Shown piece after piece: positions 1-64,000 of a stretch of 64,000 nucleotides of DNA. Under the pieces are notes generated by a model that saw nothing but the letters and a program-made list of their open reading frames with translations, searched no databases and was not told the DNA's origin. Each line of letters opens with the position of its first letter. Position 1 is the stretch's first letter. A program made the translations under genes and the position numbers. This DNA comes from Clostridiales bacterium. GTDB taxonomy: Bacteria; Bacillota; Clostridia; Christensenellales; Aristaeellaceae. Where the stretch lies: the NCBI GenBank assembly GCA_015056055.1, contig SVHC01000009.1, forward strand, positions 21,283 to 85,282, read 5' to 3'.

Positions 1-717
1 GACATAGTTGCGGCAGGCGTCGATCACATCGTCCATCGCATAAGTACGGGCGACGGGCATGATGCGCTTTCTGATCTCGTCGTTGGGCGCATGCAGGGAA
101 ACGCACAGCGTGATGGGCAAGTCTTCCTCCGCAAAGGCGCGCATTCTGTCTGCAAGGCCGCAGGTGGAAAGCGATACGCCGCGCAGGGACATGCCGTACT
201 CCCGCAGGAGACGGAGGAACTTGACCGTATTATCGTAATTGGCAAGGGGCTCGCCGCTGCCCATGAGAACGGCATTGCGCAGCTTATCACCCGAAGGCTC
301 AAGGCGGCGGTTGACTGCCACGATCTGACCCAGCATTTCGCCGGCGGTGAGATTGCGGACGCAGCCGTCCAGTGTGGAGGCGCAGAATGCGCAGCCCATT
401 GCACAGCCCACCTGCGTGGAAACGCACAGGGTGCTGCCGTAATGATACTTGAGCTTTACACCCTCGATGATGTTTTCATCCGGCAGGGCATAGAGATATT
501 TTTCCGTTTCACCCTCCTGAATCGCTTCGCGGATGGTGACGGGGTTGGAGATGAATTTTTCTTCCAGTTCTTCACGCAGAGCCTTGGGAAGGTTGGACAT
601 CTCCGAAAACGGCGCGCCGCGGCGCACCCACTCGAGCACCTGCTTTGCGCGGAAGCCGCCGCCAACGGCCTCCAGCAGCTCAGCCTCGTACATCGAGAGC
701 AATTGCGGCCTATTCAT
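1..717 (-). CDS. rlmN: 23S rRNA (adenine-C2)-methyltransferase RlmN, C-terminus cut by window edge
   Basis: Radical SAM enzyme that methylates C2 of A2503 in 23S rRNA (and of A37 in some tRNAs). The frame runs open to base 1, so only about 239 N-terminal codons are present. The N-terminal domain is followed by the iron-sulfur motif CAMGCAFC, with Cys at about residues 105, 109 and 112, then a GSGEPLAN SAM-binding segment and the SLHAPND stretch typical of RlmN. I chose the ATG at 715-717, which overlaps the end of rsmB by 8 bp and so suggests translational coupling. It is the last visible gene of the yicC-gmk-rpoZ-coaBC-priA-def-fmt-rsmB-rlmN block. Identification is secure; the resolving cysteine near the C-terminus lies outside the window. 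Confidence 0.96.
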   Translation of the reverse strand, partial: MNRPQLLSMYEAELLEAVGGGFRAKQVLEWVRRGAPFSEMSNLPKALREELEEKFISNPVTIREAIQEGETEKYLYALPDENIIEGVKLKYHYGSTLCVSTQVGCAMGCAFCASTLDGCVRNLTAGEMLGQIVAVNRRLEPSGDKLRNAVLMGSGEPLANYDNTVKFLRLLREYGMSLRGVSLSTCGLADRMRAFAEEDLPITLCVSLHAPNDEIRKRIMPVARTYAMDDVIDACRNYV

Positions 718-2293
718 CGCGCTCCATGCGGGCAATGAAGAAGCCCTCGCAATGGTGAATGTGGGAGTGCAGGGTGAGCATGCCGTCCTTCAGGCCGCTC
801 TTATACTCCTCGGGAACATCGAACTCCGCCAGATGGAAATCCGGATGACGTTCCAAGAATGCGCGAACCTGTTCCTCGTTTTCCTCGGGCAGGACGGTGC
901 AGGTGGAATATACCAGAGCTCCGCCGGGACGCACATACTGGCAGACGGTATCCAGCAGATTTTTCTGCAGCTCGACGAGCTCATCCACCTTGGAATTGGT
1001 GTACTTATACTTGGCGTCGGGCTTGTTGCCCAGAACGCCGATACCGGAGCAGGGTGCATCCAGAAGGACCGCGTCCATCTCATTAACGGAAGATTCCTTC
1101 AGCTTGGAAGCGTCGCGCACGGCGGGGCGCATGTTATCAAGGCCCAGTCGCTTTGCCACGGCGGTAAGAATGCGAACGCGGTGCTCATATACGTCCCATG
1201 CATGGACGCGGCCCGTTTCGTGCATGGCCTCAGCCATGGCTGCGGCCTTGCCGCCGGGAGCTGCGCATGCATCGATAATGTTCATGCCGGGCTTGGCCTT
1301 GACTGCCAGCGCGGACAGAAGGGACGGCGCGCTCTGCACGCTGTACTCTCCGGAAAGGAAGCCCTTTTCGTTTGCAAGGTTGCCCTGACCGGACACGAAA
1401 TACGCACCGGGAACCGGAGCCTTTTCGAATGCCCAGCCGCGTGCGGTCATGAACTTTTCAAAAGATTCCGCATCGTGGCGCTGTGCGTTGAAGCGGATGG
1501 TTTCGCGGTGCTCGTCCGGCTTCCATGCCAGCATTTCGCGGGCAAAATCAAAGCCATAGGCCGCAATCAGTCTTTCGACCAGTGTTTCCGGCACGGAATG
1601 AGCGATGGACAGATGGCGAACCGGCTCAGCCTCCGCATCCGGAAGCTTCAGTTCGCCCGCATCCCTTGCGCGGGCAAAGGCACGCAGAACGCCGTTCACA
1701 AAGCCGGCCTGCGCGTCAAAGCCATAGCTGCGGGTAAGATTCGTCGCCTCGTTTACGACGGCGAAATCCGGAATTTTATCCATATACAGAAGCTGTGCAA
1801 CGGACATGAGCAGGATGGTCATAACGACCTTATCCGGCTGCACCGCCACGAACTGCTTCAGATAGAATTCCAGCTGCATGCGGTTTTCAACGGTAGCATA
1901 GAACAGGCTCGTCGCAAGGCGGCGATCCTCATCGGAAAGGCTTACGCTTTCGATTTCGCGGTTAAGCGCGATCTGGGCGAAAGCATCCTTGTAGAATACA
2001 TCAAACAGTGCGCTCAGCGCAGCGCGGCGTGCATCGGCCAGCGGCTTTTCCATGCGGGGCTTTCTGCCCATGCGCGGCCTGTCACCGTAGGGACGGTCGC
2101 CCTGCGGTCTGTCGCCGTACGGTCTGTCACCGCGCGGCCTGTCACCATAAGGACGGTCACCGCGGGGTCTGTCACCGTAGGGACGGTCTCCACGCGGTCT
2201 GTCGCCATAGGGACGGTCGCCCATGCGGGGCTTATCGCCCGAAAAATTCCTGTCGCCGCGGGGGCGATCCATATTTTTATCGTATCCGGCCAT
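710..2293 (-). CDS. rsmB: 16S rRNA (cytosine-C5)-methyltransferase RsmB with an RG-rich repeat N-terminus
   Basis: Makes m5C967 in 16S rRNA. After residue 85 the protein has a NusB-like RNA-binding domain, then a Rossmann methyltransferase domain with the SAM motif DACAAPGGK and the two cysteines in DAPCSG and STCTV. It has 527 residues, longer than the usual 440-450. The excess is an arginine/glycine/proline-rich N-terminal extension containing five copies of a ten-residue unit, GDRPYGDRPR, at residues 25-74. The extension resembles RGG-type RNA-binding tails and is probably disordered. The start ATG shares one base with the fmt stop codon, so no internal start was preferred. Function of the catalytic part is secure; the role of the tail is unknown. 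Confidence 0.95.
   Translation of the reverse strand: MAGYDKNMDRPRGDRNFSGDKPRMGDRPYGDRPRGDRPYGDRPRGDRPYGDRPRGDRPYGDRPQGDRPYGDRPRMGRKPRMEKPLADARRAALSALFDVFYKDAFAQIALNREIESVSLSDEDRRLATSLFYATVENRMQLEFYLKQFVAVQPDKVVMTILLMSVAQLLYMDKIPDFAVVNEATNLTRSYGFDAQAGFVNGVLRAFARARDAGELKLPDAEAEPVRHLSIAHSVPETLVERLIAAYGFDFAREMLAWKPDEHRETIRFNAQRHDAESFEKFMTARGWAFEKAPVPGAYFVSGQGNLANEKGFLSGEYSVQSAPSLLSALAVKAKPGMNIIDACAAPGGKAAAMAEAMHETGRVHAWDVYEHRVRILTAVAKRLGLDNMRPAVRDASKLKESSVNEMDAVLLDAPCSGIGVLGNKPDAKYKYTNSKVDELVELQKNLLDTVCQYVRPGGALVYSTCTVLPEENEEQVRAFLERHPDFHLAEFDVPEEYKSGLKDGMLTLHSHIHHCEGFFIARMERDE
2072..2221 (-). repeat. Five 30-bp tandem repeats encoding GDRPYGDRPR inside rsmB
   Basis: Five in-frame 30-bp units encode residues 25-74 of RsmB; the fourth ends in Q instead of R. 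Third-position differences between units (cgcgg, caccg, cgccg variants) show the amino-acid pattern is kept while the DNA has drifted. That argues the peptide is under selection rather than being a fresh slippage product. Confidence 0.9.
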
Positions 2294-3204
2294 CAGATAT
2301 TCAACCTTTCTCCTACGGTAATGCGTTTGCCCAGAAGATATGCGCGTGCTTCCATGCGCTTTGCATTCGGAGCCTGAATTTCAACCAGTTCAACCGCGCC
2401 ATCCGCGCATGCCACGATCAGGCCGCCCTTTGCATCCGCGCGAAGGACAACGCCGGCTTCGCCGCTGCCTTCGGCAGAGCGAACGCGGTACACCTTTAAT
2501 GCGCCGCAGCGCGCACCCGGCCACGGGGTTACGCCGCGCACGAGATTGATGATCTCCTGCGCAGGTTTATTGAAGTCGATCTCGCCGATTTCGCGGCTGA
2601 GCATCGGTTCATGCGTCATTTCCGCCTCGTTCTGCGGAACGGGCGTGATGGAATCGAGATTTTTGAGCGTTTCGATCAGAAGATCTGCGCCCATATGCGA
2701 AAGCCGCTCGGTCAATTGGCCTGCATCTTCCTCTTCGCCGATGGGAGTCTCGGCCTTGAGAAGCATTGCGCCGGTATCCACGCCTGCATCCGTGAGCATG
2801 GTGGTAACACCTGCGACCTTATCGCCCAGAATGATCGCCCAGTTGATGGGCGCCGCACCCCTGTGACGCGGAAGCAGCGAGGCATGCACATTCACGGTGC
2901 CGAACTTCGGCACGGCAAGCAGCCTTTTGGAAAGGATCTGGCCAAACGCGGCGGTTACCACCACATCGGGTTCCAGTGCGCACAGGCAATCGTAGCCTTC
3001 CTGAGCACGCAGTCTTTCAAACTGGAAAACCGGGATGCCCAGCTCCAGTGCGCGCGCCTTGACCGGCGGCGGCACCAGCTTGTGCCCACGACCGGCAGGA
3101 CGATCGGGCTGGGTGATTACGCCCACGATTTCATAGCCGTTTTCCGCCAGCGCGTCAAGCGACGGCACGGCAAAATCCGGCGTACCCATAAAAACGATAC
3201 GCAT
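2293..3204 (-). CDS. fmt: Methionyl-tRNA formyltransferase
   Basis: Transfers a formyl group from 10-formyl-tetrahydrofolate to the initiator Met-tRNA. At 303 residues it is close to the usual 310. Visible marks are the N-terminal [13 protein letters not shown], the catalytic-site stretch HASLLPRHRGAAPINWAI at about residues 108-125, and a C-terminal OB-like domain. Start and stop codons touch those of def and rsmB by single bases, indicating one operon; def, its natural partner in the formyl cycle, lies directly upstream. Confidence 0.97.
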   Translation of the reverse strand: MRIVFMGTPDFAVPSLDALAENGYEIVGVITQPDRPAGRGHKLVPPPVKARALELGIPVFQFERLRAQEGYDCLCALEPDVVVTAAFGQILSKRLLAVPKFGTVNVHASLLPRHRGAAPINWAIILGDKVAGVTTMLTDAGVDTGAMLLKAETPIGEEEDAGQLTERLSHMGADLLIETLKNLDSITPVPQNEAEMTHEPMLSREIGEIDFNKPAQEIINLVRGVTPWPGARCGALKVYRVRSAEGSGEAGVVLRADAKGGLIVACADGAVELVEIQAPNAKRMEARAYLLGKRITVGERLNI

Positions 3205-3665
3205 TATTCCTCTTCCCCCCGAAGCTCGCCAACGACCTTGTCCACATAGACAATGCCGTCCAGATGGTCGAGCTCATGGCACAGCGCGATGGCCAAAAGA
3301 CCTTCGCCGGTGACCTCGATTTCCTTGCCGCGACGGTTCATTGCGCGGACAGTGACCTTTTCGGGGCGTTCCACATCGCCACGGCGACCGGGGACGCTCA
3401 GGCAGCCTTCCGCGTTGGTCTGCTTGCCTTCGGCGGCGATGATTTCGGGATTGATCAGCTCAAGGAGGCCGTCGCCGACATCGATTACGACTACGCGCCG
3501 GAGCACGCCAACCTGCGGCGCAGCCAGACCCACGCCATCCGCAGCGTACATCGTCTCCGCCATATCGTCAAGCAGCACCTTGATGCGCTTATCCACCTCT
3601 GCTACGGGGCGGGAAGTTTTGCGCAGGGTTTCATCGCCAAGTTTCAAAATCCTCCGGATTGCCAT
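3204..3665 (-). CDS. def: Peptide deformylase
   Basis: Metal-dependent removal of the N-formyl group from nascent proteins. All three family motifs are present: [10 protein letters not shown] (residues about 45-54), EGCLSVPG with the metal-ligand Cys, and HELDHLDG with two metal-ligand His and the catalytic Glu. The length of 153 residues is typical of the short type. It is followed immediately by fmt and preceded by priA at 12 bp. Confidence 0.97.
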
Positions 3666-3677
3666 GGTTATCCTCCG

Positions 3678-5882
3678 TTACATCATGTTGGTCGGGTTGA
3701 TCTCGGCCTCGATTTCGACGCCGGGAATCTCTTCGCGCGAGAGACGTTCCAGTTCACGGGTAATCTCGTCCGTCCGGGCGCGGGAATACATTTTGACAAA
3801 TACATGAAAGCGGAATTTGCCGTCCAGCCGCGCCACGGGCGCTTCCTTGGAATGCATGTGGATCAAATCCTCCGCATATCCGCCTTCCTCTATAAAGGTG
3901 CGAACCTTTTCCTCCAGCGACTGTGCCGCCGCCTGCGCCGCATCCATATCGTTGGACGAGGTGATCAGGCGCATGAGCACCGTATAGGGCGGATACAGGG
4001 CGCGCCGCCTGTAAAGGCGTTCTTCCGAATAGAAGGCGCGGAAATCCTGTCTGGCCGCCATCTGAAGGACAGGGCTGTCGGGTTCATAGGTTTGCAGAAT
4101 CACGCGGCCTTTGTGCCCGGCGCGTCCTGCACGCCCGGCAACCTGCGTAATCAGCTGAAAAGTGCGCTCGCCCGCGCGGTAATCCGGGGCGTTGAGCGAC
4201 GCATCCGCCGCCACCGCGCCCACAAGGGTCACGTTCGGGAAATCCAGTCCCTTTGCGATCATCTGCGTGCCGACGAGAACATCGGCCTCGCCGCGGGCAA
4301 AGGCTTCGAAAATGCGCATGTGGGCATCCTTGCCGCGGGTGGTATCAAGGTCAGCGCGCAGAACACGCGCCTGTGGGAATCTTGCCAGAACCTCTTCTTC
4401 CACCTTCTGGGTGCCTGCGCCGAAATATTTGATAAAGCGGCTGCCGCATTCGGGGCATGTCGTCGGCGGGGTACGCATGCGGCCACAGTAATGGCAGGAC
4501 AAATGTCCGCCGGAGCGGTGATACGTCATCGCCAGGTCACACGCCTCGCATTTTTCCACATAACCGCAGGAACGGCACGAAACAAACGTGGAATATCCGC
4601 GCCGGTTGATAAACAGAATCGCCTGCCTGCCCTCGGCGAGGCAGTTTCTGAGCGCGGAAACCAATGCGGAGCTGAAAATGGAAGTATTGCCGCGGGCAAG
4701 TTCCTGCCGCATGTCCACAATCTGCACTTCGGGCAGGTCCCCACCGTTTGCGCGGCGGGAAAGTTCCAAAAGGGTCAGTTTGTTTTCCGGGCGCACGCCG
4801 CTCTGTGCGCGCATGAACGTGGAAACTTCCGGCGTTGCGGAGCCAAGAATCAGCACGCCGCCTGCGGCGTCCATTCTGGCCTGAGCAACTTTTCGGGCAT
4901 CGTATTTGGGGCGGTGTTCGGAGCGATAGGTATGCTCATGCTCCTCATCCACCACGATAAGTCCAAGATTTTCCACCGGGGAAAACACGGCCGAACGTGC
5001 ACCGATAACCACCCGCGCCTGACCGGAGATGATCCGGCGCCATTCATCATACCGCTCGCCTGCGGACAGACGCGAATGGATGACCGCGGCATTTTCAAAG
5101 CGCGCGCGGAACCATGCAACCATCTGCGGCGTGAGCGCGATTTCGGGTACCAGCACGATTGCGCCGCGGCCCGATTCGACGGTTTTCTGCACGGCGCGCA
5201 TATAGACTTCCGTTTTGCCGCTGCCGGTAACGCCGTACAGCAGAAATCTGCCGCCGCCGGCATTCAGGGCGTGCTCGATTTCAAAAAGCGCATCCGCCTG
5301 TGCGGCATTGAGCTCCACGGTTTTGCGGCGGCTTTCCATTCCTTCGTAGGGTGCGCGCTGCATCTCCTGCGGAGCAATGGATACAAAGCCTTTTTTCTCC
5401 AGCGCCTTGGCCACCGATGCGTTGACCGCGGCAAGGGGAAGGGGCTCTTTCAGCGAATCGAGCAATTCACGCTGCTTTTCCGTACACTTTTCGGGATAAT
5501 CTTCCCGGATGCGGGATACGAACAATTGCGTTTTGGGCGCTATTCTGCCGCCGCGCGCCTGCGCAGGCAGCATCAGGCGGAACGCCTCCGCCAGGGTGCA
5601 GCCGTAGGTCTCCTTCATCCACTGTGCAAGGCGGATCTGATCCGCGCGCAGGGCAGGGAAATCCTCCATGCAGCGAATGATCGCCTTCAGCTTGTTTTCC
5701 GGAACGTCGGTTTCTCTCTTCAAATCGATAACGAATCCGTCAATCTTTCTGGGGCCGAAGGGAACCAGAACGTGCATGCCGGGGAAAAGCTGCATTCCCT
5801 CCGGCACAATATAGTCGAAGACGCGGTCCACCTCTGCGTTGGCCACGTCCACGATAATGCTTGCGTAGCGGTTATTCTGCAT
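3678..5882 (-). CDS. priA: Primosomal protein N' (replication restart helicase PriA)
   Basis: Loads the replisome at collapsed forks. Domain order is the N-terminal 3'BD, helicase lobes with Walker A GVTGSGKTE and Walker B DEEHEH, and between them two zinc-binding clusters (CRSCGYVEKCEAC and CHYC...CPECG, eight cysteines). Length is 734 residues from the ATG at 5882, the start of a conserved-looking MQNNRYASIIVDVA; the frame is open further upstream, but that part lies inside coaBC and looks unlike PriA. The 11-bp overlap with coaBC suggests coupling. Confidence 0.96.
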   Translation of the reverse strand: MQNNRYASIIVDVANAEVDRVFDYIVPEGMQLFPGMHVLVPFGPRKIDGFVIDLKRETDVPENKLKAIIRCMEDFPALRADQIRLAQWMKETYGCTLAEAFRLMLPAQARGGRIAPKTQLFVSRIREDYPEKCTEKQRELLDSLKEPLPLAAVNASVAKALEKKGFVSIAPQEMQRAPYEGMESRRKTVELNAAQADALFEIEHALNAGGGRFLLYGVTGSGKTEVYMRAVQKTVESGRGAIVLVPEIALTPQMVAWFRARFENAAVIHSRLSAGERYDEWRRIISGQARVVIGARSAVFSPVENLGLIVVDEEHEHTYRSEHRPKYDARKVAQARMDAAGGVLILGSATPEVSTFMRAQSGVRPENKLTLLELSRRANGGDLPEVQIVDMRQELARGNTSIFSSALVSALRNCLAEGRQAILFINRRGYSTFVSCRSCGYVEKCEACDLAMTYHRSGGHLSCHYCGRMRTPPTTCPECGSRFIKYFGAGTQKVEEEVLARFPQARVLRADLDTTRGKDAHMRIFEAFARGEADVLVGTQMIAKGLDFPNVTLVGAVAADASLNAPDYRAGERTFQLITQVAGRAGRAGHKGRVILQTYEPDSPVLQMAARQDFRAFYSEERLYRRRALYPPYTVLMRLITSSNDMDAAQAAAQSLEEKVRTFIEEGGYAEDLIHMHSKEAPVARLDGKFRFHVFVKMYSRARTDEITRELERLSREEIPGVEIEAEINPTNMM

Positions 5883-7062
5883 GGCGCAAATCCACCACGG
5901 CGTCAAGAATCCTGTCCGCCAGCTCGGTCTTTTCGCACAGAGGCACCTCGACCTCGCCATCCCTTGTAATAAGGAAAGCACAGTTGGTATCCGTGCCAAA
6001 GCCTGCGCCGGGGATGGTCACATCGTTCGCCACGATGAGATCGGCATTCTTGCGCAGGAGCTTGCCCTTCGCATTTTCGCGCAGGTCGTTGGTCTCCGCC
6101 GCAAAGGCAACCAGAATCTGCCCGGGGCGTTTGTTTTCGCCAAGGGCGCGCGCCACGTCCGGCGTGGATGCAAGCTGCAAAGCCATGCCTTCGCCGGTCT
6201 TTTTGATCTTGGTTTCGCAGTATTCCGCCGGGCGGAAATCCGCCGGAGCTGCCGACTGGATCATCACATCCGCATGCTCGGCACACGCGGTTGCCGCGTG
6301 GTAGAGATCCTGCGTGGAGGTTATATTCACCACTTCCACGCCGCGGGGCGGCTCGATGGAGGTGGGGCCGGTGATGAGAGTCACCTTTGCGCCGCGGTTT
6401 CTTGCCGCGCGGGCAATGGCATAGCCCATCTTGCCGGTGGAACGGTTCGAAAGAAAACGAACCGGATCGGCAAATTCGCGGGTGGGTCCTGCAGTGACGG
6501 CAACATGCACGCCTGCAAGGTCCTTTTTTGCATGCAGAAGACGCTCGATCTCATCAACGATTTCCGCAGGTTCAACCATGCGGCCGATATCGTCGTCGCC
6601 GCATGCCAGGCGGCCCCTGCCGGGACCGATCATGGGAATGCCGCGGGAGGCGAGCGTTTGAATGTTAGCCTGAACGGCAGCGCTTTTCCACATGCCGCCG
6701 TTCATGGCAGGAGCCAGAAGAACGGGGCAGGTTGCCGCCATCAGCGCCGTGGAGAGCATATCATCGGCAATTCCGCACGCAAATTTGCCGATGATGTCAG
6801 CAGTCGCAGGCGCGACAACAAACAGTTCGGCAAACTTCGCCAGCGAAATGTGACCCATTTCCCACGGACGCGAAAACATATCCAATTCTACACGGTTTCC
6901 CGTAAGGGATTCGAACGTAAGCGGCGCAACAAACCGGGTGGCAGCCTCCGTCATCACGACGCGAACATCCGCGCCGCGCTTTTTCAGCCGGCTTGCCAGC
7001 TCACAAGCCTTGTAGGCTGCAATGCCACCGGTTACGCCCAGGGCGATTTTTCTGCCCTTCAT
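5872..7062 (-). CDS. coaBC: Bifunctional phosphopantothenoylcysteine decarboxylase / phosphopantothenate-cysteine ligase
   Basis: Catalyses two consecutive steps of coenzyme A synthesis. The N-terminal flavoprotein half (residues 1-180) carries GVTGGIAAYKA and the PAMNGGMW substrate clamp. The C-terminal CoaB half carries VTAGPTREFADPVRFLSNRSTGKMG and the dinucleotide-like fold. At 396 residues it is full length. Its ribosome binding site (gaggag) lies within the end of rpoZ, 4 bp away. Confidence 0.97.
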   Translation of the reverse strand: MKGRKIALGVTGGIAAYKACELASRLKKRGADVRVVMTEAATRFVAPLTFESLTGNRVELDMFSRPWEMGHISLAKFAELFVVAPATADIIGKFACGIADDMLSTALMAATCPVLLAPAMNGGMWKSAAVQANIQTLASRGIPMIGPGRGRLACGDDDIGRMVEPAEIVDEIERLLHAKKDLAGVHVAVTAGPTREFADPVRFLSNRSTGKMGYAIARAARNRGAKVTLITGPTSIEPPRGVEVVNITSTQDLYHAATACAEHADVMIQSAAPADFRPAEYCETKIKKTGEGMALQLASTPDVARALGENKRPGQILVAFAAETNDLRENAKGKLLRKNADLIVANDVTIPGAGFGTDTNCAFLITRDGEVEVPLCEKTELADRILDAVVDLRHAE

Positions 7063-7066
7063 GCGC

Positions 7067-7279
7067 TTACTGCTCCTCGTCCTCCGGATTGCGGGAGTAC
7101 GTGATCAGGCCGCGGTTGATTTCGGCAATTGCGATTGCCAGGGGCTTGATCTCCTTGGTCTCAATCAGCGGAGAGCTGCCGCCGATAAGCTCGCGGGCGC
7201 GCTTGCTCGCTTCTACTGCCAGCGTGTAGCGGCAGTCAACCTTTTCCAGCAGTTCACCAATGGGGGGATCGATCATCAT
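7067..7279 (-). CDS. rpoZ: RNA polymerase omega subunit
   Basis: Small subunit that helps assemble the beta' subunit. The 70-residue sequence has the family core (SKRARELIGG, then KPLAIAIAEINRG). The stretch aaggaggaaataaacc precedes two adjacent ATG codons at 7279 and 7276; either could be used. Its place between gmk and coaBC is the conserved Firmicutes order. Confidence 0.93.
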   Translation of the reverse strand: MMIDPPIGELLEKVDCRYTLAVEASKRARELIGGSSPLIETKEIKPLAIAIAEINRGLITYSRNPEDEEQ

Positions 7280-7318
7280 GGTTTATTTCCTCCTTAAAAT
7301 AGGTATGGTCGGATTTGA

Positions 7319-7948
7319 TTATTCCGGCTCGTGATAGGTATTGATCAGGTTCAGAATATTTTCCCGCTGGGCTTCGATGGAGAACTCTTTTGCATCCTCG
7401 CCGCCCAGGATACGCAGGAAATTATCCCTTGTTTCCTCGCGTGTATAGTTGGTAAGCACATAGTCGCAGTTGAGACTTTCCTTTACCTCACCCAGCGCAT
7501 TGCGCATACGCTTTTTGATATCTTCCATGCTGTCGCGGCCGCGGTCAACAATGCGCTGGTACAGCGATTCCCAATCCGGCGGCAGAATGAAAATACGGAT
7601 AGTTTCGGGCTGCTTCAGAACAATCTGTGCGCTGCCCTGCACATCGATTTCCAGAATTGCATTGCGGCCCGCTGCCACAGCTTCGTCCACGGGCGGACGC
7701 GGCGTACCGTAGCGACGGCCGTGAACATTGGCCCATTCAAAGAATGCATCCTCGCTCACCATGCGATCGAATTCTTCATCGCTGATATAGTGATAGGTTA
7801 CGCCCGCCACCTCATCGGCGCGGATTTCGCGCGTCGTGCAGGAAACAGACAGAAACAAAGTCGGATCCTTCTCGATTGCCATTTTCACAATGGTACCCTT
7901 GCCCACGCCGGCAGGCCCGGATACGGTAAACAGGCGGCCTTTCGTCAT
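7319..7948 (-). CDS. gmk: Guanylate kinase
   Basis: Phosphorylates GMP to GDP. The P-loop SGPAGVGKGT is at residues 9-18, followed by the GMP-binding region (SCTTREIRADEVAGVTYH) and lid. It has 209 residues. The ATG overlaps the TGA of the remA remnant as ATGA, the coupling expected from an intact remA-gmk pair. Confidence 0.97.
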   Translation of the reverse strand: MTKGRLFTVSGPAGVGKGTIVKMAIEKDPTLFLSVSCTTREIRADEVAGVTYHYISDEEFDRMVSEDAFFEWANVHGRRYGTPRPPVDEAVAAGRNAILEIDVQGSAQIVLKQPETIRIFILPPDWESLYQRIVDRGRDSMEDIKKRMRNALGEVKESLNCDYVLTNYTREETRDNFLRILGGEDAKEFSIEAQRENILNLINTYHEPE

Positions 7949-8070
7949 TCTTCTTTATCCTCCATAGCGGCTGTATCTTTTGAATACGGTCGTTGCACAA
8001 TCGCTTCCGGCCGGACAATGTACAAAATCACGTACTCACCGTCTGTAATGATGACGGCGCGCAGTTTATT
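7945..8070 (-). pseudogene. remA: C-terminal remnant of remA (DUF370 regulator)
   Basis: Between yicC and gmk, where Clostridia normally carry remA, an open frame of 41 codons ends in ATGA overlap with gmk. It reads NKLRAVIITDGEYVILYIVR then PEAIVQRPYSKD. This lines up with the end of RemA family proteins (pattern RAVIxTDxxxVILxxVxPExxxxR). The roughly 50 N-terminal residues of RemA are absent: the frame meets a TAG at 8073-8071 and the preceding DNA is intact yicC. There is no credible start codon or ribosome binding site. I read it as a 5'-deleted pseudogene whose tail was kept for coupling to gmk; a short expressed peptide is less likely. The family match is from memory of the motif. Confidence 0.72.
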
Positions 8071-8938
8071 CTACGTTCTGCAGCTGTTCGCGCAGCTTTT
8101 CGATCTCGCTCTTCATATCCAGAGCGGAACGGGTGATCGGAATATCCTGCGATTTGGAAGAAATGGTGTTGGCCTCGCGATTGAATTCCTGAACAAGGAA
8201 ATCCAGTTTGCGGCCCACAGGCTCATTCGATGCGATCAGCTCATGCAGCTGCGCAAGGTGGCTCTTCAGGCGAACGATCTCCTCGGAAATATCGCTCTTT
8301 TCGGCCATGATGGCAACCTCGGTCACAAGGCGCGATTCGTCCACCGAATTTTTCAGAAGTCCTTCCAGACGTTCCTGCAGGCGAGCCTGATATTCGGCCA
8401 CGGTTTCGGGCGAGCGGTTCACGATCTCTTCCAGAGAGCGGGCAATATTGTCCGCACGGAGTTTGAGATCCTGCCGCATGGAAATGCCTTCGCGGTCGCG
8501 CATGGCGATGAGTTCGTCAATCGCCCTGTCCATTGCCTCGCGCATGAGCACGATAACGGCCTCGCGGTCCTCTTCAGCCTCGCGGACGGTTACAACGTCC
8601 GGCAGGCGGGAAAGTTCCACTGCGGTCGCATCCACCACCGCACCGCTGACCTCGGAAATTTCCGAAAGTGCCTTGAGGTGTGCGGAAAGCAGAGCCTTAT
8701 CGACCACGACGCAGCGCGCATCGTCCCTCAGGTTCTGATAGCTTATGTATACGTCAACATGCCCGCGGAATACGCGCGCCGAAAGCGTGCGCCTTGCCTC
8801 TTCCTCCAGGAAGGAGAGACTGCGGGGCATGCGGTAGCTCACATCCAGAAAGCGGTGGTTCACGCTTTTCAGCTCCACCGTCATCTGCCGTCCGTCAATT
8901 TCGGCGCTCGCGCGCCCATAGCCCGTCATGCTGCGCAT
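8066..8938 (-). CDS. yicC: YicC family endoribonuclease-like protein
   Basis: Conserved protein with N-terminal YicC_N (MRSMTGYGRA, then VELKSVNHRFLDVSYRMPR) and C-terminal DUF1732 (VTEVAIMAEKSDISEEIVRLKSHL, LDFLVQEFNREANTISSKS). Members have been described as RNA endonucleases. At 290 residues it is full length, so the neighbouring remA loss did not damage it. Ribosome binding site ggagg precedes the ATG at 8938, and a TATAAT-like -10 lies at 8962-8967. Confidence 0.93.
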   Translation of the reverse strand: MRSMTGYGRASAEIDGRQMTVELKSVNHRFLDVSYRMPRSLSFLEEEARRTLSARVFRGHVDVYISYQNLRDDARCVVVDKALLSAHLKALSEISEVSGAVVDATAVELSRLPDVVTVREAEEDREAVIVLMREAMDRAIDELIAMRDREGISMRQDLKLRADNIARSLEEIVNRSPETVAEYQARLQERLEGLLKNSVDESRLVTEVAIMAEKSDISEEIVRLKSHLAQLHELIASNEPVGRKLDFLVQEFNREANTISSKSQDIPITRSALDMKSEIEKLREQLQNVE

Positions 8939-9011
8939 ATGCCATTCCTCCGTATCTTTATATTATAGCACATCTTGCTCAATTTCGCTATTCTTACAGG
9001 ATATTTTCGCG

Positions 9012-13244
<4,233 letters not shown>

Positions 13245-13252
<8 letters not shown>

Positions 13253-13544
13253 CGGTTTCCTCCAGCTTGTCCAGTACGCGGCTGTATCCCTCCGCACCGT
13301 AGCTGATGCAGCGGTTTACGCGGCCGATGGTCGCAGAGGATGCCCCCGTTTCCGTCGCGATATAGGCATAGGTCGCCCCTTCACGCAGAAGGCGCGCAAC
13401 TTCCAGACGCTGCGAAAGATCGCGGAGTTCACGAATCGTCATAAGGTCTTCCATAAAGCGGGCACAGTCTTCTTCATTATCAATTTTTACCAGTGCCCGA
13501 ATCAAATTATCCGTAAGCGCATCGCGCCATTTCGGTTCAAACAT
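13245..13544 (-). CDS. yerC: YerC/YecD family TrpR-like regulator
   Basis: Small DNA-binding protein of the TrpR/YerC-YecD family. The 99 residues include DLMTIRELRDLSQRLEVARL followed by a helix-turn-helix (GATYAYIATETGASSATIGRVNRC). The ATG at 13544 is preferred because ggggtgg lies 5 bp upstream; the longer open frame has only GTG codons. It heads the yerC-pcrA-ligA operon. In Bacillus the corresponding protein also sits near pcrA; its regulon is not evident here. Confidence 0.88.
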
Positions 13545-13564
13545 GCATACCACCCCATGGTTAT

Positions 13565-13593
13565 ACTTTACCACACAAAAGTGTTTTAAGCAA
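13565..13593 (-). promoter_or_regulatory. Promoter of the yerC-pcrA-ligA operon
   Basis: On the minus strand TTGCTT (13593-13588) and TAAAGT (13570-13565) are separated by 17 bp, 20-odd bp before the yerC ribosome binding site. Confidence 0.6.
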
Positions 13594-13708
13594 GGATATA
13601 TTTTCAGTCTGGCAAAATACTTTCTATAAATGTATCCGGATTTTTATGTGGATTCCGTTTGGAATCTGTGATATACTGAAGAAAACAACTTTGAAGGAGT
13701 GCTGTTCC

Positions 13709-14935
13709 ATGCTGACCAGACAGGAAATCACAATTTTGCAGGAACTGGCAAAGCAGTATGCCGAAATCGCATCTCTGCCCATACAGAAAGAAAAGCGCAA
13801 TATGTGGCTGAAGCTCAACACCATTCAGATGGAGCGTCCCATGGTTCTGATCGACCAGATCCCGTGGCACGAAATGGACGTGGACGGCTTCCTTAAGACC
13901 AAGGTTTCCGATCCCCACTGGCGCGGAATCGAATGGGAGATGCGAACCGCGATTTACCGCTGGCACCATATGCCTGCCGATCTGGTTGTCAATCCCTATA
14001 TCTGCCTGCCGCGCATTGCGGAAAATGTCGGCTGGAATCTGCCTTTCCATGCAGAGAGCGAAGTCGGTCAGTACGGCGGTCAGGCGCAGACCCATATTTT
14101 CGTCAATCAGCTGCAGGAAATGGAAGATATCGAAAAGATCCAGCCCCGCAAAATCATCGTGCACAAAGAACGCGAAGCAGAAATGCTCCTTGAGGCAAAG
14201 GAAGTTTTCGGCGGCATTATCGATTACCGCTGGGGCGGATTTTCCAGCCACCTGGGTTTCTGGGACTTCATCTCCCTGTGGATGGGCGTGACCAACTGCT
14301 ACATTGAACTGATGGACCGCCCGGAATTCATGCATGCCATTATGGAGCGCATGACGCAGATTCATCTGGAAGAAATCCGCCAGATGAACGAACTGCAGCT
14401 TTACGATATCAATACCAATATCTGCCACTGCTCGCAGACTTTCCTGCCCGATTTGCCCAAGGAAGGCGATATCGCCGTTTCCGGCAATGCATGGGCATTC
14501 GGACTTGCGCAGCTGTTCACCTCTGTTTCCCCGGCAATCACCGACGAGTTCGAAGTCGCCTATATGAAGCGCATTTTCCCCTATTACGGCGCCATCTATT
14601 ACGGCTGCTGCGACAGGCTGGACGACCGACTTGATATCATTGCCAAGCTGCCCAAGATTCGCAAAATCTCCTGCAGCCCGTGGAGCATTCCGGAGCCTTT
14701 CGCCGAAAAGATGCCCGATTACTGCGCCATGAGCGTAAAGCCCAATCCCGCATTCCTCGCAGGCGAATCGATGGATGAGGATTCCATTCGCAAGGAAATC
14801 CGCCGCGCCATCGCCGCCGCGAAGAATTATAACCGCAGCGTGGAATTCATCCTTAAAGACATTACCACCGTGCGCAACGATCCCCAGCGTCTGTGGCGCT
14901 GGCAGGAAATCGCCATGGAAGAAGTGCAGAGGTAA
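13709..14935 (+). CDS. URO-D-like TIM-barrel protein of unknown substrate
   Basis: A 408-residue protein with features of the uroporphyrinogen decarboxylase / corrinoid methyltransferase superfamily. It has alternating beta-alpha segments and a C-terminal half with YYGCCDRLDD and ISCSPWS, where URO-D-like methyltransferases place metal or substrate ligands. It is not a heme-pathway HemE: the typical N-terminal arginine motif is absent and no heme genes are nearby. The start ATG 13709 follows gaaggag at 13693-13699; the open frame extends upstream without a better site. Monocistronic, divergent from yerC, and closed by a strong terminator. A role in methyl-group metabolism is a guess. Confidence 0.6.
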   Translation: MLTRQEITILQELAKQYAEIASLPIQKEKRNMWLKLNTIQMERPMVLIDQIPWHEMDVDGFLKTKVSDPHWRGIEWEMRTAIYRWHHMPADLVVNPYICLPRIAENVGWNLPFHAESEVGQYGGQAQTHIFVNQLQEMEDIEKIQPRKIIVHKEREAEMLLEAKEVFGGIIDYRWGGFSSHLGFWDFISLWMGVTNCYIELMDRPEFMHAIMERMTQIHLEEIRQMNELQLYDINTNICHCSQTFLPDLPKEGDIAVSGNAWAFGLAQLFTSVSPAITDEFEVAYMKRIFPYYGAIYYGCCDRLDDRLDIIAKLPKIRKISCSPWSIPEPFAEKMPDYCAMSVKPNPAFLAGESMDEDSIRKEIRRAIAAAKNYNRSVEFILKDITTVRNDPQRLWRWQEIAMEEVQR

Positions 14936-14977
14936 ATTGCAACCGCACAACACAAAAGCAAACTTTCGTCCCAAACC

Positions 14978-15008
14978 ATGCCCCGGACTTTGAAAAAGTC
15001 CGGGGCAT
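14978..15008 (+). terminator. Intrinsic terminator after the URO-D-like gene
   Basis: Perfect stem atgccccggactt / aagtccggggcat with loop tgaaa, followed by ttctat. It lies between convergent genes and may also serve the SPOR-domain gene ending at 15011. Confidence 0.85.
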
Positions 15009-15010
15009 TT

Positions 15011-15808
15011 CTATATGCTGCTCCAACTTTTCAAAAAACGGATATGTTCAATGCCTGTCTGAATATAACTGTACCGGATTTGAGAAGAAAAATAAAGATT
15101 TGTAAGACCCATTTCATTCGAAAGCCGGCCGCAGGATTCACAGAGCGTGCGCAAAAGCTGCAAAAAGCCGGAGGCAATCTCGCTTTTTTCCCCGGAATAT
15201 GCGGATGCAAGGCGGCTGTGCGCACCGGAAAGGTCGCTTTCCAGAACGGCGAGGATGTTCTGCGCCTGCCGGGGAAGAATGTCGCCCCTGTCGAGGAGGT
15301 CCGCCGTTTCGGCAAGCGTATTTTCGGCAAGGCGAATCGTTTTTTCCGCAGCGATAAGCGCATCAAACTGTTCCTGCGTGGCGGTAATATTCCCCTCGCA
15401 CGCACCCGATGACAGGGAGTAGACGCACGCATCCATTTTCTCCTCCGCCGCCAAGCGCATGCATACCGTCTCCGCTGCCTCCCGCGAGGCATATCCCGCC
15501 GCTATCACGCGGTAAACGCTTCCATCCATCACATACCCGGCAGCGCCCCGGGAAACCTCCCGCGCCGCAGCCACGCGCGCGGCGCTCCTGTCCGAAAACG
15601 CGCCCAGCTGCACAAGATGCATTTCCAGCCCATCAAGCGCGAGGGTATGAACGGTTTTGGGCGCATTCGCCTGTACATGGCGTTTTTCTTCCTTTACGGA
15701 TAGCGTAACCCCATACACTACCAGCATCACACACAAAAATGCTGCCGCCCATGCGCCGCCCGCAGGCCGCTGCCGTCTTACCCTTACCATGCTTTTTGTC
15801 CTGCGCAT
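15011..15808 (-). CDS. SPOR-domain membrane protein
   Basis: A 265-residue bitopic protein: a short basic cytoplasmic stretch, one membrane segment (about residues 18-40), an SPOR domain (about 55-130; MHLVQLGAFSDRSAARVAAA, then YRVIAAGYASREAAE), and a helical C-terminal part. SPOR domains bind denuded glycan strands of peptidoglycan, usually at division or engulfment septa. The start ATG at 15808 follows gggaggcggctgc; an upstream in-frame ATG at 15850 lacks a ribosome binding site. The layout is similar to SpoIIB-type sporulation proteins, but specificity cannot be told from sequence alone. Confidence 0.8.
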   Translation of the reverse strand: MRRTKSMVRVRRQRPAGGAWAAAFLCVMLVVYGVTLSVKEEKRHVQANAPKTVHTLALDGLEMHLVQLGAFSDRSAARVAAAREVSRGAAGYVMDGSVYRVIAAGYASREAAETVCMRLAAEEKMDACVYSLSSGACEGNITATQEQFDALIAAEKTIRLAENTLAETADLLDRGDILPRQAQNILAVLESDLSGAHSRLASAYSGEKSEIASGFLQLLRTLCESCGRLSNEMGLTNLYFSSQIRYSYIQTGIEHIRFLKSWSSI

Positions 15809-15948
15809 GCAGCCGCCTCCCTTGCCCGTGGATGGTTTCGTCTTTTCCATGCTATGCGGGAGGGCGTGGGTGGATGCCGGGGAAAGAATAATTCATGCGC
15901 CGCTTGCTTTCTCTCATCCGTCTTTTGCTTCGAAAAATCCACCTACCC

Positions 15949-16077
15949 TCAATTCGCAATGGTCATGCGCCAGCGCTGTGCTTGTCGTATTCCCTTGCTC
16001 ATTGGGCTTACTGCGGCCTGTTTCCGCCACTGGCGGCGGCCTGCGTGCGCCCCTCGTCAGAGGGAGGCCGACGTGAC
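15949..16077. repeat. Dispersed intergenic repeat, copy A
   Basis: About 125 bp from ccctcaattcgcaat to cctcgtcagagggag is nearly identical to 38925-39050, with about eight differences. It contains the perfect inverted repeat ccgccactggcgg. Both copies have the same orientation. On the minus strand it is open without a start or Shine-Dalgarno, so I do not call a gene. The region 15809-16137 holds nothing else apart from the glnS terminator. Confidence 0.85.
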
Positions 16078-16087
16078 CCCGATGACA

Positions 16088-16128
16088 GCAAAAAATCAGC
16101 GCCCACTCCGATTGGAGCAGACGCTGAT
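16088..16128 (-). terminator. Intrinsic terminator of glnS
   Basis: On the minus strand atcagcg / cgctgat with an inner ctcc-aatc-ggag stem, followed by TTTTTTG. It lies 10 bp after the glnS stop. Confidence 0.85.
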
Positions 16129-16137
16129 AAGCATGAT

Positions 16138-17835
16138 TTACTTGTTTGCCTTGGCCCAGCTGTCCTTCAGGGCAACGGTACGGTTGAATACCGGCAGAGC
16201 ATCCGTGGAATCCGGATCCTTGCAGAAATAGCCCATGCGCAGGAACTGGAACTTTGCGCCGACCTCGGCATCCGCGATTGCGGGCTCGGCATAGCCGCGC
16301 ACAACGGTGAGGCTGGTGGGATTCAGGTTGGAGGTGAAGTCCTTGGCCGGTGCTTCGTTTGCCTCGTCCTCGCCTTCGATTTCCTCGGCAACGGCATTTT
16401 CGTCGGCCAGGATGGGTTCGTACAGACGTGCTTCGATTTCGCGTGCATCGCACTCTGCAACCCAGTGCAGGGTAGCCTTGACCTTGCGCAGGCTGCCTTC
16501 GCTGCCGGAACGGCTGTCGCGATCAACAGAGCAGATCAGCTCGATAACTTCGCCGTTTTCATCCTTGACGACCTCGTCACAGCGGATGATGTAAGCGCCC
16601 TTGAGGCGTGCTTCGCGGCCGGGAGCCAGACGGAAGAACTTCTTGGGCGGATCTTCCATGAAATCTTCCTGCTCGATATACAGAACCTTGCCGAAGGAAA
16701 CCTCGCGCTCGCCCAGCTCGGGGTGATCGGGATGGTTTTCAAGGGTAAGGGTATCCACTTCGTCTTCGCCCCAGTTGCTGAGGGTGACCTTCAGGGGATT
16801 GAGAACCGCCATGGCGCGGGGTGCGCTGTCGCCCAGAGCTTCGCGGACGCAGTGCTCAAGCAGAGCGCCTTCAACTTCGCTGTCCGCCTTGGCAACGCCG
16901 ACGCGGTCAATGAAATCGCGAATGGCCTCCGGCGGATAGCCGCGGCGGCGCATGGCGACCAGAGTGGGCATGCGCGGATCATCCCAACCGGAAACAAAGC
17001 CTTCTTCCACCAGGCGGCGGAGGTAGCGCTTGGACATTACGGTGCGGGTGATATTCAGGCGGGCAAACTCAATCTGGCGCGGCGGATACTTGAATCCGGC
17101 CTGCTGCACCATCCAGTCGTACAGCGGACGATGGATTTCGTATTCCAGCGAGCACAGGGAATGGGAGATGCCCTCAATAGCATCCTGAATCGGATGCTGG
17201 AAATCGTACATCGGATAGATGCACCACTTATCGCCTGCGCGGTGGTGATGATGGCGCAGAATGCGGTACATGGTGGGGTCACGCATGATCACGTTGGGGG
17301 AAGCCATGTCGATCTTTGCACGCAGCACGCGGGAACCGTCGGCAAATTCGCCGTTCTTCATGCGCTGGAACAGATCCAGGTTTTCCTCAACGGAGCGGTC
17401 ACGGTAGGGGCTGTTCACGCCGGGCGTGGTAAGCGTGCCGCGGTTTTTGCGCATTTCCTCGGCGGACTGATCGTCAACATAGGCAACGCCCTTGCGGATC
17501 AGATCGCACGCGATTTCATACAGTCTGTCGAAAAAGTCGGAAGCGAAATAGAGGTTCTGCCATTCGTAGCCCAGCCAGCGAATGTCCTCCATGATGCCGT
17601 CGACGTATTCGGTATCTTCCTTGGTGGGATTGGTGTCGTCAAAGCGCAGGTTGCAGGCGCCGCCGTATTTCTTGGCGATGCCGAAATCGACGCACAGCGC
17701 CTTGGCATGGCCGATGTGCAGGTAGCCGTTGGGCTCCGGCGGGAAGCGCGTATGCACGGCTTCATAACGACCGTTTTTAAGATCCTCATCTATAAATTCT
17801 TCGATAAAATTCGCAGCGCGTTTTTCTTCGGTCAC
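16138..17835 (-). CDS. glnS: Glutaminyl-tRNA synthetase
   Basis: Class I synthetase charging tRNA-Gln. Signature motifs are PPEPNGYLHIGHAKA (HIGH) near residue 35 and VMSKR (KMSKS equivalent) near residue 265. The catalytic domain is followed by two beta-barrel anticodon-binding domains. An acidic, alanine-rich insertion (about residues 505-525) is unusual. The start is GTG at 17835 with aaggaggag 6 bp upstream; the ATG further up lies before the ribosome binding site. It has 565 residues. Confidence 0.96.
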   Translation of the reverse strand: MTEEKRAANFIEEFIDEDLKNGRYEAVHTRFPPEPNGYLHIGHAKALCVDFGIAKKYGGACNLRFDDTNPTKEDTEYVDGIMEDIRWLGYEWQNLYFASDFFDRLYEIACDLIRKGVAYVDDQSAEEMRKNRGTLTTPGVNSPYRDRSVEENLDLFQRMKNGEFADGSRVLRAKIDMASPNVIMRDPTMYRILRHHHHRAGDKWCIYPMYDFQHPIQDAIEGISHSLCSLEYEIHRPLYDWMVQQAGFKYPPRQIEFARLNITRTVMSKRYLRRLVEEGFVSGWDDPRMPTLVAMRRRGYPPEAIRDFIDRVGVAKADSEVEGALLEHCVREALGDSAPRAMAVLNPLKVTLSNWGEDEVDTLTLENHPDHPELGEREVSFGKVLYIEQEDFMEDPPKKFFRLAPGREARLKGAYIIRCDEVVKDENGEVIELICSVDRDSRSGSEGSLRKVKATLHWVAECDAREIEARLYEPILADENAVAEEIEGEDEANEAPAKDFTSNLNPTSLTVVRGYAEPAIADAEVGAKFQFLRMGYFCKDPDSTDALPVFNRTVALKDSWAKANK

Positions 17836-17982
17836 GGCGAACTCCTCCTTCTTTGCTATAAAGCACATTATATCACAGACATTCCAAAAAATACAGTCAT
17901 ATTCGTAAAGAATTGAACGCTAAATTCCCCCTTACATCAAAAATTCCTGCCGCAAAGTCTATGCATTTTTTATTTCCTATGT

Positions 17983-17988
17983 TATAAT
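17983..17988 (+). promoter_or_regulatory. Probable -10 box for the coiled-coil protein gene
   Basis: A perfect TATAAT lies 42 bp before the start codon; the -35 position holds only a weak match. Confidence 0.45.
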
Positions 17989-18030
17989 GTAAGAAATCTG
18001 TTGACATATTCGGTGATGGAGGGATATTAC

Positions 18031-20004
18031 ATGACGAAGTCCAAAATTGCTATCATTATTCTTTCGATACTGCTTGCAATTGCGCTGATTTTCGGCGGCA
18101 TATTCTGCATGCGCGCAAATACCGCGGACAGCGATAATACCGGTCTTTCCGGTCAGATTGCTTCCCTGAAGGCAGAAGCCGATTCACTGAATGCCCAGAT
18201 CGCCGAAATGCAGACCGGCATCGACGAGCTTTCCGCCCTGAAGGCAGAAGTAACCGCCCTTACCGACCGGCTTGGCATGGACGGGGAATATGCCACCGCG
18301 CAGGAAGCTCTTACCGCCGCGCAGGAAAAGTTGGCGGATGCCCTCAGTGCTTCCGACGCACTGAACACGCAGACCGCCGATGCGCAGACCGCACTTGCAC
18401 AGCTTCAGGCGCAGTATGACGCGCTTGTCGCCGAGCGCGACGCAGCATATGCCCGCATTTCCGAACTGGACAATATGCTTGCCGGAAAGAGCATCGAAGC
18501 CGAAAGATCCACCCTGACCAACAATCTTGCCTCGCTCACCGCAGAACATGCCGCACTGACCGAGGAAAGCCAGTCCCTGAAGGCCACCATTGCAACCGTT
18601 CAGGCTGATATTGATACCGCCGCAGCTTCCCTTAACGAGGCTTACGCCCGCCAGTCTTCCCTGAACGAAACCATCGCAGGCGCACAGGCAGAACTTGCCA
18701 CGCTGAACGCCCTGACCGAGCCCACCGAAGCAGATAAGCAGCGCATTGCCGCTCTGGAAGCTTCCGTTTCCGAGTCCAACGCCGCTCTGGCACTGGTTGC
18801 CGAAGAAATCGCCGGTCTGGAAGCCAAGCTTTCCGCCGACAATTCCCAGCTGCAGGAGCTGACTGCACAGGTTGATGCCATTGCCGTACAGCTCACCGAA
18901 AATGAATCCAAAGCCGCAGCGGACCAGACTGCTCTTGCCGAACTGGACGCCCTTATCGCCGCAGCCGATATTCCCACCGATGAAAAAGCCGGCCGCATCA
19001 AGCAGCTTCATGCCGAGCTCGTAGCAGGCAGTGAAACCATCGCCAAGCTGAACGCCCGCATTGCGGCTAATGAAAACAGCGACGAACTGACCGCAGAGCT
19101 CAACGCCGCTCTTGAAGCACAGCAGGCCCTCGAAGTTGAGTTTGCCGCCGCAGTAGATGCGCTCAACAACCAGTCCCTTTCTTCCCAGATCGCACAGGAC
19201 GAAGCAACCGCGCTGCTCTCCGAAGCACAGAATTCCCTGTCCGCAAAGGAAGAGGAACTTGCACTGGTAAACGAGCTGCTCAATGATACCGACGAAAAGC
19301 TGGCCGCCGCAAACGCAGCGCTCGCCGAAGCACAGGCATTGCTGGCCGATACCTCCAAGCTGGATGCGCTGAATGCTGAAATCGCCGTCTTGAATGAAAC
19401 CATTGCCGCACAGGAAGCCGAAATCGCCGTCTTGAATGAAACCATTGCCGCACAGGAAGCCGAAATTGCCGTCTTGAATGAAACCATTGCCGCACAGGAA
19501 GCCGAAATTGCCGCCTTGAATGAAACCATTGCCGCACAGGAAGCCGAAATTGCCGCCTTGAATGGCAGCATTGCAGACGCCCAGGCACAGAATGATGATC
19601 TGACCGCACGCCTTGCCGATACGCAGACTGCACTGAACGACATCACTGCCCGCTACCAGGCATTCCTGATGGAGCGCGCCGCAGGCGAATCCGGCAGCAT
19701 TGCCAATATCGATTCCACCGACACCATCACCTTTGACGAATCCGGTCGCAATGCAACGATTCACTTTGCCAACATCGCCCAGACCGAAAACGATTACGAA
19801 ATCGAAATCGTTCTGGCAGATTCGCAGGAAATTCTCTATCGCACCGCCCGAATGAAGGCAGGCGATACCTTTGAAACCTTCACGCTGGAAAACGCACTTG
19901 CATCCGGCACTTACAACGCATTTGTCAAGTCCTTCACCTATTCGAAGACCAGTGGTGACCTGATTGCCAGCCTGACGTTCCCGGCAATCATTATCGTGCC
20001 GTAA
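18031..20004 (+). CDS. Membrane-anchored long coiled-coil protein with repeat region
   Basis: A 657-residue protein: an N-terminal membrane segment (residues 5-26), then about 510 residues of alanine/leucine/glutamate-rich heptad sequence predicted as an extended coiled coil, then a C-terminal beta-rich domain of about 105 residues (from GSIANIDSTDTITF). Near the end of the coil a 14-residue unit EIAVLNETIAAQEA is repeated four times plus a partial. No enzyme motif is seen. Orientation places the coil and end domain outside the cytoplasm. It may be a spacer that holds the end domain away from the membrane; the name of the end domain is not known to me. The start ATG follows ggaggg; a terminator follows the stop. 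Confidence 0.85.
   Translation: MTKSKIAIIILSILLAIALIFGGIFCMRANTADSDNTGLSGQIASLKAEADSLNAQIAEMQTGIDELSALKAEVTALTDRLGMDGEYATAQEALTAAQEKLADALSASDALNTQTADAQTALAQLQAQYDALVAERDAAYARISELDNMLAGKSIEAERSTLTNNLASLTAEHAALTEESQSLKATIATVQADIDTAAASLNEAYARQSSLNETIAGAQAELATLNALTEPTEADKQRIAALEASVSESNAALALVAEEIAGLEAKLSADNSQLQELTAQVDAIAVQLTENESKAAADQTALAELDALIAAADIPTDEKAGRIKQLHAELVAGSETIAKLNARIAANENSDELTAELNAALEAQQALEVEFAAAVDALNNQSLSSQIAQDEATALLSEAQNSLSAKEEELALVNELLNDTDEKLAAANAALAEAQALLADTSKLDALNAEIAVLNETIAAQEAEIAVLNETIAAQEAEIAVLNETIAAQEAEIAALNETIAAQEAEIAALNGSIADAQAQNDDLTARLADTQTALNDITARYQAFLMERAAGESGSIANIDSTDTITFDESGRNATIHFANIAQTENDYEIEIVLADSQEILYRTARMKAGDTFETFTLENALASGTYNAFVKSFTYSKTSGDLIASLTFPAIIIVP
19378..19564 (+). 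repeat. 42-bp tandem repeat, four full copies plus a partial
   Basis: Units at 19378, 19420, 19462 and 19504 differ at only two synonymous or conservative positions, and a fifth begins at 19546. They encode the 14-residue coiled-coil unit. Near-identity indicates recent duplication by slippage or recombination. Confidence 0.95.
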
Positions 20005-20014
20005 TCAAAAATAC

Positions 20015-20056
20015 AACAGCCCGCCGGTGCCGCACAGTGCCGGCGGGCTGTTCTTT
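20015..20056 (+). terminator. Intrinsic terminator of the coiled-coil gene
   Basis: Stem aacagcccgccgg / ccggcgggctgtt with a 12-base loop, then ctttat. Confidence 0.88.
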
Positions 20057-20113
20057 ATCTTCGCGTCATACTTGAGTAGAAAAGCCATATAATAAAACGC
20101 ATTGGGAACAGCC

Positions 20114-20142
20114 TTGCAACCCGGAAGAATTTATAGTATAAT
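20114..20142 (+). promoter_or_regulatory. Promoter of the kinase-pcp operon
   Basis: TTGCAA (20114-20119), 17 bp, TATAAT (20137-20142), placed 23 bp before the ATG. Confidence 0.75.
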
Positions 20143-20165
20143 CACTGTATAACAAGGAGGCTGTT

Positions 20166-21272
20166 ATGGTTTACAATCGAATCAAGCATATTCTGCCCTG
20201 CTTCCATTTCAACGGACGCTTTGTCTCCGTAGAAGAATTGACCAGCGGCAATATCAACAGTACCTATCATCTGACGTACAAAAACGGCGATCATACCATT
20301 CAATATACCCTGCAGCATATCAACCGGTTCGTTTTCAAACAGCCGGAAAAAGTGATGGAAAACATTGAGCTGGTGACCGCGCATCTGTACGGCGATCTTC
20401 TTCGCAATGGGGAAGACCCCACCCGCCGTGTTCTGGAACTGATTCCCACGCTGAACGGAAATTCCCTGCTTGTGGATGAAGCCGGCGATTATTGGCGCGC
20501 CTACAAATTTATCGACAATGCCACCCCGTATAACAGCGTGATAAAACCGCGCCACTTCCTTGAAGCCGGCCGCGCATTCGGGGAATTCCAGCGCAGACTG
20601 AGCACCTTCCCGGCAGAGCGCCTGAACGAAACCATTCCGGATTTCCACAACACTACCCGCCGCTTCTACGCCTTTGTGGCAGCCATCGCCGATGACCGCG
20701 TAGGCCGTGTGGAAGGGCTGGATGACGAAATCGAATTCTTCTTTGACCGGCGCAAAATGATGAACGAGATTGTCCGCAGGCTGAAAACAGGCGAGTTGCC
20801 CCTGCGCGTAACGCACAACGATACCAAGATCAACAACGTCCTGATCGACGATATAACCGACAAAGCACTGTGCGTGATCGACCTTGACACCGTTATGCCC
20901 GGTTCTTCGCTGTACGACTACGGCGACGCCATCCGTTTCGGCGCATCAACCGCCGCAGAAGATGAAGAAGACACTTCCAAAATTTCGCTGGACATGGAAA
21001 AATTCACCCTGTTCACCGAAGGATTCCTCGCGGAAACCAACGGTTTCCTCACGGAAAACGAGCTCAAACTTCTGCCGCTTGGCATCAAAGTCATTACCTG
21101 TGAACTTGCCATGCGCTTCCTGACGGACTACATAGACGGTGACCGCTATTTCAAGGTCAAGTCGCCCACGCACAATCTGGTGCGAGCACACGCCCAGATG
21201 AAGCTGCTGGAGGACATTGAGGCCAAGGAAGACGAAATGTACCGGATTCTGAACAATCTTATCGGGAGATAA
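20166..21272 (+). CDS. NahK-like sugar 1-kinase (APH-fold phosphotransferase)
   Basis: A 368-residue phosphotransferase of the aminoglycoside-phosphotransferase fold. The catalytic loop is LRVTHNDTKINNVL (about residues 218-231) and the metal-binding motif VIDLDTVMPG follows at about 241. These strings match N-acetylhexosamine 1-kinases (NahK), which phosphorylate C1 of GlcNAc or GalNAc freed from mucin and milk oligosaccharides. A paralogue lies at 26905-27954 in a fucosidase operon. Ribosome binding site caaggagg. The 3 bp gap to pcp implies co-transcription. The substrate is inferred from the family; another sugar or amino sugar is possible. Confidence 0.8.
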   Translation: MVYNRIKHILPCFHFNGRFVSVEELTSGNINSTYHLTYKNGDHTIQYTLQHINRFVFKQPEKVMENIELVTAHLYGDLLRNGEDPTRRVLELIPTLNGNSLLVDEAGDYWRAYKFIDNATPYNSVIKPRHFLEAGRAFGEFQRRLSTFPAERLNETIPDFHNTTRRFYAFVAAIADDRVGRVEGLDDEIEFFFDRRKMMNEIVRRLKTGELPLRVTHNDTKINNVLIDDITDKALCVIDLDTVMPGSSLYDYGDAIRFGASTAAEDEEDTSKISLDMEKFTLFTEGFLAETNGFLTENELKLLPLGIKVITCELAMRFLTDYIDGDRYFKVKSPTHNLVRAHAQMKLLEDIEAKEDEMYRILNNLIGR

Positions 21273-21275
21273 ACC

Positions 21276-21887
21276 ATGCTGATTCTTGTTACAGGATTTG
21301 AACCCTTCGGCGGCGAAAGCATCAACCCTGCCTGGCTCGCAGTCGAACGGCTGGAAAACAATTTTGACGGCGCGGAAATCAAAAAGCTGCTCTTGCCCGT
21401 ATGCTTCGGCGCAGCGGGGGACGCCGTGCGCGAAGCGATCCTTTCCCACAAGCCGGATGCAGTGATCATGGTGGGGCAGGCAGGCGGCCGCAAAAGCATC
21501 GCCGTGGAAACCACTGCCGTGAATCTTGACAACACCACCTGCCCGGACAATGCGGGCGATTGCCCGGTAAACGTGCGCATCCGCGAAGATGGGCCGGATA
21601 CACTGCCCGCCACCATCCCGGTGGATGCGGCGTGCGAGGCGATCAACGCCCTCGGCGTTCCTGCCGAGCTTTCCGGCGGCGCGGGAACCTATGTATGCAA
21701 CCACATCATGTACTGCGCATTCGACACCATTATGGCAGAAAAAATGGCCTGCCGGGCCGGCTTCATCCATGTGCCGTACATTCCCGAACAGGCCGAGCGC
21801 AAAAATGCGCCTTCCATGCCGCTTGATGATATGGTCCGCGCCCTTGGCGCAGTTGTCCGAACGCTGATTCAGACGCAGTCCGCATAA
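21276..21887 (+). CDS. pcp: Pyroglutamyl-peptidase I
   Basis: Cysteine peptidase removing N-terminal pyroglutamate. The 203 residues carry the family start LVTGFEPFGG, the catalytic Glu in AVETTAVNLDN, the nucleophile Cys in GTYVCNHIMY and the His in GFIHVPYIPEQ. The gene ends in a 19-bp convergent overlap with thiN. Confidence 0.95.
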   Translation: MLILVTGFEPFGGESINPAWLAVERLENNFDGAEIKKLLLPVCFGAAGDAVREAILSHKPDAVIMVGQAGGRKSIAVETTAVNLDNTTCPDNAGDCPVNVRIREDGPDTLPATIPVDAACEAINALGVPAELSGGAGTYVCNHIMYCAFDTIMAEKMACRAGFIHVPYIPEQAERKNAPSMPLDDMVRALGAVVRTLIQTQSA

Positions 21888-22498
21888 CCGAATACGATCA
21901 AAGTACCGTGCCTGACCGAAATTTCCGCCGCTTCGCCCGTGAACTCATTGCTCACGCCGAGGGGATGGAATGCGGTCAGGTTTGCTTCGTTTAAGGAGTA
22001 TTTCAGGCCGCGCAGCGTAACACCCTCCGCACGGTCGCCATGGCAGAACACGGAAATCAGCGTGCCCGCGCGCCTGGCCGGCAGCAAAAGACTTCCATCC
22101 GTAACGGCGAAAACATCCATCTCCGGGCATACGATCTCAGCCCGGATGCCGCTCCGGCTCAAATCCGCGATCAATTGCAGATTGGCGATAAAATGATCGA
22201 TTCTGCCGCCGCCCGCGCCGTACAGCCGGAACGAGGAATAGCCGCGCCGGATTCCTTCACCGATTGCAAGGCCCATATCCGTATCATCCTTTTCGACAGG
22301 ATGGCGGATCAGATCCATATCATCGGGCACATCTTTGAGCGAATCAAAATCGCCCACCAGAAAATCGGCAGGCTTGCCCGCCGCTTTCAGATAGGCATAG
22401 CCGCCATCCGCCGCAATGACAAGATCGCCCTTTCCGGGATTCAGGTTGCGCGCAGTAAACTCGCCCGCGCCCACAATATAGCAAGTGCCCGTTTCCAT
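21869..22498 (-). CDS. thiN: Thiamine pyrophosphokinase
   Basis: Converts thiamine and ATP to thiamine pyrophosphate. The 209-residue protein has the N-terminal CYIVGAGEF, VIAADGGYAYLKAAG and LVGDFDS motifs, a DDTDMGLAI stretch and a C-terminal thiamine-binding beta domain. Ribosome binding site ggaggcgaaacg. It is divergent from the TPP-riboswitch-controlled transporter gene thiT, so uptake and activation of thiamine are neighbours; no riboswitch lies on the thiN side. Confidence 0.95.
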   Translation of the reverse strand: METGTCYIVGAGEFTARNLNPGKGDLVIAADGGYAYLKAAGKPADFLVGDFDSLKDVPDDMDLIRHPVEKDDTDMGLAIGEGIRRGYSSFRLYGAGGGRIDHFIANLQLIADLSRSGIRAEIVCPEMDVFAVTDGSLLLPARRAGTLISVFCHGDRAEGVTLRGLKYSLNEANLTAFHPLGVSNEFTGEAAEISVRHGTLIVFGYADCV

Positions 22499-22527
22499 CG
22501 TTTCGCCTCCGATTGGGATTTACGGAT

Positions 22528-22585
22528 ATTTTACCACATGCTCGGCCCCTTGTCACTTGACAGTGGTGTATTGCGCATGTAAAAT
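22528..22585. promoter_or_regulatory. Back-to-back divergent promoters of thiN and thiT
   Basis: For thiN (minus): GTGACA (22556-22551), 17 bp, TAAAAT (22533-22528). For thiT (plus): TTGACA (22557-22562), 17 bp, TAAAAT (22580-22585). The two -35 boxes are directly adjacent, so polymerase binding at one should compete with the other. Confidence 0.75.
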
Positions 22586-22601
22586 GTTGTCAGCGTTAAG
22601 A

Positions 22602-22696
22602 AACGCAAGGGGTGCTGGCGAAAGCCGGCTGAGATCGGGCATGAATGCCCGGGACCCTGGAACCTGATCCGGGTAATGCCGGCGTAGGAAAAGCAA
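22602..22696 (+). ncRNA. Thiamine pyrophosphate (THI-box) riboswitch
   Basis: The conserved core is clear: ggggtgctggcgaaagccgg, ctgagat, then gggaccctggaacctgatcc and gggtaatgccggcgtaggaaa. It lies between a strong promoter and thiT and would switch off thiT when thiamine pyrophosphate binds. Confidence 0.97.
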
Positions 22697-22712
22697 CCAT
22701 CACAGAGCATAT

Positions 22713-22776
22713 CTCCTTCCGATGATGCAGCTTTCTCGCCGCGTTCCCGTGGCAGCACATCATGGGAGGTTTTTTT
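22713..22776 (+). promoter_or_regulatory. Expression platform of the thiT riboswitch
   Basis: ctcc (22713-22716) and atgatg (22722-22727) can pair with catcat (22758-22763) and the Shine-Dalgarno ggag (22765-22768). The stem encloses a hairpin gccgcg-ttcc-cgtggc and is followed by seven T at 22770-22776, directly before the ATG. It can act as a terminator, as a ribosome-site sequestrator, or both. Confidence 0.6.
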
Positions 22777-23343
22777 ATGAGAAAATCCACTCGCAGGCTC
22801 GTTGAGAGCGCCGTCATGCTTGCCATCGGAACCGTACTGAGCCTTTTCACCTTTGCAGGCCCGTGGGCCCTGGGTGGAGGAATCACTATATGTTCCATGC
22901 TTCCCCTGGTCATCATCGCACACCGGCACGGAACCGGATGGGGCCTTTTCACCGCGTTTGCCTACGGCGTTTTGCAGATGCTGCTTGGCATGAACAACGT
23001 CCAGTATGCAACAAGCTTCCTGATGGCAGTCGGTATCATCGTTTTTGATTATCTCCTGCCGTTTACGCTGGTAGGTCTTTCCGCCGCATTCAGCCGCAGA
23101 AAAACAACCGCGCTTACCATCATCCTGGGCATTGTTTTTACCTTCGCACTTCGCTTCGCGTGTCATTTTGTTTCCGGATGGATTATCTGGGAAGCCCTGT
23201 GGCCCAATGAACTGGGCTGGGCACCGGCCATCTGGTCGCTGGCATACAATGCATCCTACATGCTGCCCGAAATGGGAATTACCGCCGCTGTGGCAGCCGT
23301 TTCATTCGCTTCTCTGAAAAAATTCTGGCTGGGCCGCACCTGA
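22777..23343 (+). CDS. thiT: Energy-coupling factor transporter S component ThiT (thiamine)
   Basis: Membrane substrate-binding subunit of an ECF vitamin transporter. The 188 residues hold six hydrophobic segments and the ThiT signatures SAVMLAIGTVLS, GGGITICSMLPLV and MLPEMGIT. The tryptophan-rich segment WIIWEALWPNELGW precedes the last membrane segments. The TPP riboswitch upstream supports thiamine as substrate. The ECF ATPases and T component are not in the window. The GDPD gene begins 10 bp after the stop. Confidence 0.92.
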   Translation: MRKSTRRLVESAVMLAIGTVLSLFTFAGPWALGGGITICSMLPLVIIAHRHGTGWGLFTAFAYGVLQMLLGMNNVQYATSFLMAVGIIVFDYLLPFTLVGLSAAFSRRKTTALTIILGIVFTFALRFACHFVSGWIIWEALWPNELGWAPAIWSLAYNASYMLPEMGITAAVAAVSFASLKKFWLGRT

Positions 23344-23353
23344 AAGAGGATTT

Positions 23354-24094
23354 ATGGACACCATCAAACTCAAGGGTAAAAAGACGAATATGATCGCCCA
23401 TCGCGGTGTAAGCAAACTGGAACGCGAAAACACCTGCGCTTCCTTTATCGCAGCAGGCAACAGAAGCTATTACGGCATTGAAACCGATATACTGGTGACC
23501 GGCGACGGGAATTTTGTGGCCATGCACGACGATACCGCCGAACGCGTCACGCTTGGCGCATGCAAAGCGAACATTACGCGCAGCACGCTTGAGGAAGTGC
23601 AGAGCATTCGCCTTCCCGATCTTGACGGCAGCTTTGCGCGCAGCGATATCCGGATTCCCACGCTCGCCGACTACGTTTCCATCTGCAAAAAGTACGGCAA
23701 AGTCTGCATCCTTGAGGTCAAAAACATCTTCAAAAAAGACGATCTTGCGCGAATGATCGGGGAAATCCGAAAGCTGGAATACCTCGAAAACGTGATTTTT
23801 ATTTCCATCGAATACGAAAACTGCGTGAACCTTCGCGAAATGATGCCCGATGCACAGATTCAATACCTTACCGGACAGAGGATGGACGATACGGTTCTGG
23901 ATATGATCACATCCATCGGCATTGACGCCGGAATCGATATCGATTATTCCAATCCCGCCAGAAACAAAGAGCGCATTGATCTGCTGCACAGGCACGGAAT
24001 CAAAGTCAACGTGTGCGTCTGCGATGATCCCGAGCTTGCAAGGGACATCATCGATATGGGCGCCGACTATCTGACGACAAATATTCTGGAATAA
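23354..24094 (+). CDS. Glycerophosphodiester phosphodiesterase family protein
   Basis: Cytoplasmic 246-residue enzyme (no signal peptide) that would release glycerol 3-phosphate from phospholipid head groups. GDPD motifs are IAHRGVSKLERENT (residues 14-27), ETDILVTGDGNFVAMHDD with the metal-binding Glu/Asp and second His, and ILEVK. The 10 bp gap to thiT suggests the same transcript; a shared bidirectional terminator follows. Confidence 0.92.
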   Translation: MDTIKLKGKKTNMIAHRGVSKLERENTCASFIAAGNRSYYGIETDILVTGDGNFVAMHDDTAERVTLGACKANITRSTLEEVQSIRLPDLDGSFARSDIRIPTLADYVSICKKYGKVCILEVKNIFKKDDLARMIGEIRKLEYLENVIFISIEYENCVNLREMMPDAQIQYLTGQRMDDTVLDMITSIGIDAGIDIDYSNPARNKERIDLLHRHGIKVNVCVCDDPELARDIIDMGADYLTTNILE

Positions 24095-24126
24095 AATCCA
24101 TCCCATCACAGGACATCTTCGAAAAA

Positions 24127-24162
24127 AGCCTCCGCACGAAAAATCGTGCGGAGGCTCATTTT
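24127..24162. terminator. Bidirectional terminator between GDPD and fucosidase genes
   Basis: Perfect 13-bp stem agcctccgcacga / tcgtgcggaggct with an aaaa loop; A-tract on the left and T-rich tail on the right serve both convergent genes. Confidence 0.92.
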
Positions 24163-24170
24163 GTCTTCTT

Positions 24171-25487
24171 TTACTTCAGGAACAGCTCGATGACCGGAAC
24201 AATAACATCGGGCTTTACGGGCGGGAGATTGATGACGAGCAGGTCTTCATCCTTGGTGACGCCCTCATGGATGTGCTGCGTGCCGCCCTCATTATAGAGC
24301 AGCTCACTGCCATCGTGCAGGAACTGGGCATAGTCCACCTTGCCTGCAAGGCCCTTCAGATACAGATGGCCGAACGGATAGGCGAACAGGTGCACATACA
24401 GGCGCTTGCCGTCCTCGCTCTGGGTGAAGCGGCAATCGGCGGGCAGGCACTTCAGAATTTCGGGCTCTGCCATGGTGCAGCCGTAGATGGAGCGGGAATT
24501 GTACTTCATCCAGTCCGCAAATACCTTAAGGCTCTTTTCCGCGCGGGCATCCAGATAGCCGCGGGAAGTGGGACCGACGTTCATCAAGAGGTTACCGCCG
24601 GTGGATACGGTATTGATGAGCATGCGGATGAGCATTTCGGGGGACTTCCAGGTCGTTTCATCGCGGTAATAACCCCAGGAGCCGGAGAAGGTCTGGCATG
24701 CTTCCCAGGTAACCAGTTCGCCGGTTTCTTCATGGCGAACCCACTCGGTGGGCTGATACTGCTCGGGCGTCCACAGATCCTGCTCAATTTCGGTGCGGTT
24801 GTCAATGATGATGCCGGGCTGCAGTTCACGTGCGAGGGCGAGAAGCTTTTCGGCCTCCCAATCGTCCTTGCCCTTGCCGCGCTGCCACTCGGGACCGCGC
24901 TTATCCTGCGTGTAGGAGAAATCGAACCACAGGATATCGATCTTGCCATAGTTCGTCAGAAGCTCGCGTACCTGATCGCGCATGTACTGGGCATAGACCG
25001 TCATATCGCGACCCACATTCAGTTCCTGAGCATCCGGATCCAGCCAGCGCGGATGGCACGGGTCAACGGTAAAATCCGGATGGTGCCAGTCCAGCAGGGA
25101 ATAATAGAAACCGATCTTCAGACCTTCGGCGCGGAAAGCATCCACATATTCGCGAACGAGGTCGCGGCCTGCGGGCGTGTTGGTGCACTTATAATCCGTG
25201 TACTGCGTATCCCACATGCAGAAACCTTCATGGTGCTTTGCGGTGAGAACAACATATTTCATGCCGGCAGCTTTTGCCTGGCGTGCCCATTCACGGGGAT
25301 CATACATATCGGGGTTGAAATACTTGAAGTACTTGTCATACTTCTCGTCGAGCATCGTTTCCTGATACTTGACCCATTCGTGACGGGCGGGCATGGCATA
25401 CAGACCCCAATGAATGAACATACCGAAGCGATCATGCTTAAACCACACGGTATCGCCCGGAGTTTTGCGTGTTACATAGCTGGACAT
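24171..25487 (-). CDS. GH29 alpha-L-fucosidase (copy 1)
   Basis: A 438-residue glycoside hydrolase family 29 enzyme. Marks are FGMFIHWGLYAMPARHEW, YVVLTAKHHEGFCMWDT and the nucleophile region DILWFDFSY. The catalytic domain fills the first 330 residues, with a small beta domain at the C-terminus. No signal peptide: it should act in the cytoplasm on imported fucosyl-oligosaccharides. It is highly similar along its length to the next gene upstream, indicating tandem duplication. Ribosome binding site aggaggaaaaaat; last gene of a four-gene operon. Confidence 0.93.
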   Translation of the reverse strand: MSSYVTRKTPGDTVWFKHDRFGMFIHWGLYAMPARHEWVKYQETMLDEKYDKYFKYFNPDMYDPREWARQAKAAGMKYVVLTAKHHEGFCMWDTQYTDYKCTNTPAGRDLVREYVDAFRAEGLKIGFYYSLLDWHHPDFTVDPCHPRWLDPDAQELNVGRDMTVYAQYMRDQVRELLTNYGKIDILWFDFSYTQDKRGPEWQRGKGKDDWEAEKLLALARELQPGIIIDNRTEIEQDLWTPEQYQPTEWVRHEETGELVTWEACQTFSGSWGYYRDETTWKSPEMLIRMLINTVSTGGNLLMNVGPTSRGYLDARAEKSLKVFADWMKYNSRSIYGCTMAEPEILKCLPADCRFTQSEDGKRLYVHLFAYPFGHLYLKGLAGKVDYAQFLHDGSELLYNEGGTQHIHEGVTKDEDLLVINLPPVKPDVIVPVIELFLK

Positions 25488-25522
25488 ATTTTTTCCTCCT
25501 GCGTTTCTTATTTCTATATATA

Positions 25523-26881
25523 TTACTTCAGAATCAGTTCGATGACCGGAACGAGGACATCCGGCTTAACCGGCGGAAGTTTAAGAATAAGTACATCCTG
25601 CCCTGCAAGCGGCAGAGTAAGCGCGGCAAGATCCGCATCCTTATTTACCTCTACCTGCTCCTCCTGCCTGCCGCCAGCGTTAAAGAGCACTTCGCTGCCA
25701 TCGTGCAGGAACTGAGCATATTCCACCTTGCCTGCCAGACCCTTCAGCAGCATATGCCCGAACGGATAGGCGAACATGTGCAGATACAGGCGCTTTCCAT
25801 CCTCGCTCTGGGTGAAACGGCAGTTGGCAGGCAGAGCCTTCAGAATATCGGGTTCCGCCATGGTGCAGCCGTAGATGGAACGGGAATTGTCTTTCATCCA
25901 GTCGGCATAAACCTTGAGAGCCTTCTCGGCGCGGGCATCGAAATAGCCGCGGGAAGTGGGGCCGACATTCATAAGCAGATTGCCGCCGATGGAAACGGTG
26001 TTTACCAGCATGCGGATGAGCATTTCGGGGGATTTCCAGGTCATTTCGTCGCGATAGTAGCCCCAGGAGCCGGAGAAGGTCTGGCAGGCTTCCCAAACGA
26101 CGAGTTCGCCGGTTTCAGCATGGCGTACCCATTCGGTGGGCTGATACTGCTCGGGCGTCCACAGATCCTGCTCAATTTCGGCGCGGTTGTCGATGATGAT
26201 GCCGGGCTGCAGCTCGCGTGCGAGTGCAATGAGTTCCTCGGACTCCCAATCATCCTTGCCCTTGCCGCGCATCCATGCCTTGTCGCCCTTGCCGCGGTCC
26301 TTGGAATAGGAGAAGTCGAACCAGAGAACATCGATCTTGCCGTAGTTCGTCAGAAGCTCGCGCACCTGATCGCGCATGTACTGGGCATACTTTCTGACAT
26401 CGCGGTCCTTGCTCTGCTCGTAAGCATCCGGATCGTCGCGGCGCGGATGATTCGGGTCAATGGGGAATTCCGGATGATGCCAGTCGATCAGGGAATAGTA
26501 GAAACCGATGTGGATTCCTTCGGCGCGGAACGCATCCACGAATTCGCGGACGAGGTCGCGGCCTGCCGGCGTATTGGTGCACTTGTAATCCGTGTACTGC
26601 GTGTCCCACATGCAGAAGCCTTCGTGGTGCTTGGTGGTGAGAACCGCATACTTCATGCCTGCGGCCTTTGCCTGGCGTGCCCATTCGCGGGCATCGTACA
26701 TATCGGGATCAAAGTACTTGAAATACTTATCGTACTTTTCCTCAGTGATCTTTGCCGTGGTTTTGATCCATTCATGGCGGGCGGGCATAGCATACAGACC
26801 CCAGTGGATAAACATGCCGAAGCGATCATGTGTAAACCAAGCGGTATCGCCCGGCGTTTTGCGGGTCACATAGCTGGACAT
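25523..26881 (-). CDS. GH29 alpha-L-fucosidase (copy 2)
   Basis: Second tandem GH29 enzyme of 452 residues with the same motifs as copy 1 (FGMFIHWGLYAMPARHEW, VLTTKHHEGFCMWDT, DVLWFDFSY). It carries extra residues in its C-terminal beta domain (EEQVEVNKDADLAALTLPLA). The ATG at 26881 follows gaggggag; an upstream extension to 26938 would overlap the kinase gene and does not look like GH29. It lies 23 bp after the NahK-like kinase and 35 bp before copy 1. Copy divergence may mean different linkage preference, such as alpha-1,3/4 versus alpha-1,2 or 1,6. Confidence 0.93.
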   Translation of the reverse strand: MSSYVTRKTPGDTAWFTHDRFGMFIHWGLYAMPARHEWIKTTAKITEEKYDKYFKYFDPDMYDAREWARQAKAAGMKYAVLTTKHHEGFCMWDTQYTDYKCTNTPAGRDLVREFVDAFRAEGIHIGFYYSLIDWHHPEFPIDPNHPRRDDPDAYEQSKDRDVRKYAQYMRDQVRELLTNYGKIDVLWFDFSYSKDRGKGDKAWMRGKGKDDWESEELIALARELQPGIIIDNRAEIEQDLWTPEQYQPTEWVRHAETGELVVWEACQTFSGSWGYYRDEMTWKSPEMLIRMLVNTVSIGGNLLMNVGPTSRGYFDARAEKALKVYADWMKDNSRSIYGCTMAEPDILKALPANCRFTQSEDGKRLYLHMFAYPFGHMLLKGLAGKVEYAQFLHDGSEVLFNAGGRQEEQVEVNKDADLAALTLPLAGQDVLILKLPPVKPDVLVPVIELILK

Positions 26882-26904
26882 GGTATTTCTCCCCTCGTAT
26901 ATTC

Positions 26905-27954
26905 TTATTGTTTGACCAATCTGGCCATCTCGGCCCATTTTTTCTCCATATCATGCACAAGCTTGAACTGCGTGCGGGTACGGTCCAGATTGTGTTCCGG
27001 ACGATGGATGCGGAAATAGGTATCGCCCATGATATAGTCCGTCAGGAAGCGCACGCCGCACTCCAGCGTCATAAGCTTTGCACCCATGGGCATAAGCTCG
27101 ATTTCCGGCTTTGTCAGGGCGCTTTCTGCAAGGAACGCACGGGAATACGTTTCAAACAGGGAAAGGCTCATTTCGATCTTATCCAGATCCTTTTCATCCT
27201 CCGCGCCGGTGGAAGCACCAAAGCGGATGGAATCGCCGAAATCGTATGCCGCATAGCCGGGCATGACGGTATCGAGGTCAATTACGCACAGAGCCTTGCG
27301 CGTAGCCGCATCCAGAAGCACGTTATTGAGCTTGGTATCATTGTGCGTAACGCGCAGGGGAAGACCTGCGGACAGAAGCGCCGCTGCGTCCTTTTCGCGC
27401 GCGAGGGCAAAGTCGATTTCTCGCTCCACTTCCTTTTTGCGGCCGATGGGATCCAGCGCAATTGCTTCCTTAAATATACGGTAGCGGTCGGGCGTGTTGT
27501 GGAAATTCGGAATGGTTTCAAACAGCGTTTCCGCCGGGAAATCGCGCAGCATTCGCTGGAATGCACCGAAACCTGCGCCGCTTTCGGCAAAATCCGCAGG
27601 CGTTTCCGCGCGGTTAAGGCACAGGCTGCCTTCCACAAACAGATATGCGCGGTATACGCCTGTATCATCCTTAAGGCAGTTTTTTCCGTCCTTCGTGTAA
27701 ATCAGCGTCATGCAGCTGCGCGGATCGGAAGTATTTTTGCGCTGATGGGCCAGCACGCCTTCGATATTGTGCATGAGCCCATCGACATTTTTGAAGATAT
27801 TCGTATTGATCTTCTGAAGAATATAGCGGGCAGCGGTGGTGACAACCAGATAAGTTTCGTTGATGTGACCGTTGCCGTAGCGCTCACAGGAAAGAATTTC
27901 GCCTTCAAAGGCAAAACCATTAAGCGGAAGCTGACAGTCGAAAGATGCGTTCAT
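26905..27954 (-). CDS. NahK-like N-acetylhexosamine 1-kinase (APH fold)
   Basis: A 349-residue kinase with LRVTHNDTKLNNVLLD (about residues 202-217) and CVIDLDTVMPGYAAYDFGD, the catalytic and metal-binding motifs of NahK. It is a clear paralogue of the kinase at 20166-21272. Flanking genes are a nucleotidyltransferase (4 bp upstream) and two fucosidases (downstream). This fits a salvage route: N-acetylhexosamine to its 1-phosphate and then to a UDP-sugar. Activity on GlcNAc/GalNAc is inferred from family and context. Confidence 0.85.
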   Translation of the reverse strand: MNASFDCQLPLNGFAFEGEILSCERYGNGHINETYLVVTTAARYILQKINTNIFKNVDGLMHNIEGVLAHQRKNTSDPRSCMTLIYTKDGKNCLKDDTGVYRAYLFVEGSLCLNRAETPADFAESGAGFGAFQRMLRDFPAETLFETIPNFHNTPDRYRIFKEAIALDPIGRKKEVEREIDFALAREKDAAALLSAGLPLRVTHNDTKLNNVLLDAATRKALCVIDLDTVMPGYAAYDFGDSIRFGASTGAEDEKDLDKIEMSLSLFETYSRAFLAESALTKPEIELMPMGAKLMTLECGVRFLTDYIMGDTYFRIHRPEHNLDRTRTQFKLVHDMEKKWAEMARLVKQ

Positions 27955-27958
27955 TGCG

Positions 27959-28876
27959 TTACCTCCACAGATTTTCGGGATACAGGCCGCTTTCGCGGAG
28001 TTCCTTCAGAGCCTCGCGCACGGAGGGGAGATCCTCGCGATAGGTCATGCCGTACCAGCGGTCGTGCGTTTTAAGCACCTGTACGCTGCCCTTGTTTTCC
28101 CTGATCAGGCAATCCGGCACAAAAGGCAGGAAGTATTCGCACTTGAGCGGATTGACGGGCAGATTCTGACGAAGGAACGGGTCAAACCTTGCCTCCAGCT
28201 CGTCCATCATGCTTGCACCGAATCCCCACATATTCAAAGATACAATGGTTCCCTCGGGAACTACGGTTTCTCCGTCTTCCTCTATATATACAATGGAGCC
28301 ATCATCCCGGCGCATGATCTTCGTGCGTTCGGTGATTCCGGAAAGGAATCCGTTTGCATTCACAACGCAAACGCCGCGCGCAACGGTGCCGTTTTCGGTA
28401 AGCGTGTTTTCAACGGCATAGCCCGCCATGCAGTGCTCGGTTTCGCCGTGCGTGGTGAGATGCTCATACACCAGGCGGAATGCTTCCGGACCATAATAGT
28501 CATCCGCATTTACGGCGACAAAGGGACCGTTTACCTGACTTTTTGCGCACAGGGCTGCATGCGCAGTGCCCCAGGGCTTTGCGCGCTCTGCCGGAATTTC
28601 AATATCCGCAGGCATGAATGCATCCATCGTCTGGAATGCATATCGCAGCTCGACACGGCCCTTCACGCGCTTGCCGATGGTTTCGTCGAAATCCTTTTCC
28701 ATGCCGGGTTTAATGACGCAGACCACGGTTTCAAAGCCTGCGCGGACTGCATCAAAAATCGTATAATCCATCATGATATGTCCATGATCATCTACCGGGG
28801 CGACCTGCTTCATTCCGCCGCCGCCAAATCGGCTGCCCACGCCAGCCGCCATAATAACCAGTACAGGCTTTGCCAT
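27959..28876 (-). CDS. Sugar-1-phosphate nucleotidyltransferase
   Basis: A 305-residue nucleotidyltransferase with the N-terminal signature VIMAAGVGSRFGGGGMKQV and the metal-binding Asp in VNADDYYG (about residue 113). It is closer to GalU/GlmU-type pyrophosphorylases than to GlgC. As first gene of the operon with a NahK-like kinase it probably turns the kinase product into a UDP-HexNAc; UDP-glucose or UDP-galactose is the alternative. Ribosome binding site aaggagacgg. Confidence 0.82.
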   Translation of the reverse strand: MAKPVLVIMAAGVGSRFGGGGMKQVAPVDDHGHIMMDYTIFDAVRAGFETVVCVIKPGMEKDFDETIGKRVKGRVELRYAFQTMDAFMPADIEIPAERAKPWGTAHAALCAKSQVNGPFVAVNADDYYGPEAFRLVYEHLTTHGETEHCMAGYAVENTLTENGTVARGVCVVNANGFLSGITERTKIMRRDDGSIVYIEEDGETVVPEGTIVSLNMWGFGASMMDELEARFDPFLRQNLPVNPLKCEYFLPFVPDCLIRENKGSVQVLKTHDRWYGMTYREDLPSVREALKELRESGLYPENLWR

Positions 28877-28908
28877 GTATACCGTCTCCTTAACATTTCT
28901 TACCTTTA

Positions 28909-28937
28909 ATAATAGCGATTTGGAGATGAATTGTCAA
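28909..28937 (-). promoter_or_regulatory. Promoter of the nucleotidyltransferase-kinase-fucosidase operon
   Basis: TTGACA (28937-28932), 17 bp, TATTAT (28914-28909) on the minus strand. Confidence 0.8.
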
Positions 28938-28966
28938 TGCTTTGCGGAATTTCTGTTCTTGCCCTC

Positions 28967-28995
28967 TTGATTCTAAAGAACAATCGCGCTATACT
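28967..28995 (+). promoter_or_regulatory. Promoter of the ABC exporter operon
   Basis: TTGATT (28967-28972), 17 bp, TATACT (28990-28995), diverging from the glycan operon promoter. Confidence 0.65.
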
Positions 28996-29026
28996 TGCGC
29001 TAAACCCATTCACGGAGGTTATGCAA

Positions 29027-29803
29027 ATGGATAAAATACTGGAGGTTATGGGCCTCAAAAAGCAATTCAAGCTTTCCGCCAAGCAGCAGCGCTTGGAAAA
29101 AAGCGGGCGCAAAATCGTGCAGGCAGTGGACGACCTGAGTTTCACGGCAAACCGGGGCGAAATTTACGGCCTTTTGGGCCCTAACGGTGCCGGAAAGACG
29201 ACCACTCTGCGTATGCTTGCGACCCTTATTAAGCCCGACGCGGGCGATGCGCTTGTGGACGGCGTAAGCATCGTAAACAATCCCGAAAAGGTGCGCAGCC
29301 GCATCGGTTTTCTTACCAGCGAGCTGAAGCCGGAAGAGTATTTCACGCCGAGCTATCTTTTCGACTTTTTTGCTGAGCTGCACGGCGTTTCTCAGGATGT
29401 GCGCGCCGCGCGCAAGGCAGAACTCTTCGACACCTTCGGAATCGGCAAATTTGCCGAGGTGAAGGTCGCCAACCTTTCCACCGGCATGAAGCAGAAAGCA
29501 GCCATCGCCGTAACGCTTGCGCACGACCCGGACATCATCATTTTTGATGAACCCACAAACGGTCTTGACGTGCTTACCGCAAAAGTCGTAACGGATTATC
29601 TGCTTTCCCTGCGCGAAAAGGGCAAGACCGTCATCGTATCCACGCATATTTTCAGCCTGATCGAAAAAATCTGCGACCGCGTAGGCGTGATTATCGACGG
29701 CAAAATGGCAGTCGAAGGAACCTTGCCGGAAGTTTGCGCGGGCAAATTGCTGGAAGACCGCTTCTTTGACATTTATGCGGAAAGGGCAGGTGAACAGGCA
29801 TGA
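29027..29803 (+). CDS. ABC transporter ATP-binding protein (NatA-like)
   Basis: A 258-residue ATPase with Walker [12 protein letters not shown]-loop region, signature LSTGMKQK, Walker [14 protein letters not shown] and switch His in VIVSTHI. The NatA/drug-exporter type is suggested by the adjoining permease with a large extracellular loop. Two ATGs follow cggagg: 29021 (2 bp spacing) and 29027 (8 bp); the second is chosen. An ATGA overlap links it to the permease gene. Confidence 0.93.
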
Positions 29804-30972
29804 GAAACAATATCCTGACCATCATGCGCAAGGAACTGACGCGCTTTTTCACCGACAGGCGGCTGGTGCTTTCCGTACTGGTACTGCCGGGACTTATGAT
29901 TTACCTGCTGTACTCGTTCATGGGCAGCGCGATGGGCGATCTTTTCTCCGCCGAGGAAGATTACACGCCGCTTGTACATATGATTCATGCGCCGGAATCC
30001 GTCTCCTTTATGGCAGAGGAAGCCGGGATGCTGGTCAACCGGAACAATCCCGAAGAAAAAGAAACGCTGCTTTCCCTCGTTGAAACCAAACAGGCGGATC
30101 TTCTGGCGGTATTCCCCGAGGATTTTGAAGCACAAATCGCCGCATATATCCCGGGACAGGGCACAGCCGCAAACATCGAACTGTACTACAATGCCGCTTC
30201 GCCCGAATCCTCGGAGGCATATTCGCTTTTCTTCTCGCTGCTGGACGCATACGAGGATACGCTCGCCAATAAATTTGATATCAACCGCGAAGTGCAGTCC
30301 AACCTCGCCACGGAAAAGGATGCAGCCGGGCTGACCTTTTCGTCCATGCTGCCGCTTCTGCTGATGGTATTTCTGTTCAGCGGCTGCGTATCCGTAGCAC
30401 CTGAATCGATTGCGGGTGAAAAGGAACGCGGCTCCATTGCAACGCTGCTTGTAACTCCCATGGGACGCGGACAGCTGGCTGTGGGCAAGGTGCTTTCCCT
30501 TGGCATTATCGCCCTGCTCAGCGGCGCATCCAGTTTCCTGGGCACCATGCTTTCCCTGCCCAAGCTGATGGGCGAGGCTGCTGCCATGCTGGATGCCTCG
30601 GTATACAGCGCAACCGATTATGCCATGCTCTTTCTGGTGATCGCATCCACGGTGCTTGTGCTTGTCAGCATAATCGCTGTGCTTTCCGCCTTTGCAAAGA
30701 CCGTGAAGGAAGCCTCCACCATGGTGATGCCGCTGATGATCGTAAACATGCTCATCGGCGTGAGCGCCATGTTCGGCTCCGCGCAGACGGATGCCTTCTG
30801 GTACTGCATTCCGCTGTACAACTCCGTGCAGTGCATGAGTGCCATCTTCGCATTCCGGATGGACGTTTCCTGCATCCTGATTACGCTTGCCGTGAATCTC
30901 GCCTTTGCAGCGCTGATGACGGTTGTCCTCCGCCGGCTGTTTAACAGCGAAGCCGTAATGTTTTCGCGCTAA
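29800..30972 (+). CDS. ABC transporter permease (NatB/ABC-2 type)
   Basis: A 390-residue ABC-2 permease. One membrane segment (residues 22-44) is followed by a soluble extracellular region of about 130 residues, then five membrane segments from about residue 180. The sequence SIAGEKERGSIATLLVTPM is the usual mark of NatB-like sodium or peptide exporters. It pairs with the ATPase in an ATGA overlap. Confidence 0.92.
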   Translation: MRNNILTIMRKELTRFFTDRRLVLSVLVLPGLMIYLLYSFMGSAMGDLFSAEEDYTPLVHMIHAPESVSFMAEEAGMLVNRNNPEEKETLLSLVETKQADLLAVFPEDFEAQIAAYIPGQGTAANIELYYNAASPESSEAYSLFFSLLDAYEDTLANKFDINREVQSNLATEKDAAGLTFSSMLPLLLMVFLFSGCVSVAPESIAGEKERGSIATLLVTPMGRGQLAVGKVLSLGIIALLSGASSFLGTMLSLPKLMGEAAAMLDASVYSATDYAMLFLVIASTVLVLVSIIAVLSAFAKTVKEASTMVMPLMIVNMLIGVSAMFGSAQTDAFWYCIPLYNSVQCMSAIFAFRMDVSCILITLAVNLAFAALMTVVLRRLFNSEAVMFSR

Positions 30973-30987
30973 ATCATGCGCATTTCC

Positions 30988-31016
30988 TTGATGAAACCGC
31001 CAAAAGGGTATATAAT
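30988..31016 (+). promoter_or_regulatory. Promoter of the small protein-pfkA-rlmD operon
   Basis: TTGATG (30988-30993), 17 bp, TATAAT (31011-31016). Confidence 0.7.
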
Positions 31017-31037
31017 AAGGGTATGGAGGATAAAACG

Positions 31038-31244
31038 ATGAAAAACGTCGACTGGGTTGTCATCCATATTTCCCGCACTGAGGCGGAGGCAAACAGGCTG
31101 GAAGCACGTCTTTCGGAGGAAGGCTTTCTGATTCGCCTGCGTGCCAGACCGCAGCTGAATATATGGGAACTGATGGCCACAAGGCTTGAAAGCGTTCCCG
31201 CACGTGATTTTTTGATGGAAATCCTGCACGAGGAGGAAAAATAA
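31038..31244 (+). CDS. Small conserved-looking protein upstream of pfkA (possible DUF2007-like fold)
   Basis: A 68-residue protein starting at ATG 31038 after ggagg; an ATG at 31023 precedes that site and is rejected. The sequence WVVIHISRTEAEANRLEARL, then SEEGFLIRLRAR, has the beta-alpha-beta pattern of DUF2007-type putative signal-transducing proteins (element-skipping over ligand ends). The match is loose. It ends 4 bp before pfkA and so is co-translated with it. Function unknown. Confidence 0.7.
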   Translation: MKNVDWVVIHISRTEAEANRLEARLSEEGFLIRLRARPQLNIWELMATRLESVPARDFLMEILHEEEK

Positions 31245-31248
31245 TACT

Positions 31249-32301
31249 ATGCAGCGTATTGCAGTTATGACTTCCGGCGGAGACGCCCCCGGCATGAACG
31301 CCGCCGTTCGCTCCGTCGTCCGCGCAGCCATTCACAACGATATGTCTGTCATCGGTTTCAAGCGTGGCTACAACGGCATGCTTATGCGCAGCCGCGACAC
31401 GCACGATGACTTCGAAATTATGACCCGCAAATCCGTATCCGATAAGATCCACCGCGGCGGTACCTTCCTGATGACCGCCCGCTGCACGGACTTCCTAGAC
31501 GTTGAGTGCCAGAAGCAGGTTATCAAGAACCTGCGCCTGCTCGGCATCGAAGGTCTGATCGGCATCGGCGGCGACGGTACCTTCCGCGGACTGAACGCCC
31601 TGAATGAACTGGGCTTCCCGACGGTCGGTATCCCCGGCACCATCGACAACGACATGGAGTACACCGATTATACCCTCGGATTTGACTCCGCGCTGAACAC
31701 TGCCTGCGAATGCATTGACCGTGTGCGCGAGACCAGCGATTCGCACGAACGCGCCAGCCTGATCACCGTTATGGGCCGCAACTGCGGCGATATCGCGCTG
31801 CACACCGCGCTTGCCTGCGGCGCAGAATACGTTATGATCCCCGAAGCTCCCTGGAGCATTGAAAGCATCGCCAACCGCATCAAGTGGGGCATGCTCAACG
31901 GCAAGCGTTCCACCATTATCGTAATGGCGGAAGGCGCATTCGCATCCCTGACCTCCAATGTTGAAAAAATCTGCCGCGAAAACGAATCCCTGCACGGCAT
32001 TATCAATGATACCATGACCAGTTCCAAGCTGGCTGCTATCCTTGAGGCGCTTTCCGGACAGGAAACCCGCTCCACCATCCTGGGCTACATACAGCGCGGC
32101 GGTTCCCCCAGTGCTCAGGACCGTATTCTCGGCAGCCGTTTCGGCGAATACGCCGTCAACCTGCTCAGGGATGATATCTCCGGCCGCGCCGTAGGTATCC
32201 GCGACAACAAACTGATCGATATGCCCTTCAGCGAAATCGTCGGCCAGCCGCAGCCGTTCAGGGCCGAGCTTATGCATCTGGTCAGCGTACTGGCACGATG
32301 A
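31249..32301 (+). CDS. pfkA: ATP-dependent 6-phosphofructokinase
   Basis: Commits fructose 6-phosphate to glycolysis. Motifs are TSGGDAPGMNAAVR (ATP site), GGDGTFRG, PGTIDNDMEYTDYTLGFDSA with the catalytic Asp, and GYIQRGGSPSAQDR. The Gly-Asp-Gly-Thr pattern at the ATP site fits ATP rather than pyrophosphate use. With 350 residues it is slightly longer than Bacillus PfkA. It overlaps rlmD by 4 bp. Confidence 0.96.
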   Translation: MQRIAVMTSGGDAPGMNAAVRSVVRAAIHNDMSVIGFKRGYNGMLMRSRDTHDDFEIMTRKSVSDKIHRGGTFLMTARCTDFLDVECQKQVIKNLRLLGIEGLIGIGGDGTFRGLNALNELGFPTVGIPGTIDNDMEYTDYTLGFDSALNTACECIDRVRETSDSHERASLITVMGRNCGDIALHTALACGAEYVMIPEAPWSIESIANRIKWGMLNGKRSTIIVMAEGAFASLTSNVEKICRENESLHGIINDTMTSSKLAAILEALSGQETRSTILGYIQRGGSPSAQDRILGSRFGEYAVNLLRDDISGRAVGIRDNKLIDMPFSEIVGQPQPFRAELMHLVSVLAR

Positions 32302-33560
32302 TGCACGTTACCATTCAGCGCGTCGACAGCGAACTGCGTGGCGTGGGCAGGCTGGAAAGCGGCAAAACCGTTTTTGTGCCGTTTGCGCTGCCGGGCGAGG
32401 TTGTCGCCGTTTCCCCGGTCGAAGAAAAAGACCGCTATATGATCGCACGTGCGGACGAGGTTTTAACCCCGTCCGCGCTTCGCATGACTGCGGATTGCCC
32501 GCATTACGGAACCTGCGGCGGCTGTTCCGGGCGGCATATGCAGTATGAAGCGACACTGAAATTCAAGCAGCAGATCGTATACGATGCGCTCAATCGTCTT
32601 GGCGGCGTGGAAAATCCCGTCGTTGAAGAAACCATTGGCGCCGAAAATCCGCTGCGCAATCGAAACAAAGTGGAATTCCGAATCCTGCCGGGCGGCAAAA
32701 TCGGCTACCATTCCAATGAACTGGGCAGCGCATTCCCCCTGACGGACTGCCTGCTCGCATCCGAAAAAATGCTGGATGCCGCGCGCGCGGCGGCAAAACT
32801 GTGCCCCAGAGCGCAGCATGTTGTCATCCGCACGAACCGCGCAGGCGAAATGCAGTTGACTGTTTCCGGCGAAGGACGCTTCCCCGTGGACGCCGAAGCG
32901 CTGGCAAAAGCATCCGGCGCAACTTCCATCCACGTTTGCCGCCTGAAAAATCGCCCGGCACACGCACTGGATGGCATGGTGGAAACGCTCCTGGGCGCGC
33001 CGAAGCTGCGCGAAACCATTTTCGGCAATCAGTTTTTCCTGTCACCGCAGGCATTTTTGCAGACGGATACCGTGCAGGCGGATAAGCTCTACGGCGAGGC
33101 ACTGCGCTATCTTGATCTTGCAGGCGGCGAAAAGGTTCTGGATGCTTACAGCGGCGCGGGAACCATTTCCCTTGCGCTTGCCAAAAAGGCAGGCCATGTG
33201 ACCGGCGTTGAAATCAATCCCGCCTCCGTCAGAAACGCAAAGGAAGCCGCCGAGCTCAACGGACTCGCCGATAAAGTGGACTTTGTATGTGCGGACGCCG
33301 TGCAGTTTGCCCGCGAAAACCGCGCCAGATTTGATGTCGCCATGGTGGACCCGCCCAGAAAGGGTCTTGATGAGGCCTTCACAAAGGCGCTCGTCGCCAT
33401 GCGCCCCGAAAAAATCGTCTATGTTTCCTGCAATCCCGCTACACTTGCCCGCGATATAAAACGCATGGCCGGGAAATACCGCCTTGTCAAGGCGCGACCG
33501 GTAGATATGTTCCCGTTTACGGCGAATATAGAAACAGTCGCATGCCTGACGCGCATCTGA
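32298..33560 (+). CDS. rlmD: 23S rRNA (uracil-C5)-methyltransferase RlmD family
   Basis: Forms m5U in 23S rRNA (TrmA/RumA family). Order: an N-terminal TRAM domain, a 4Fe-4S site with CPHYGTCGGC near residue 55 and a further Cys later, then a SAM-dependent methyltransferase with LDAYSGAGTISLALA and the catalytic Cys in YVSCNPATLARD. The 420 residues are close to family size. Which uridine is modified (747, 1939 or both) cannot be told. Confidence 0.93.
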   Translation: MMHVTIQRVDSELRGVGRLESGKTVFVPFALPGEVVAVSPVEEKDRYMIARADEVLTPSALRMTADCPHYGTCGGCSGRHMQYEATLKFKQQIVYDALNRLGGVENPVVEETIGAENPLRNRNKVEFRILPGGKIGYHSNELGSAFPLTDCLLASEKMLDAARAAAKLCPRAQHVVIRTNRAGEMQLTVSGEGRFPVDAEALAKASGATSIHVCRLKNRPAHALDGMVETLLGAPKLRETIFGNQFFLSPQAFLQTDTVQADKLYGEALRYLDLAGGEKVLDAYSGAGTISLALAKKAGHVTGVEINPASVRNAKEAAELNGLADKVDFVCADAVQFARENRARFDVAMVDPPRKGLDEAFTKALVAMRPEKIVYVSCNPATLARDIKRMAGKYRLVKARPVDMFPFTANIETVACLTRI

Positions 33561-33581
33561 TAAATACACCCGGAGAAATCT

Positions 33582-34292
33582 ATGACGAAAAAGCTGTTCA
33601 AGCGCACTGTTTTTCCCCTGATTCTGACGGCATACGCCTTCCTGTGTCAGGGCGGCGCATACGCCATTGCCCGCATGATCGCAGGCGGATGGGAAAAGAC
33701 CGATATCACCACTGCCTTTGACCGTTTGATTCCATTCGTGCCGTGGACGGTGGCCATATACTTTGGCTGCTATCTCTTCTGGATCGCGAATTACTTCATC
33801 TGCGCACGGGATGAAAGCGACGCGCGCGCACGGTTCTTTGCTGCGGATACGATTGCAAAGGGGATCTGCTTTGTCATTTTCCTTTTGTTTCCCACAACGA
33901 ATGTGCGTCCCGATGTTGCGGGGGATGGGGTATGGAATGCACTGATGCGCCTTCTGTACAGCATTGATTCGCCGGACAATCTTTTCCCCTCCATGCACTG
34001 CCTGATGGGCTGGTTCTGCTGGGTTGGCGTGCGGAGGCGAAGCGACATTCCGATGTGGTACAAATGGTTCTCCCTTTTGGGCGCGCTGGCGGTGTGCGTA
34101 TCTACGCTGACCACCTATCAGCATGTAATTGCCGACGTAATCGGCGGTGTGCTGCTTTCCGAAATCTGCTATCTCTTTGCAGGTGCAAACGGAATCCGCC
34201 GGGCAGCCGCGCGGGGAATTGAATGGCTTTACCGCAATATAGCCAAAATTCTGCATATATCCGCTGCGGATTTAGACGCATCTATCAGCTAA
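33582..34292 (+). CDS. PAP2-superfamily membrane phosphatase
   Basis: A 236-residue membrane protein with about six hydrophobic segments. The PAP2 active-site motifs are visible: FPTTNVRP, PSMHCLMGW (second motif with His) and TTYQHVIADVIGG (third motif with His and Asp). It may dephosphorylate phosphatidic acid, phosphatidylglycerol phosphate or undecaprenyl pyrophosphate. It follows rlmD by 21 bp and ends before a terminator. Confidence 0.85.
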   Translation: MTKKLFKRTVFPLILTAYAFLCQGGAYAIARMIAGGWEKTDITTAFDRLIPFVPWTVAIYFGCYLFWIANYFICARDESDARARFFAADTIAKGICFVIFLLFPTTNVRPDVAGDGVWNALMRLLYSIDSPDNLFPSMHCLMGWFCWVGVRRRSDIPMWYKWFSLLGALAVCVSTLTTYQHVIADVIGGVLLSEICYLFAGANGIRRAAARGIEWLYRNIAKILHISAADLDASIS

Positions 34293-34320
34293 GCCTTACA
34301 GGTGTTTTTTGACAAGCAGT

Positions 34321-34356
34321 GGCCTATGACCCTTGAGGTCTCGGGCCGATTTTTTT
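34321..34356 (+). terminator. Terminator after the PAP2 gene
   Basis: Stem ggcc-tat-gacc / ggtc-tcg-ggcc with a cttga loop, followed by gattttttt. Confidence 0.75.
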
Positions 34357-34377
34357 CTCATAATTCAGCAAATTCAT

Positions 34378-34406
34378 TTGACTTGTGCGGCCGGATAAAC
34401 TATACT
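34378..34406 (+). promoter_or_regulatory. Promoter of the split chromate-transporter genes
   Basis: TTGACT (34378-34383), 17 bp, TATACT (34401-34406). Confidence 0.75.
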
Positions 34407-34448
34407 GGTAGAGCAGAAAAAAGCACCTGCAGAACGGAGGATATGCCA

Positions 34449-35039
34449 ATGCGCAAGAAGCTTTCGGCAATGGCCGAATTGTTCCTTACCTTTTTCAAGA
34501 TCGGTCTTTTCACCTTCGGCGGCGGATATGCCATGCTGTCCGTGATCGAGGATGCGTGCGTAGAGAAGAAAAAGTGGATCACCCACGATGAAATGATGAA
34601 CGTGACCGTTATCGCGGAATCTACGCCCGGTCCCATCGCCATCAACTGCGCCACCTTCGTCGGCTACAAAACGGCGGGAATGCTCGGCTCCATCGCTGCG
34701 ACCCTCGGCGTGGTTATGCCGTCGTTCATTATTATCTACATTATTTCCATGTTCCTGAATAACCTTCTGGAATATCCGATCGTTTCCAAGGCATTCAGCG
34801 GCATCCGCGCAGGCGTAAGCCTTCTGATCGTGGATGTGGGCGTAAACATGCTTTTGAAAATGGAAAAATCGCTGCAGGCACGCCTGATTGCATTCGGCTC
34901 CCTTGCCGCCATGCTGCTGATTGACATTTTTGCGTGGAACTTCTCGTCCATCGCACTGATTCTGATTGCAGGCGCGATCAGCCTTGCCCTGTATCTTGTG
35001 AAGGGTGCACCCGAAAAGAAGGGCGGTGAGGCAAAATGA
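34449..35039 (+). CDS. Chromate transporter family, first half-size subunit
   Basis: A 196-residue CHR-domain membrane protein with the family start FFKIGLFTFGGGYAMLSVIE and the ESTPGPIAINCATFVGY motif. It is a half-size (short-chain) member; the partner follows with an ATGA overlap. Start ATG 34449 is chosen over 34443 because ggagg is 8 bp away. Substrate in gut Clostridia is uncertain; chromate may not be the physiological ion. Confidence 0.9.
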   Translation: MRKKLSAMAELFLTFFKIGLFTFGGGYAMLSVIEDACVEKKKWITHDEMMNVTVIAESTPGPIAINCATFVGYKTAGMLGSIAATLGVVMPSFIIIYIISMFLNNLLEYPIVSKAFSGIRAGVSLLIVDVGVNMLLKMEKSLQARLIAFGSLAAMLLIDIFAWNFSSIALILIAGAISLALYLVKGAPEKKGGEAK

Positions 35040-35593
35040 TCTATCTGGATCTTCTGCTCGGCTTTCTGAAAGTCGGCCTTTTCAGCTTCGGCGGTGCTTA
35101 CAGCTCCATTCCTCTTGTGCGCGAGGTCGTGCACAAATATGGATGGCTGACCGATGAAGTCCTCACGCACATGATCGCAGTCAGCGAAAGCACGCCCGGT
35201 CCCATTACCGTAAACCTTGCAACCTATGTGGGAAGCAGCCAGGCAGGCGTGCTTGGCGCAGCCATTGCAACGCTGTCGGTAATTCTGCCCGCATTCTTCA
35301 TCATCCTGCTCATCATGGTGGCGCTGAAGAAGGTTCTGGAAAGCAAGTATGTTCAGGCTGTGCTCGACGGGCTCAAGCCCTGCATCGCCGGCATCATCAC
35401 GGCAACCGGCGTTTATATGGCAGCATGCGGCCTTTTCAAGGAGGAAAATGTATCCCAGCTCGACTGGCGCGCAGTGGTCATTACGGCAGTTCTCGGCGCG
35501 GGCATGATCGTCTACCGCCGCATAAAAAAGAAGCGGCTTTCGCCGATTCTGATTATTGTGGCTTCCGCAATTCTGGGAATTATCCTGTACTAA
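35036..35593 (+). CDS. Chromate transporter family, second half-size subunit
   Basis: A 185-residue CHR-domain protein with FLKVGLFSFGGAYSSIPLV and SESTPGPITVNLATYVG. It is homologous to the preceding subunit; short-chain CHR proteins work as pairs with opposite membrane topology. A strong terminator follows. Confidence 0.9.
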   Translation: MIYLDLLLGFLKVGLFSFGGAYSSIPLVREVVHKYGWLTDEVLTHMIAVSESTPGPITVNLATYVGSSQAGVLGAAIATLSVILPAFFIILLIMVALKKVLESKYVQAVLDGLKPCIAGIITATGVYMAACGLFKEENVSQLDWRAVVITAVLGAGMIVYRRIKKKRLSPILIIVASAILGIILY

Positions 35594-35604
35594 GCGTATA
35601 CTTC

Positions 35605-35640
35605 ACCTCATGCAGTTTAGCGCTGCATGAGGTATTTTAT
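35605..35640 (+). terminator. Terminator of the chromate-transporter pair
   Basis: Stem acctcatgcag / ctgcatgaggt, loop tttagcg, tail attttattt. Confidence 0.9.
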
Positions 35641-35738
35641 TTCATCCCGCTTTGCCCATATTCCGCCCAGCTTGACGGATGGTAAAAACAGGAGTACAAT
35701 GAAAACAGCTACAATTGCGCAGCAAGGAGTGATTACAG

Positions 35739-37604
35739 ATGAATCGCAAAATACGCATACTTTATAGTATGGTTCTTTTGGTTTGCCTGAGCATGATACT
35801 CGCAGGTTGCACGTCGGATGCCGACAAATACCAAAAAGCGCAGGAAACCCTGCATACCGGCAAGTACGCAGAAGCCGTAACGGCATTTGAGGAACTGGGC
35901 AGCTATGAGGATGCCGAAAAGTACCTGATATACGCCCGAACCATGGTTCTGGCTGAAGAGGGCAGCTTTGACCAAGCCGTAGCCCGATTTACTTTGCTGG
36001 GCGAATTCCAGGACAGCGCTCTGCAGGCTGTATACTATACGGCGCGCCTGGCCGAGGCCGAGCAGCGATACGAGGAGGCAGATGCGCTCTACCAGACCAT
36101 CATCTCCTTCCGTGACAGTATGGAGCGCACAGCAAAGCTAAATGATATGATTCTTGACCGGGATTTTGCCGTTGCTCGTCAGGTGCTTCTCGGCGAAATC
36201 AGTGAGCAGAGCACGATTATTGACCTCAAAGCCCTGTTCGGCAAGGCATACTCTGACTCCAGCACGAAAATGCCGGAACAGTTTAGCCAATTGGCAGCTG
36301 ACGCGCTTGCCGCCGGGCGGTACAGCAGCGCGGAAACCATTCTTGCATGGCTGAATGAGGCTGGCTATGAGGGCGGCACGCAGCTGAATCTGGATATTCT
36401 TTTTGCACAGGCAAAGCAGCAGATGGGCGAGGGCAACTATCGCAATGCTCTTGTTCAGCTGGAATCGCTGCATGCGGAAGGATATTCCGCCGCCAAAGAC
36501 GCACTGATCGAATGCTGCATCCAGTTGGGCATGCAGACAGAGGCAGACGGAAAATATGCCTCCGCAAGCGATTGGTATGCCAAGGCGCAGGCATATGGCG
36601 ACAGTTCTGCCGCCCAGCATATCGAGCGCCTTCATGGCATTCTTGCATCCCGGTACAATGAAGCCGAGCAGCTGCTCGCGCAGAGTGATTTTTCCGGCGC
36701 ATACGCAGCTTTCAAAAACCTGTCCGGATACAAGGACGCCTATGACCGGGCAACGGACACGCTGATTACCCTCCGGACAGAAACCACCGCGCAAATTACC
36801 TGCGGTTCCAATCACACGGTTGCCCTGAAGGCAGACGGCACCCTGATGGCGACCGGAACCAACTACGACGGCCAATGCAACGTAGAAAACGGGCGCGATA
36901 TCGTGGCCATAGATGCCGGTAGTTTCACCACCCTGGGGCTGAAGGCGAACGGAACCGTAGTTGCAACGGGTGACAACGAGTACGGACAATGCGACGTTGA
37001 CGCTTGGCGCAATATCGCAGCCGTGGCCGTCGGCTCTAAGCATACCGTCGGCCTCAAGACGGACGGTACCGTGGTTACGGAGGGAAACAACCGATTTGGA
37101 CAGTGCGACGCAGACAAATGGCGCGATATTGTGGCCGTAGACGCCGGATCGTTCCACACCGTCGGCGTAAAGGCGGACGGCACCGTGGTAGCAACGGGAA
37201 AAAATGATTTCGGCCAGCTCGACGTAAGCGAGTGGTGCGATATCGTGGCCGTAGCCACAGGTAAATATCACACCGTCGGCCTGAAAAAGGACGGCACTGT
37301 AGTCGGCACAGGACAGAACAATTATGGTGAATGCAATTTAGACGCATGGTATGATATTGTAGACATAGCAGTCGGCGAGCATACTACCATCGGTCTGAAA
37401 GCGGACGGCAGCGTAGTCATCGTGGGAAGCAATGACTACAACCAGCACGACGTAAGTGAATGGCGCGATATCGTGGCCATAGATGCCGGCGCCTCATTCC
37501 TTTGCGATCACATCGCCGGCTTGAAAGCGGACGGCACAGTCGTTATCCTATGTGACAACAGCCGCAATCCATGCGATACATCTGAATGGAACCTTTTCGA
37601 GTAA
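35739..37604 (+). CDS. Lipoprotein with TPR-like array and seven-bladed RCC1-like propeller
   Basis: A 621-residue surface lipoprotein. The signal peptide ends in lipobox LAGC (Cys at about residue 24). Residues 28-345 are helical repeats of about 34-40 residues (for example KYQKAQETLHTGKYAEAVTA, then FEELGSYEDAEKYL), a TPR/Sel1-like layout. Residues 350-620 form seven repeats of 38 residues with pattern IVAVxxGxxHTVGLKxDGTVVATGxNxYGQCDVxxWxD. Seven units are enough for one closed RCC1-type beta-propeller. No enzyme motif; probably a binding protein for protein or glycan on the cell surface. Monocistronic. Confidence 0.9.
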   Translation: MNRKIRILYSMVLLVCLSMILAGCTSDADKYQKAQETLHTGKYAEAVTAFEELGSYEDAEKYLIYARTMVLAEEGSFDQAVARFTLLGEFQDSALQAVYYTARLAEAEQRYEEADALYQTIISFRDSMERTAKLNDMILDRDFAVARQVLLGEISEQSTIIDLKALFGKAYSDSSTKMPEQFSQLAADALAAGRYSSAETILAWLNEAGYEGGTQLNLDILFAQAKQQMGEGNYRNALVQLESLHAEGYSAAKDALIECCIQLGMQTEADGKYASASDWYAKAQAYGDSSAAQHIERLHGILASRYNEAEQLLAQSDFSGAYAAFKNLSGYKDAYDRATDTLITLRTETTAQITCGSNHTVALKADGTLMATGTNYDGQCNVENGRDIVAIDAGSFTTLGLKANGTVVATGDNEYGQCDVDAWRNIAAVAVGSKHTVGLKTDGTVVTEGNNRFGQCDADKWRDIVAVDAGSFHTVGVKADGTVVATGKNDFGQLDVSEWCDIVAVATGKYHTVGLKKDGTVVGTGQNNYGECNLDAWYDIVDIAVGEHTTIGLKADGSVVIVGSNDYNQHDVSEWRDIVAIDAGASFLCDHIAGLKADGTVVILCDNSRNPCDTSEWNLFE

Positions 37605-37615
37605 CGCAGCGCAAA

Positions 37616-37656
37616 TCACCCCATGCAGAAAACATCTCTGCATGGGGTGATGTTTT
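37616..37656. terminator. Bidirectional terminator
   Basis: Perfect 14-bp stem tcaccccatgcaga / tctgcatggggtga around aaacatc, followed by tgtttta; shared by the propeller lipoprotein and the convergent rhodanese gene. Confidence 0.9.
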
Positions 37657-38050
37657 ATTCCGTTACGATTTCGCCTTTCCAATCCATGATGCCGCCGAAT
37701 TCCACAATGTTTGTGTATCCGAGGTTTACCAGTTTCTGTGCCGCCTGCTTGGAGCGGTTACCGCTGCGGCAGTAGACGAGAATCAGCTTGTCTTTATCCG
37801 AAAGGGAGAGGATTTCCTCCGTTCCGATATCTTCATTGGGAAGATTGACTGCGCCGGGGATATGCCCCGATGCAAATTCCTCCGGGGTGCGTACGTCGAG
37901 AATGAGATAATCCGTTTCATTTGCCATCACACTGACGGCTTCATCCATGGTGATCTGCCTGTAGGTAGAATTTTCTTCCATATGTGTGCAGGCCGTCAGG
38001 AGGAAAAAGCACAGCAAGAACGGAAATGCAATTGCAATCAGGCTTTTCAC
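37655..38050 (-). CDS. Rhodanese-like lipoprotein
   Basis: A 131-residue exported protein with lipobox LTAC (Cys at residue 21) and one rhodanese domain. The active-site loop CRSGNRSKQAAQ is intact, with the family elements LILDVRTPEEFASGHIPGAV and GGIMDWKGE. It would handle sulfane sulfur outside the membrane. It lies 23 bp after the SDR gene, likely in the same transcript. Confidence 0.9.
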   Translation of the reverse strand: MKSLIAIAFPFLLCFFLLTACTHMEENSTYRQITMDEAVSVMANETDYLILDVRTPEEFASGHIPGAVNLPNEDIGTEEILSLSDKDKLILVYCRSGNRSKQAAQKLVNLGYTNIVEFGGIMDWKGEIVTE

Positions 38051-38073
38051 TGAGGGCCACTCCTCTCTTTGCG

Positions 38074-38820
38074 TTATGAACGCGCCATGCCATCCACGCT
38101 GAGAACTACGCCCGTGATGTAGGACGCTTCATCCGATGCGAGGAAGACAAACGCATTTGCGATATCTTCCGGCTGACCGAGGCGGCGCAGCGGAATTTGC
38201 TTGATCATGGGCTCGATAACTTCTTTGGGCACAGCCTTCATCATATCGGTTTCGGTGATACCGGGCGCAACCGCATTCACGCGGATGCCCTTGGGACCCA
38301 GCTCACGCGCAAGGGATACGGTAAGTCCGTTGACCGCGAACTTGGATGCCGGGTAGGCGAATCCGCTGGGCTGGCCGGAAATGCTGACCATGGACGAAGT
38401 GGAAAGGATAACGCCCCTTCCGTGCTTGACCATGCATTCGCTGGCGGCGCGGGTGGCGTTGAATACGCCCTTCACGTTCAGGTCCATGACCTTATCAAAG
38501 GTTTCTTCGGTGTATTCGGTAAAGGGCGTGCTTTCGGAAACGCCCGCATTGTTTACGAGAATATCCACGCAGCCGTACTTCATTGCCGCATCACGGAATG
38601 CATTGCGCACGGATTCCAGACTGGACAGCTGCGGGCTCATGCCTGCAACGGTGGCATTCGGGTGTTTTTCCTGAAGACGGGCAACCGCCTCGTCCGCGGA
38701 TTTCTGGGAGCTTGCAGTTATGATGACGGTGGCTCCCTCCTGCAGAAATTTGTCGGCAGTGGCAAATCCGATGCCACGGCTGCCGCCGGTGATGATAGCA
38801 ACTTTATCTTTCAGCCTCAT
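38074..38820 (-). CDS. Short-chain dehydrogenase/reductase (FabG-like)
   Basis: A 248-residue classical SDR: cofactor motif TGGSRGIG, NNAG at 89-92, catalytic Ser in SSMVS, YPASK, and a C-terminal SYITGVVLSVDGM. A FabG role is possible, but no fatty-acid genes are near; it could act on other hydroxy or keto substrates such as steroids or sugars. Ribosome binding site aaggagg; a TATAAT-like -10 lies just upstream. Confidence 0.88.
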   Translation of the reverse strand: MRLKDKVAIITGGSRGIGFATADKFLQEGATVIITASSQKSADEAVARLQEKHPNATVAGMSPQLSSLESVRNAFRDAAMKYGCVDILVNNAGVSESTPFTEYTEETFDKVMDLNVKGVFNATRAASECMVKHGRGVILSTSSMVSISGQPSGFAYPASKFAVNGLTVSLARELGPKGIRVNAVAPGITETDMMKAVPKEVIEPMIKQIPLRRLGQPEDIANAFVFLASDEASYITGVVLSVDGMARS

Positions 38821-38924
38821 TGTGAGAACCTCCTTATTTTTTCCTTGTGATTATATAATACCCGGAAATGGAAGGTTTGAAACACGGAATTTTTCTCTCC
38901 CTCGGTCAGCTTCGCTGCCAGCAT

Positions 38925-39050
38925 CCCTCAATTCGCAATAGTCATACGTCAGCGCTTTGCTTGCCGTATTCCTTTGCTCATTGGGCTTACTACGGCCTGT
39001 TTCCGCCACTGGCGGCGGCCTGCGTGCGCCCCTCGTCAGAGGGAGCCCGC
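38925..39050. repeat. Dispersed intergenic repeat, copy B
   Basis: About 125 bp matching copy A at 15949-16077 in the same orientation. It is preceded by ctccctcggtcagcttcgct, which could pair in part with the terminal cctcgtcagagggag. It ends about 10 bp before the left hairpin of structured repeat copy 1, so two unrelated repeats abut here. Confidence 0.85.
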
Positions 39051-39060
39051 TGTACACAAA

Positions 39061-39083
39061 AGCCCCCGCATTGCTGCGGGGGG
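39061..39083. repeat. Left flanking terminator hairpin of structured repeat copy 1
   Basis: gcccccgca-ttgc-tgcggggg, the same hairpin as 39319-39342. On the minus strand this copy is followed by CTTTTGTG, the T-rich tail expected of an intrinsic terminator. Confidence 0.8.
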
Positions 39084-39085
39084 AG

Positions 39086-39312
39086 TGTCAAAAATACTTG
39101 TAAGGGATAGATATGTCTAAATCCGCAGCGGCGGCGTGTACGCCGCGAGGAGCGTATTTTTTCGCAGGGAGCTTGCGTACCGAAGAAAAAATCGTTTCCT
39201 TGCAGATTTTACGGTCGAAATCTAAAAGATTTCAGTAAAATCTGGTGAGGGTGGCAGTGGCGGGGGAGTTTACTTCCCCGTCCACAAGGATGGCAAAAAT
39301 ACTTTTTTGACA
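39086..39312. mobile_element. Structured TIR element, copy 1 (227 bp)
   Basis: Starts with TGTCAAAAAT and ends with TTTTTTGACA (inverted ends). Contents in order: a variable left part, hairpin gcggcg-tgta-cgccgc, a gcgtattttttc / gaaaaaatcgt arm, the double stem cagattttac (39203-39212) / gtaaaatctg (39235-39244) enclosing gaaatct-aaa-agatttc, a conserved block gtgagggtggcagtggcggg, and hairpin ggggagtttacttcccc. There is no open frame. A second copy lies at 50581-50815. It sits between two copies of the pflA terminator hairpin. I call it mobile because of inverted ends, two loci and flanking duplications; a structured RNA gene is the alternative. Confidence 0.7.
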
Positions 39313-39318
39313 TCCTAC

Positions 39319-39342
39319 AGCCCCCGCATTGCTGCGGGGGCT
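39319..39342 (-). terminator. pflA-proximal terminator hairpin (right flank of structured repeat copy 1)
   Basis: agcccccgcattgctgcggg continuing gggct, placed 6 bp after the pflA stop. On the minus strand its T-tail is missing because the element follows; the tail is found at the duplicate, 39061-39083. Confidence 0.75.
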
Positions 39343-39347
39343 CTTTA

Positions 39348-40061
39348 TCATGCATTCATTTGTTCAGTCAGGCGGGCATTGAGCTTTGCAAGATCGCTTT
39401 CCTTCATCTGCGGTGTATCCGCAAGGGGGAAGGTGATGCCGAGGGAAGCATACTTCTCAATGCAGAGGGTACGGAAGGGGAGAAGTTCGACCTTCTTTAT
39501 GCAGGAATGGCCGCGAAGCAATTCTGCGAGGCGGTCGATATCCTCCTCATTATCATTGATGCCCGGAACCACGACATGGCGAATCCATGCATCGCGGCCG
39601 ATGGACTCAAGATATTCAAGGAAATCAAGCGCATTTTGGAGGCTGCCTTTGATGTACTCCCGATAGCTTTCCTCGGTGGTCATTTTGATATCGAGGAGCA
39701 CAAGATCAACCGTTTCAAGCAGCGCCTTTACAGAATCATCCAGCACCTCGCCGCAGGTATCAATGGCAATATGCAGCCCTTTTTCCTTCAGAAGCAGCGC
39801 CGTTTCGCGAACAAAATCCGCCTGAAGGCAGGGTTCGCCGCCCGAAAAGGTCACGCCGCCATCCTTGATATAGGGATAAAAGCGCAGGATCTTTTTGGCA
39901 ACATCGGCGTGATCCTGCTGGTTTTCCGCATGGCACTGCCACGTATCGGGGTTGTGGCAGTACGCGCAGCGGAGCGGGCACCCCTCGGTGAAAATCACCG
40001 AACGGACGCCCGGCCCGTCAACCGTGCCGAGGGACTGAATGCTGTGAACGTAGCCTTTCAT
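39348..40061 (-). CDS. pflA: Pyruvate formate-lyase activating enzyme
   Basis: Radical SAM activase that installs the glycyl radical in PflB. The 237 residues show VDGPGVRSVIFTEGCPLRCAY followed by CHNP (CxxxCxxC cluster at about residues 29-36), then GGVTFSGGEPCLQ and the IDTCG segment. It follows pflB by 9 bp, the usual pflBA order. Confidence 0.96.
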   Translation of the reverse strand: MKGYVHSIQSLGTVDGPGVRSVIFTEGCPLRCAYCHNPDTWQCHAENQQDHADVAKKILRFYPYIKDGGVTFSGGEPCLQADFVRETALLLKEKGLHIAIDTCGEVLDDSVKALLETVDLVLLDIKMTTEESYREYIKGSLQNALDFLEYLESIGRDAWIRHVVVPGINDNEEDIDRLAELLRGHSCIKKVELLPFRTLCIEKYASLGITFPLADTPQMKESDLAKLNARLTEQMNA

Positions 40062-40070
40062 GCCGCAGGA

Positions 40071-42308
40071 TTACATCTTCTCGTGGAAGGTACGGCTGAT
40101 AACTTCCTTCTGCTGTTCCTTGGAGAGCTTATGGAAGTTTACGGCATAGCCGGAAACGCGGATGGTGAGGTTCGGATAGAGTTCCGGATTCTCCATAGCG
40201 TCGATCAGCTTCTGGCGGTTGAGCACGTTTACGTTGATGTGGTGTGCCATCTGGCTGAAGTAGCCGCCGAGGATGTTCACCAGGTTGGAAACGCGCTCGT
40301 CATCGTTCTTGCCCAGAGCTTCGGGCACGATGGAGAAGGTGTTGGAAATACCGTCGCGGCAATCGTCGTAGGAAAGCTTGGCAACCGAGTTCAGGGAAGC
40401 CAGCGCACCGTTCTTTTCACGGTTGTGCATGGGGTTTGCACCCGGAGCAAAGGGTTCGCCTGCAGCGCGACCGTCGGGAGTTGCGCCGGTCTTCTTGCCG
40501 TAAACGACGTTGGAGGTGATGGTCAGAACAGACAGCGTATGGATGGCGCCGCGGTAGGTGGGATTCTTACGCAGCTCGGTAATAAGCGTGTGCAGAATTT
40601 CCTGGGCGATATTGTCCACGCGGTCGTCATCGTTGCCGAATTTCGGGAAATCGCCCTCGGTTTCAAAGCCGGTGATCACACCGCGCTCGTTGCGAACGGG
40701 GCGTACCTTGGCATACTTGATGGCGGAGAGGCTATCCGCGATAACGGAAAGACCTGCTGCGCCGAAAGCCATCAGGCGCTCGACCTCGGTATCGTGCAGA
40801 GCGAGCTGGACCTTTTCATAAGCGTACTTGTCATGCATGAAGTGGATGACGTTCATGGTATCCACATACTGTGCGGCGAGCCAGCTCATATAAATGTTCA
40901 GGCGCTCCATGACCTTGTCGTAGTCCAGAATTTCATCCGCCATAACTTCCATATCCGGACCGAGCTTGCCATTGAGCTTTTCTTCGTAGCCGCCGTTCAG
41001 TGCAAGCAGAAGAATCTTGGGCAGGTTGCAGCGTGCGCCGAAGAACTGCATCTGCTTGCCGACCTTCATTGCGCTTACGCAGCAGGCGATGGCGTAGTCG
41101 TCGCCGTAGGTGGGACGCATGAGGTCATCGTTCTCATACTGGATGGAATCGGTATCAATGGATACGCGTGCGCAGTAGCGCTTGAATGCCTCGGGCAGAT
41201 TTTCAGACCAGAGGATGGTGAGGTTCGGCTCCGGAGCGCAGCCGAGGTTGTACAGCGTGTGCAGGAAACGGAATGCCGTCTTGGTAACGAGAGTACGTCC
41301 GTCTTCGCCCATGCCGCCGACAACTTCGGTGATCCACATAGGATCGCCGCCGAAGAGCTCATTGTACTCGGGAGTACGCAGGTGGCGGATCATGCGCAGC
41401 TTGATAACGAACTGATCGATGAGTTCCTGTGCGCCTTCTTCGGTGAGCAGACCGCGACGGATATCGCGCTCAAGATAGATATCAATGAAGGTGCCGGTGC
41501 GTCCAAGGGACATGGCGGCGCCGTTTTGCTCCTTGTTGGCGGCAAGGTAACCGAAGTACAGCCACTGAATGGCTTCGGTTGCATTCTCTGCGGGGCGGGA
41601 AATATCGCAGCCGTACAGAGCAGCCATATCGCGCAGCTTGCCAAGGAAGTCGATCTGCTTATAGAGTTCCTCGGTCAGACGGATGCGATCTTCCGTCATG
41701 CGGTTGTGGCCAAGATTTTCCTTATCCTTCTTCTTTTCCGCAATGAGGTAGTCGATACCATACAGAGCGATACGGCGATAGTCGCCGATGATGCGGCCGC
41801 GGCCGTAAGCATCCGGAAGTCCCGTCAGAATGCCGACATGGCGCATGGCGCGCATATCTTCGGTGTAAGCGCGGAAAACACCGTCGTTGTGCGTGGTGCG
41901 GTAATGGAAAGAACGCTCAACTTCTTCGCCCAGTTCGTAGCCGTAAGCCTTGCAGGCACTGCGTGCCATACGGATACCGCCGAAGGGGTTGACGCCGCGC
42001 TCAAGAGGAGCACCGGTCTGCAGACCGACGATGATTTCGTCTTCCTTCTTAAGATATGCGGCGGGGTAGTTCAGAAGGGAGGAAACGGTGTTCGTATCAA
42101 TGCTGATAACGCCGCCCTTTTCGCGTTCTTCCTTCAGCTTTGCTTCAAAAGCCTCCATGAGACGCTGGGTACGTGCGGAGGGGCCGGCAAGGAATGCCTC
42201 ATCTCCGGTATAGGGGGTATAGTTTTTCTGAACAAAATCCCTGACATCGGTCTTTTCACACCAGTTGCCCGGAATAAATGTTTCCCATGCGGTTTTAAGC
42301 TGTTCCAT
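40071..42308 (-). CDS. pflB: Formate C-acetyltransferase (pyruvate formate-lyase)
   Basis: Glycyl-radical enzyme splitting pyruvate to acetyl-CoA and formate. With 745 residues from ATG 42308 ([16 protein letters not shown]) it matches family size. The catalytic Cys-Cys pair lies in [19 protein letters not shown], and the glycyl-radical motif VRVSGYAV(N) is about 25 residues before the C-terminus (read here as [11 protein letters not shown]). The open frame upstream to 42545 runs through the promoter and is not coding. Ribosome binding site agagaggtata. Confidence 0.96.
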
Positions 42309-42461
42309 ATTCTTATACCTCTCTTTTCTGTGATGTAGGTCCTGCGAGAAAGCAAAAAGGCAGCTTTGCTCCTCGCAAAACTGCCCAGACGGTCGGCATA
42401 TAACACTCCACGTTTCCCTTGTGTTTTTCACAAATTCCGTCAGTCGCGTGAAGCCATTTAT

Positions 42462-42490
42462 ACTGTACCACAATGCCATATGGCTGTCAA
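42462..42490 (-). promoter_or_regulatory. pflBA promoter
   Basis: TTGACA (42490-42485), 17 bp, TACAGT (42467-42462) on the minus strand, giving a leader of about 145 bases before pflB. Confidence 0.75.
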
Positions 42491-42506
42491 GCAAAGGCCA
42501 GTTCAT

Positions 42507-42528
42507 TTTTGTGAAAACTTTCACAAAA
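42507..42528. promoter_or_regulatory. Rex-type redox operator upstream of pflB
   Basis: Perfect palindrome TTTTGTGAAA-AC-TTTCACAAAA, containing the Rex consensus TTGTGA-N6-TCACAA. It lies 16 bp upstream of the pflB -35 box. Rex is the NADH/NAD-sensing repressor of fermentation genes in Firmicutes. A second, shorter TTGTG-N5-CACAA palindrome is at 42419-42433 in the leader. Confidence 0.72.
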
Positions 42529-42602
42529 GACCCGAGTGAAACCACACCTTCCGACCAATAGTGCGCGGATTTACAGTATAAATATACCCCAAAATCGACA
42601 CG

Positions 42603-42633
42603 ACAAAACAGGCAATCCTACGAGGAAAGCCTG
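42603..42633 (-). terminator. Terminator of radC
   Basis: Minus strand: caggc ... gcctg with inner tcc/gga pairing, then TTTTGT; it separates radC from the pflB promoter. Confidence 0.7.
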
Positions 42634-42646
42634 CTTCCTCCTGTGA

Positions 42647-43357
42647 TTATTCTTCTTTCAGCCATACTTCCCCGGAAGGAGCATTTTTACCCTGACCCGA
42701 CCAGAGAACATCGGAAATTTTGCCCTGCTTTCGCATGCTGATTCCTTTGCCGCCCGCTACCAGAATATGATCCAGCAGCGGAACACCCGCGCCGCTTAAA
42801 ACCCGGATTGCATTTTCCGTGGCTTTGACATCCGCCGGTGACAAAGCGCAGCCGCTGCCGGGATGATTATGACCGATAATGGCATATTCCGCCCCGGTTT
42901 TCAGGCATGCCTCCAGCAAAAGTCCGGGAGCAAAGCTGGTTTCATCCACAATGCCATAGCTGAGAATGTACCGCGAAACAACGTGAAATTCCTCATCCAA
43001 TGCAAAAAGCAGCGCTGCTTCCCGCCGCTCCAGAAACATCTGCGCGGTCATATACCGGCAGGCTGCCTGCACGGAAGCAATCTTCATATCGTCTGTGCTG
43101 CTGACACGCGAAGCCCTCGCTATATCCCAGATGAACGACAGCATATCCACACCCTCCGGCGGCAAACCCGGAATTGCTTCCAGTTCCTGCCGCAGCAGGT
43201 CCTTTGGCATTTCGCATATGTAGCGCAGCGTGGTATGCCGATCAAAGATGGCATCGGCAATATCGCCCGATTCCTCCGGCGCGACAAAACAATTCAGGAG
43301 CCGCAAAAGCAGCTCCCTCTCTGCCAAGATCCGCTGAGCGAACTTGTTTTCTTTCAT
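42647..43357 (-). CDS. radC: RadC family JAB/MPN-domain protein
   Basis: A 236-residue RadC-like protein: N-terminal helix-hairpin-helix (LEAIPGLPPEGVDML) and C-terminal MPN domain with the JAMM metal motif HNHPGSGCALSPADVKAT. The biological role of RadC is unsettled despite its old DNA-repair name. It follows the sugar isomerase gene by 6 bp. Confidence 0.92.
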   Translation of the reverse strand: MKENKFAQRILAERELLLRLLNCFVAPEESGDIADAIFDRHTTLRYICEMPKDLLRQELEAIPGLPPEGVDMLSFIWDIARASRVSSTDDMKIASVQAACRYMTAQMFLERREAALLFALDEEFHVVSRYILSYGIVDETSFAPGLLLEACLKTGAEYAIIGHNHPGSGCALSPADVKATENAIRVLSGAGVPLLDHILVAGGKGISMRKQGKISDVLWSGQGKNAPSGEVWLKEE

Positions 43358-43363
43358 GGAATT

Positions 43364-44188
43364 TTAGATGCCCAGAGCTTTGAGCGTGTCGCGGCTCATC
43401 TGCGCAGCCTCAAGGGGCGTGCGGCCAACGGACATATCCTGCTCAACGACGAACCACTGTGCGCCGCCTGCAAGACCTGCCTCCACGATGGAAGCGACAT
43501 TCTGACTGCCATGACCGACAGGACGGAATTCGAATTCGACATTTGCGCTGTTGGTGCCGTCATCGGTACCGTCCGCATTGACGAGCGCATAGGGCTGACC
43601 GCCGCGGCGACCCACATAGTCCTTCAGGTGGACAACGGGGCAGCGACCGGCATACTTGGAAACGTATGCCGCCGGGTCTTCACCCGCATATTTTACCCAG
43701 CAGGTATCAATTTCCGTCTTGAGAATGCAGGAAGGTACCGCATCATACAGGAAATCGAGGCCGTACTGACCGCTCAAGGTAATGAATTCAAAATCGTGGT
43801 TGTGATACAGAAGCTGAATGCCCGCTTCTTTGCACAGGCGACCGAACTTATAGATCACCTGAATCGCATGGGCAAAGCCCGGTCCGCCGGGACGCATATT
43901 GTCATCCAGATAGGGGATGGCAATATATTCGCAGCCGATGGTCTTGTGGAATGCGATTTCGCCTTCCATATCAGCCTCGATCTGTGCGATGGAAAGATGG
44001 TTCGAGAAGCCCTTCAGGCCAATCTCGTCCAGCATGGCGCGGACTTCTTCTGCGCTGTGGCCATAAAAACCGGCGAACTCAACGCCGTCATAGCCCATTT
44101 CCTTGAGCGCCTTGAGAACGGCGTACAAATCCTGCTGTGCCTCGTCACGGGCGGAAAAAATCTGATAGGCTACGGATGCCTTTTTCAT
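43364..44188 (-). CDS. Sugar phosphate isomerase/epimerase family protein
   Basis: A 274-residue xylose-isomerase-like TIM barrel (AP endonuclease 2 superfamily). Typical metal ligands are in GVEFAGFYG, LLYHNHDFEF, TEIDTCWVKYAGEDP and VVHLKDY. Substrate is unknown; homologues act on myo-inosose, tagatose or other ketoses. It lies between glgA and radC in the same orientation. Ribosome binding site aaaggagaaa. Confidence 0.88.
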   Translation of the reverse strand: MKKASVAYQIFSARDEAQQDLYAVLKALKEMGYDGVEFAGFYGHSAEEVRAMLDEIGLKGFSNHLSIAQIEADMEGEIAFHKTIGCEYIAIPYLDDNMRPGGPGFAHAIQVIYKFGRLCKEAGIQLLYHNHDFEFITLSGQYGLDFLYDAVPSCILKTEIDTCWVKYAGEDPAAYVSKYAGRCPVVHLKDYVGRRGGQPYALVNADGTDDGTNSANVEFEFRPVGHGSQNVASIVEAGLAGGAQWFVVEQDMSVGRTPLEAAQMSRDTLKALGI

Positions 44189-44219
44189 GGTGCGTATTTC
44201 TCCTTTAATCGGATACGGA

Positions 44220-45911
44220 TTACTCAGCAGCTTCCGTTTCAGTCTTCTTTTTGCGGGGAGCGCGCTTTTTCGGCGCTTCAGCCGGAGCTTCTGCTGCCTC
44301 GGCGGGAACGTCAGCCGCCTTTTTGCGGGTAGTGCGCTTCTTAGGTGCTTCAGCCGGAGCTTCTGCTGCCTCGGCGGGAGCCTCCGCCTTTTTGCGGGTG
44401 GTGCGCTTTTTCGGCGCCTCGGTGACTTCGCCGTCAGCGGCCTTTTTTACCGTAGATTTCGACTTTTTTTTTGCTTTTTCCTCGATCGAAGTATACAGAT
44501 CGAGGTATGCCTGGGCAGACTTGTTCCAGCCGTATTCGCCCTGCATGGCGCGCTTGGCGAGCATTTCGATCGTTTCGCGCTCCTCGGAATAGAGCTTCAT
44601 GGCTCTTTCGATTACATAGAGCATATCATGCGCATTGTAATTGAGGAAGGTGAAGCCGTTGCCTGCGCCGGTGTACTCGTTGTAGGAAAGAACGGTATCG
44701 CGCAGACCGCCGGTTTCGCGGGTAATGGGCAGGGTGCCGTAGCGCAGAGCGATCATCTGACTGAGTCCGCAGGGCTCGAACATGGAGGGCATCAGGAAGA
44801 AATCACATGCCGCATAAATCTGATGTGCAAGCACATGGTTCATTTCGATGCGTGCCGCAAGCTGGCCTGCATACTTCCACTGTGCCCAGCCGAACAGATC
44901 GACATAGCGATCCTCGCCCTTGCCAAGGATGACGAGCTGTGCGCCGGTCTTCATGATTTCATCAAGCACGCGCTCCACCAGGTCCAGACCCTTCTGACCG
45001 GACAGGCGGGTAACCATACCGATAAGCGGTCGGGAGGCATTCTCCTCCAGACCCAGCATGCGCTGCAGGGCGAGCTTGTTTTCAATCTTGTCCGCAAAGG
45101 TATCGGCGGAGTAATTCTTCACCAGAGCCTTATCGGTAGCCGGGTCGTACTCCTCCATATCGATGCCGTTGAGCACGCCGGAGAGATCATCGATGCGGCT
45201 GCGGAGCAGACCGTCGAGCTGTTCGCCGTAGTAAGCGGTCTGAATTTCCTGTGCATAGGTGGGGGATACGGTGGTGACCTTATCGGCAAATACGATGCCG
45301 CCCTTCATGAAGCTGCATGCGCCGTAGAATTCCAGGTGGTCCCTGTCGTATGCCCAGTCGCCCAGCGCGAAGTAGCCCTCGATTTCGGAAATCGGGAACA
45401 CGCCCTGGTACTTGAGATTGTGAATGGTATAAACCGTGCGGATATTCTTATACAGATCCTTCTCGCGGTACTGTGCCTCCAGCAGGGCGGGAATCATACC
45501 CGTCTGCCAGTCGTGGCAGTGCAGAACATCCGGTACGAAATCGATATACGGCAGAGCCTCGAGCACCGCGCGGCAGAAATAGCTGAAGCGCTCGCCCTCG
45601 TCGCCGCCCGCGCCGTAGATATAGCCGCGGTCGAAGTACTGCATGTTATCAACAAAATAGAACGTTACACCCTCGTGAACCAGCTTTTCGATGCCGACAT
45701 ACTGACGGCGCCAACCCAGATTGATATAGAAATACAGGCTGTGCTCCATCTTTTCGCGGTATTTTTCGGGGATTTCGCGATACAGCGGCAGGATTACGCG
45801 AACATCTTCGCCGCGGCGCACCAGTTCCTTGGAAAGGGCGCCGACAACGTCAGCCAGACCACCGGTTTTGACAAACGGAACACATTCGCTTGCCGCAAAC
45901 AGAATTTTCAT
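44220..45911 (-). CDS. glgA: Glycogen synthase with a lysine/alanine/proline-rich C-terminal tail
   Basis: GT5 enzyme adding glucose from ADP-glucose to glycogen. The ADP-glucose motif KTGGLADV is at residues 15-22; the catalytic C-terminal lobe has SMFEPCGLSQMIALRYGTLP and ETGGLRDTV. The core ends near residue 478. The last 85 residues are a low-complexity, strongly basic tail with APKKRTTRKK repeated twice and a third APKKRAPRKK variant, joined by AEAPAEAAEAPAEAP-type linkers. Such tails look like histone H1 or AT-hook tails. Start ATG 45911 follows ggagg. The tail might bind glycogen phosphate, RNA or DNA; this is unknown. Confidence 0.94.
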   Translation of the reverse strand: MKILFAASECVPFVKTGGLADVVGALSKELVRRGEDVRVILPLYREIPEKYREKMEHSLYFYINLGWRRQYVGIEKLVHEGVTFYFVDNMQYFDRGYIYGAGGDEGERFSYFCRAVLEALPYIDFVPDVLHCHDWQTGMIPALLEAQYREKDLYKNIRTVYTIHNLKYQGVFPISEIEGYFALGDWAYDRDHLEFYGACSFMKGGIVFADKVTTVSPTYAQEIQTAYYGEQLDGLLRSRIDDLSGVLNGIDMEEYDPATDKALVKNYSADTFADKIENKLALQRMLGLEENASRPLIGMVTRLSGQKGLDLVERVLDEIMKTGAQLVILGKGEDRYVDLFGWAQWKYAGQLAARIEMNHVLAHQIYAACDFFLMPSMFEPCGLSQMIALRYGTLPITRETGGLRDTVLSYNEYTGAGNGFTFLNYNAHDMLYVIERAMKLYSEERETIEMLAKRAMQGEYGWNKSAQAYLDLYTSIEEKAKKKSKSTVKKAADGEVTEAPKKRTTRKKAEAPAEAAEAPAEAPKKRTTRKKAADVPAEAAEAPAEAPKKRAPRKKKTETEAAE

Positions 45912-45959
45912 GGGGAGCCTCCTTAGAATGCGATAATAAATCGATTTGCCCATCGGGCA

Positions 45960-45987
45960 GCAATGGCGACATTTCTGCCGCCATTGC
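45960..45987 (-). other. Hairpin in the glgD-glgA intergenic region
   Basis: Perfect 9-bp stem gcaatggcg / cgccattgc with a 10-base loop in the 107-bp gap between glgD and glgA. There is no T-tail, so it may be a transcript-processing or stability element rather than a terminator. Confidence 0.45.
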
Positions 45988-46018
45988 CGGATTGAAGCGC
46001 TTTATGTGCGGAACGCGG

Positions 46019-47155
46019 TTACAGCGTTACATTTTTGCCGATAACAATCGGATACTGACGCTGACCAATCAGGCGGCCATAGCTGCGGATGGTAACGGCC
46101 TTATCGAAGATAACGTTCTCCAGTTCGCAGTTTGCCTGAATTTCGCCGTCCTGCATGATGATGGAATTGCGGATAACCGCGCCGGGCGCAACCTTTACGC
46201 CGCGGAAGAGGACGCTGTTTTCAACCGTACCGGCGATTTCGCAGCCGTCCGCCACGAGGGAATTGACGACCCTTGCGCCGGGCAGGTACTTCGCGGGAAC
46301 TTCGTCGCGTACCTTGGTGTAGATCGGGTTCGTCTTGAACAGTTCGGAACGGACGGAGTGATCGATCACTTCCATGTTGAACGCGAAGTAGTTCTTGACG
46401 GTTTCGATGCGGCGATGGTAGCCCTTGAACTCATAGCCGTACACGCGCAGAAGACCATTGTGCACATATTTCTGCAGAAGGTCGCGGTACATGTCGTGCA
46501 TGCCGTGAGAGAAGGCCTGATCAACCAGATGCATCAGCAGCGTGCGCTTGATGATCATGACATCCATCAGATAGTTGGGATAGGTCGCAACGTTGGGATT
46601 GACTTCCATATCCATCACGCGGCCTTCCTCGTCAATATTGGCGAAAGCATGGCTGGCGGAGGTGGAAGCGGAATAATCCACGTCCGTCGGACGGGCCTTT
46701 GCATACATCACGGTGATATCCGCGTTGGTTGCGAGATGCTGCTCGAACATTTCGTCAAACTTGGCGTTGAAAACCGTGTGGCTGCCGGTGAAGACCACAT
46801 AATCCTGCTTGGAACGGCGCAGGAAGCCTGCATTGGAGCGCAGAGCATCCAGATTGCCGGAATATTCGCCCACGTTTTCACGGGTCAGGAACGGAGGCAG
46901 GATGCGCAGACCGTCGATACGGGTGTGCAGATCCCATTCCTTGCCGCTGCCCAGATGATCCATCAGCGAATGATAGTTTTTCTGCATGATGACGCCGACA
47001 TTCTTGATGCCGGTATTTACCAGATTGGAAAGCACAAAGTCGATCATCCTGTAGCGTGCTGCCACGGGCAGAGCCGCAACCGCGCGGGACGCGGTCATTT
47101 CGCGCAGGGTAAGATCATCTTTGGTGGTATAGACGATGCCCATCAAGTTTTTCAT
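46019..47155 (-). CDS. glgD: GlgD, ADP-glucose pyrophosphorylase-like subunit
   Basis: A 378-residue GlgC homologue. It lacks the canonical GGxGxRL nucleotide-binding loop of GlgC at its N-terminus (it reads [20 protein letters not shown]), as expected for the regulatory GlgD subunit of Firmicutes. A C-terminal left-handed beta-helix follows. It overlaps glgC by 4 bp (ATGA) and precedes glgA. Confidence 0.93.
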
Positions 47156-48348
47156 TTTGCGCCAGCTCCCTTCAGCGTGTTGTTATCCGCCTGTTCGCCT
47201 GCCGCCACGTGCGTGCCTGCGGGCATATTCGTCGAATAGCCGATGAGCGCGATTGCGCCTTCCGCCTCGCCGATAACGCTGTTTTCGCCAATGACGCATT
47301 CCTCGGATACGATGGCGCGCGTAACGCTTGCGCCCGCCTTAATGACGGTGCCGGGCATAACGACAGCGTCGATGACGCTTGCGCCTTCTTCAACCACAAC
47401 GCCTGCGAACAGAACGCTGTTTTTGACCGTGCCGTAAACTTCGCAGCCTTCGGTGATCATGGAACCGACGATTTCGGCATTCGGGCCGGCATAGTGCGGC
47501 GGCATGATGGGACTGCGGGCGTAGATGCGCCAGTAATGATCGGCCAGATTGAATACGGGATTTTCGCCCAGGATGTCCATGTGTGCCTCCCAGAGGCTCG
47601 CGATGGTTCCGACATCCTTCCAGTAATCCTCGAACGCATAGGCCATCAGCTTGCGGCCTTCGTTCAGCATGGTGGGAATAATATTCTTACCAAAGTCGTT
47701 CTGAGAATTCGGGTTGGCTTCGTCCTCGGTGAGATACTTCTTCAGAACCGGCCAGGTGAATACGTAAACGCCCATGGAAGCCAGATTGCTCTTGGGCTGC
47801 TTGGGCTTCTCTTCAAATTCGGTGATGCAGTGCTCCTCGTCGGTATTCATGATACCGAAGCTGGGAGCAACCTCCCACGGAACGGGGCGAACCGCAACGG
47901 TCAGATCCGCGCCGTTCTTGATATGGAAATCCAGCATCTTGCTGTAGTCCATCTTATAAATGTGGTCACCGGAGAGGATCAGGACATAGTCCGGATCGTA
48001 CTGCTCGATGAAAGCCATATTCTGGTAGATAGCGTTTGCCGTGCCGCGATACCACTCGCCGCCGGCGCCGCTCATATACGGAGGCAGTACGAATACGCCG
48101 CCATTGTGCAAGTCCAGATCCCAAGTCTGACCGGAACCGATATAGCTGTTCAGTTCAAGGGGCTGATACTGCGTCAGCACACCTACTACGTCAATACCGG
48201 AATTGGAGCAGTTGGAGAGCGGGAAGTCGATGATCCGGTACTTGCCACCGAAGGGAACGGCAGGCTTAGCAACGGTCTTGGTGAGCAATCCCAAACGGCT
48301 TCCCTGTCCGCCTGCAAGCAGCATGGCGATACAGTTCTTTTTTCTCAT
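47152..48348 (-). CDS. glgC: Glucose-1-phosphate adenylyltransferase
   Basis: Catalytic subunit making ADP-glucose for glycogen. Motifs: [14 protein letters not shown] near the N-terminus, [20 protein letters not shown], and the catalytic Asp region [12 protein letters not shown]. With 398 residues from ATG 48348 it matches family size; the open frame to 48381 begins with TTG and has no ribosome binding site. First gene of glgC-glgD-glgA; no branching enzyme gene is in the window. Confidence 0.96.
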
Positions 48349-48405
48349 GGCAAAATCACTCCCAGAATTGTAATAGTCCAAACATGGACTTTAATTCCCC
48401 TTAAC

Positions 48406-48446
48406 ATTATATCAGATAATTATATAACACGCTAGTATTAACGCAA
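48406..48446 (-). promoter_or_regulatory. glg operon promoter region
   Basis: TTGCGT (48446-48441), 16 bp, TATAAT (48424-48419); a second TATAAT occurs at 48411-48406. A small agtcca-aaca-tggact hairpin lies in the leader just before glgC. Confidence 0.55.
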
Positions 48447-48474
48447 AATTTCTTTCGTTAAAACTAATTTAAAC

Positions 48475-49011
48475 TTACAATTTTTGGGCATATTGCGCAA
48501 GCCATGCCTTCCAAACCTTGTAATCCGGCTGAATTTTTGCAACCATCTGCCAGAATCGGGGCGAATGGTTGAATTCATACAGATGACACAATTCATGGAT
48601 CACAACATAGTCAAGCGCCTCGCCGGGAGCTTTGATGAGTTTCCAGTTGAAATTGAGATTGCCTTTTCGCGAACAGCTGCCCCAGCGGGTTTTCTGTTCC
48701 CGGATGGTAATGCGGTTCGGCCTTGCGTTTCCCAGCATCGGCGCAAAATATTCGATGCGCTCGCAGATTCTGTCCTTCGCCTGCTGCGAAAGAGATGCCT
48801 TGTCCTCCCGGCTGACGGAGGGTTTCAGGCGTTCCTGCTCCGTAAGAATCCAGTCCCGCGCCTCCAGCACAATCCTGTCCACCTCGCGGAGCCTCGCCTG
48901 GCGGGGCGCATATACGCGAACGCCCTTGTCCTCCACATGGATGGATACCTTTGAGGAGGATGTGGAATGAATCAGCGAATAGACGATATCGCCGGTTTTT
49001 CGCTGCATCAT
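48475..49011 (-). CDS. YgjP-like zinc metallopeptidase (DUF45)
   Basis: A 178-residue single-domain metallopeptidase with zinc motif VIHELCHLYEFNHSPRFW and the RTRWGSCS-like stretch KTRWGSCSRKGNLNFNW. This is the YgjP / SprT-related family, of unknown physiological substrate. It overlaps the MreB-like gene by 4 bp. Confidence 0.9.
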   Translation of the reverse strand: MMQRKTGDIVYSLIHSTSSSKVSIHVEDKGVRVYAPRQARLREVDRIVLEARDWILTEQERLKPSVSREDKASLSQQAKDRICERIEYFAPMLGNARPNRITIREQKTRWGSCSRKGNLNFNWKLIKAPGEALDYVVIHELCHLYEFNHSPRFWQMVAKIQPDYKVWKAWLAQYAQKL

Positions 49012-50024
49012 ACTTCTGCCCGTCCTGCGCGTTCAATAACCAGGCGATCGAATTTAGCGCCGTCGGAAACGACCTCCGCCAGGCCGCGCACGACGCACTG
49101 CGCCGCATTTTCCGCCGTGTGAACGGGAATTCCCAGCGCCTCTTCCAGATGCCTGTCCAGCCCGAAAAGCGCCGCACCGCCGCCGGTGAGGCATGCGCCC
49201 TTTTCGGCAAGGTCGGCGGCGATTTCAATGGGAGCCTGCGCAAGCACGCCGCGCGCAATGGAAACAATCTCGCGCACGCAGGGCTCGATCAGGGAATTGA
49301 CGGTCTGAGCGTCAATTTCGGCAATTTTCGGCAATTCCGTCTGCGTATCAAACCCGGCGGCGGTATAATTCAGCTCGCCTCGGGGTTCATGCGCGGTGGC
49401 AAGAGCCAGTTTTGCCATTTCGGCAGTTCTCTCGCCGATGCGCACACCCTTTGCACGCATAGCCTGCATGAGCATGGAATCCACGTCCTTCAGGCCGTGC
49501 ATCGCCCGCTGCGATACCACCGGCCTGCCATAGGAAAAGATGGACGCACTCATGCTGCCCGCGCTTACATCGATCACGAATGAGCCCTCCGGCTGCATTA
49601 CATCCAGCCCTGCGCCGATTGCGCTGAGCGCATCCTGCCGAATGAGCGCCACACCGTCGGCGCCGGCATCCAGCGCAGCCTGCATGAAGGCATACTGATG
49701 CGGCTTGTGCAGCCCCGGCGCGATGGACAGCACCACGTTGATGCGGCGCAGACGGGCAATGCTCCTGGCACGCTCGAACAGCGCCGTAAACCACTTGACC
49801 AGAATCTCCTCATCCTCGCAAACGCCCGAAGCGACCGGAAATTCCACCGAGCCGCCCTTATACATGCGCCCCAGCATAGCAAGCGCCTCATCACCAAAGG
49901 CAATGGGCATTTCCTCGCCCTTTTGCACCGCAACCGCGCTCGATGCGGAAAATGCGATACCGTATCCCTCCACCGCCATGCGCACATTGCGCGTGCCGAT
50001 ATCGATTCCTATGTTATACTTCAT
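49008..50024 (-). CDS. Divergent MreB/Mbl-family actin-like protein
   Basis: A 338-residue bacterial actin homologue. The phosphate-1 loop IGIDIGTRNVRM and adenosine motif LTGGGAALFGLDRHLEEALG are clear. The phosphate-2 loop, normally DIGGGTT, reads DVSAGSMSAS, which may weaken nucleotide hydrolysis. It lies 3 bp after spoIIID, the same neighbour as mbl in Bacillus subtilis. It may act in cell shape or in sporulation-specific wall synthesis; no mreC/mreD are nearby. Confidence 0.85.
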   Translation of the reverse strand: MKYNIGIDIGTRNVRMAVEGYGIAFSASSAVAVQKGEEMPIAFGDEALAMLGRMYKGGSVEFPVASGVCEDEEILVKWFTALFERARSIARLRRINVVLSIAPGLHKPHQYAFMQAALDAGADGVALIRQDALSAIGAGLDVMQPEGSFVIDVSAGSMSASIFSYGRPVVSQRAMHGLKDVDSMLMQAMRAKGVRIGERTAEMAKLALATAHEPRGELNYTAAGFDTQTELPKIAEIDAQTVNSLIEPCVREIVSIARGVLAQAPIEIAADLAEKGACLTGGGAALFGLDRHLEEALGIPVHTAENAAQCVVRGLAEVVSDGAKFDRLVIERAGRAEV

Positions 50025-50027
50025 GGC

Positions 50028-50294
50028 TTACGCCCCCAATGTCCCTTTGTGGTATTTTTCCCGCGTGGCTTCGCCGCCGCGAATGTGCCTTTCGGCCTTG
50101 TTTTTTGCCAGCACCGCGCTGACCTCCTCGTATAAAGAGGGGCTGATTTCGCGCAGACGCTCGCGCATATCCTTGTGAATGGTCGTTTTGCTGACGCCCA
50201 TCTTCTTCGCACAGACGCGTACCGTTGCGCCCGTTGAGCGGATATATTCCGCCGCCTCCGTTACACGGATGTAGATCTCCCTCTTCAAGGGCAT
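50028..50294 (-). CDS. spoIIID: Sporulation transcription factor SpoIIID
   Basis: A mother-cell regulator of 88 residues. The helix-turn-helix ATVRVCAKKMGVSKTTIHKD and the C-terminal HIRGGEATREKY are typical. Its presence is evidence for endospore formation. Ribosome binding site ggagggatgccc region. The 285 bp upstream (50295-50580) hold no gene; a sigma-E promoter would be expected there, but I cannot point to one with confidence. Confidence 0.95.
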   Translation of the reverse strand: MPLKREIYIRVTEAAEYIRSTGATVRVCAKKMGVSKTTIHKDMRERLREISPSLYEEVSAVLAKNKAERHIRGGEATREKYHKGTLGA

Positions 50295-50541
50295 CCCTCC
50301 CGCACAGCGTTTCTCTTCAAGCTATGCAGAGAGTCCCGGGAAGATTATCGGAAGAATTCCGAAGGCTCATTTTGCTCCGTTTATAAGTATATCACAGAAT
50401 AACCGAAAAAAGAAGCAAAAGACCTTCCTTTGCCAAAGAAAAAGAAGTACGCAGATTTCGATTCGGTATGAGAGGCGAAAACAGAAGTTTGTGGTACATC
50501 TCTTCCTCCGGCAGTTGCAGGCCGACTGGCGTCAATTGCAC

Positions 50542-50576
50542 ACATCCCCAGCCCGCAAACGCAGGCCGGGGATGTG
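50542..50576. repeat. Left flanking terminator-like hairpin of structured repeat copy 2
   Basis: acatcccc ... ggggatgt stem with a 17-base GC-rich loop, the same stem as 50821-50855 but a different loop sequence. Confidence 0.75.
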
Positions 50577-50580
50577 TTCT

Positions 50581-50815
50581 TGTCAAAAAACTAGTGTAGG
50601 ATTAGAGAAAAAGCATACTCAAATCCGCAGCGGCGGCGTGTACGCCGCGAGGAGCGTATTTTTTCGAAGGTAAGCTTGCGAGCTGTAGAAAAAATCGCTT
50701 CCTTGCAGATTTCACGCCCGGAATCCTATGGATTCCAGTGAAATCTGGTGAGGGTGGCAGTGGCGGGGGAGTTTACTTCCCCGTCCACAAGTCTGGCAAA
50801 AATACTTTTTTGACA
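50581..50815. mobile_element. Structured TIR element, copy 2 (235 bp)
   Basis: Inverted ends TGTCAAAAAA / TTTTTTGACA. From 50624 on it is closely similar to copy 1: gcggcg-tgta-cgccgc hairpin, gcgtattttttc / gaaaaaatcgc arm, and double stem cagatttcac (50706-50715) / gtgaaatctg (50738-50747) around ggaatcc-tat-ggattcc. The gtgagggtggcagtggcggg block and ggggagtttacttcccc hairpin follow. Stem differences from copy 1 are all compensated on the other arm. The left 40 bp differ in length and sequence. It is flanked by two acatcccc/ggggatgt hairpins and has no open frame. Confidence 0.7.
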
Positions 50816-50820
50816 GACTG

Positions 50821-50855
50821 ACATCCCCAGTCTGCGCTTGCGTGCCGGGGATGTG
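50821..50855 (-). terminator. Terminator hairpin of the MFS gene (right flank of structured repeat copy 2)
   Basis: Stem acatcccc / ggggatgt placed 5 bp after the MFS stop codon; followed on the minus strand by the element end rather than by a T-tract. Confidence 0.65.
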
Positions 50856-50860
50856 TTTGA

Positions 50861-52066
50861 TCACAGGTTTTTCATGAACTTTTCGCGGGAGGAGAACAGC
50901 ATTGCCGCGGCGCCGCACAGAGCGGAAACCACCCACAGGGCAAATACCGCCGTCCAGCCGGCCCATTCGGACACCGCGCCTGCCGTGATTCCGGCAAGAC
51001 CGGAGCCAAGATAGATGAATGCATCGATCATACCGGCAACAGCGCCCACGCGCTTGAGCCTGTCATACTCAAGCGGAAGCATGGTGGTGAGCAGGGGATT
51101 GAGGCCGTAGGACGTGGCGGCGCTTGCTGCAAGGAGCACAGCGCACACAAGGGAATTTACACCGGAGAAAGCAAGCAGCAGCGCGCTGGCAACAGAGGAA
51201 AGAATGAGCAGCAGCGAGATGGAGCGGCGTGCACTGCCGCGCACCCAGTTATAGCAGCGTCGGCCGAAAATGATGCCTATGCAGTTCACAATCGGAATAA
51301 TCAGCGCAACGCCCAGAACCCCGTCGAGGTCAACGCCCTGCGTTTCCATCAGGATGGTGGGCGCCCAGGTCATAATACTGTCGCGCATGAAGCCGTTGAA
51401 TACGCAACCAACCAGAACGAACAGGAGTCCCGTCGTACAAAGCACGCGTCCCAGACCGCCCTCTGCCTTTTCGGCGGAGGATTTCTTCGGTTCGGGCTTG
51501 ATTTTCACGTCATACAGCATGAAGAACGCAATCACTGCACAAGTGATCGTCACAAACGCGGGTACCAGGAAGCCGAAACGCCAGTTTGCAATGCTGACCA
51601 TCATACCGGCCAAAAGCCATGCGATGACATATCCCAAAACCAGCGTCATGGAAAGAAAAAAGCTGGTTCGGGAGCGAATCTCCGTCTGGAATTTCAGAGC
51701 TACAATGCGGACAATGGGCGTCCACAGCATGGACTGCCCTACGGCATTGAGCGTCCAGAATGCCAATATGCATCCATACGACGGCGCGCACGCGCACACA
51801 ATATTGCACGCGCCGGTAAGCAAAAGGCCCGTTAGGATAAAAAGACGCGGATTGATCCTGTCCACGATAAGACCGGTTACCAGCTGGCCCAGCGCATATA
51901 TGATGGCAAACATCGTCGCAATCAGGCCGCCCTGCGCCTGCGTGAGAGAGAATTGATCGATAATCGACGAAAGCAGCATGGAAATATTCGTTCGGCATAC
52001 ATACGCCGCCGTATATGCCAGCATGACTGCGCCCAGAATGCGCACCTGCGCACGGGTGAATTTCAT
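50861..52066 (-). CDS. MFS transporter, OPA/GlpT-like
   Basis: A 401-residue permease with 12 hydrophobic segments and a central cytoplasmic loop (KIKPEPKKSSAEKAEGGLGR). The N-terminal YVCRTNISMLL and overall pattern resemble organophosphate:phosphate antiporters (GlpT/UhpT). The substrate may be a phosphorylated sugar or glycerol 3-phosphate, but this is only family-based. Monocistronic; ribosome binding site gaggcg. Confidence 0.85.
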   Translation of the reverse strand: MKFTRAQVRILGAVMLAYTAAYVCRTNISMLLSSIIDQFSLTQAQGGLIATMFAIIYALGQLVTGLIVDRINPRLFILTGLLLTGACNIVCACAPSYGCILAFWTLNAVGQSMLWTPIVRIVALKFQTEIRSRTSFFLSMTLVLGYVIAWLLAGMMVSIANWRFGFLVPAFVTITCAVIAFFMLYDVKIKPEPKKSSAEKAEGGLGRVLCTTGLLFVLVGCVFNGFMRDSIMTWAPTILMETQGVDLDGVLGVALIIPIVNCIGIIFGRRCYNWVRGSARRSISLLLILSSVASALLLAFSGVNSLVCAVLLAASAATSYGLNPLLTTMLPLEYDRLKRVGAVAGMIDAFIYLGSGLAGITAGAVSEWAGWTAVFALWVVSALCGAAAMLFSSREKFMKNL

Positions 52067-52166
52067 AGAATCGCCTCGGCTTTCTTTTGTGCATTTCTAT
52101 ATTCTACACGCATGGAAATTAAGAATCAACGCAGACAGCCATTCCTTACTTTGAAACTTTGGGGGC

Positions 52167-52194
52167 TTGTATAAAACACATTTTTCCGTATAAT
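52167..52194 (+). promoter_or_regulatory. Promoter of the GH95 gene
   Basis: TTGTAT (52167-52172), 16 bp, TATAAT (52189-52194). A small ggta ... tacc inverted repeat follows in the leader. Confidence 0.6.
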
Positions 52195-52231
52195 ATAAGG
52201 GTAGGTATTTCTTACCGATGGAGGAATTGAA

Positions 52232-54574
52232 ATGAAATCCACGCATAAACTGTGGTACAGCGCGCCGGCCGCAACATGGAACGAGGCTCTGCCCCTTGGC
52301 AACGGCCGTATTGGCGCAATGTTTTTTGGCGGAGCGGTTGAATCCCATCTGCAGCTGAATGAAGATACGATCTGGTCCGGATATCCGAGGTCGTATCCGC
52401 GCCCGGGCAATGCCGACACCCTTGCGGATATCCGCAGGATGCTGGACGAAGGCCGCTATGCCGAAGCCGAAGTGGAAACTTCGTACCGGTTTACCGGCCC
52501 GGACTGCCAGTCCTATCTGCCGATGGGCGACCTTTATATCACCTTTGACGGCGAACGCGCCGAAGACTATACGCGCGAACTGGATATTGAAAAGGGCATT
52601 GCCTGCGCCAAATATCTGCTGGACGGAAACGCTGTTTCCCAGGAAGTATTTATTTCCCATCCCGACCAGGCACTGGTTATGCAGATTCTGGCCGAAAAGC
52701 CGATCAATGTGCGCATTTCGCTTACCAGCCAGCTCAAGCACATAACGGACGCGCATATGGGCGTGTTGATGCTGGACGGTCTTTGCCCGAACAACAGGAT
52801 CCCGCAGGGCGTTTCCCCGGATGATCCCTCTCTTTGCCCGGATGACCCGGCAAAGCAGGGCATTTCCTTCCGCGCGGCGCTCACTGCCGAGACCAATGGC
52901 GAAACCTCCAACGAATCCAATGCGCTTTCCATCACAAACGCTACGCGCATTGTCATCCGCATGACCGCACGCACCAGCTTTAACGGCCTCGACAAGCACC
53001 CGCAGCTGGAAGGCCGCAACGCCGCAGCCGCCTGTGCACTGGATATGAACCGCGTGCGCGCGCTGGATTATTCCACCCTGAAGGCACGCCACTGCGCAGA
53101 TTTTGCTTCCTATATGAACCGCGTGGATTTCGTGCTCGGCGGCGAAAAAAATGATCTGCCCACCGATGCAAGGCTCGAAGCCTTTGGCGAAACACAGGAA
53201 GACGCCGGCCTGGTTGAGCTTATGTTCCAGTACGGACGCTACCTGACGGTGGCCGCATCGCGCCCGGGTACCCGCGCCACAAACCTGCAGGGTATCTGGA
53301 ACGACAACATCCGTCCGCCGTGGTTCTGCGGATTTACCACAAATATCAATACGGAAATGAATTACTGGCCCACGGAGGCTATGAACCTTTCCGAAATGCA
53401 CGAGCCGCTGTTCACCTTCCTGGAAGGACTGCGCAAAACCGGCGCAGTCTGCGCACGCGAATGGTACAACGCGCGCGGCATGGTCACGCATCACAATATC
53501 GATATCTGGGGCCACGCATCCCCGGCAAATGCCGTATTCAAAGGCGACCCCGTGTTCCCGTTCATCCCGCAGTGCACCTTCTGGCCGATGAGCAGCGCAT
53601 GGATGAGCAGGCACATGATGGACCACTTCCTGTACACGATGGATTACGAATTCCTCGCAGAAAAGGCTCTGCCCGTACTGCGCGACTGCGTACAGTTCTT
53701 CGTGGATGTGATGGTCGAGGTTGAAAACGGATACTACGCCGTTTCGCCTGCGACCTCGCCGGAAAACACCTACATTGAAAACGGCGTAAATCAGGGCGTG
53801 GCAAAGGCTTCCGCCATGAACAATGCCATCGTGCGCGAACTTTTCGCCAACTACATTGCCGCGCTTGATCTTCTGCACATCAATGAAGGTCTGCGTGAGA
53901 AGGTTGAAGCGCTTCTGCCCAAGGTCATGCCGTATGCCATCGGTTCGAAGGGCCAGCTGCTTGAATGGGAAAAGGAATTCCAGGAAGCCGATCCGCGGCA
54001 TCGCCATGTTTCGCACCTGTACGGTCTGCATCCCTCGCACCAGATTACGCCCGACGAAACGCCCGATTTGGCTGCTGCCGCAAAACAGACGCTGATCGTG
54101 CGCGGCGACGAAGGCACCGGCTGGAGTCTTGGCTGGAAGATCAATTTCTGGGCGCGCCTGTTCGACGGCGAACACGCGCTGACGCTTCTGAAAAGGCAGC
54201 TGCGCCTTGTCGACCCTTCCGACAGCACTGCCAGCATGAAGGGCGGCGGAACCTATCCCAATCTGCTGGATGCGCATCCGCCGTTCCAGATCGACGGCAA
54301 CTTCGGCGCATGTGCCGGTATCGGCGAACTGTTTGTTCAGAGCCGCCCGGATGCACTGCTTTTGCTCCCGGCACTGCCCTCCGAATGGACGGAATTTGCC
54401 ATCTCCGGCATTAAAGCCATGCATGATATGGAAGTTTCCATCGAAAAGAGCGCCGATGGTATCCGCGCCGTCATCAAGGCAAGCCGCAGACCTCTCAGCC
54501 CCATCCCGGTATCCCTCATGGGCAAGGCTGTAGGTACCATTGCCGCGCCGGGTGAGTACGTATTTACCGCATAA
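52232..54574 (+). CDS. GH95 alpha-L-fucosidase
   Basis: A 780-residue glycoside hydrolase family 95 enzyme, expected to remove terminal alpha-1,2-fucose by inversion. An N-terminal beta domain (residues 1-250; WNEALPLGNGRIGAMFFGG and LQLNEDTIWSG) precedes an (alpha/alpha)6 barrel. Catalytic candidates are the Asn pair in TTNINTEMNYWP, the Glu in SPATSPENTY and the Asp in QIDGNFG. No signal peptide, so it acts on imported oligosaccharides. Alpha-L-galactosidase is also known in GH95. Ribosome binding site gatggaggaa. Confidence 0.93.
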   Translation: MKSTHKLWYSAPAATWNEALPLGNGRIGAMFFGGAVESHLQLNEDTIWSGYPRSYPRPGNADTLADIRRMLDEGRYAEAEVETSYRFTGPDCQSYLPMGDLYITFDGERAEDYTRELDIEKGIACAKYLLDGNAVSQEVFISHPDQALVMQILAEKPINVRISLTSQLKHITDAHMGVLMLDGLCPNNRIPQGVSPDDPSLCPDDPAKQGISFRAALTAETNGETSNESNALSITNATRIVIRMTARTSFNGLDKHPQLEGRNAAAACALDMNRVRALDYSTLKARHCADFASYMNRVDFVLGGEKNDLPTDARLEAFGETQEDAGLVELMFQYGRYLTVAASRPGTRATNLQGIWNDNIRPPWFCGFTTNINTEMNYWPTEAMNLSEMHEPLFTFLEGLRKTGAVCAREWYNARGMVTHHNIDIWGHASPANAVFKGDPVFPFIPQCTFWPMSSAWMSRHMMDHFLYTMDYEFLAEKALPVLRDCVQFFVDVMVEVENGYYAVSPATSPENTYIENGVNQGVAKASAMNNAIVRELFANYIAALDLLHINEGLREKVEALLPKVMPYAIGSKGQLLEWEKEFQEADPRHRHVSHLYGLHPSHQITPDETPDLAAAAKQTLIVRGDEGTGWSLGWKINFWARLFDGEHALTLLKRQLRLVDPSDSTASMKGGGTYPNLLDAHPPFQIDGNFGACAGIGELFVQSRPDALLLLPALPSEWTEFAISGIKAMHDMEVSIEKSADGIRAVIKASRRPLSPIPVSLMGKAVGTIAAPGEYVFTA

Positions 54575-54591
54575 ACGCCGTTTTTATCGCA

Positions 54592-54663
54592 ATGATCAAG
54601 CCTGCTTCGTCGCTGTGCAATATGCGCTGCCGCTATTGCTTTTACTGCGGCGAGGCAGCATGA
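54592..54663 (+). pseudogene. 5' remnant of an anaerobic sulfatase-maturase (anSME) gene
   Basis: An open frame of 23 codons starting at ATG 54592 reads MIKPASSLCNMRCRYCFYCG, then EAA and stop. The first 18 residues match the N-terminus of anaerobic sulfatase-maturating radical SAM enzymes, including the full CxxxCxxC cluster motif. The remaining 350 or so residues are gone; the stop is directly followed by a terminator. It lies 17 bp after the GH95 gene, where a sulfatase/maturase gene would fit a mucin locus. The family match is from memory of the motif. A short functional peptide is unlikely. Confidence 0.75.
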
Positions 54664-54664
54664 C

Positions 54665-54708
54665 GCACGGGCGGTGCCTTCCATTGTGACGGAAGGCACC
54701 GCCCGTGC
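54665..54708 (+). terminator. Terminator of the GH95 transcript
   Basis: Perfect 18-bp stem gcacgggcggtgccttcc / ggaaggcaccgcccgtgc with loop attgtgac; T-tail weak. Confidence 0.8.
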
Positions 54709-54860
54709 TGTCGTTATGCGCGTATATGAGGCAATTCATGGACGCGGACAAGGAACTTCACGATACAAACCGCGTGGATTCCGCAGAAAAAGACACTTTT
54801 GCCCACAGCTTATGCAGATAGCAAGAGGGAAGTTGCAAACCTTTCACGTTTGAATAGCGA

Positions 54861-54876
54861 TGTTTCACGTGAAACA
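54861..54876. other. parS centromere-like site
   Basis: TGTTTCACGTGAAACA, a perfect match to the ParB-binding parS consensus TGTTNCACGTGAAACA, extended by GA/TC to a 20-bp perfect palindrome (54859-54878). It lies in the intergenic stretch 54709-54974, which otherwise holds only the next promoter. parS sites cluster near oriC in Firmicutes. Confidence 0.9.
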
Positions 54877-54909
54877 TCCACTTCGACATAGAGTGTTCCA
54901 CAAACGCCA

Positions 54910-54938
54910 TTTACATCGCACCTGCAAACTGATATAAT
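54910..54938 (+). promoter_or_regulatory. Promoter of the PHP-domain gene
   Basis: TTTACA (54910-54915), 17 bp, TATAAT (54933-54938), 34 bp downstream of the parS site. Confidence 0.7.
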
Positions 54939-54974
54939 AACCCTAGGACATTTTTCAGAAGCGGAGGAATACAG

Positions 54975-55898
54975 ATGCTTCGCCAGCAGGCTTTCAATCA
55001 AACCGGAAACAAAATGCTCAAGGGTGCCCTGCATTGCCACACCACACGTTCTGACGGCAGCGGAACGCCGGAAGATGTGACTCGTCTTCATGTTCAGAAC
55101 GGATACGATTTCCTTGCCCTGACTGACCACCGAATCTACAACTATGCGAATCATGCGCCCGAACAGGATATTCTGATCATTCCCGGCACAGAGATGGATG
55201 CAGGTCTTCCCGAACCCGGCGTACACTGCTATCATACGGTCTGGATTGGTCCCGACAAAAAAAACGGCAACGGATTTGATCAGGATCAGCGCTTTGACCC
55301 CCTGAATGTTACCTGTCAGGAGGAATACCAGCCGGTTCTGGACATGGCACATGAAAACGGCAACATGACCATCTACTGCCACCCGGAATGGAGCAACACT
55401 CCCTCCCATGAATTTGAGCGCCTCAAAGGCAATTTTGCCATGGAAATCTGGAATTCCGGATGTGCCATCGGATGCGAACAGGATATGGACGCGGCATATT
55501 GGGATAATCTTCTGCGCCAGGGGCAAAAAATCTGGGGCGTTGCCACGGATGACGGTCATGCAATGCACCAGCATTGTCTCGGCTGGGTACGCGTAAACGC
55601 AGAACGCGATCTTGACAGCATTCTTGCCGCACTTAAAAACGGCGCGTTCTATTCTTCCACCGGACCGGAAATCTATGATTTCTATGTAGAAAACGGCAAG
55701 GCTGTGGTGAAGTGCTCTCCGGCCAACCGCGTGCGCTGGCATTATGGCTTTTTCCCCACCCAAATCAGCAGGGGCGACGGAAAACTGATCGAAACTGCCG
55801 AATTCCACGTACCGGGTTTTTTCACTTACATCCGTGCTTCTGTCGTGGATGCCGAAGGCCGCATGGCATGGACAAATCCGATTTTCCTGAAGGATTGA
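54975..55898 (+). CDS. PHP-domain phosphoesterase-like protein
   Basis: A 307-residue protein with an N-terminal PHP domain: GALHCHTTRSDGSG (residues 17-30, first metal motif), ALTDHRIYNY, a Glu in GTEMDAG, a His in YCHPEW and a final DDGH motif. A C-terminal beta domain follows from about residue 225. PHP proteins cleave phosphoesters; the closest named types are histidinol phosphatase and nucleoside phosphatases, but the substrate here is unknown. Monocistronic with its own promoter and terminator. Confidence 0.88.
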   Translation: MLRQQAFNQTGNKMLKGALHCHTTRSDGSGTPEDVTRLHVQNGYDFLALTDHRIYNYANHAPEQDILIIPGTEMDAGLPEPGVHCYHTVWIGPDKKNGNGFDQDQRFDPLNVTCQEEYQPVLDMAHENGNMTIYCHPEWSNTPSHEFERLKGNFAMEIWNSGCAIGCEQDMDAAYWDNLLRQGQKIWGVATDDGHAMHQHCLGWVRVNAERDLDSILAALKNGAFYSSTGPEIYDFYVENGKAVVKCSPANRVRWHYGFFPTQISRGDGKLIETAEFHVPGFFTYIRASVVDAEGRMAWTNPIFLKD

Positions 55899-55977
55899 GC
55901 ATAGCTTTTGTATTTCAGCCAAGAATACCGCCGACGTCTCGTTGCATTCGCCCGTCCGCTATTCTTGTCATTTCAAG

Positions 55978-56015
55978 AAAAATCCGCTCCAACAGAAGTG
56001 TTGGAACGGATTTTC
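55978..56015. terminator. Bidirectional terminator
   Basis: Stem aaaatccg-c-tccaaca / tgttgga-a-cggatttt with a gaag loop; serves the PHP gene and the convergent glycosyltransferase gene. Confidence 0.9.
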
Positions 56016-56040
56016 TTTGCATTTTTCGCCCGGAAGCGGA

Positions 56041-56946
56041 TCATTTGTCAATTTCCTTTGCGCGGAACATTCCCTTTTTGCTGAGCAGGATTTTCACCGC
56101 ACCAACGGGCGTTGCGGCGAATGCGCACAGGGCATACCCCGCAGCGTCCAGCATTTTTTTCTGACGGAAGGATACGAAGAATGCCATGGAATAGAAGCGG
56201 CACTTCATCATGCGCCTTTCCTTGCTGCTCAAAACGTCCTTGTAGCCGAGTTTTATCTCCAGAAGACGCTTTTCTCCAGGGATTTTGTTTGCACCGGCGG
56301 AAATACGTTCGCCGCTGTGCACAATCTGCACGGACAGGGCACGCGGCAGATAGCCGATTTTGAGCCCCTTGTTGATGGCACGCAGCATGAGCATATATTC
56401 CTGCGATACGGGGCGGTTTTCAAACAGTCCCAGTTCAAACAAAGCGTCCCTGCGGAACATATAGGTCATTGTGGGCGTGAGCGGGGAAACCAGATGCGCA
56501 CGCAGAAGGGTATTGTTATCCGGTGCGCCGGGAAGACCATGCGTGCGGATATCCATGGTCGTGCCTTCGCTGTTGCGAATTTCGCAATCCATGAAGGTCA
56601 TATCAAAATTGCCGGAAACCATGAAATCCAGCTGCTCGCGGAGTTTGCCGGGCAGATAGAAATCGTCATCATCGATGAAGGAGATATAGTCGCCGGTAGA
56701 AGCCTCAATGCCGCGGTTGCGCGTGAGAGAACCGCCCATATTCTTATCATTTTCAAGGAAAACGATGCGCGAATCGTGGATTGCCTCGATCTGAGCGCGT
56801 GTTTCAGTCCTTGCAGGGCTCTCCGGCGGATTGTCGCTTACAACAACGACCTCCACATCCACGCCTTCCTGTCCGAGAACGGATTCAATTGCGCGCGGCA
56901 GCATCTGAGCCCGTGCGTAGGTCGGGATAATTACCGATATCTTCAT
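56041..56946 (-). CDS. Family 2 glycosyltransferase
   Basis: A 301-residue GT-A glycosyltransferase: N-terminal ISVIIPTYARAQMLPRAIES, VVVVSDNPPES, the metal/nucleotide motif FIDDDDFYLPGKL (DxD) and TMTYMFRRDALF. The acceptor is unknown; likely a wall or surface polysaccharide. ATG 56946 follows aaggagaac; the open frame continues 260 bp upstream, but that part is antisense-like low-quality sequence inside rlmH. Confidence 0.9.
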   Translation of the reverse strand: MKISVIIPTYARAQMLPRAIESVLGQEGVDVEVVVVSDNPPESPARTETRAQIEAIHDSRIVFLENDKNMGGSLTRNRGIEASTGDYISFIDDDDFYLPGKLREQLDFMVSGNFDMTFMDCEIRNSEGTTMDIRTHGLPGAPDNNTLLRAHLVSPLTPTMTYMFRRDALFELGLFENRPVSQEYMLMLRAINKGLKIGYLPRALSVQIVHSGERISAGANKIPGEKRLLEIKLGYKDVLSSKERRMMKCRFYSMAFFVSFRQKKMLDAAGYALCAFAATPVGAVKILLSKKGMFRAKEIDK

Positions 56947-56957
56947 GGCTGTTCTCC

Positions 56958-57434
56958 TTATTTGTGATAGCGTTCGCCCGCATTGATTCGTGCGCTGCGG
57001 TAGAGCTGCTCCAGCAATATCACGCGCATCAGCGGGTGCGGGAAGGTCATCTTTGAAAAAGAAAGTTTTTCGTCCGCGCGAGCAATCACGCTGTCCGCAA
57101 GACCGAGCGAGCCGCCGATGACAAAAACCACGCGCCGCCCCTGCATCGCCCAGGCAGCCGTCATCCGCGCAAGTCCCACGGAATCGGGCGCATTTGCGGT
57201 GATGCACAGCGCAACGACATAGTCATCCGGACGGATGGCCTTGAGAATCTTTTTGCCCTCCTCGTCCATCACGCGCTTTTCCAGGGCCGCACTGGGTTTA
57301 TCGGGCTCGCGCTCGTCATCCACCTCGATCACCTGATAGCTGCCGTAGCGCGTAAGGCGCTTCAGATATTCCGCGCAGGCATCTTTCTGCCACGCTTCCT
57401 TCAGCTTGCCGACGGCAATGATTGCAGCATTCAT
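56958..57434 (-). CDS. rlmH: 23S rRNA (pseudouridine1915-N3)-methyltransferase RlmH
   Basis: A 158-residue SPOUT methyltransferase. The knot region is textbook: VVFVIGGSLGLADSVIARAD, then KLSFSKMTFPHPLMRVILLE and the C-terminal QLYRSARINAGERYHK. In many Firmicutes rlmH lies near the origin, close to yycJ, as it does here. Confidence 0.97.
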   Translation of the reverse strand: MNAAIIAVGKLKEAWQKDACAEYLKRLTRYGSYQVIEVDDEREPDKPSAALEKRVMDEEGKKILKAIRPDDYVVALCITANAPDSVGLARMTAAWAMQGRRVVFVIGGSLGLADSVIARADEKLSFSKMTFPHPLMRVILLEQLYRSARINAGERYHK

Positions 57435-57437
57435 GCG

Positions 57438-58400
57438 CTAGCCTCCGTAAATCAAAATCAAGTCCTGTATCAGGAAGTAAATCCCCGTAAAAATTCCGCC
57501 GAGCCAGACGAGAAGCGTCTGCCAGTCCATGGGGTCGTTTTTGCGCGGATGATCCGCGCTGACCGGGCGCGTCGCACGGACGCAGAGCCGGTACTGAAAA
57601 ATCATGAGAAGCGTAAAAATCACAAGCCCCGGCAGCATGCCGAGAAGTCCCTGCATTCCGCCCACCTGCTCAAGCACGGTACCGGTCTGCGCCGGCGCAT
57701 CTCCTGCCCAGAGCATCACGGCAAATGCAATGCCATTGAACGCCGTGTGATAAATCATGGATGCATACAGGCTGCCCAGGCGGAAAACCAGCATCGCCAT
57801 AAGCGCTCCGCCGATGATTTCCGACGGAAAACCCAGAAGCGAGCCATGAATCAGGGTGAAAAGCATGGTTGTGATTGCTGCGGCGCGTACTTTTCCGCGG
57901 GATTCCAGCGAATTGAGAATCACGCCGCGGAAAGCAAGTTCCTCAAATATGGCCGGAAACGCCACCATCAGCATAAACATGCCGATAATGCCCATTGTAT
58001 CCGTCGGCAAAGCAACGGAAGTATCGTATATCACGCCGCCGGTCGCTTCCACCAATGCGCTCCAGAACATGCTGACAATGCTGACCACCATAAATGCGAA
58101 CGCAGCCAGAACCACAATTCCGATTGCTCTTCCCGGGCTGATGGGCAGAAGACGCAGCGATTCCAGCGGATATTTCCTTCTTCCGGCCAGATACGCCGCA
58201 GGCAAACCAAGACACAGTACATAATAGGAGGAAGAAGCGATGTTTTTCACCGCGCCCATATTGAAAAGGCCGGTGCCCGAAAGCCATTCCAGCAGGAACT
58301 GCAGGATGCAAAGCCCTGCCGACGCAATCAGATAAGCCGTTCCGCCATCAAACAGGTCGATGTTCCGCCGCTTGTTTCCTAAATTGATTTCTTCGCGCAT
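57438..58400 (-). CDS. CPBP-family intramembrane metalloprotease
   Basis: A 320-residue membrane protein with about eight hydrophobic segments. The CPBP/Abi motifs are EELAFRGVIL (about residue 162), FTLIHGS with His and HTAFNGIAF with His/Asn. These enzymes cleave transmembrane substrates, for example prenyl-protein or anti-sigma targets and bacteriocin-immunity partners. It overlaps the hydrolase gene upstream by 22 bp and precedes rlmH by 3 bp. Confidence 0.9.
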   Translation of the reverse strand: MREEINLGNKRRNIDLFDGGTAYLIASAGLCILQFLLEWLSGTGLFNMGAVKNIASSSYYVLCLGLPAAYLAGRRKYPLESLRLLPISPGRAIGIVVLAAFAFMVVSIVSMFWSALVEATGGVIYDTSVALPTDTMGIIGMFMLMVAFPAIFEELAFRGVILNSLESRGKVRAAAITTMLFTLIHGSLLGFPSEIIGGALMAMLVFRLGSLYASMIYHTAFNGIAFAVMLWAGDAPAQTGTVLEQVGGMQGLLGMLPGLVIFTLLMIFQYRLCVRATRPVSADHPRKNDPMDWQTLLVWLGGIFTGIYFLIQDLILIYGG

Positions 58401-59185
58401 ATATTTCCTCGCAGTTCATAGATTCCGGCTGCACCGTCGCGCCGCGCCACATCGATCGACGCAGACTGTCCCGCAGCGATGAGCGAGTCTGTCACCGTGC
58501 GCAGTGCAAGCTCCGGAAAATTGTTTTCCCGACTCAGATGGCCAAGCACCAGCTGCTTTACGCCCGACGCAATCAGCCGCGATGCAGCCGCGCCCGCATC
58601 TTCATTGGAAAGATGGCCCTTGTTTCCCATGATGCGCCGCTTGAGGTCATAGGGATAGGGACCCATGCGAAGCATACCAGGATCATAATTCGATTCCAGC
58701 AGCACCAGATCCGCGCCTTCGCAGCAGGAAATCCAGCCTTCCTGAATTTCGCCCGTATCGGTCGCAACGGCACAGCGCGCATCCGGAGTTGTGAACGAAT
58801 AGCCCACAGGTTCCTCGGCATCATGCGAAATGGGGAAGGGCAGAACGGTTATCCCGCCCAGCGAAACCGCCGTACCCGTGCGGAGAATGCCGATATTGTC
58901 CCGATGAACGGCGCCGATCTTTTCGCGCATGGCGCGCCAGGTGCCCACTGTGGCATAAACGGGCAGATTGTACTTCCGGCTGAGCACGCCCGCGCCGGAA
59001 ATGTGGTCGGTATGCTCATGCGTAATCAGTATGCCCGAAAGGCGGGCAGGATCTGCGCCGATGCGGCAAAGTTCCTTCGCGATCCGCGTGCCGGAAATGC
59101 CTGCATCCACCAGAAGGTGCGTATCGCCCTCGGCAACGTAAATCGCATTGCCGCCGGAGCCGGAAAACAGGGGGGCAAATATCAT
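58379..59185 (-). CDS. YycJ/WalJ-like MBL-fold hydrolase
   Basis: A 268-residue metallo-beta-lactamase-fold protein with LFSGSGGNAIYV at the N-terminus, the metal motif ITHEHTDHISGAG, a later SHDAEEPVGY and NKGHLSNEDA. This combination is the YycJ (WalJ) type, thought to act as a nuclease linked to cell-wall and DNA-replication coordination. The walRK genes are not in this window. Confidence 0.88.
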   Translation of the reverse strand: MIFAPLFSGSGGNAIYVAEGDTHLLVDAGISGTRIAKELCRIGADPARLSGILITHEHTDHISGAGVLSRKYNLPVYATVGTWRAMREKIGAVHRDNIGILRTGTAVSLGGITVLPFPISHDAEEPVGYSFTTPDARCAVATDTGEIQEGWISCCEGADLVLLESNYDPGMLRMGPYPYDLKRRIMGNKGHLSNEDAGAAASRLIASGVKQLVLGHLSRENNFPELALRTVTDSLIAAGQSASIDVARRDGAAGIYELRGNICAKKSI

Positions 59186-60036
59186 TCCTCGTCGTTCACT
59201 CCCGTCAGGTCAAAAGCGGGCGTATATTCGCGCTTTGCAGAGGAGCGCGCCTGCACAAACCCGTTTTCAAATCCACATTCGTCAATGTATTCCCAGACCA
59301 GTTCGTATTCTTCGCGCGAAATGCGCCGGTCCATATCCGTTCCCGCCACGCGGGGCGTGGGCGTGTACTGCGCCATCACGCTGACCCATGCATCGGGCAG
59401 ATTTTCAAAGATCCATTTCAGGATTTCAATGCTTTCCTCGGCGTGACCCGGCAGAATCAGATGCCGCACGAGCATTCCGCGCGTCATGAGTCCATCCTCG
59501 TCAAACTGCGCGGGACCAACCTGCGCGTGCATGGCAAGAAGCGCTTTCTTTGCCACTTCAGGATAATCCGGGCAGGCGGAAAGGGTACGCGCCGTTTCCG
59601 GGTTCATGTACTTGAAATCCGGCAGATAAACGTCTACAAGGCCGTGCAGCGCTTCAATCTGCTCCTCCGTTTCGTATCCGGACGAATTCCAGACCACAGG
59701 TACGGGGAGTTTCGGCGTAAGCGAGCGCACAATTTCGGGCAGAAAATGCCCGGCAGTGACCAGATTGATATTGTGCACGCCCTTTGCAATAAGGCGGTCG
59801 TAAACGCTTCTGAGGTCATCCACTTCCTGCCCGAATGCGCCGCGGGAAATATCGTCATTCTGGCAGAAGACGCATTTAAGCGGACATCCGGAAAAAAACA
59901 CCGCACCCGAACCTTTTGTACCGGAAATAACGGGTTCCTCGTCAAAATGGGGCGCTGCGCGGGCAATTTTCGGTTTCATTCCGACGCCGCACAGTCCGCG
60001 TTTTTCGCACCCTCTGGGGCAGATGCCGCATTTCAT
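59182..60036 (-). CDS. Radical SAM protein, PflA-like
   Basis: A 284-residue radical SAM enzyme. An N-terminal cysteine-rich stretch (KCGICPRGCEKRGLCGVG) is followed by the cluster motif FFSGCPLKCVFCQN (CxxxCxxC) at about residues 49-62 and by NLVTAGHF and LPDFKYMNP. This is the family often labelled putative pyruvate-formate-lyase activating enzyme; unlike pflA it carries the extra N-terminal cysteines and has no glycyl-radical partner beside it. Actual target unknown. Overlaps of 4 bp on both sides. Confidence 0.88.
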   Translation of the reverse strand: MKCGICPRGCEKRGLCGVGMKPKIARAAPHFDEEPVISGTKGSGAVFFSGCPLKCVFCQNDDISRGAFGQEVDDLRSVYDRLIAKGVHNINLVTAGHFLPEIVRSLTPKLPVPVVWNSSGYETEEQIEALHGLVDVYLPDFKYMNPETARTLSACPDYPEVAKKALLAMHAQVGPAQFDEDGLMTRGMLVRHLILPGHAEESIEILKWIFENLPDAWVSVMAQYTPTPRVAGTDMDRRISREEYELVWEYIDECGFENGFVQARSSAKREYTPAFDLTGVNDEE

Positions 60037-61811
60037 TGTTTTTCCTCCGCATTTTCGCCGCCGGCAATCAAAAGCGCATATGCACCGTTCTTTGCCATCA
60101 GCTCGTCGTGAGAGCCGGATTCGATCAGCTCACCGCGTTCCAGCACATAGATGCAGTCGCAATCGCGGATTGTGGAAAGGCGATGCGCAATGAAAATCGC
60201 CGTGCGCCCCTCGGAAATCGATGCAATGGACTGCTGAACAAGCTCTTCCGTATGGGAATCGATATTGGCCGTAGCTTCATCCAGAACCAGAATGCTCGGC
60301 CGGTGCGCAATCGCACGTGCAAAGGACAGAAGCTGCCTTTCGCCCGTGGAGAAGGTCGCGCCGCGCTCCGCCACCGCGGCATGCATGCCGCCCAGCCTGT
60401 CCACGAACATGTCCGCATGGCTCAGGCGAATCGCGCGGTCAATCTCTTCATCGGTGATATCGGCATGTACGCGGATGTTGTCGGCAATGCTGCCGGCAAA
60501 CAGGAATACATCCTGCAGCACAACCGCGATCTGCGATCTCAGGCTGGAAAGCTTCCATTCCTGCAAAGGTACGCCGTCAATCAGGATTTCACCCCGCTGC
60601 GGCTCATAAAATCTCGAAACCAGATTGATAATCGTGGTTTTACCCGCGCCTGTTGCGCCGACAAAAGCGATTTTTTCGCCCGGTTCGGCCGTGAAGGACA
60701 CATCCCTGAGTACCCATTCCTCATCCTTATAGGCAAACCAGACGTTTCGGAACTCCACGCGTCCCTGAATGGCAGCCTCATGACCGGGCGCGTCCGGCTC
60801 TTCCAGCACGCAGCCGTCGTTCAGAAGGGAGAAGATGCGGTCCGCCGATACGAGCGCAGACTGCACGGAATTGTACTTCTCGGCAAGATCGTTGATCGGG
60901 TCAAAAAACTGCTTTATGTACGTCGTAAATGCAAACAGCACGCCGACTTCCACTGCGCCGATATCCTGCCCGGCCATCTTCCAGCCGAAAATCAGGATCA
61001 GAACGATTGCCAGCGCGTTGATGACCTCCATCACAGGGCGCATAAAGCTGTTGATGCCGACCTGCGTCATGGTCGTTTTGCGGTACTGCAGGTTGAGATC
61101 GTGCAGCTGGTCAAACTTCTCCTTTTCACGTCCGAATGCCTGAATCACGCGGATGCCGGAAAGGCTTTCGGCGAAAAAGCCGTTGATCTTCGAAATCAGC
61201 GCCTTCATGCGCACAAAATTGTTGTGCAGCGCCTTGCGGCACAGGAAGGTGATCGCCATAATCAGGGGAACCGCAGTGAATCCCACCAGCGCAAGCCGCC
61301 AGTTCATGGTCAGCATCATGATAACGATACCGATCAGAAGGAAAACATCCCGGAAAAGACCGACCAGAACGTCGTTGTAGAACTCGTTCAGCGATTCTAC
61401 GTCGTTTGTGGCGCGGGTCAGAAGCCTGCCGCTGCCCATGCGGTCAAGGTCGGTGAGTTTCATGCGGTGAATGTGGTCAAACAGTTTCAGACGCACGTCA
61501 TGCAGAATCGACTGACACACGCGCGCAAGCAGACGCGCCTGCATGATGCTCGCCGCCGAACCTGCGACAACCACCAGAAAATACGCAATACCCATCCACA
61601 GAAGTGGAGCCGCGCTGCCGCCCTCCGCAGCAAGAGGACGGATATAATCGTCCACGGCGATTTCCATGATCAAAGGTTTGATCAGATCCGAACCGTTGAA
61701 TGCCAGAACCAGCACAATGCACAGCACAAGCTGCCACACATACGGGCGCATGAGTCCAAGAAGCGGCAAAATCACATGGCCGTTTTTTGCCTTATTGCTT
61801 TTACTCTTCAT
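60033..61811 (-). CDS. Heterodimeric ABC exporter subunit with consensus ATP site
   Basis: A 592-residue half-transporter: six-helix membrane domain (residues 15-320) and an ATPase with Walker A GATGAGKTT and Walker B ILVLDEATANID containing the catalytic Glu. Its signature loop reads FSTGERQ rather than LSGGQ, typical of the half that completes the degenerate site of its partner. Start ATG 61811 follows ggaggcagaag; the frame upstream overlaps the partner and is not used. Confidence 0.93.
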   Translation of the reverse strand: MKSKSNKAKNGHVILPLLGLMRPYVWQLVLCIVLVLAFNGSDLIKPLIMEIAVDDYIRPLAAEGGSAAPLLWMGIAYFLVVVAGSAASIMQARLLARVCQSILHDVRLKLFDHIHRMKLTDLDRMGSGRLLTRATNDVESLNEFYNDVLVGLFRDVFLLIGIVIMMLTMNWRLALVGFTAVPLIMAITFLCRKALHNNFVRMKALISKINGFFAESLSGIRVIQAFGREKEKFDQLHDLNLQYRKTTMTQVGINSFMRPVMEVINALAIVLILIFGWKMAGQDIGAVEVGVLFAFTTYIKQFFDPINDLAEKYNSVQSALVSADRIFSLLNDGCVLEEPDAPGHEAAIQGRVEFRNVWFAYKDEEWVLRDVSFTAEPGEKIAFVGATGAGKTTIINLVSRFYEPQRGEILIDGVPLQEWKLSSLRSQIAVVLQDVFLFAGSIADNIRVHADITDEEIDRAIRLSHADMFVDRLGGMHAAVAERGATFSTGERQLLSFARAIAHRPSILVLDEATANIDSHTEELVQQSIASISEGRTAIFIAHRLSTIRDCDCIYVLERGELIESGSHDELMAKNGAYALLIAGGENAEEKQ

Positions 61812-63516
61812 CTTCTGCCTCCGTTTGCTGTGTCCACATTGCGGCATATCTGCCGCCCAGTGCCAGAAGCGCCTCATGCGTGCCGCGCTCCGCGACACGT
61901 CCGTTCTCCATAAAGAGAATCTCGTCCGCCTCCTTCAATGCGGAAAGGCGATGGGAGATGATGACCGCCGTGCGTCCTTCGAGTTCGCCCCTGAGATTTT
62001 CAAGGATTCGGTTCTCCGTGCGCGTATCGACGGCGCTGAGCGTATCGTCCAGCAGCAGGATGGAGGGATTTCTCACAAATGCGCGTGCAAGCGCCACGCG
62101 CTGCCGCTGACCGCCGGAGAGGTGATTGCCCCTTTCGCCTGCTACGGTATTAAAACCGTCCGGCATGATGGCAAGGTCTTTTTCAAGCCCCGCCTCGCAG
62201 GCTGCGCACTCTACCTCGGCATGCGTTGCGCCGGTGAAGAATGCGATGTTGTCCTCAATCGTGGTATTGAACAGGAATCCATCCTGCGGCACATAGCCGA
62301 TGGCGCGCCGGAGCGACGCTGCCGGAACGGAAGTAATATCCTGTCCGTCGATAAACAGCTGCCCTTCCTGCGCAGGCAGAAGCTTTGTCAGAAGCAAAAA
62401 CAGCGTGCTCTTGCCACTGCCGGTTTTGCCCGCAATGCCAAGCGTGCCGCCCTTGGGGATGGAAAAGCTTACGTCTTTGAGTGCCTCGCGGTCGCCGTCA
62501 GGGTAGGTGAAGCTCAGATTCTTCGCCTCGATGGTGCCTTCGATGGTGCGTCCGTCGTCCGTGCGGTCGAAAACCGGGGTTTCCTCTTCCTTCATGAGGG
62601 CTGCCATTCGCTTATACGACGCAAGACCCCTCTGCAGCATATTCACAATGCGACCAATGGACATAACCGGCTGCACGATCATTGTAAGATACGAATTGAA
62701 TGCCACATAGTCGCCCAGTCCGATTTCGCCCTCGATTACCAGCCGTCCGCCGTAAACCAGACCGACCGCATAGCACAGGCCAAACAGAACCTGAATGACG
62801 GGGGAGAGCATGGCCGACGTGTACGACAGGCGCAGGTTCGCCTTGCGCATTCCGTCACTTTCAGCCTGATAGCTTTCGTACTGCTGCTTTTCCATGGCAA
62901 ACGCCTTCAGAACGCGCATGCCGTTGATATTTTCCTGCACATGGCCGGAAATGTTCGAAAACGACTCCTGAACGGTTTTGAATTTCGTCTGAACGCTGCG
63001 GCCTATATATATAATGAAGAAAATGGCCACAGGAACCGGGAGCAGCGCAAAAAGCGTAAGGCTGGGATGAACACCCGCAGCCATTTCACCGACGGAAAAT
63101 CCGATGTTCGTCAGCGCGGAAAGGGACTGAGCCATGACCATGCCGAAGGTCATTCGCACCGCGCCCACATCGTTCACGGCATACGCCATCAAATCGCCCG
63201 AACGGTTTTCGCCGTAAAAGCGGATGGGCAGGTATTCCAGATGGGAAAACAGCTTATCGCGCAGATAAATTTCCATCTCGCGCGAAGTGCCGATGATAAA
63301 GTAGCGCCAGGATAGCCTGGTGACGAACACGCCCAGTGCGATCCACAAAATGCGCCACGCTTCCCGCGCAAAGGCCGCATAATCGCTGCCGGCAAACAGC
63401 TCAATTGCGTTACCCAATGCAATGGGGCTGCGCGTATGCAGCCATGTGCTCAGAATCAGAAGAATTGCACCGGGAATATAGTTCCAGCCATGTTTTCGAA
63501 AAAATCCCTTCAGCAT
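61801..63516 (-). CDS. Heterodimeric ABC exporter subunit with degenerate ATP site
   Basis: A 571-residue half-transporter: membrane domain with six segments, Walker A GKTGSGKST, signature LSGGQRQRVALARAF, but Walker B ILLLDDTLSAVD has Asp where the catalytic Glu is expected. This asymmetry is the hallmark of TM287/288- and BmrCD-type drug or lipid exporters. It overlaps the second subunit by 11 bp. Confidence 0.93.
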   Translation of the reverse strand: MLKGFFRKHGWNYIPGAILLILSTWLHTRSPIALGNAIELFAGSDYAAFAREAWRILWIALGVFVTRLSWRYFIIGTSREMEIYLRDKLFSHLEYLPIRFYGENRSGDLMAYAVNDVGAVRMTFGMVMAQSLSALTNIGFSVGEMAAGVHPSLTLFALLPVPVAIFFIIYIGRSVQTKFKTVQESFSNISGHVQENINGMRVLKAFAMEKQQYESYQAESDGMRKANLRLSYTSAMLSPVIQVLFGLCYAVGLVYGGRLVIEGEIGLGDYVAFNSYLTMIVQPVMSIGRIVNMLQRGLASYKRMAALMKEEETPVFDRTDDGRTIEGTIEAKNLSFTYPDGDREALKDVSFSIPKGGTLGIAGKTGSGKSTLFLLLTKLLPAQEGQLFIDGQDITSVPAASLRRAIGYVPQDGFLFNTTIEDNIAFFTGATHAEVECAACEAGLEKDLAIMPDGFNTVAGERGNHLSGGQRQRVALARAFVRNPSILLLDDTLSAVDTRTENRILENLRGELEGRTAVIISHRLSALKEADEILFMENGRVAERGTHEALLALGGRYAAMWTQQTEAEDEE

Positions 63517-63544
63517 TTGTATCCGCCTTTCTGAATGAGGCTTT

Positions 63545-64000
63545 TTAGTTGGCTCTTCTGAATGTGATCAGGTGCGCCTGCGCCTCAGCGCCCCAGCGGA
63601 GGTTGATCGCAGTGCAGCCCGCGCCGTTGGAAACCAGCATGGTATGCCCGTTTTCCTTCACCCAGCCGGTGAGGTATTTCTCGCCATGCACCGACGGAAT
63701 GCGGGGGCTCCAGCCGAAAATGCGAATCTGCCCCCCGTGCGTGTGCCCCGCAAGGACCACGTCCGCCCACTTGCCTCCGTCCGCCGCTTCGGAAGAGGCA
63801 ATCGCAGGCAGCGCATCCGGCGTATGAGTAAGCATAATCACGCAGTCGCCGCTGTTTACCGCGCCGGAAATCGCCGAAATATTGGGATGACCCACGTTAT
63901 AGTCATCCAGACCCGCGATATACAGCGCATCTTCACCGATTGCAATTTTCGCGACCTGATTTTGCAGCAGCATGATTCCGCCCAGCTGCAAAATCAGGTC
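63545..64000 (-). CDS. Metallophosphoesterase (YkuE-like), N-terminus cut by window edge
   Basis: The frame is open to base 64000, so only the C-terminal 151 residues are seen. The calcineurin-type motifs MLTHTPDA and GHTHGGQIRIFG, then a NGAGCTAINLRWGA ending, fit membrane-proximal metallophosphoesterases of the YkuE/YaeI group (UDP-diacylglucosamine or teichoic-lipid related). It lies 28 bp upstream of the ABC exporter genes. Confidence 0.88.
   Translation of the reverse strand, partial: DLILQLGGIMLLQNQVAKIAIGEDALYIAGLDDYNVGHPNISAISGAVNSGDCVIMLTHTPDALPAIASSEAADGGKWADVVLAGHTHGGQIRIFGWSPRIPSVHGEKYLTGWVKENGHTMLVSNGAGCTAINLRWGAEAQAHLITFRRAN

Follow-up and report, generated by a model that had tools for sequence, protein, structure and literature searches.

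A hairpin-flanked repeat of Clostridia with IS1182-type ends, whole-hairpin duplications and a covarying core

Introduction

Downstream of two genes of a Clostridiales bacterium lies a short repeat, each copy of which is held between two like hairpins. The arrangement raises the question of what placed the repeat there, and whether its paired structure is itself maintained by selection. Both copies lie within a 64,000-nt stretch of contig SVHC01000009.1 (assembly GCA_015056055.1), hereafter the window. A sequence-only reading of the window had proposed a non-autonomous element that inserts at terminators and duplicates them, with a fold directly shown to be under selection and no named family to fit it. 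Here we examine the copies in the window, in the rest of the genome and in related genomes, together with the transposases whose ends they share.

Results

Two copies at the ends of minus-strand genes

The copies lie where they had been placed, at 39086-39312 and 50581-50815, and re-reading of the window recovered both the inverted ends (TGTCAAAAA and TTTTTTGACA) and the enclosure of each copy by a pair of like hairpins, downstream of a gene on the minus strand. For the gene at copy 1 (pflA), Pfam supports a radical-SAM protein adjoining a pyruvate formate-lyase gene; that at copy 2 is an MFS transporter, likewise with Pfam support. The pflA hairpins form an exact 22-bp direct repeat (39061-39082 and 39319-39340). 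The left one, distal to pflA, is followed by a T-tract on the minus strand, while the right one (39319-39342) adjoins the pflA stop codon; a terminator consensus scan rated both as terminator-like, one per strand, the left on the minus strand. The MFS pair (50540-50577 on the left; 50821-50856 on the right, adjoining the end of the gene) has a common stem and differing loops, and neither member was flagged by the scan because their loops exceed its limit.

Between its hairpins, copy 1 opens on the plus strand with the left end TGTCAAAAA (39086-39094), an inverted repeat of the right end. The core follows on the same strand: helix P1 (39122-39151), with a conserved GCRUGUA loop and UCC/GGA closure in the RNAalifold consensus of alignment A2 (see below); hairpin P2 (39152-39195), variable in length and sequence in the consensus of 27 own-genome cores; hairpin P3 (39203-39244), which has an asymmetric GNCC/A internal loop and covaries strongly; and hairpin P4 (39257-39285), seen in the MFE fold, at or near which copies lacking ends stop. 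A fold-back right end (GGATGGCAAAAATACTTTTTTGACATCC, 39288-39315) completes the copy. Copy 2 carries its left end (TCTTGTCAAAAAA, 50578-50590), P1 (50624-50653) and P3 (50706-50747) on the plus strand, the two helices being placed by the A2 consensus and the sequence, and its fold-back right end (AGTCTGGCAAAAATACTTTTTTGACAGACTG, 50790-50820) has a reverse complement beginning CAGTCTGTCAAAAAAG. The three compensated pairs that had been reported between the copies are real, one in the outer stem (T-A to C-G) and two in the inner stem (A-T to G-C and T-A to C-G). Both copies fold better than shuffled sequences: the z scores are -5.3 and -6.0 on the two strands of copy 1, and copy 2 reaches -7.3 on its plus strand.

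Elsewhere in the window, 34262-34317 holds a piece of the element's left end, in minus-strand orientation, that includes part of P1. A repeat-like stretch at 38895-39055, beside copy 1, resembles by eye the nested second repeat described in the next section.

Anatomy and spread of the repeat

A DNA search of the own genome returned 47 matching pieces, which grouped into 40 places (40 of 65 initial candidates were scored, and two places are probably halves of one contig-split copy); a repeat in so many copies is not a chance occurrence. Complete own-genome copies follow one plan: a hairpin, a left end that mostly reads (TT)G[A/C]TTGTCAAAAAA, a variable stretch, the core P1-P4, a fold-back ending ...GTCTGGCAAAAATACTTTTTTGACAGACTG, and the hairpin again. 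Elements with the same plan and related ends occur in other genera (L119, L139, L143, L181, L055, L031 and L046, where L denotes a locus). The element is about 235 bp long, or up to 449 with a nested insert, ends in terminal inverted repeats and has no transposase of its own, as is usual for a MITE. The nested insert is a second repeat, starting GACGAACGAAGCGCGCGCCC and lodged after GGTGAGGG, in own-genome copies L020, L021, L025, L027, L028 and others.

The same DNA query matched 9 of 41 genomes, the own genome included. The covariance-model search in relatives that had been suggested was fruitful: model R1, built on the core, matched 69 of 151 family genomes and 27 of 50 genera, with at most 23 candidates scored per genome. 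An even draw across the order gave matches in 3 of 121 genomes (at most 29 candidates scored in each). The exact P1 motif was present in at least 117 stretches; the named records among the matches listed are Clostridia MAGs and include Candidatus Avichristensenella, Candidatus Faecaligallichristensenella and Christensenella sp. UBA4379. Collections of phage and plasmid records gave no match at E 1e-5.

The repeat also stands outside the known families of Rfam (release 15), as had been suspected, with no match to it above the gathering threshold in the window or in six loci. The only Rfam matches in the window are a TPP riboswitch (22598-22708, plus strand) and a ZTP riboswitch (42376-42457, minus strand), and at E up to 5 the sole overlap with a core in the six loci, at L129, scored 18.4 bits against a threshold of 123.

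Whole hairpins are duplicated at both-ended copies

Distinguished by their left flanks, 34 own-genome copies comprise 14 both-ended, 5 one-ended and 7 endless ones, the other 8 being at contig edges. A direct repeat of at least 14 bp joins the flanks of 13 of the 14 both-ended copies, the remaining copy (L029) having 11 bp, whereas none of 182 cross-locus flank pairs reaches 14 bp (maximum 10). Repeats of that length flank 2 one-ended copies and none of the 7 endless ones. In a many-genome set, 16 of 95 sites had repeats of at least 16 bp, as against 0 of 1125 random cross-locus pairs.

The duplicated stretch is a hairpin. In a set hand-picked as clear duplications, which reports centring and not frequency and does not include L332, the duplication was centred on the dyad exactly in 12 of 21 cases and to within 1.5 nt in 20 of 21. 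Locus L330, whose hairpin encloses a larger interval and whose insertion sequence has unlike hairpins, was left out for these reasons; with it the figures are 13 of 22 and 21 of 22. It is as though both feet of the hairpin had been cut. Flanking stems match and loops differ at L003 and L008, and one hairpin of L004 is apparently no longer complete. At L008 (also L075; G000:C40, about 7977-8036), the left hairpin has grown into a long palindrome, and the element's end is part of either side of it.

The earlier proposal is thereby supported for a non-autonomous element whose insertion sites are terminator-like hairpins, each of them duplicated whole; the target is duplicated on insertion (13 of 14 copies, against 0 of 182 pairs), again as in MITEs. 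In a search for an empty pflA site, nothing in the same-genus genome G001 matched at the chosen cut-off; 9 other genomes have pflA homologues, which carry no P1 motif in the stretch fetched and are too distant to serve as empty sites.

The ends match those of IS1182-family insertion sequences

A search for a transposase with the same ends led to the IS1182 family. In a related genome, an IS1182-family insertion sequence (L330) has one end that reads CAGTCTGTCAAAAAAGG and agrees with the element's right end, CAGTCTGTCAAAAAAG, in 16 of 16 letters. The left end of element L186 has 14 letters (CAGACCATCAACAA) in common with the insertion sequence at L338. Since a transposase family with these ends exists, the mobile shell is of a named kind; the earlier statement that no named family fits thus holds for Rfam but not for the shell, which fits IS1182.

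With the NCBIfam IS1182 model, 16 of 41 genomes gave matches (E up to 0.001), of which only that in genome G024 exceeded the model's cut-off. The IS1182 element of G024 has ends CAGCCTGTCAAA and an exact 21-bp hairpin duplication, and its protein as query found matches in 38 of 301 family genomes (E up to 1e-20). Among 30 IS1182-like loci fetched, 7 have the same hairpin at both ends (L327, L328, L329, L332, L337, L338 and L340), 4 have unlike hairpins (L330, L331, L334 and L339), 9 have a hairpin at one end and 10 have none that could be seen, several loci being truncated; these are not unbiased rates, as the end pattern was drawn partly from the same loci and only stem-adjacent matches were printed. 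At random positions, a stem of at least 8 was found in 7.2% of 6000 draws. Seven proteins were submitted to NCBIfam, and the five from the IS1182-like loci were IS1182 above cut-off. The other two, from L293 (near a core) and L294, were IS5, and their ends do not match, which removes these genes as candidates for the mover.

Pattern and family searches found no IS1182 gene in the own draft genome, where loss or an assembly gap is possible, so the transposase would presumably have acted in trans. The ends of core-bearing copies in G024 are unlike those of the IS1182 element of the same genome. Four core copies read in G248 are without these ends, yet that genome has a hairpin-flanked IS1182 element, and inspection by eye of ten core copies in G248 and G264 found no such ends and no duplicated hairpins.

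A covarying core, also found without the shell

Further copies, in the own genome and in other genera, keep their stems paired. Alignment A2 (28 sequences) has 24 consensus pairs by RNAalifold, with both sides changed in 15; 98.5% of its 672 cells pair, and 107 cells are double-changed, where shuffles give 26.9 and slid controls 9-16, figures to be read with the selection of the 28 from 49 aligned sequences, from 58 with a parsable P3 and from 127 unique stretches, which favours pairing. In 27 distinct own-genome cores, chosen by P1 and by the letters at the end of P3, the cells are 936 Watson-Crick, 19 G-T, 0 A-C and 17 other. The covarying core is real.

Several measures compare the two strands. 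Read on the plus strand, own-genome cores have G-T at 7 paired positions and A-C at none, and they fold better on the plus strand (-33.8) than on the minus (-18.1). Under a strand-neutral definition of helices, G-T exceeds A-C by 5 positions to 1 in the own genome and by 9 to 4 in A2. The pairing statistics lean towards the left-to-right strand.

Eight own-genome copies without a full end pair, a set that includes L017 (with a left-end-like motif in the flank analysis) and L025 (with a nested insert), keep 99% of 36 pairs. Six of the eight end within 3-14 nt of a stop codon that closes a convergent reading frame 80 or more codons long, a distance without a control. A codon model, trained on this window and applied to other genera too, assigns the right-hand gene to the minus strand at 20 of the 24 own-genome loci; in the other genera, tandem loci number 50 against 11. 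The core thus persists in endless copies that have no duplicated hairpins; it can be separated from the shell and is not just the content of a single MITE. One core copy, at L358 (G248:C79), immediately precedes the start of a gene with a product that is, by eye, polynucleotide phosphorylase-like.

Discussion

We consider the repeat to be an IS1182-type MITE, moved in trans, which duplicates whole hairpins and contains a structured core, separable from the shell and selected for its fold; we put the probability of this reading at about 80%. IS1182-family transposases would choose as target a hairpin, usually at a gene's end, and not a sequence. The element's ends would be joined at the two feet of the hairpin, presumably after a cut there, and repair of the long stagger would leave a whole hairpin on each side; a remaining hairpin and its T-tract may still end the gene's transcript. 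The matching ends, the hairpin duplications and their centring on the hairpin are seen directly in the sequences, and the shell is well supported, on sequence comparison, as a probable IS1182-type variant with whole-hairpin duplication. Against the reading as a whole stand the missing IS1182 gene of the own genome, the unlike hairpins at four insertion-sequence loci, the differing loops at L003 and L008, the want of a true empty site to hand, the end mismatch in G024, and the core copies of G248 without such ends.

The differing loops and the four loci with unlike hairpins would also suit an origin in which the two hairpins of a locus are no target duplication, one having been derived from the other by repair or by selection for a double terminator. 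We regard this as very improbable: most both-ended own-genome loci agree in their loops as well as their stems, the junctions do not vary, and the same duplication is seen at complete insertion sequences. The core might instead owe its movement to RNA copying or to another transposase, for instance one of the Y1 (REP-type) kind, with the IS1182-like ends as a later wrapping. The copies of the own genome and two other genera that lack such ends or duplications, the oriented placement, and the 50 to 11 tandem loci of other genera speak for another mover; but duplication tracks the ends (13 of 14 copies with them, 0 of 7 without), and no alternative mover was identified among the transposases examined, which were of the IS1182 and IS5 kinds. 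We hold this account to be unlikely.

The compensated changes are real, but they are not by themselves the direct evidence of RNA selection that they had been taken for, because template switching or selection on folded DNA could yield them. On that account, palindrome-correcting template switching, or selection on the folded DNA during transposition, would have produced the pairs in a core with no RNA function. G-T fills only 4 of 580 cells in the outer stem of P3, a scarcity that makes a folded DNA strand or palindrome correction possible and that counts against an RNA-only reading, which does not predict it. At L008 the hairpin has been extended into the element's end to form a perfect palindrome, so such correction may occur, and many stems are near-perfect. 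Against these points, the P1 loop is conserved and so is the asymmetric GNCC/A loop (the latter partly by choice, P3 having been sought with that loop), G-T but not A-C is seen on the plus strand, at 7 own-genome positions, with the strand-neutral counts of 5 vs 1 and 9 vs 4 in the same direction, and endless copies, outside any shell, still keep 99% of 36 pairs. We judge a core without RNA function to be somewhat unlikely. Our best guess, weaker than the rest of the reading, is that the core most likely works as a folded RNA of the left-to-right strand.

Within the IS1182-type reading, the nearest known systems are IS1272 and TnSha1, members of that family which insert at hairpins of variable sequence (PMC4923244, PMC5678879), several of them confirmed as terminators (PMC4923244). 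In the excerpts available, both delete the hairpin wholly or partly and do not duplicate it (PMC4923244, PMC5678879), and duplication of a whole stem-loop is drawn as a possible pathway only (PMC5678879). As far as those excerpts go, the present element resembles IS1272 and TnSha1 in the transposase family of its likely mover, in its hairpin target and in the variable target sequence, and differs in having a whole hairpin on both sides, a presence that does not fit hairpin replacement of the IS1272 type. The family is mixed, since ISCaa15, also IS1182, has 4-bp repeats (PMC3196728); the sites between convergent genes hold IS1182 elements in excess (PMC9208149). The pneumococcal BOX, RUP and SPRITE repeats appear, in the extracts to hand, as short, modular, multi-copy intergenic repeats that are foldable as RNA and probably non-autonomous, RUP and BOX pairing their inverted ends (PMC3049150). 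On that material we found no relation to them in sequence or target; unlike them, the present core covaries between genera and its element targets a hairpin.

Two further kinds of element occupy similar places. REP/BIME sequences are palindromic repeats near stop codons; the present element is much longer, and the apparent mover of its both-ended copies is IS1182. Group IIC introns insert after terminator hairpins, whereas here there is no Rfam intron match in the window or the six loci, and inverted ends with a hairpin on both sides are in keeping with a DNA transposon. A literature search that covered few subscription journals returned, among the matches listed, no description of the element or of whole-hairpin duplication by IS1182.

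The core may lead a double life, as a candidate RNA family of Clostridia that is selfish within IS1182-type shells and, free of them, a working part of host transcripts near stop codons; we offer this tentatively, as an idea with the odds somewhat against it. The many loci described here are natural evidence that a DDE transposase family can choose its targets by the shape of the DNA and leave a hairpin-long duplication, which suggests how such elements could occupy gene ends with little harm. The core itself is a testable candidate for a new, transposon-spread RNA family.
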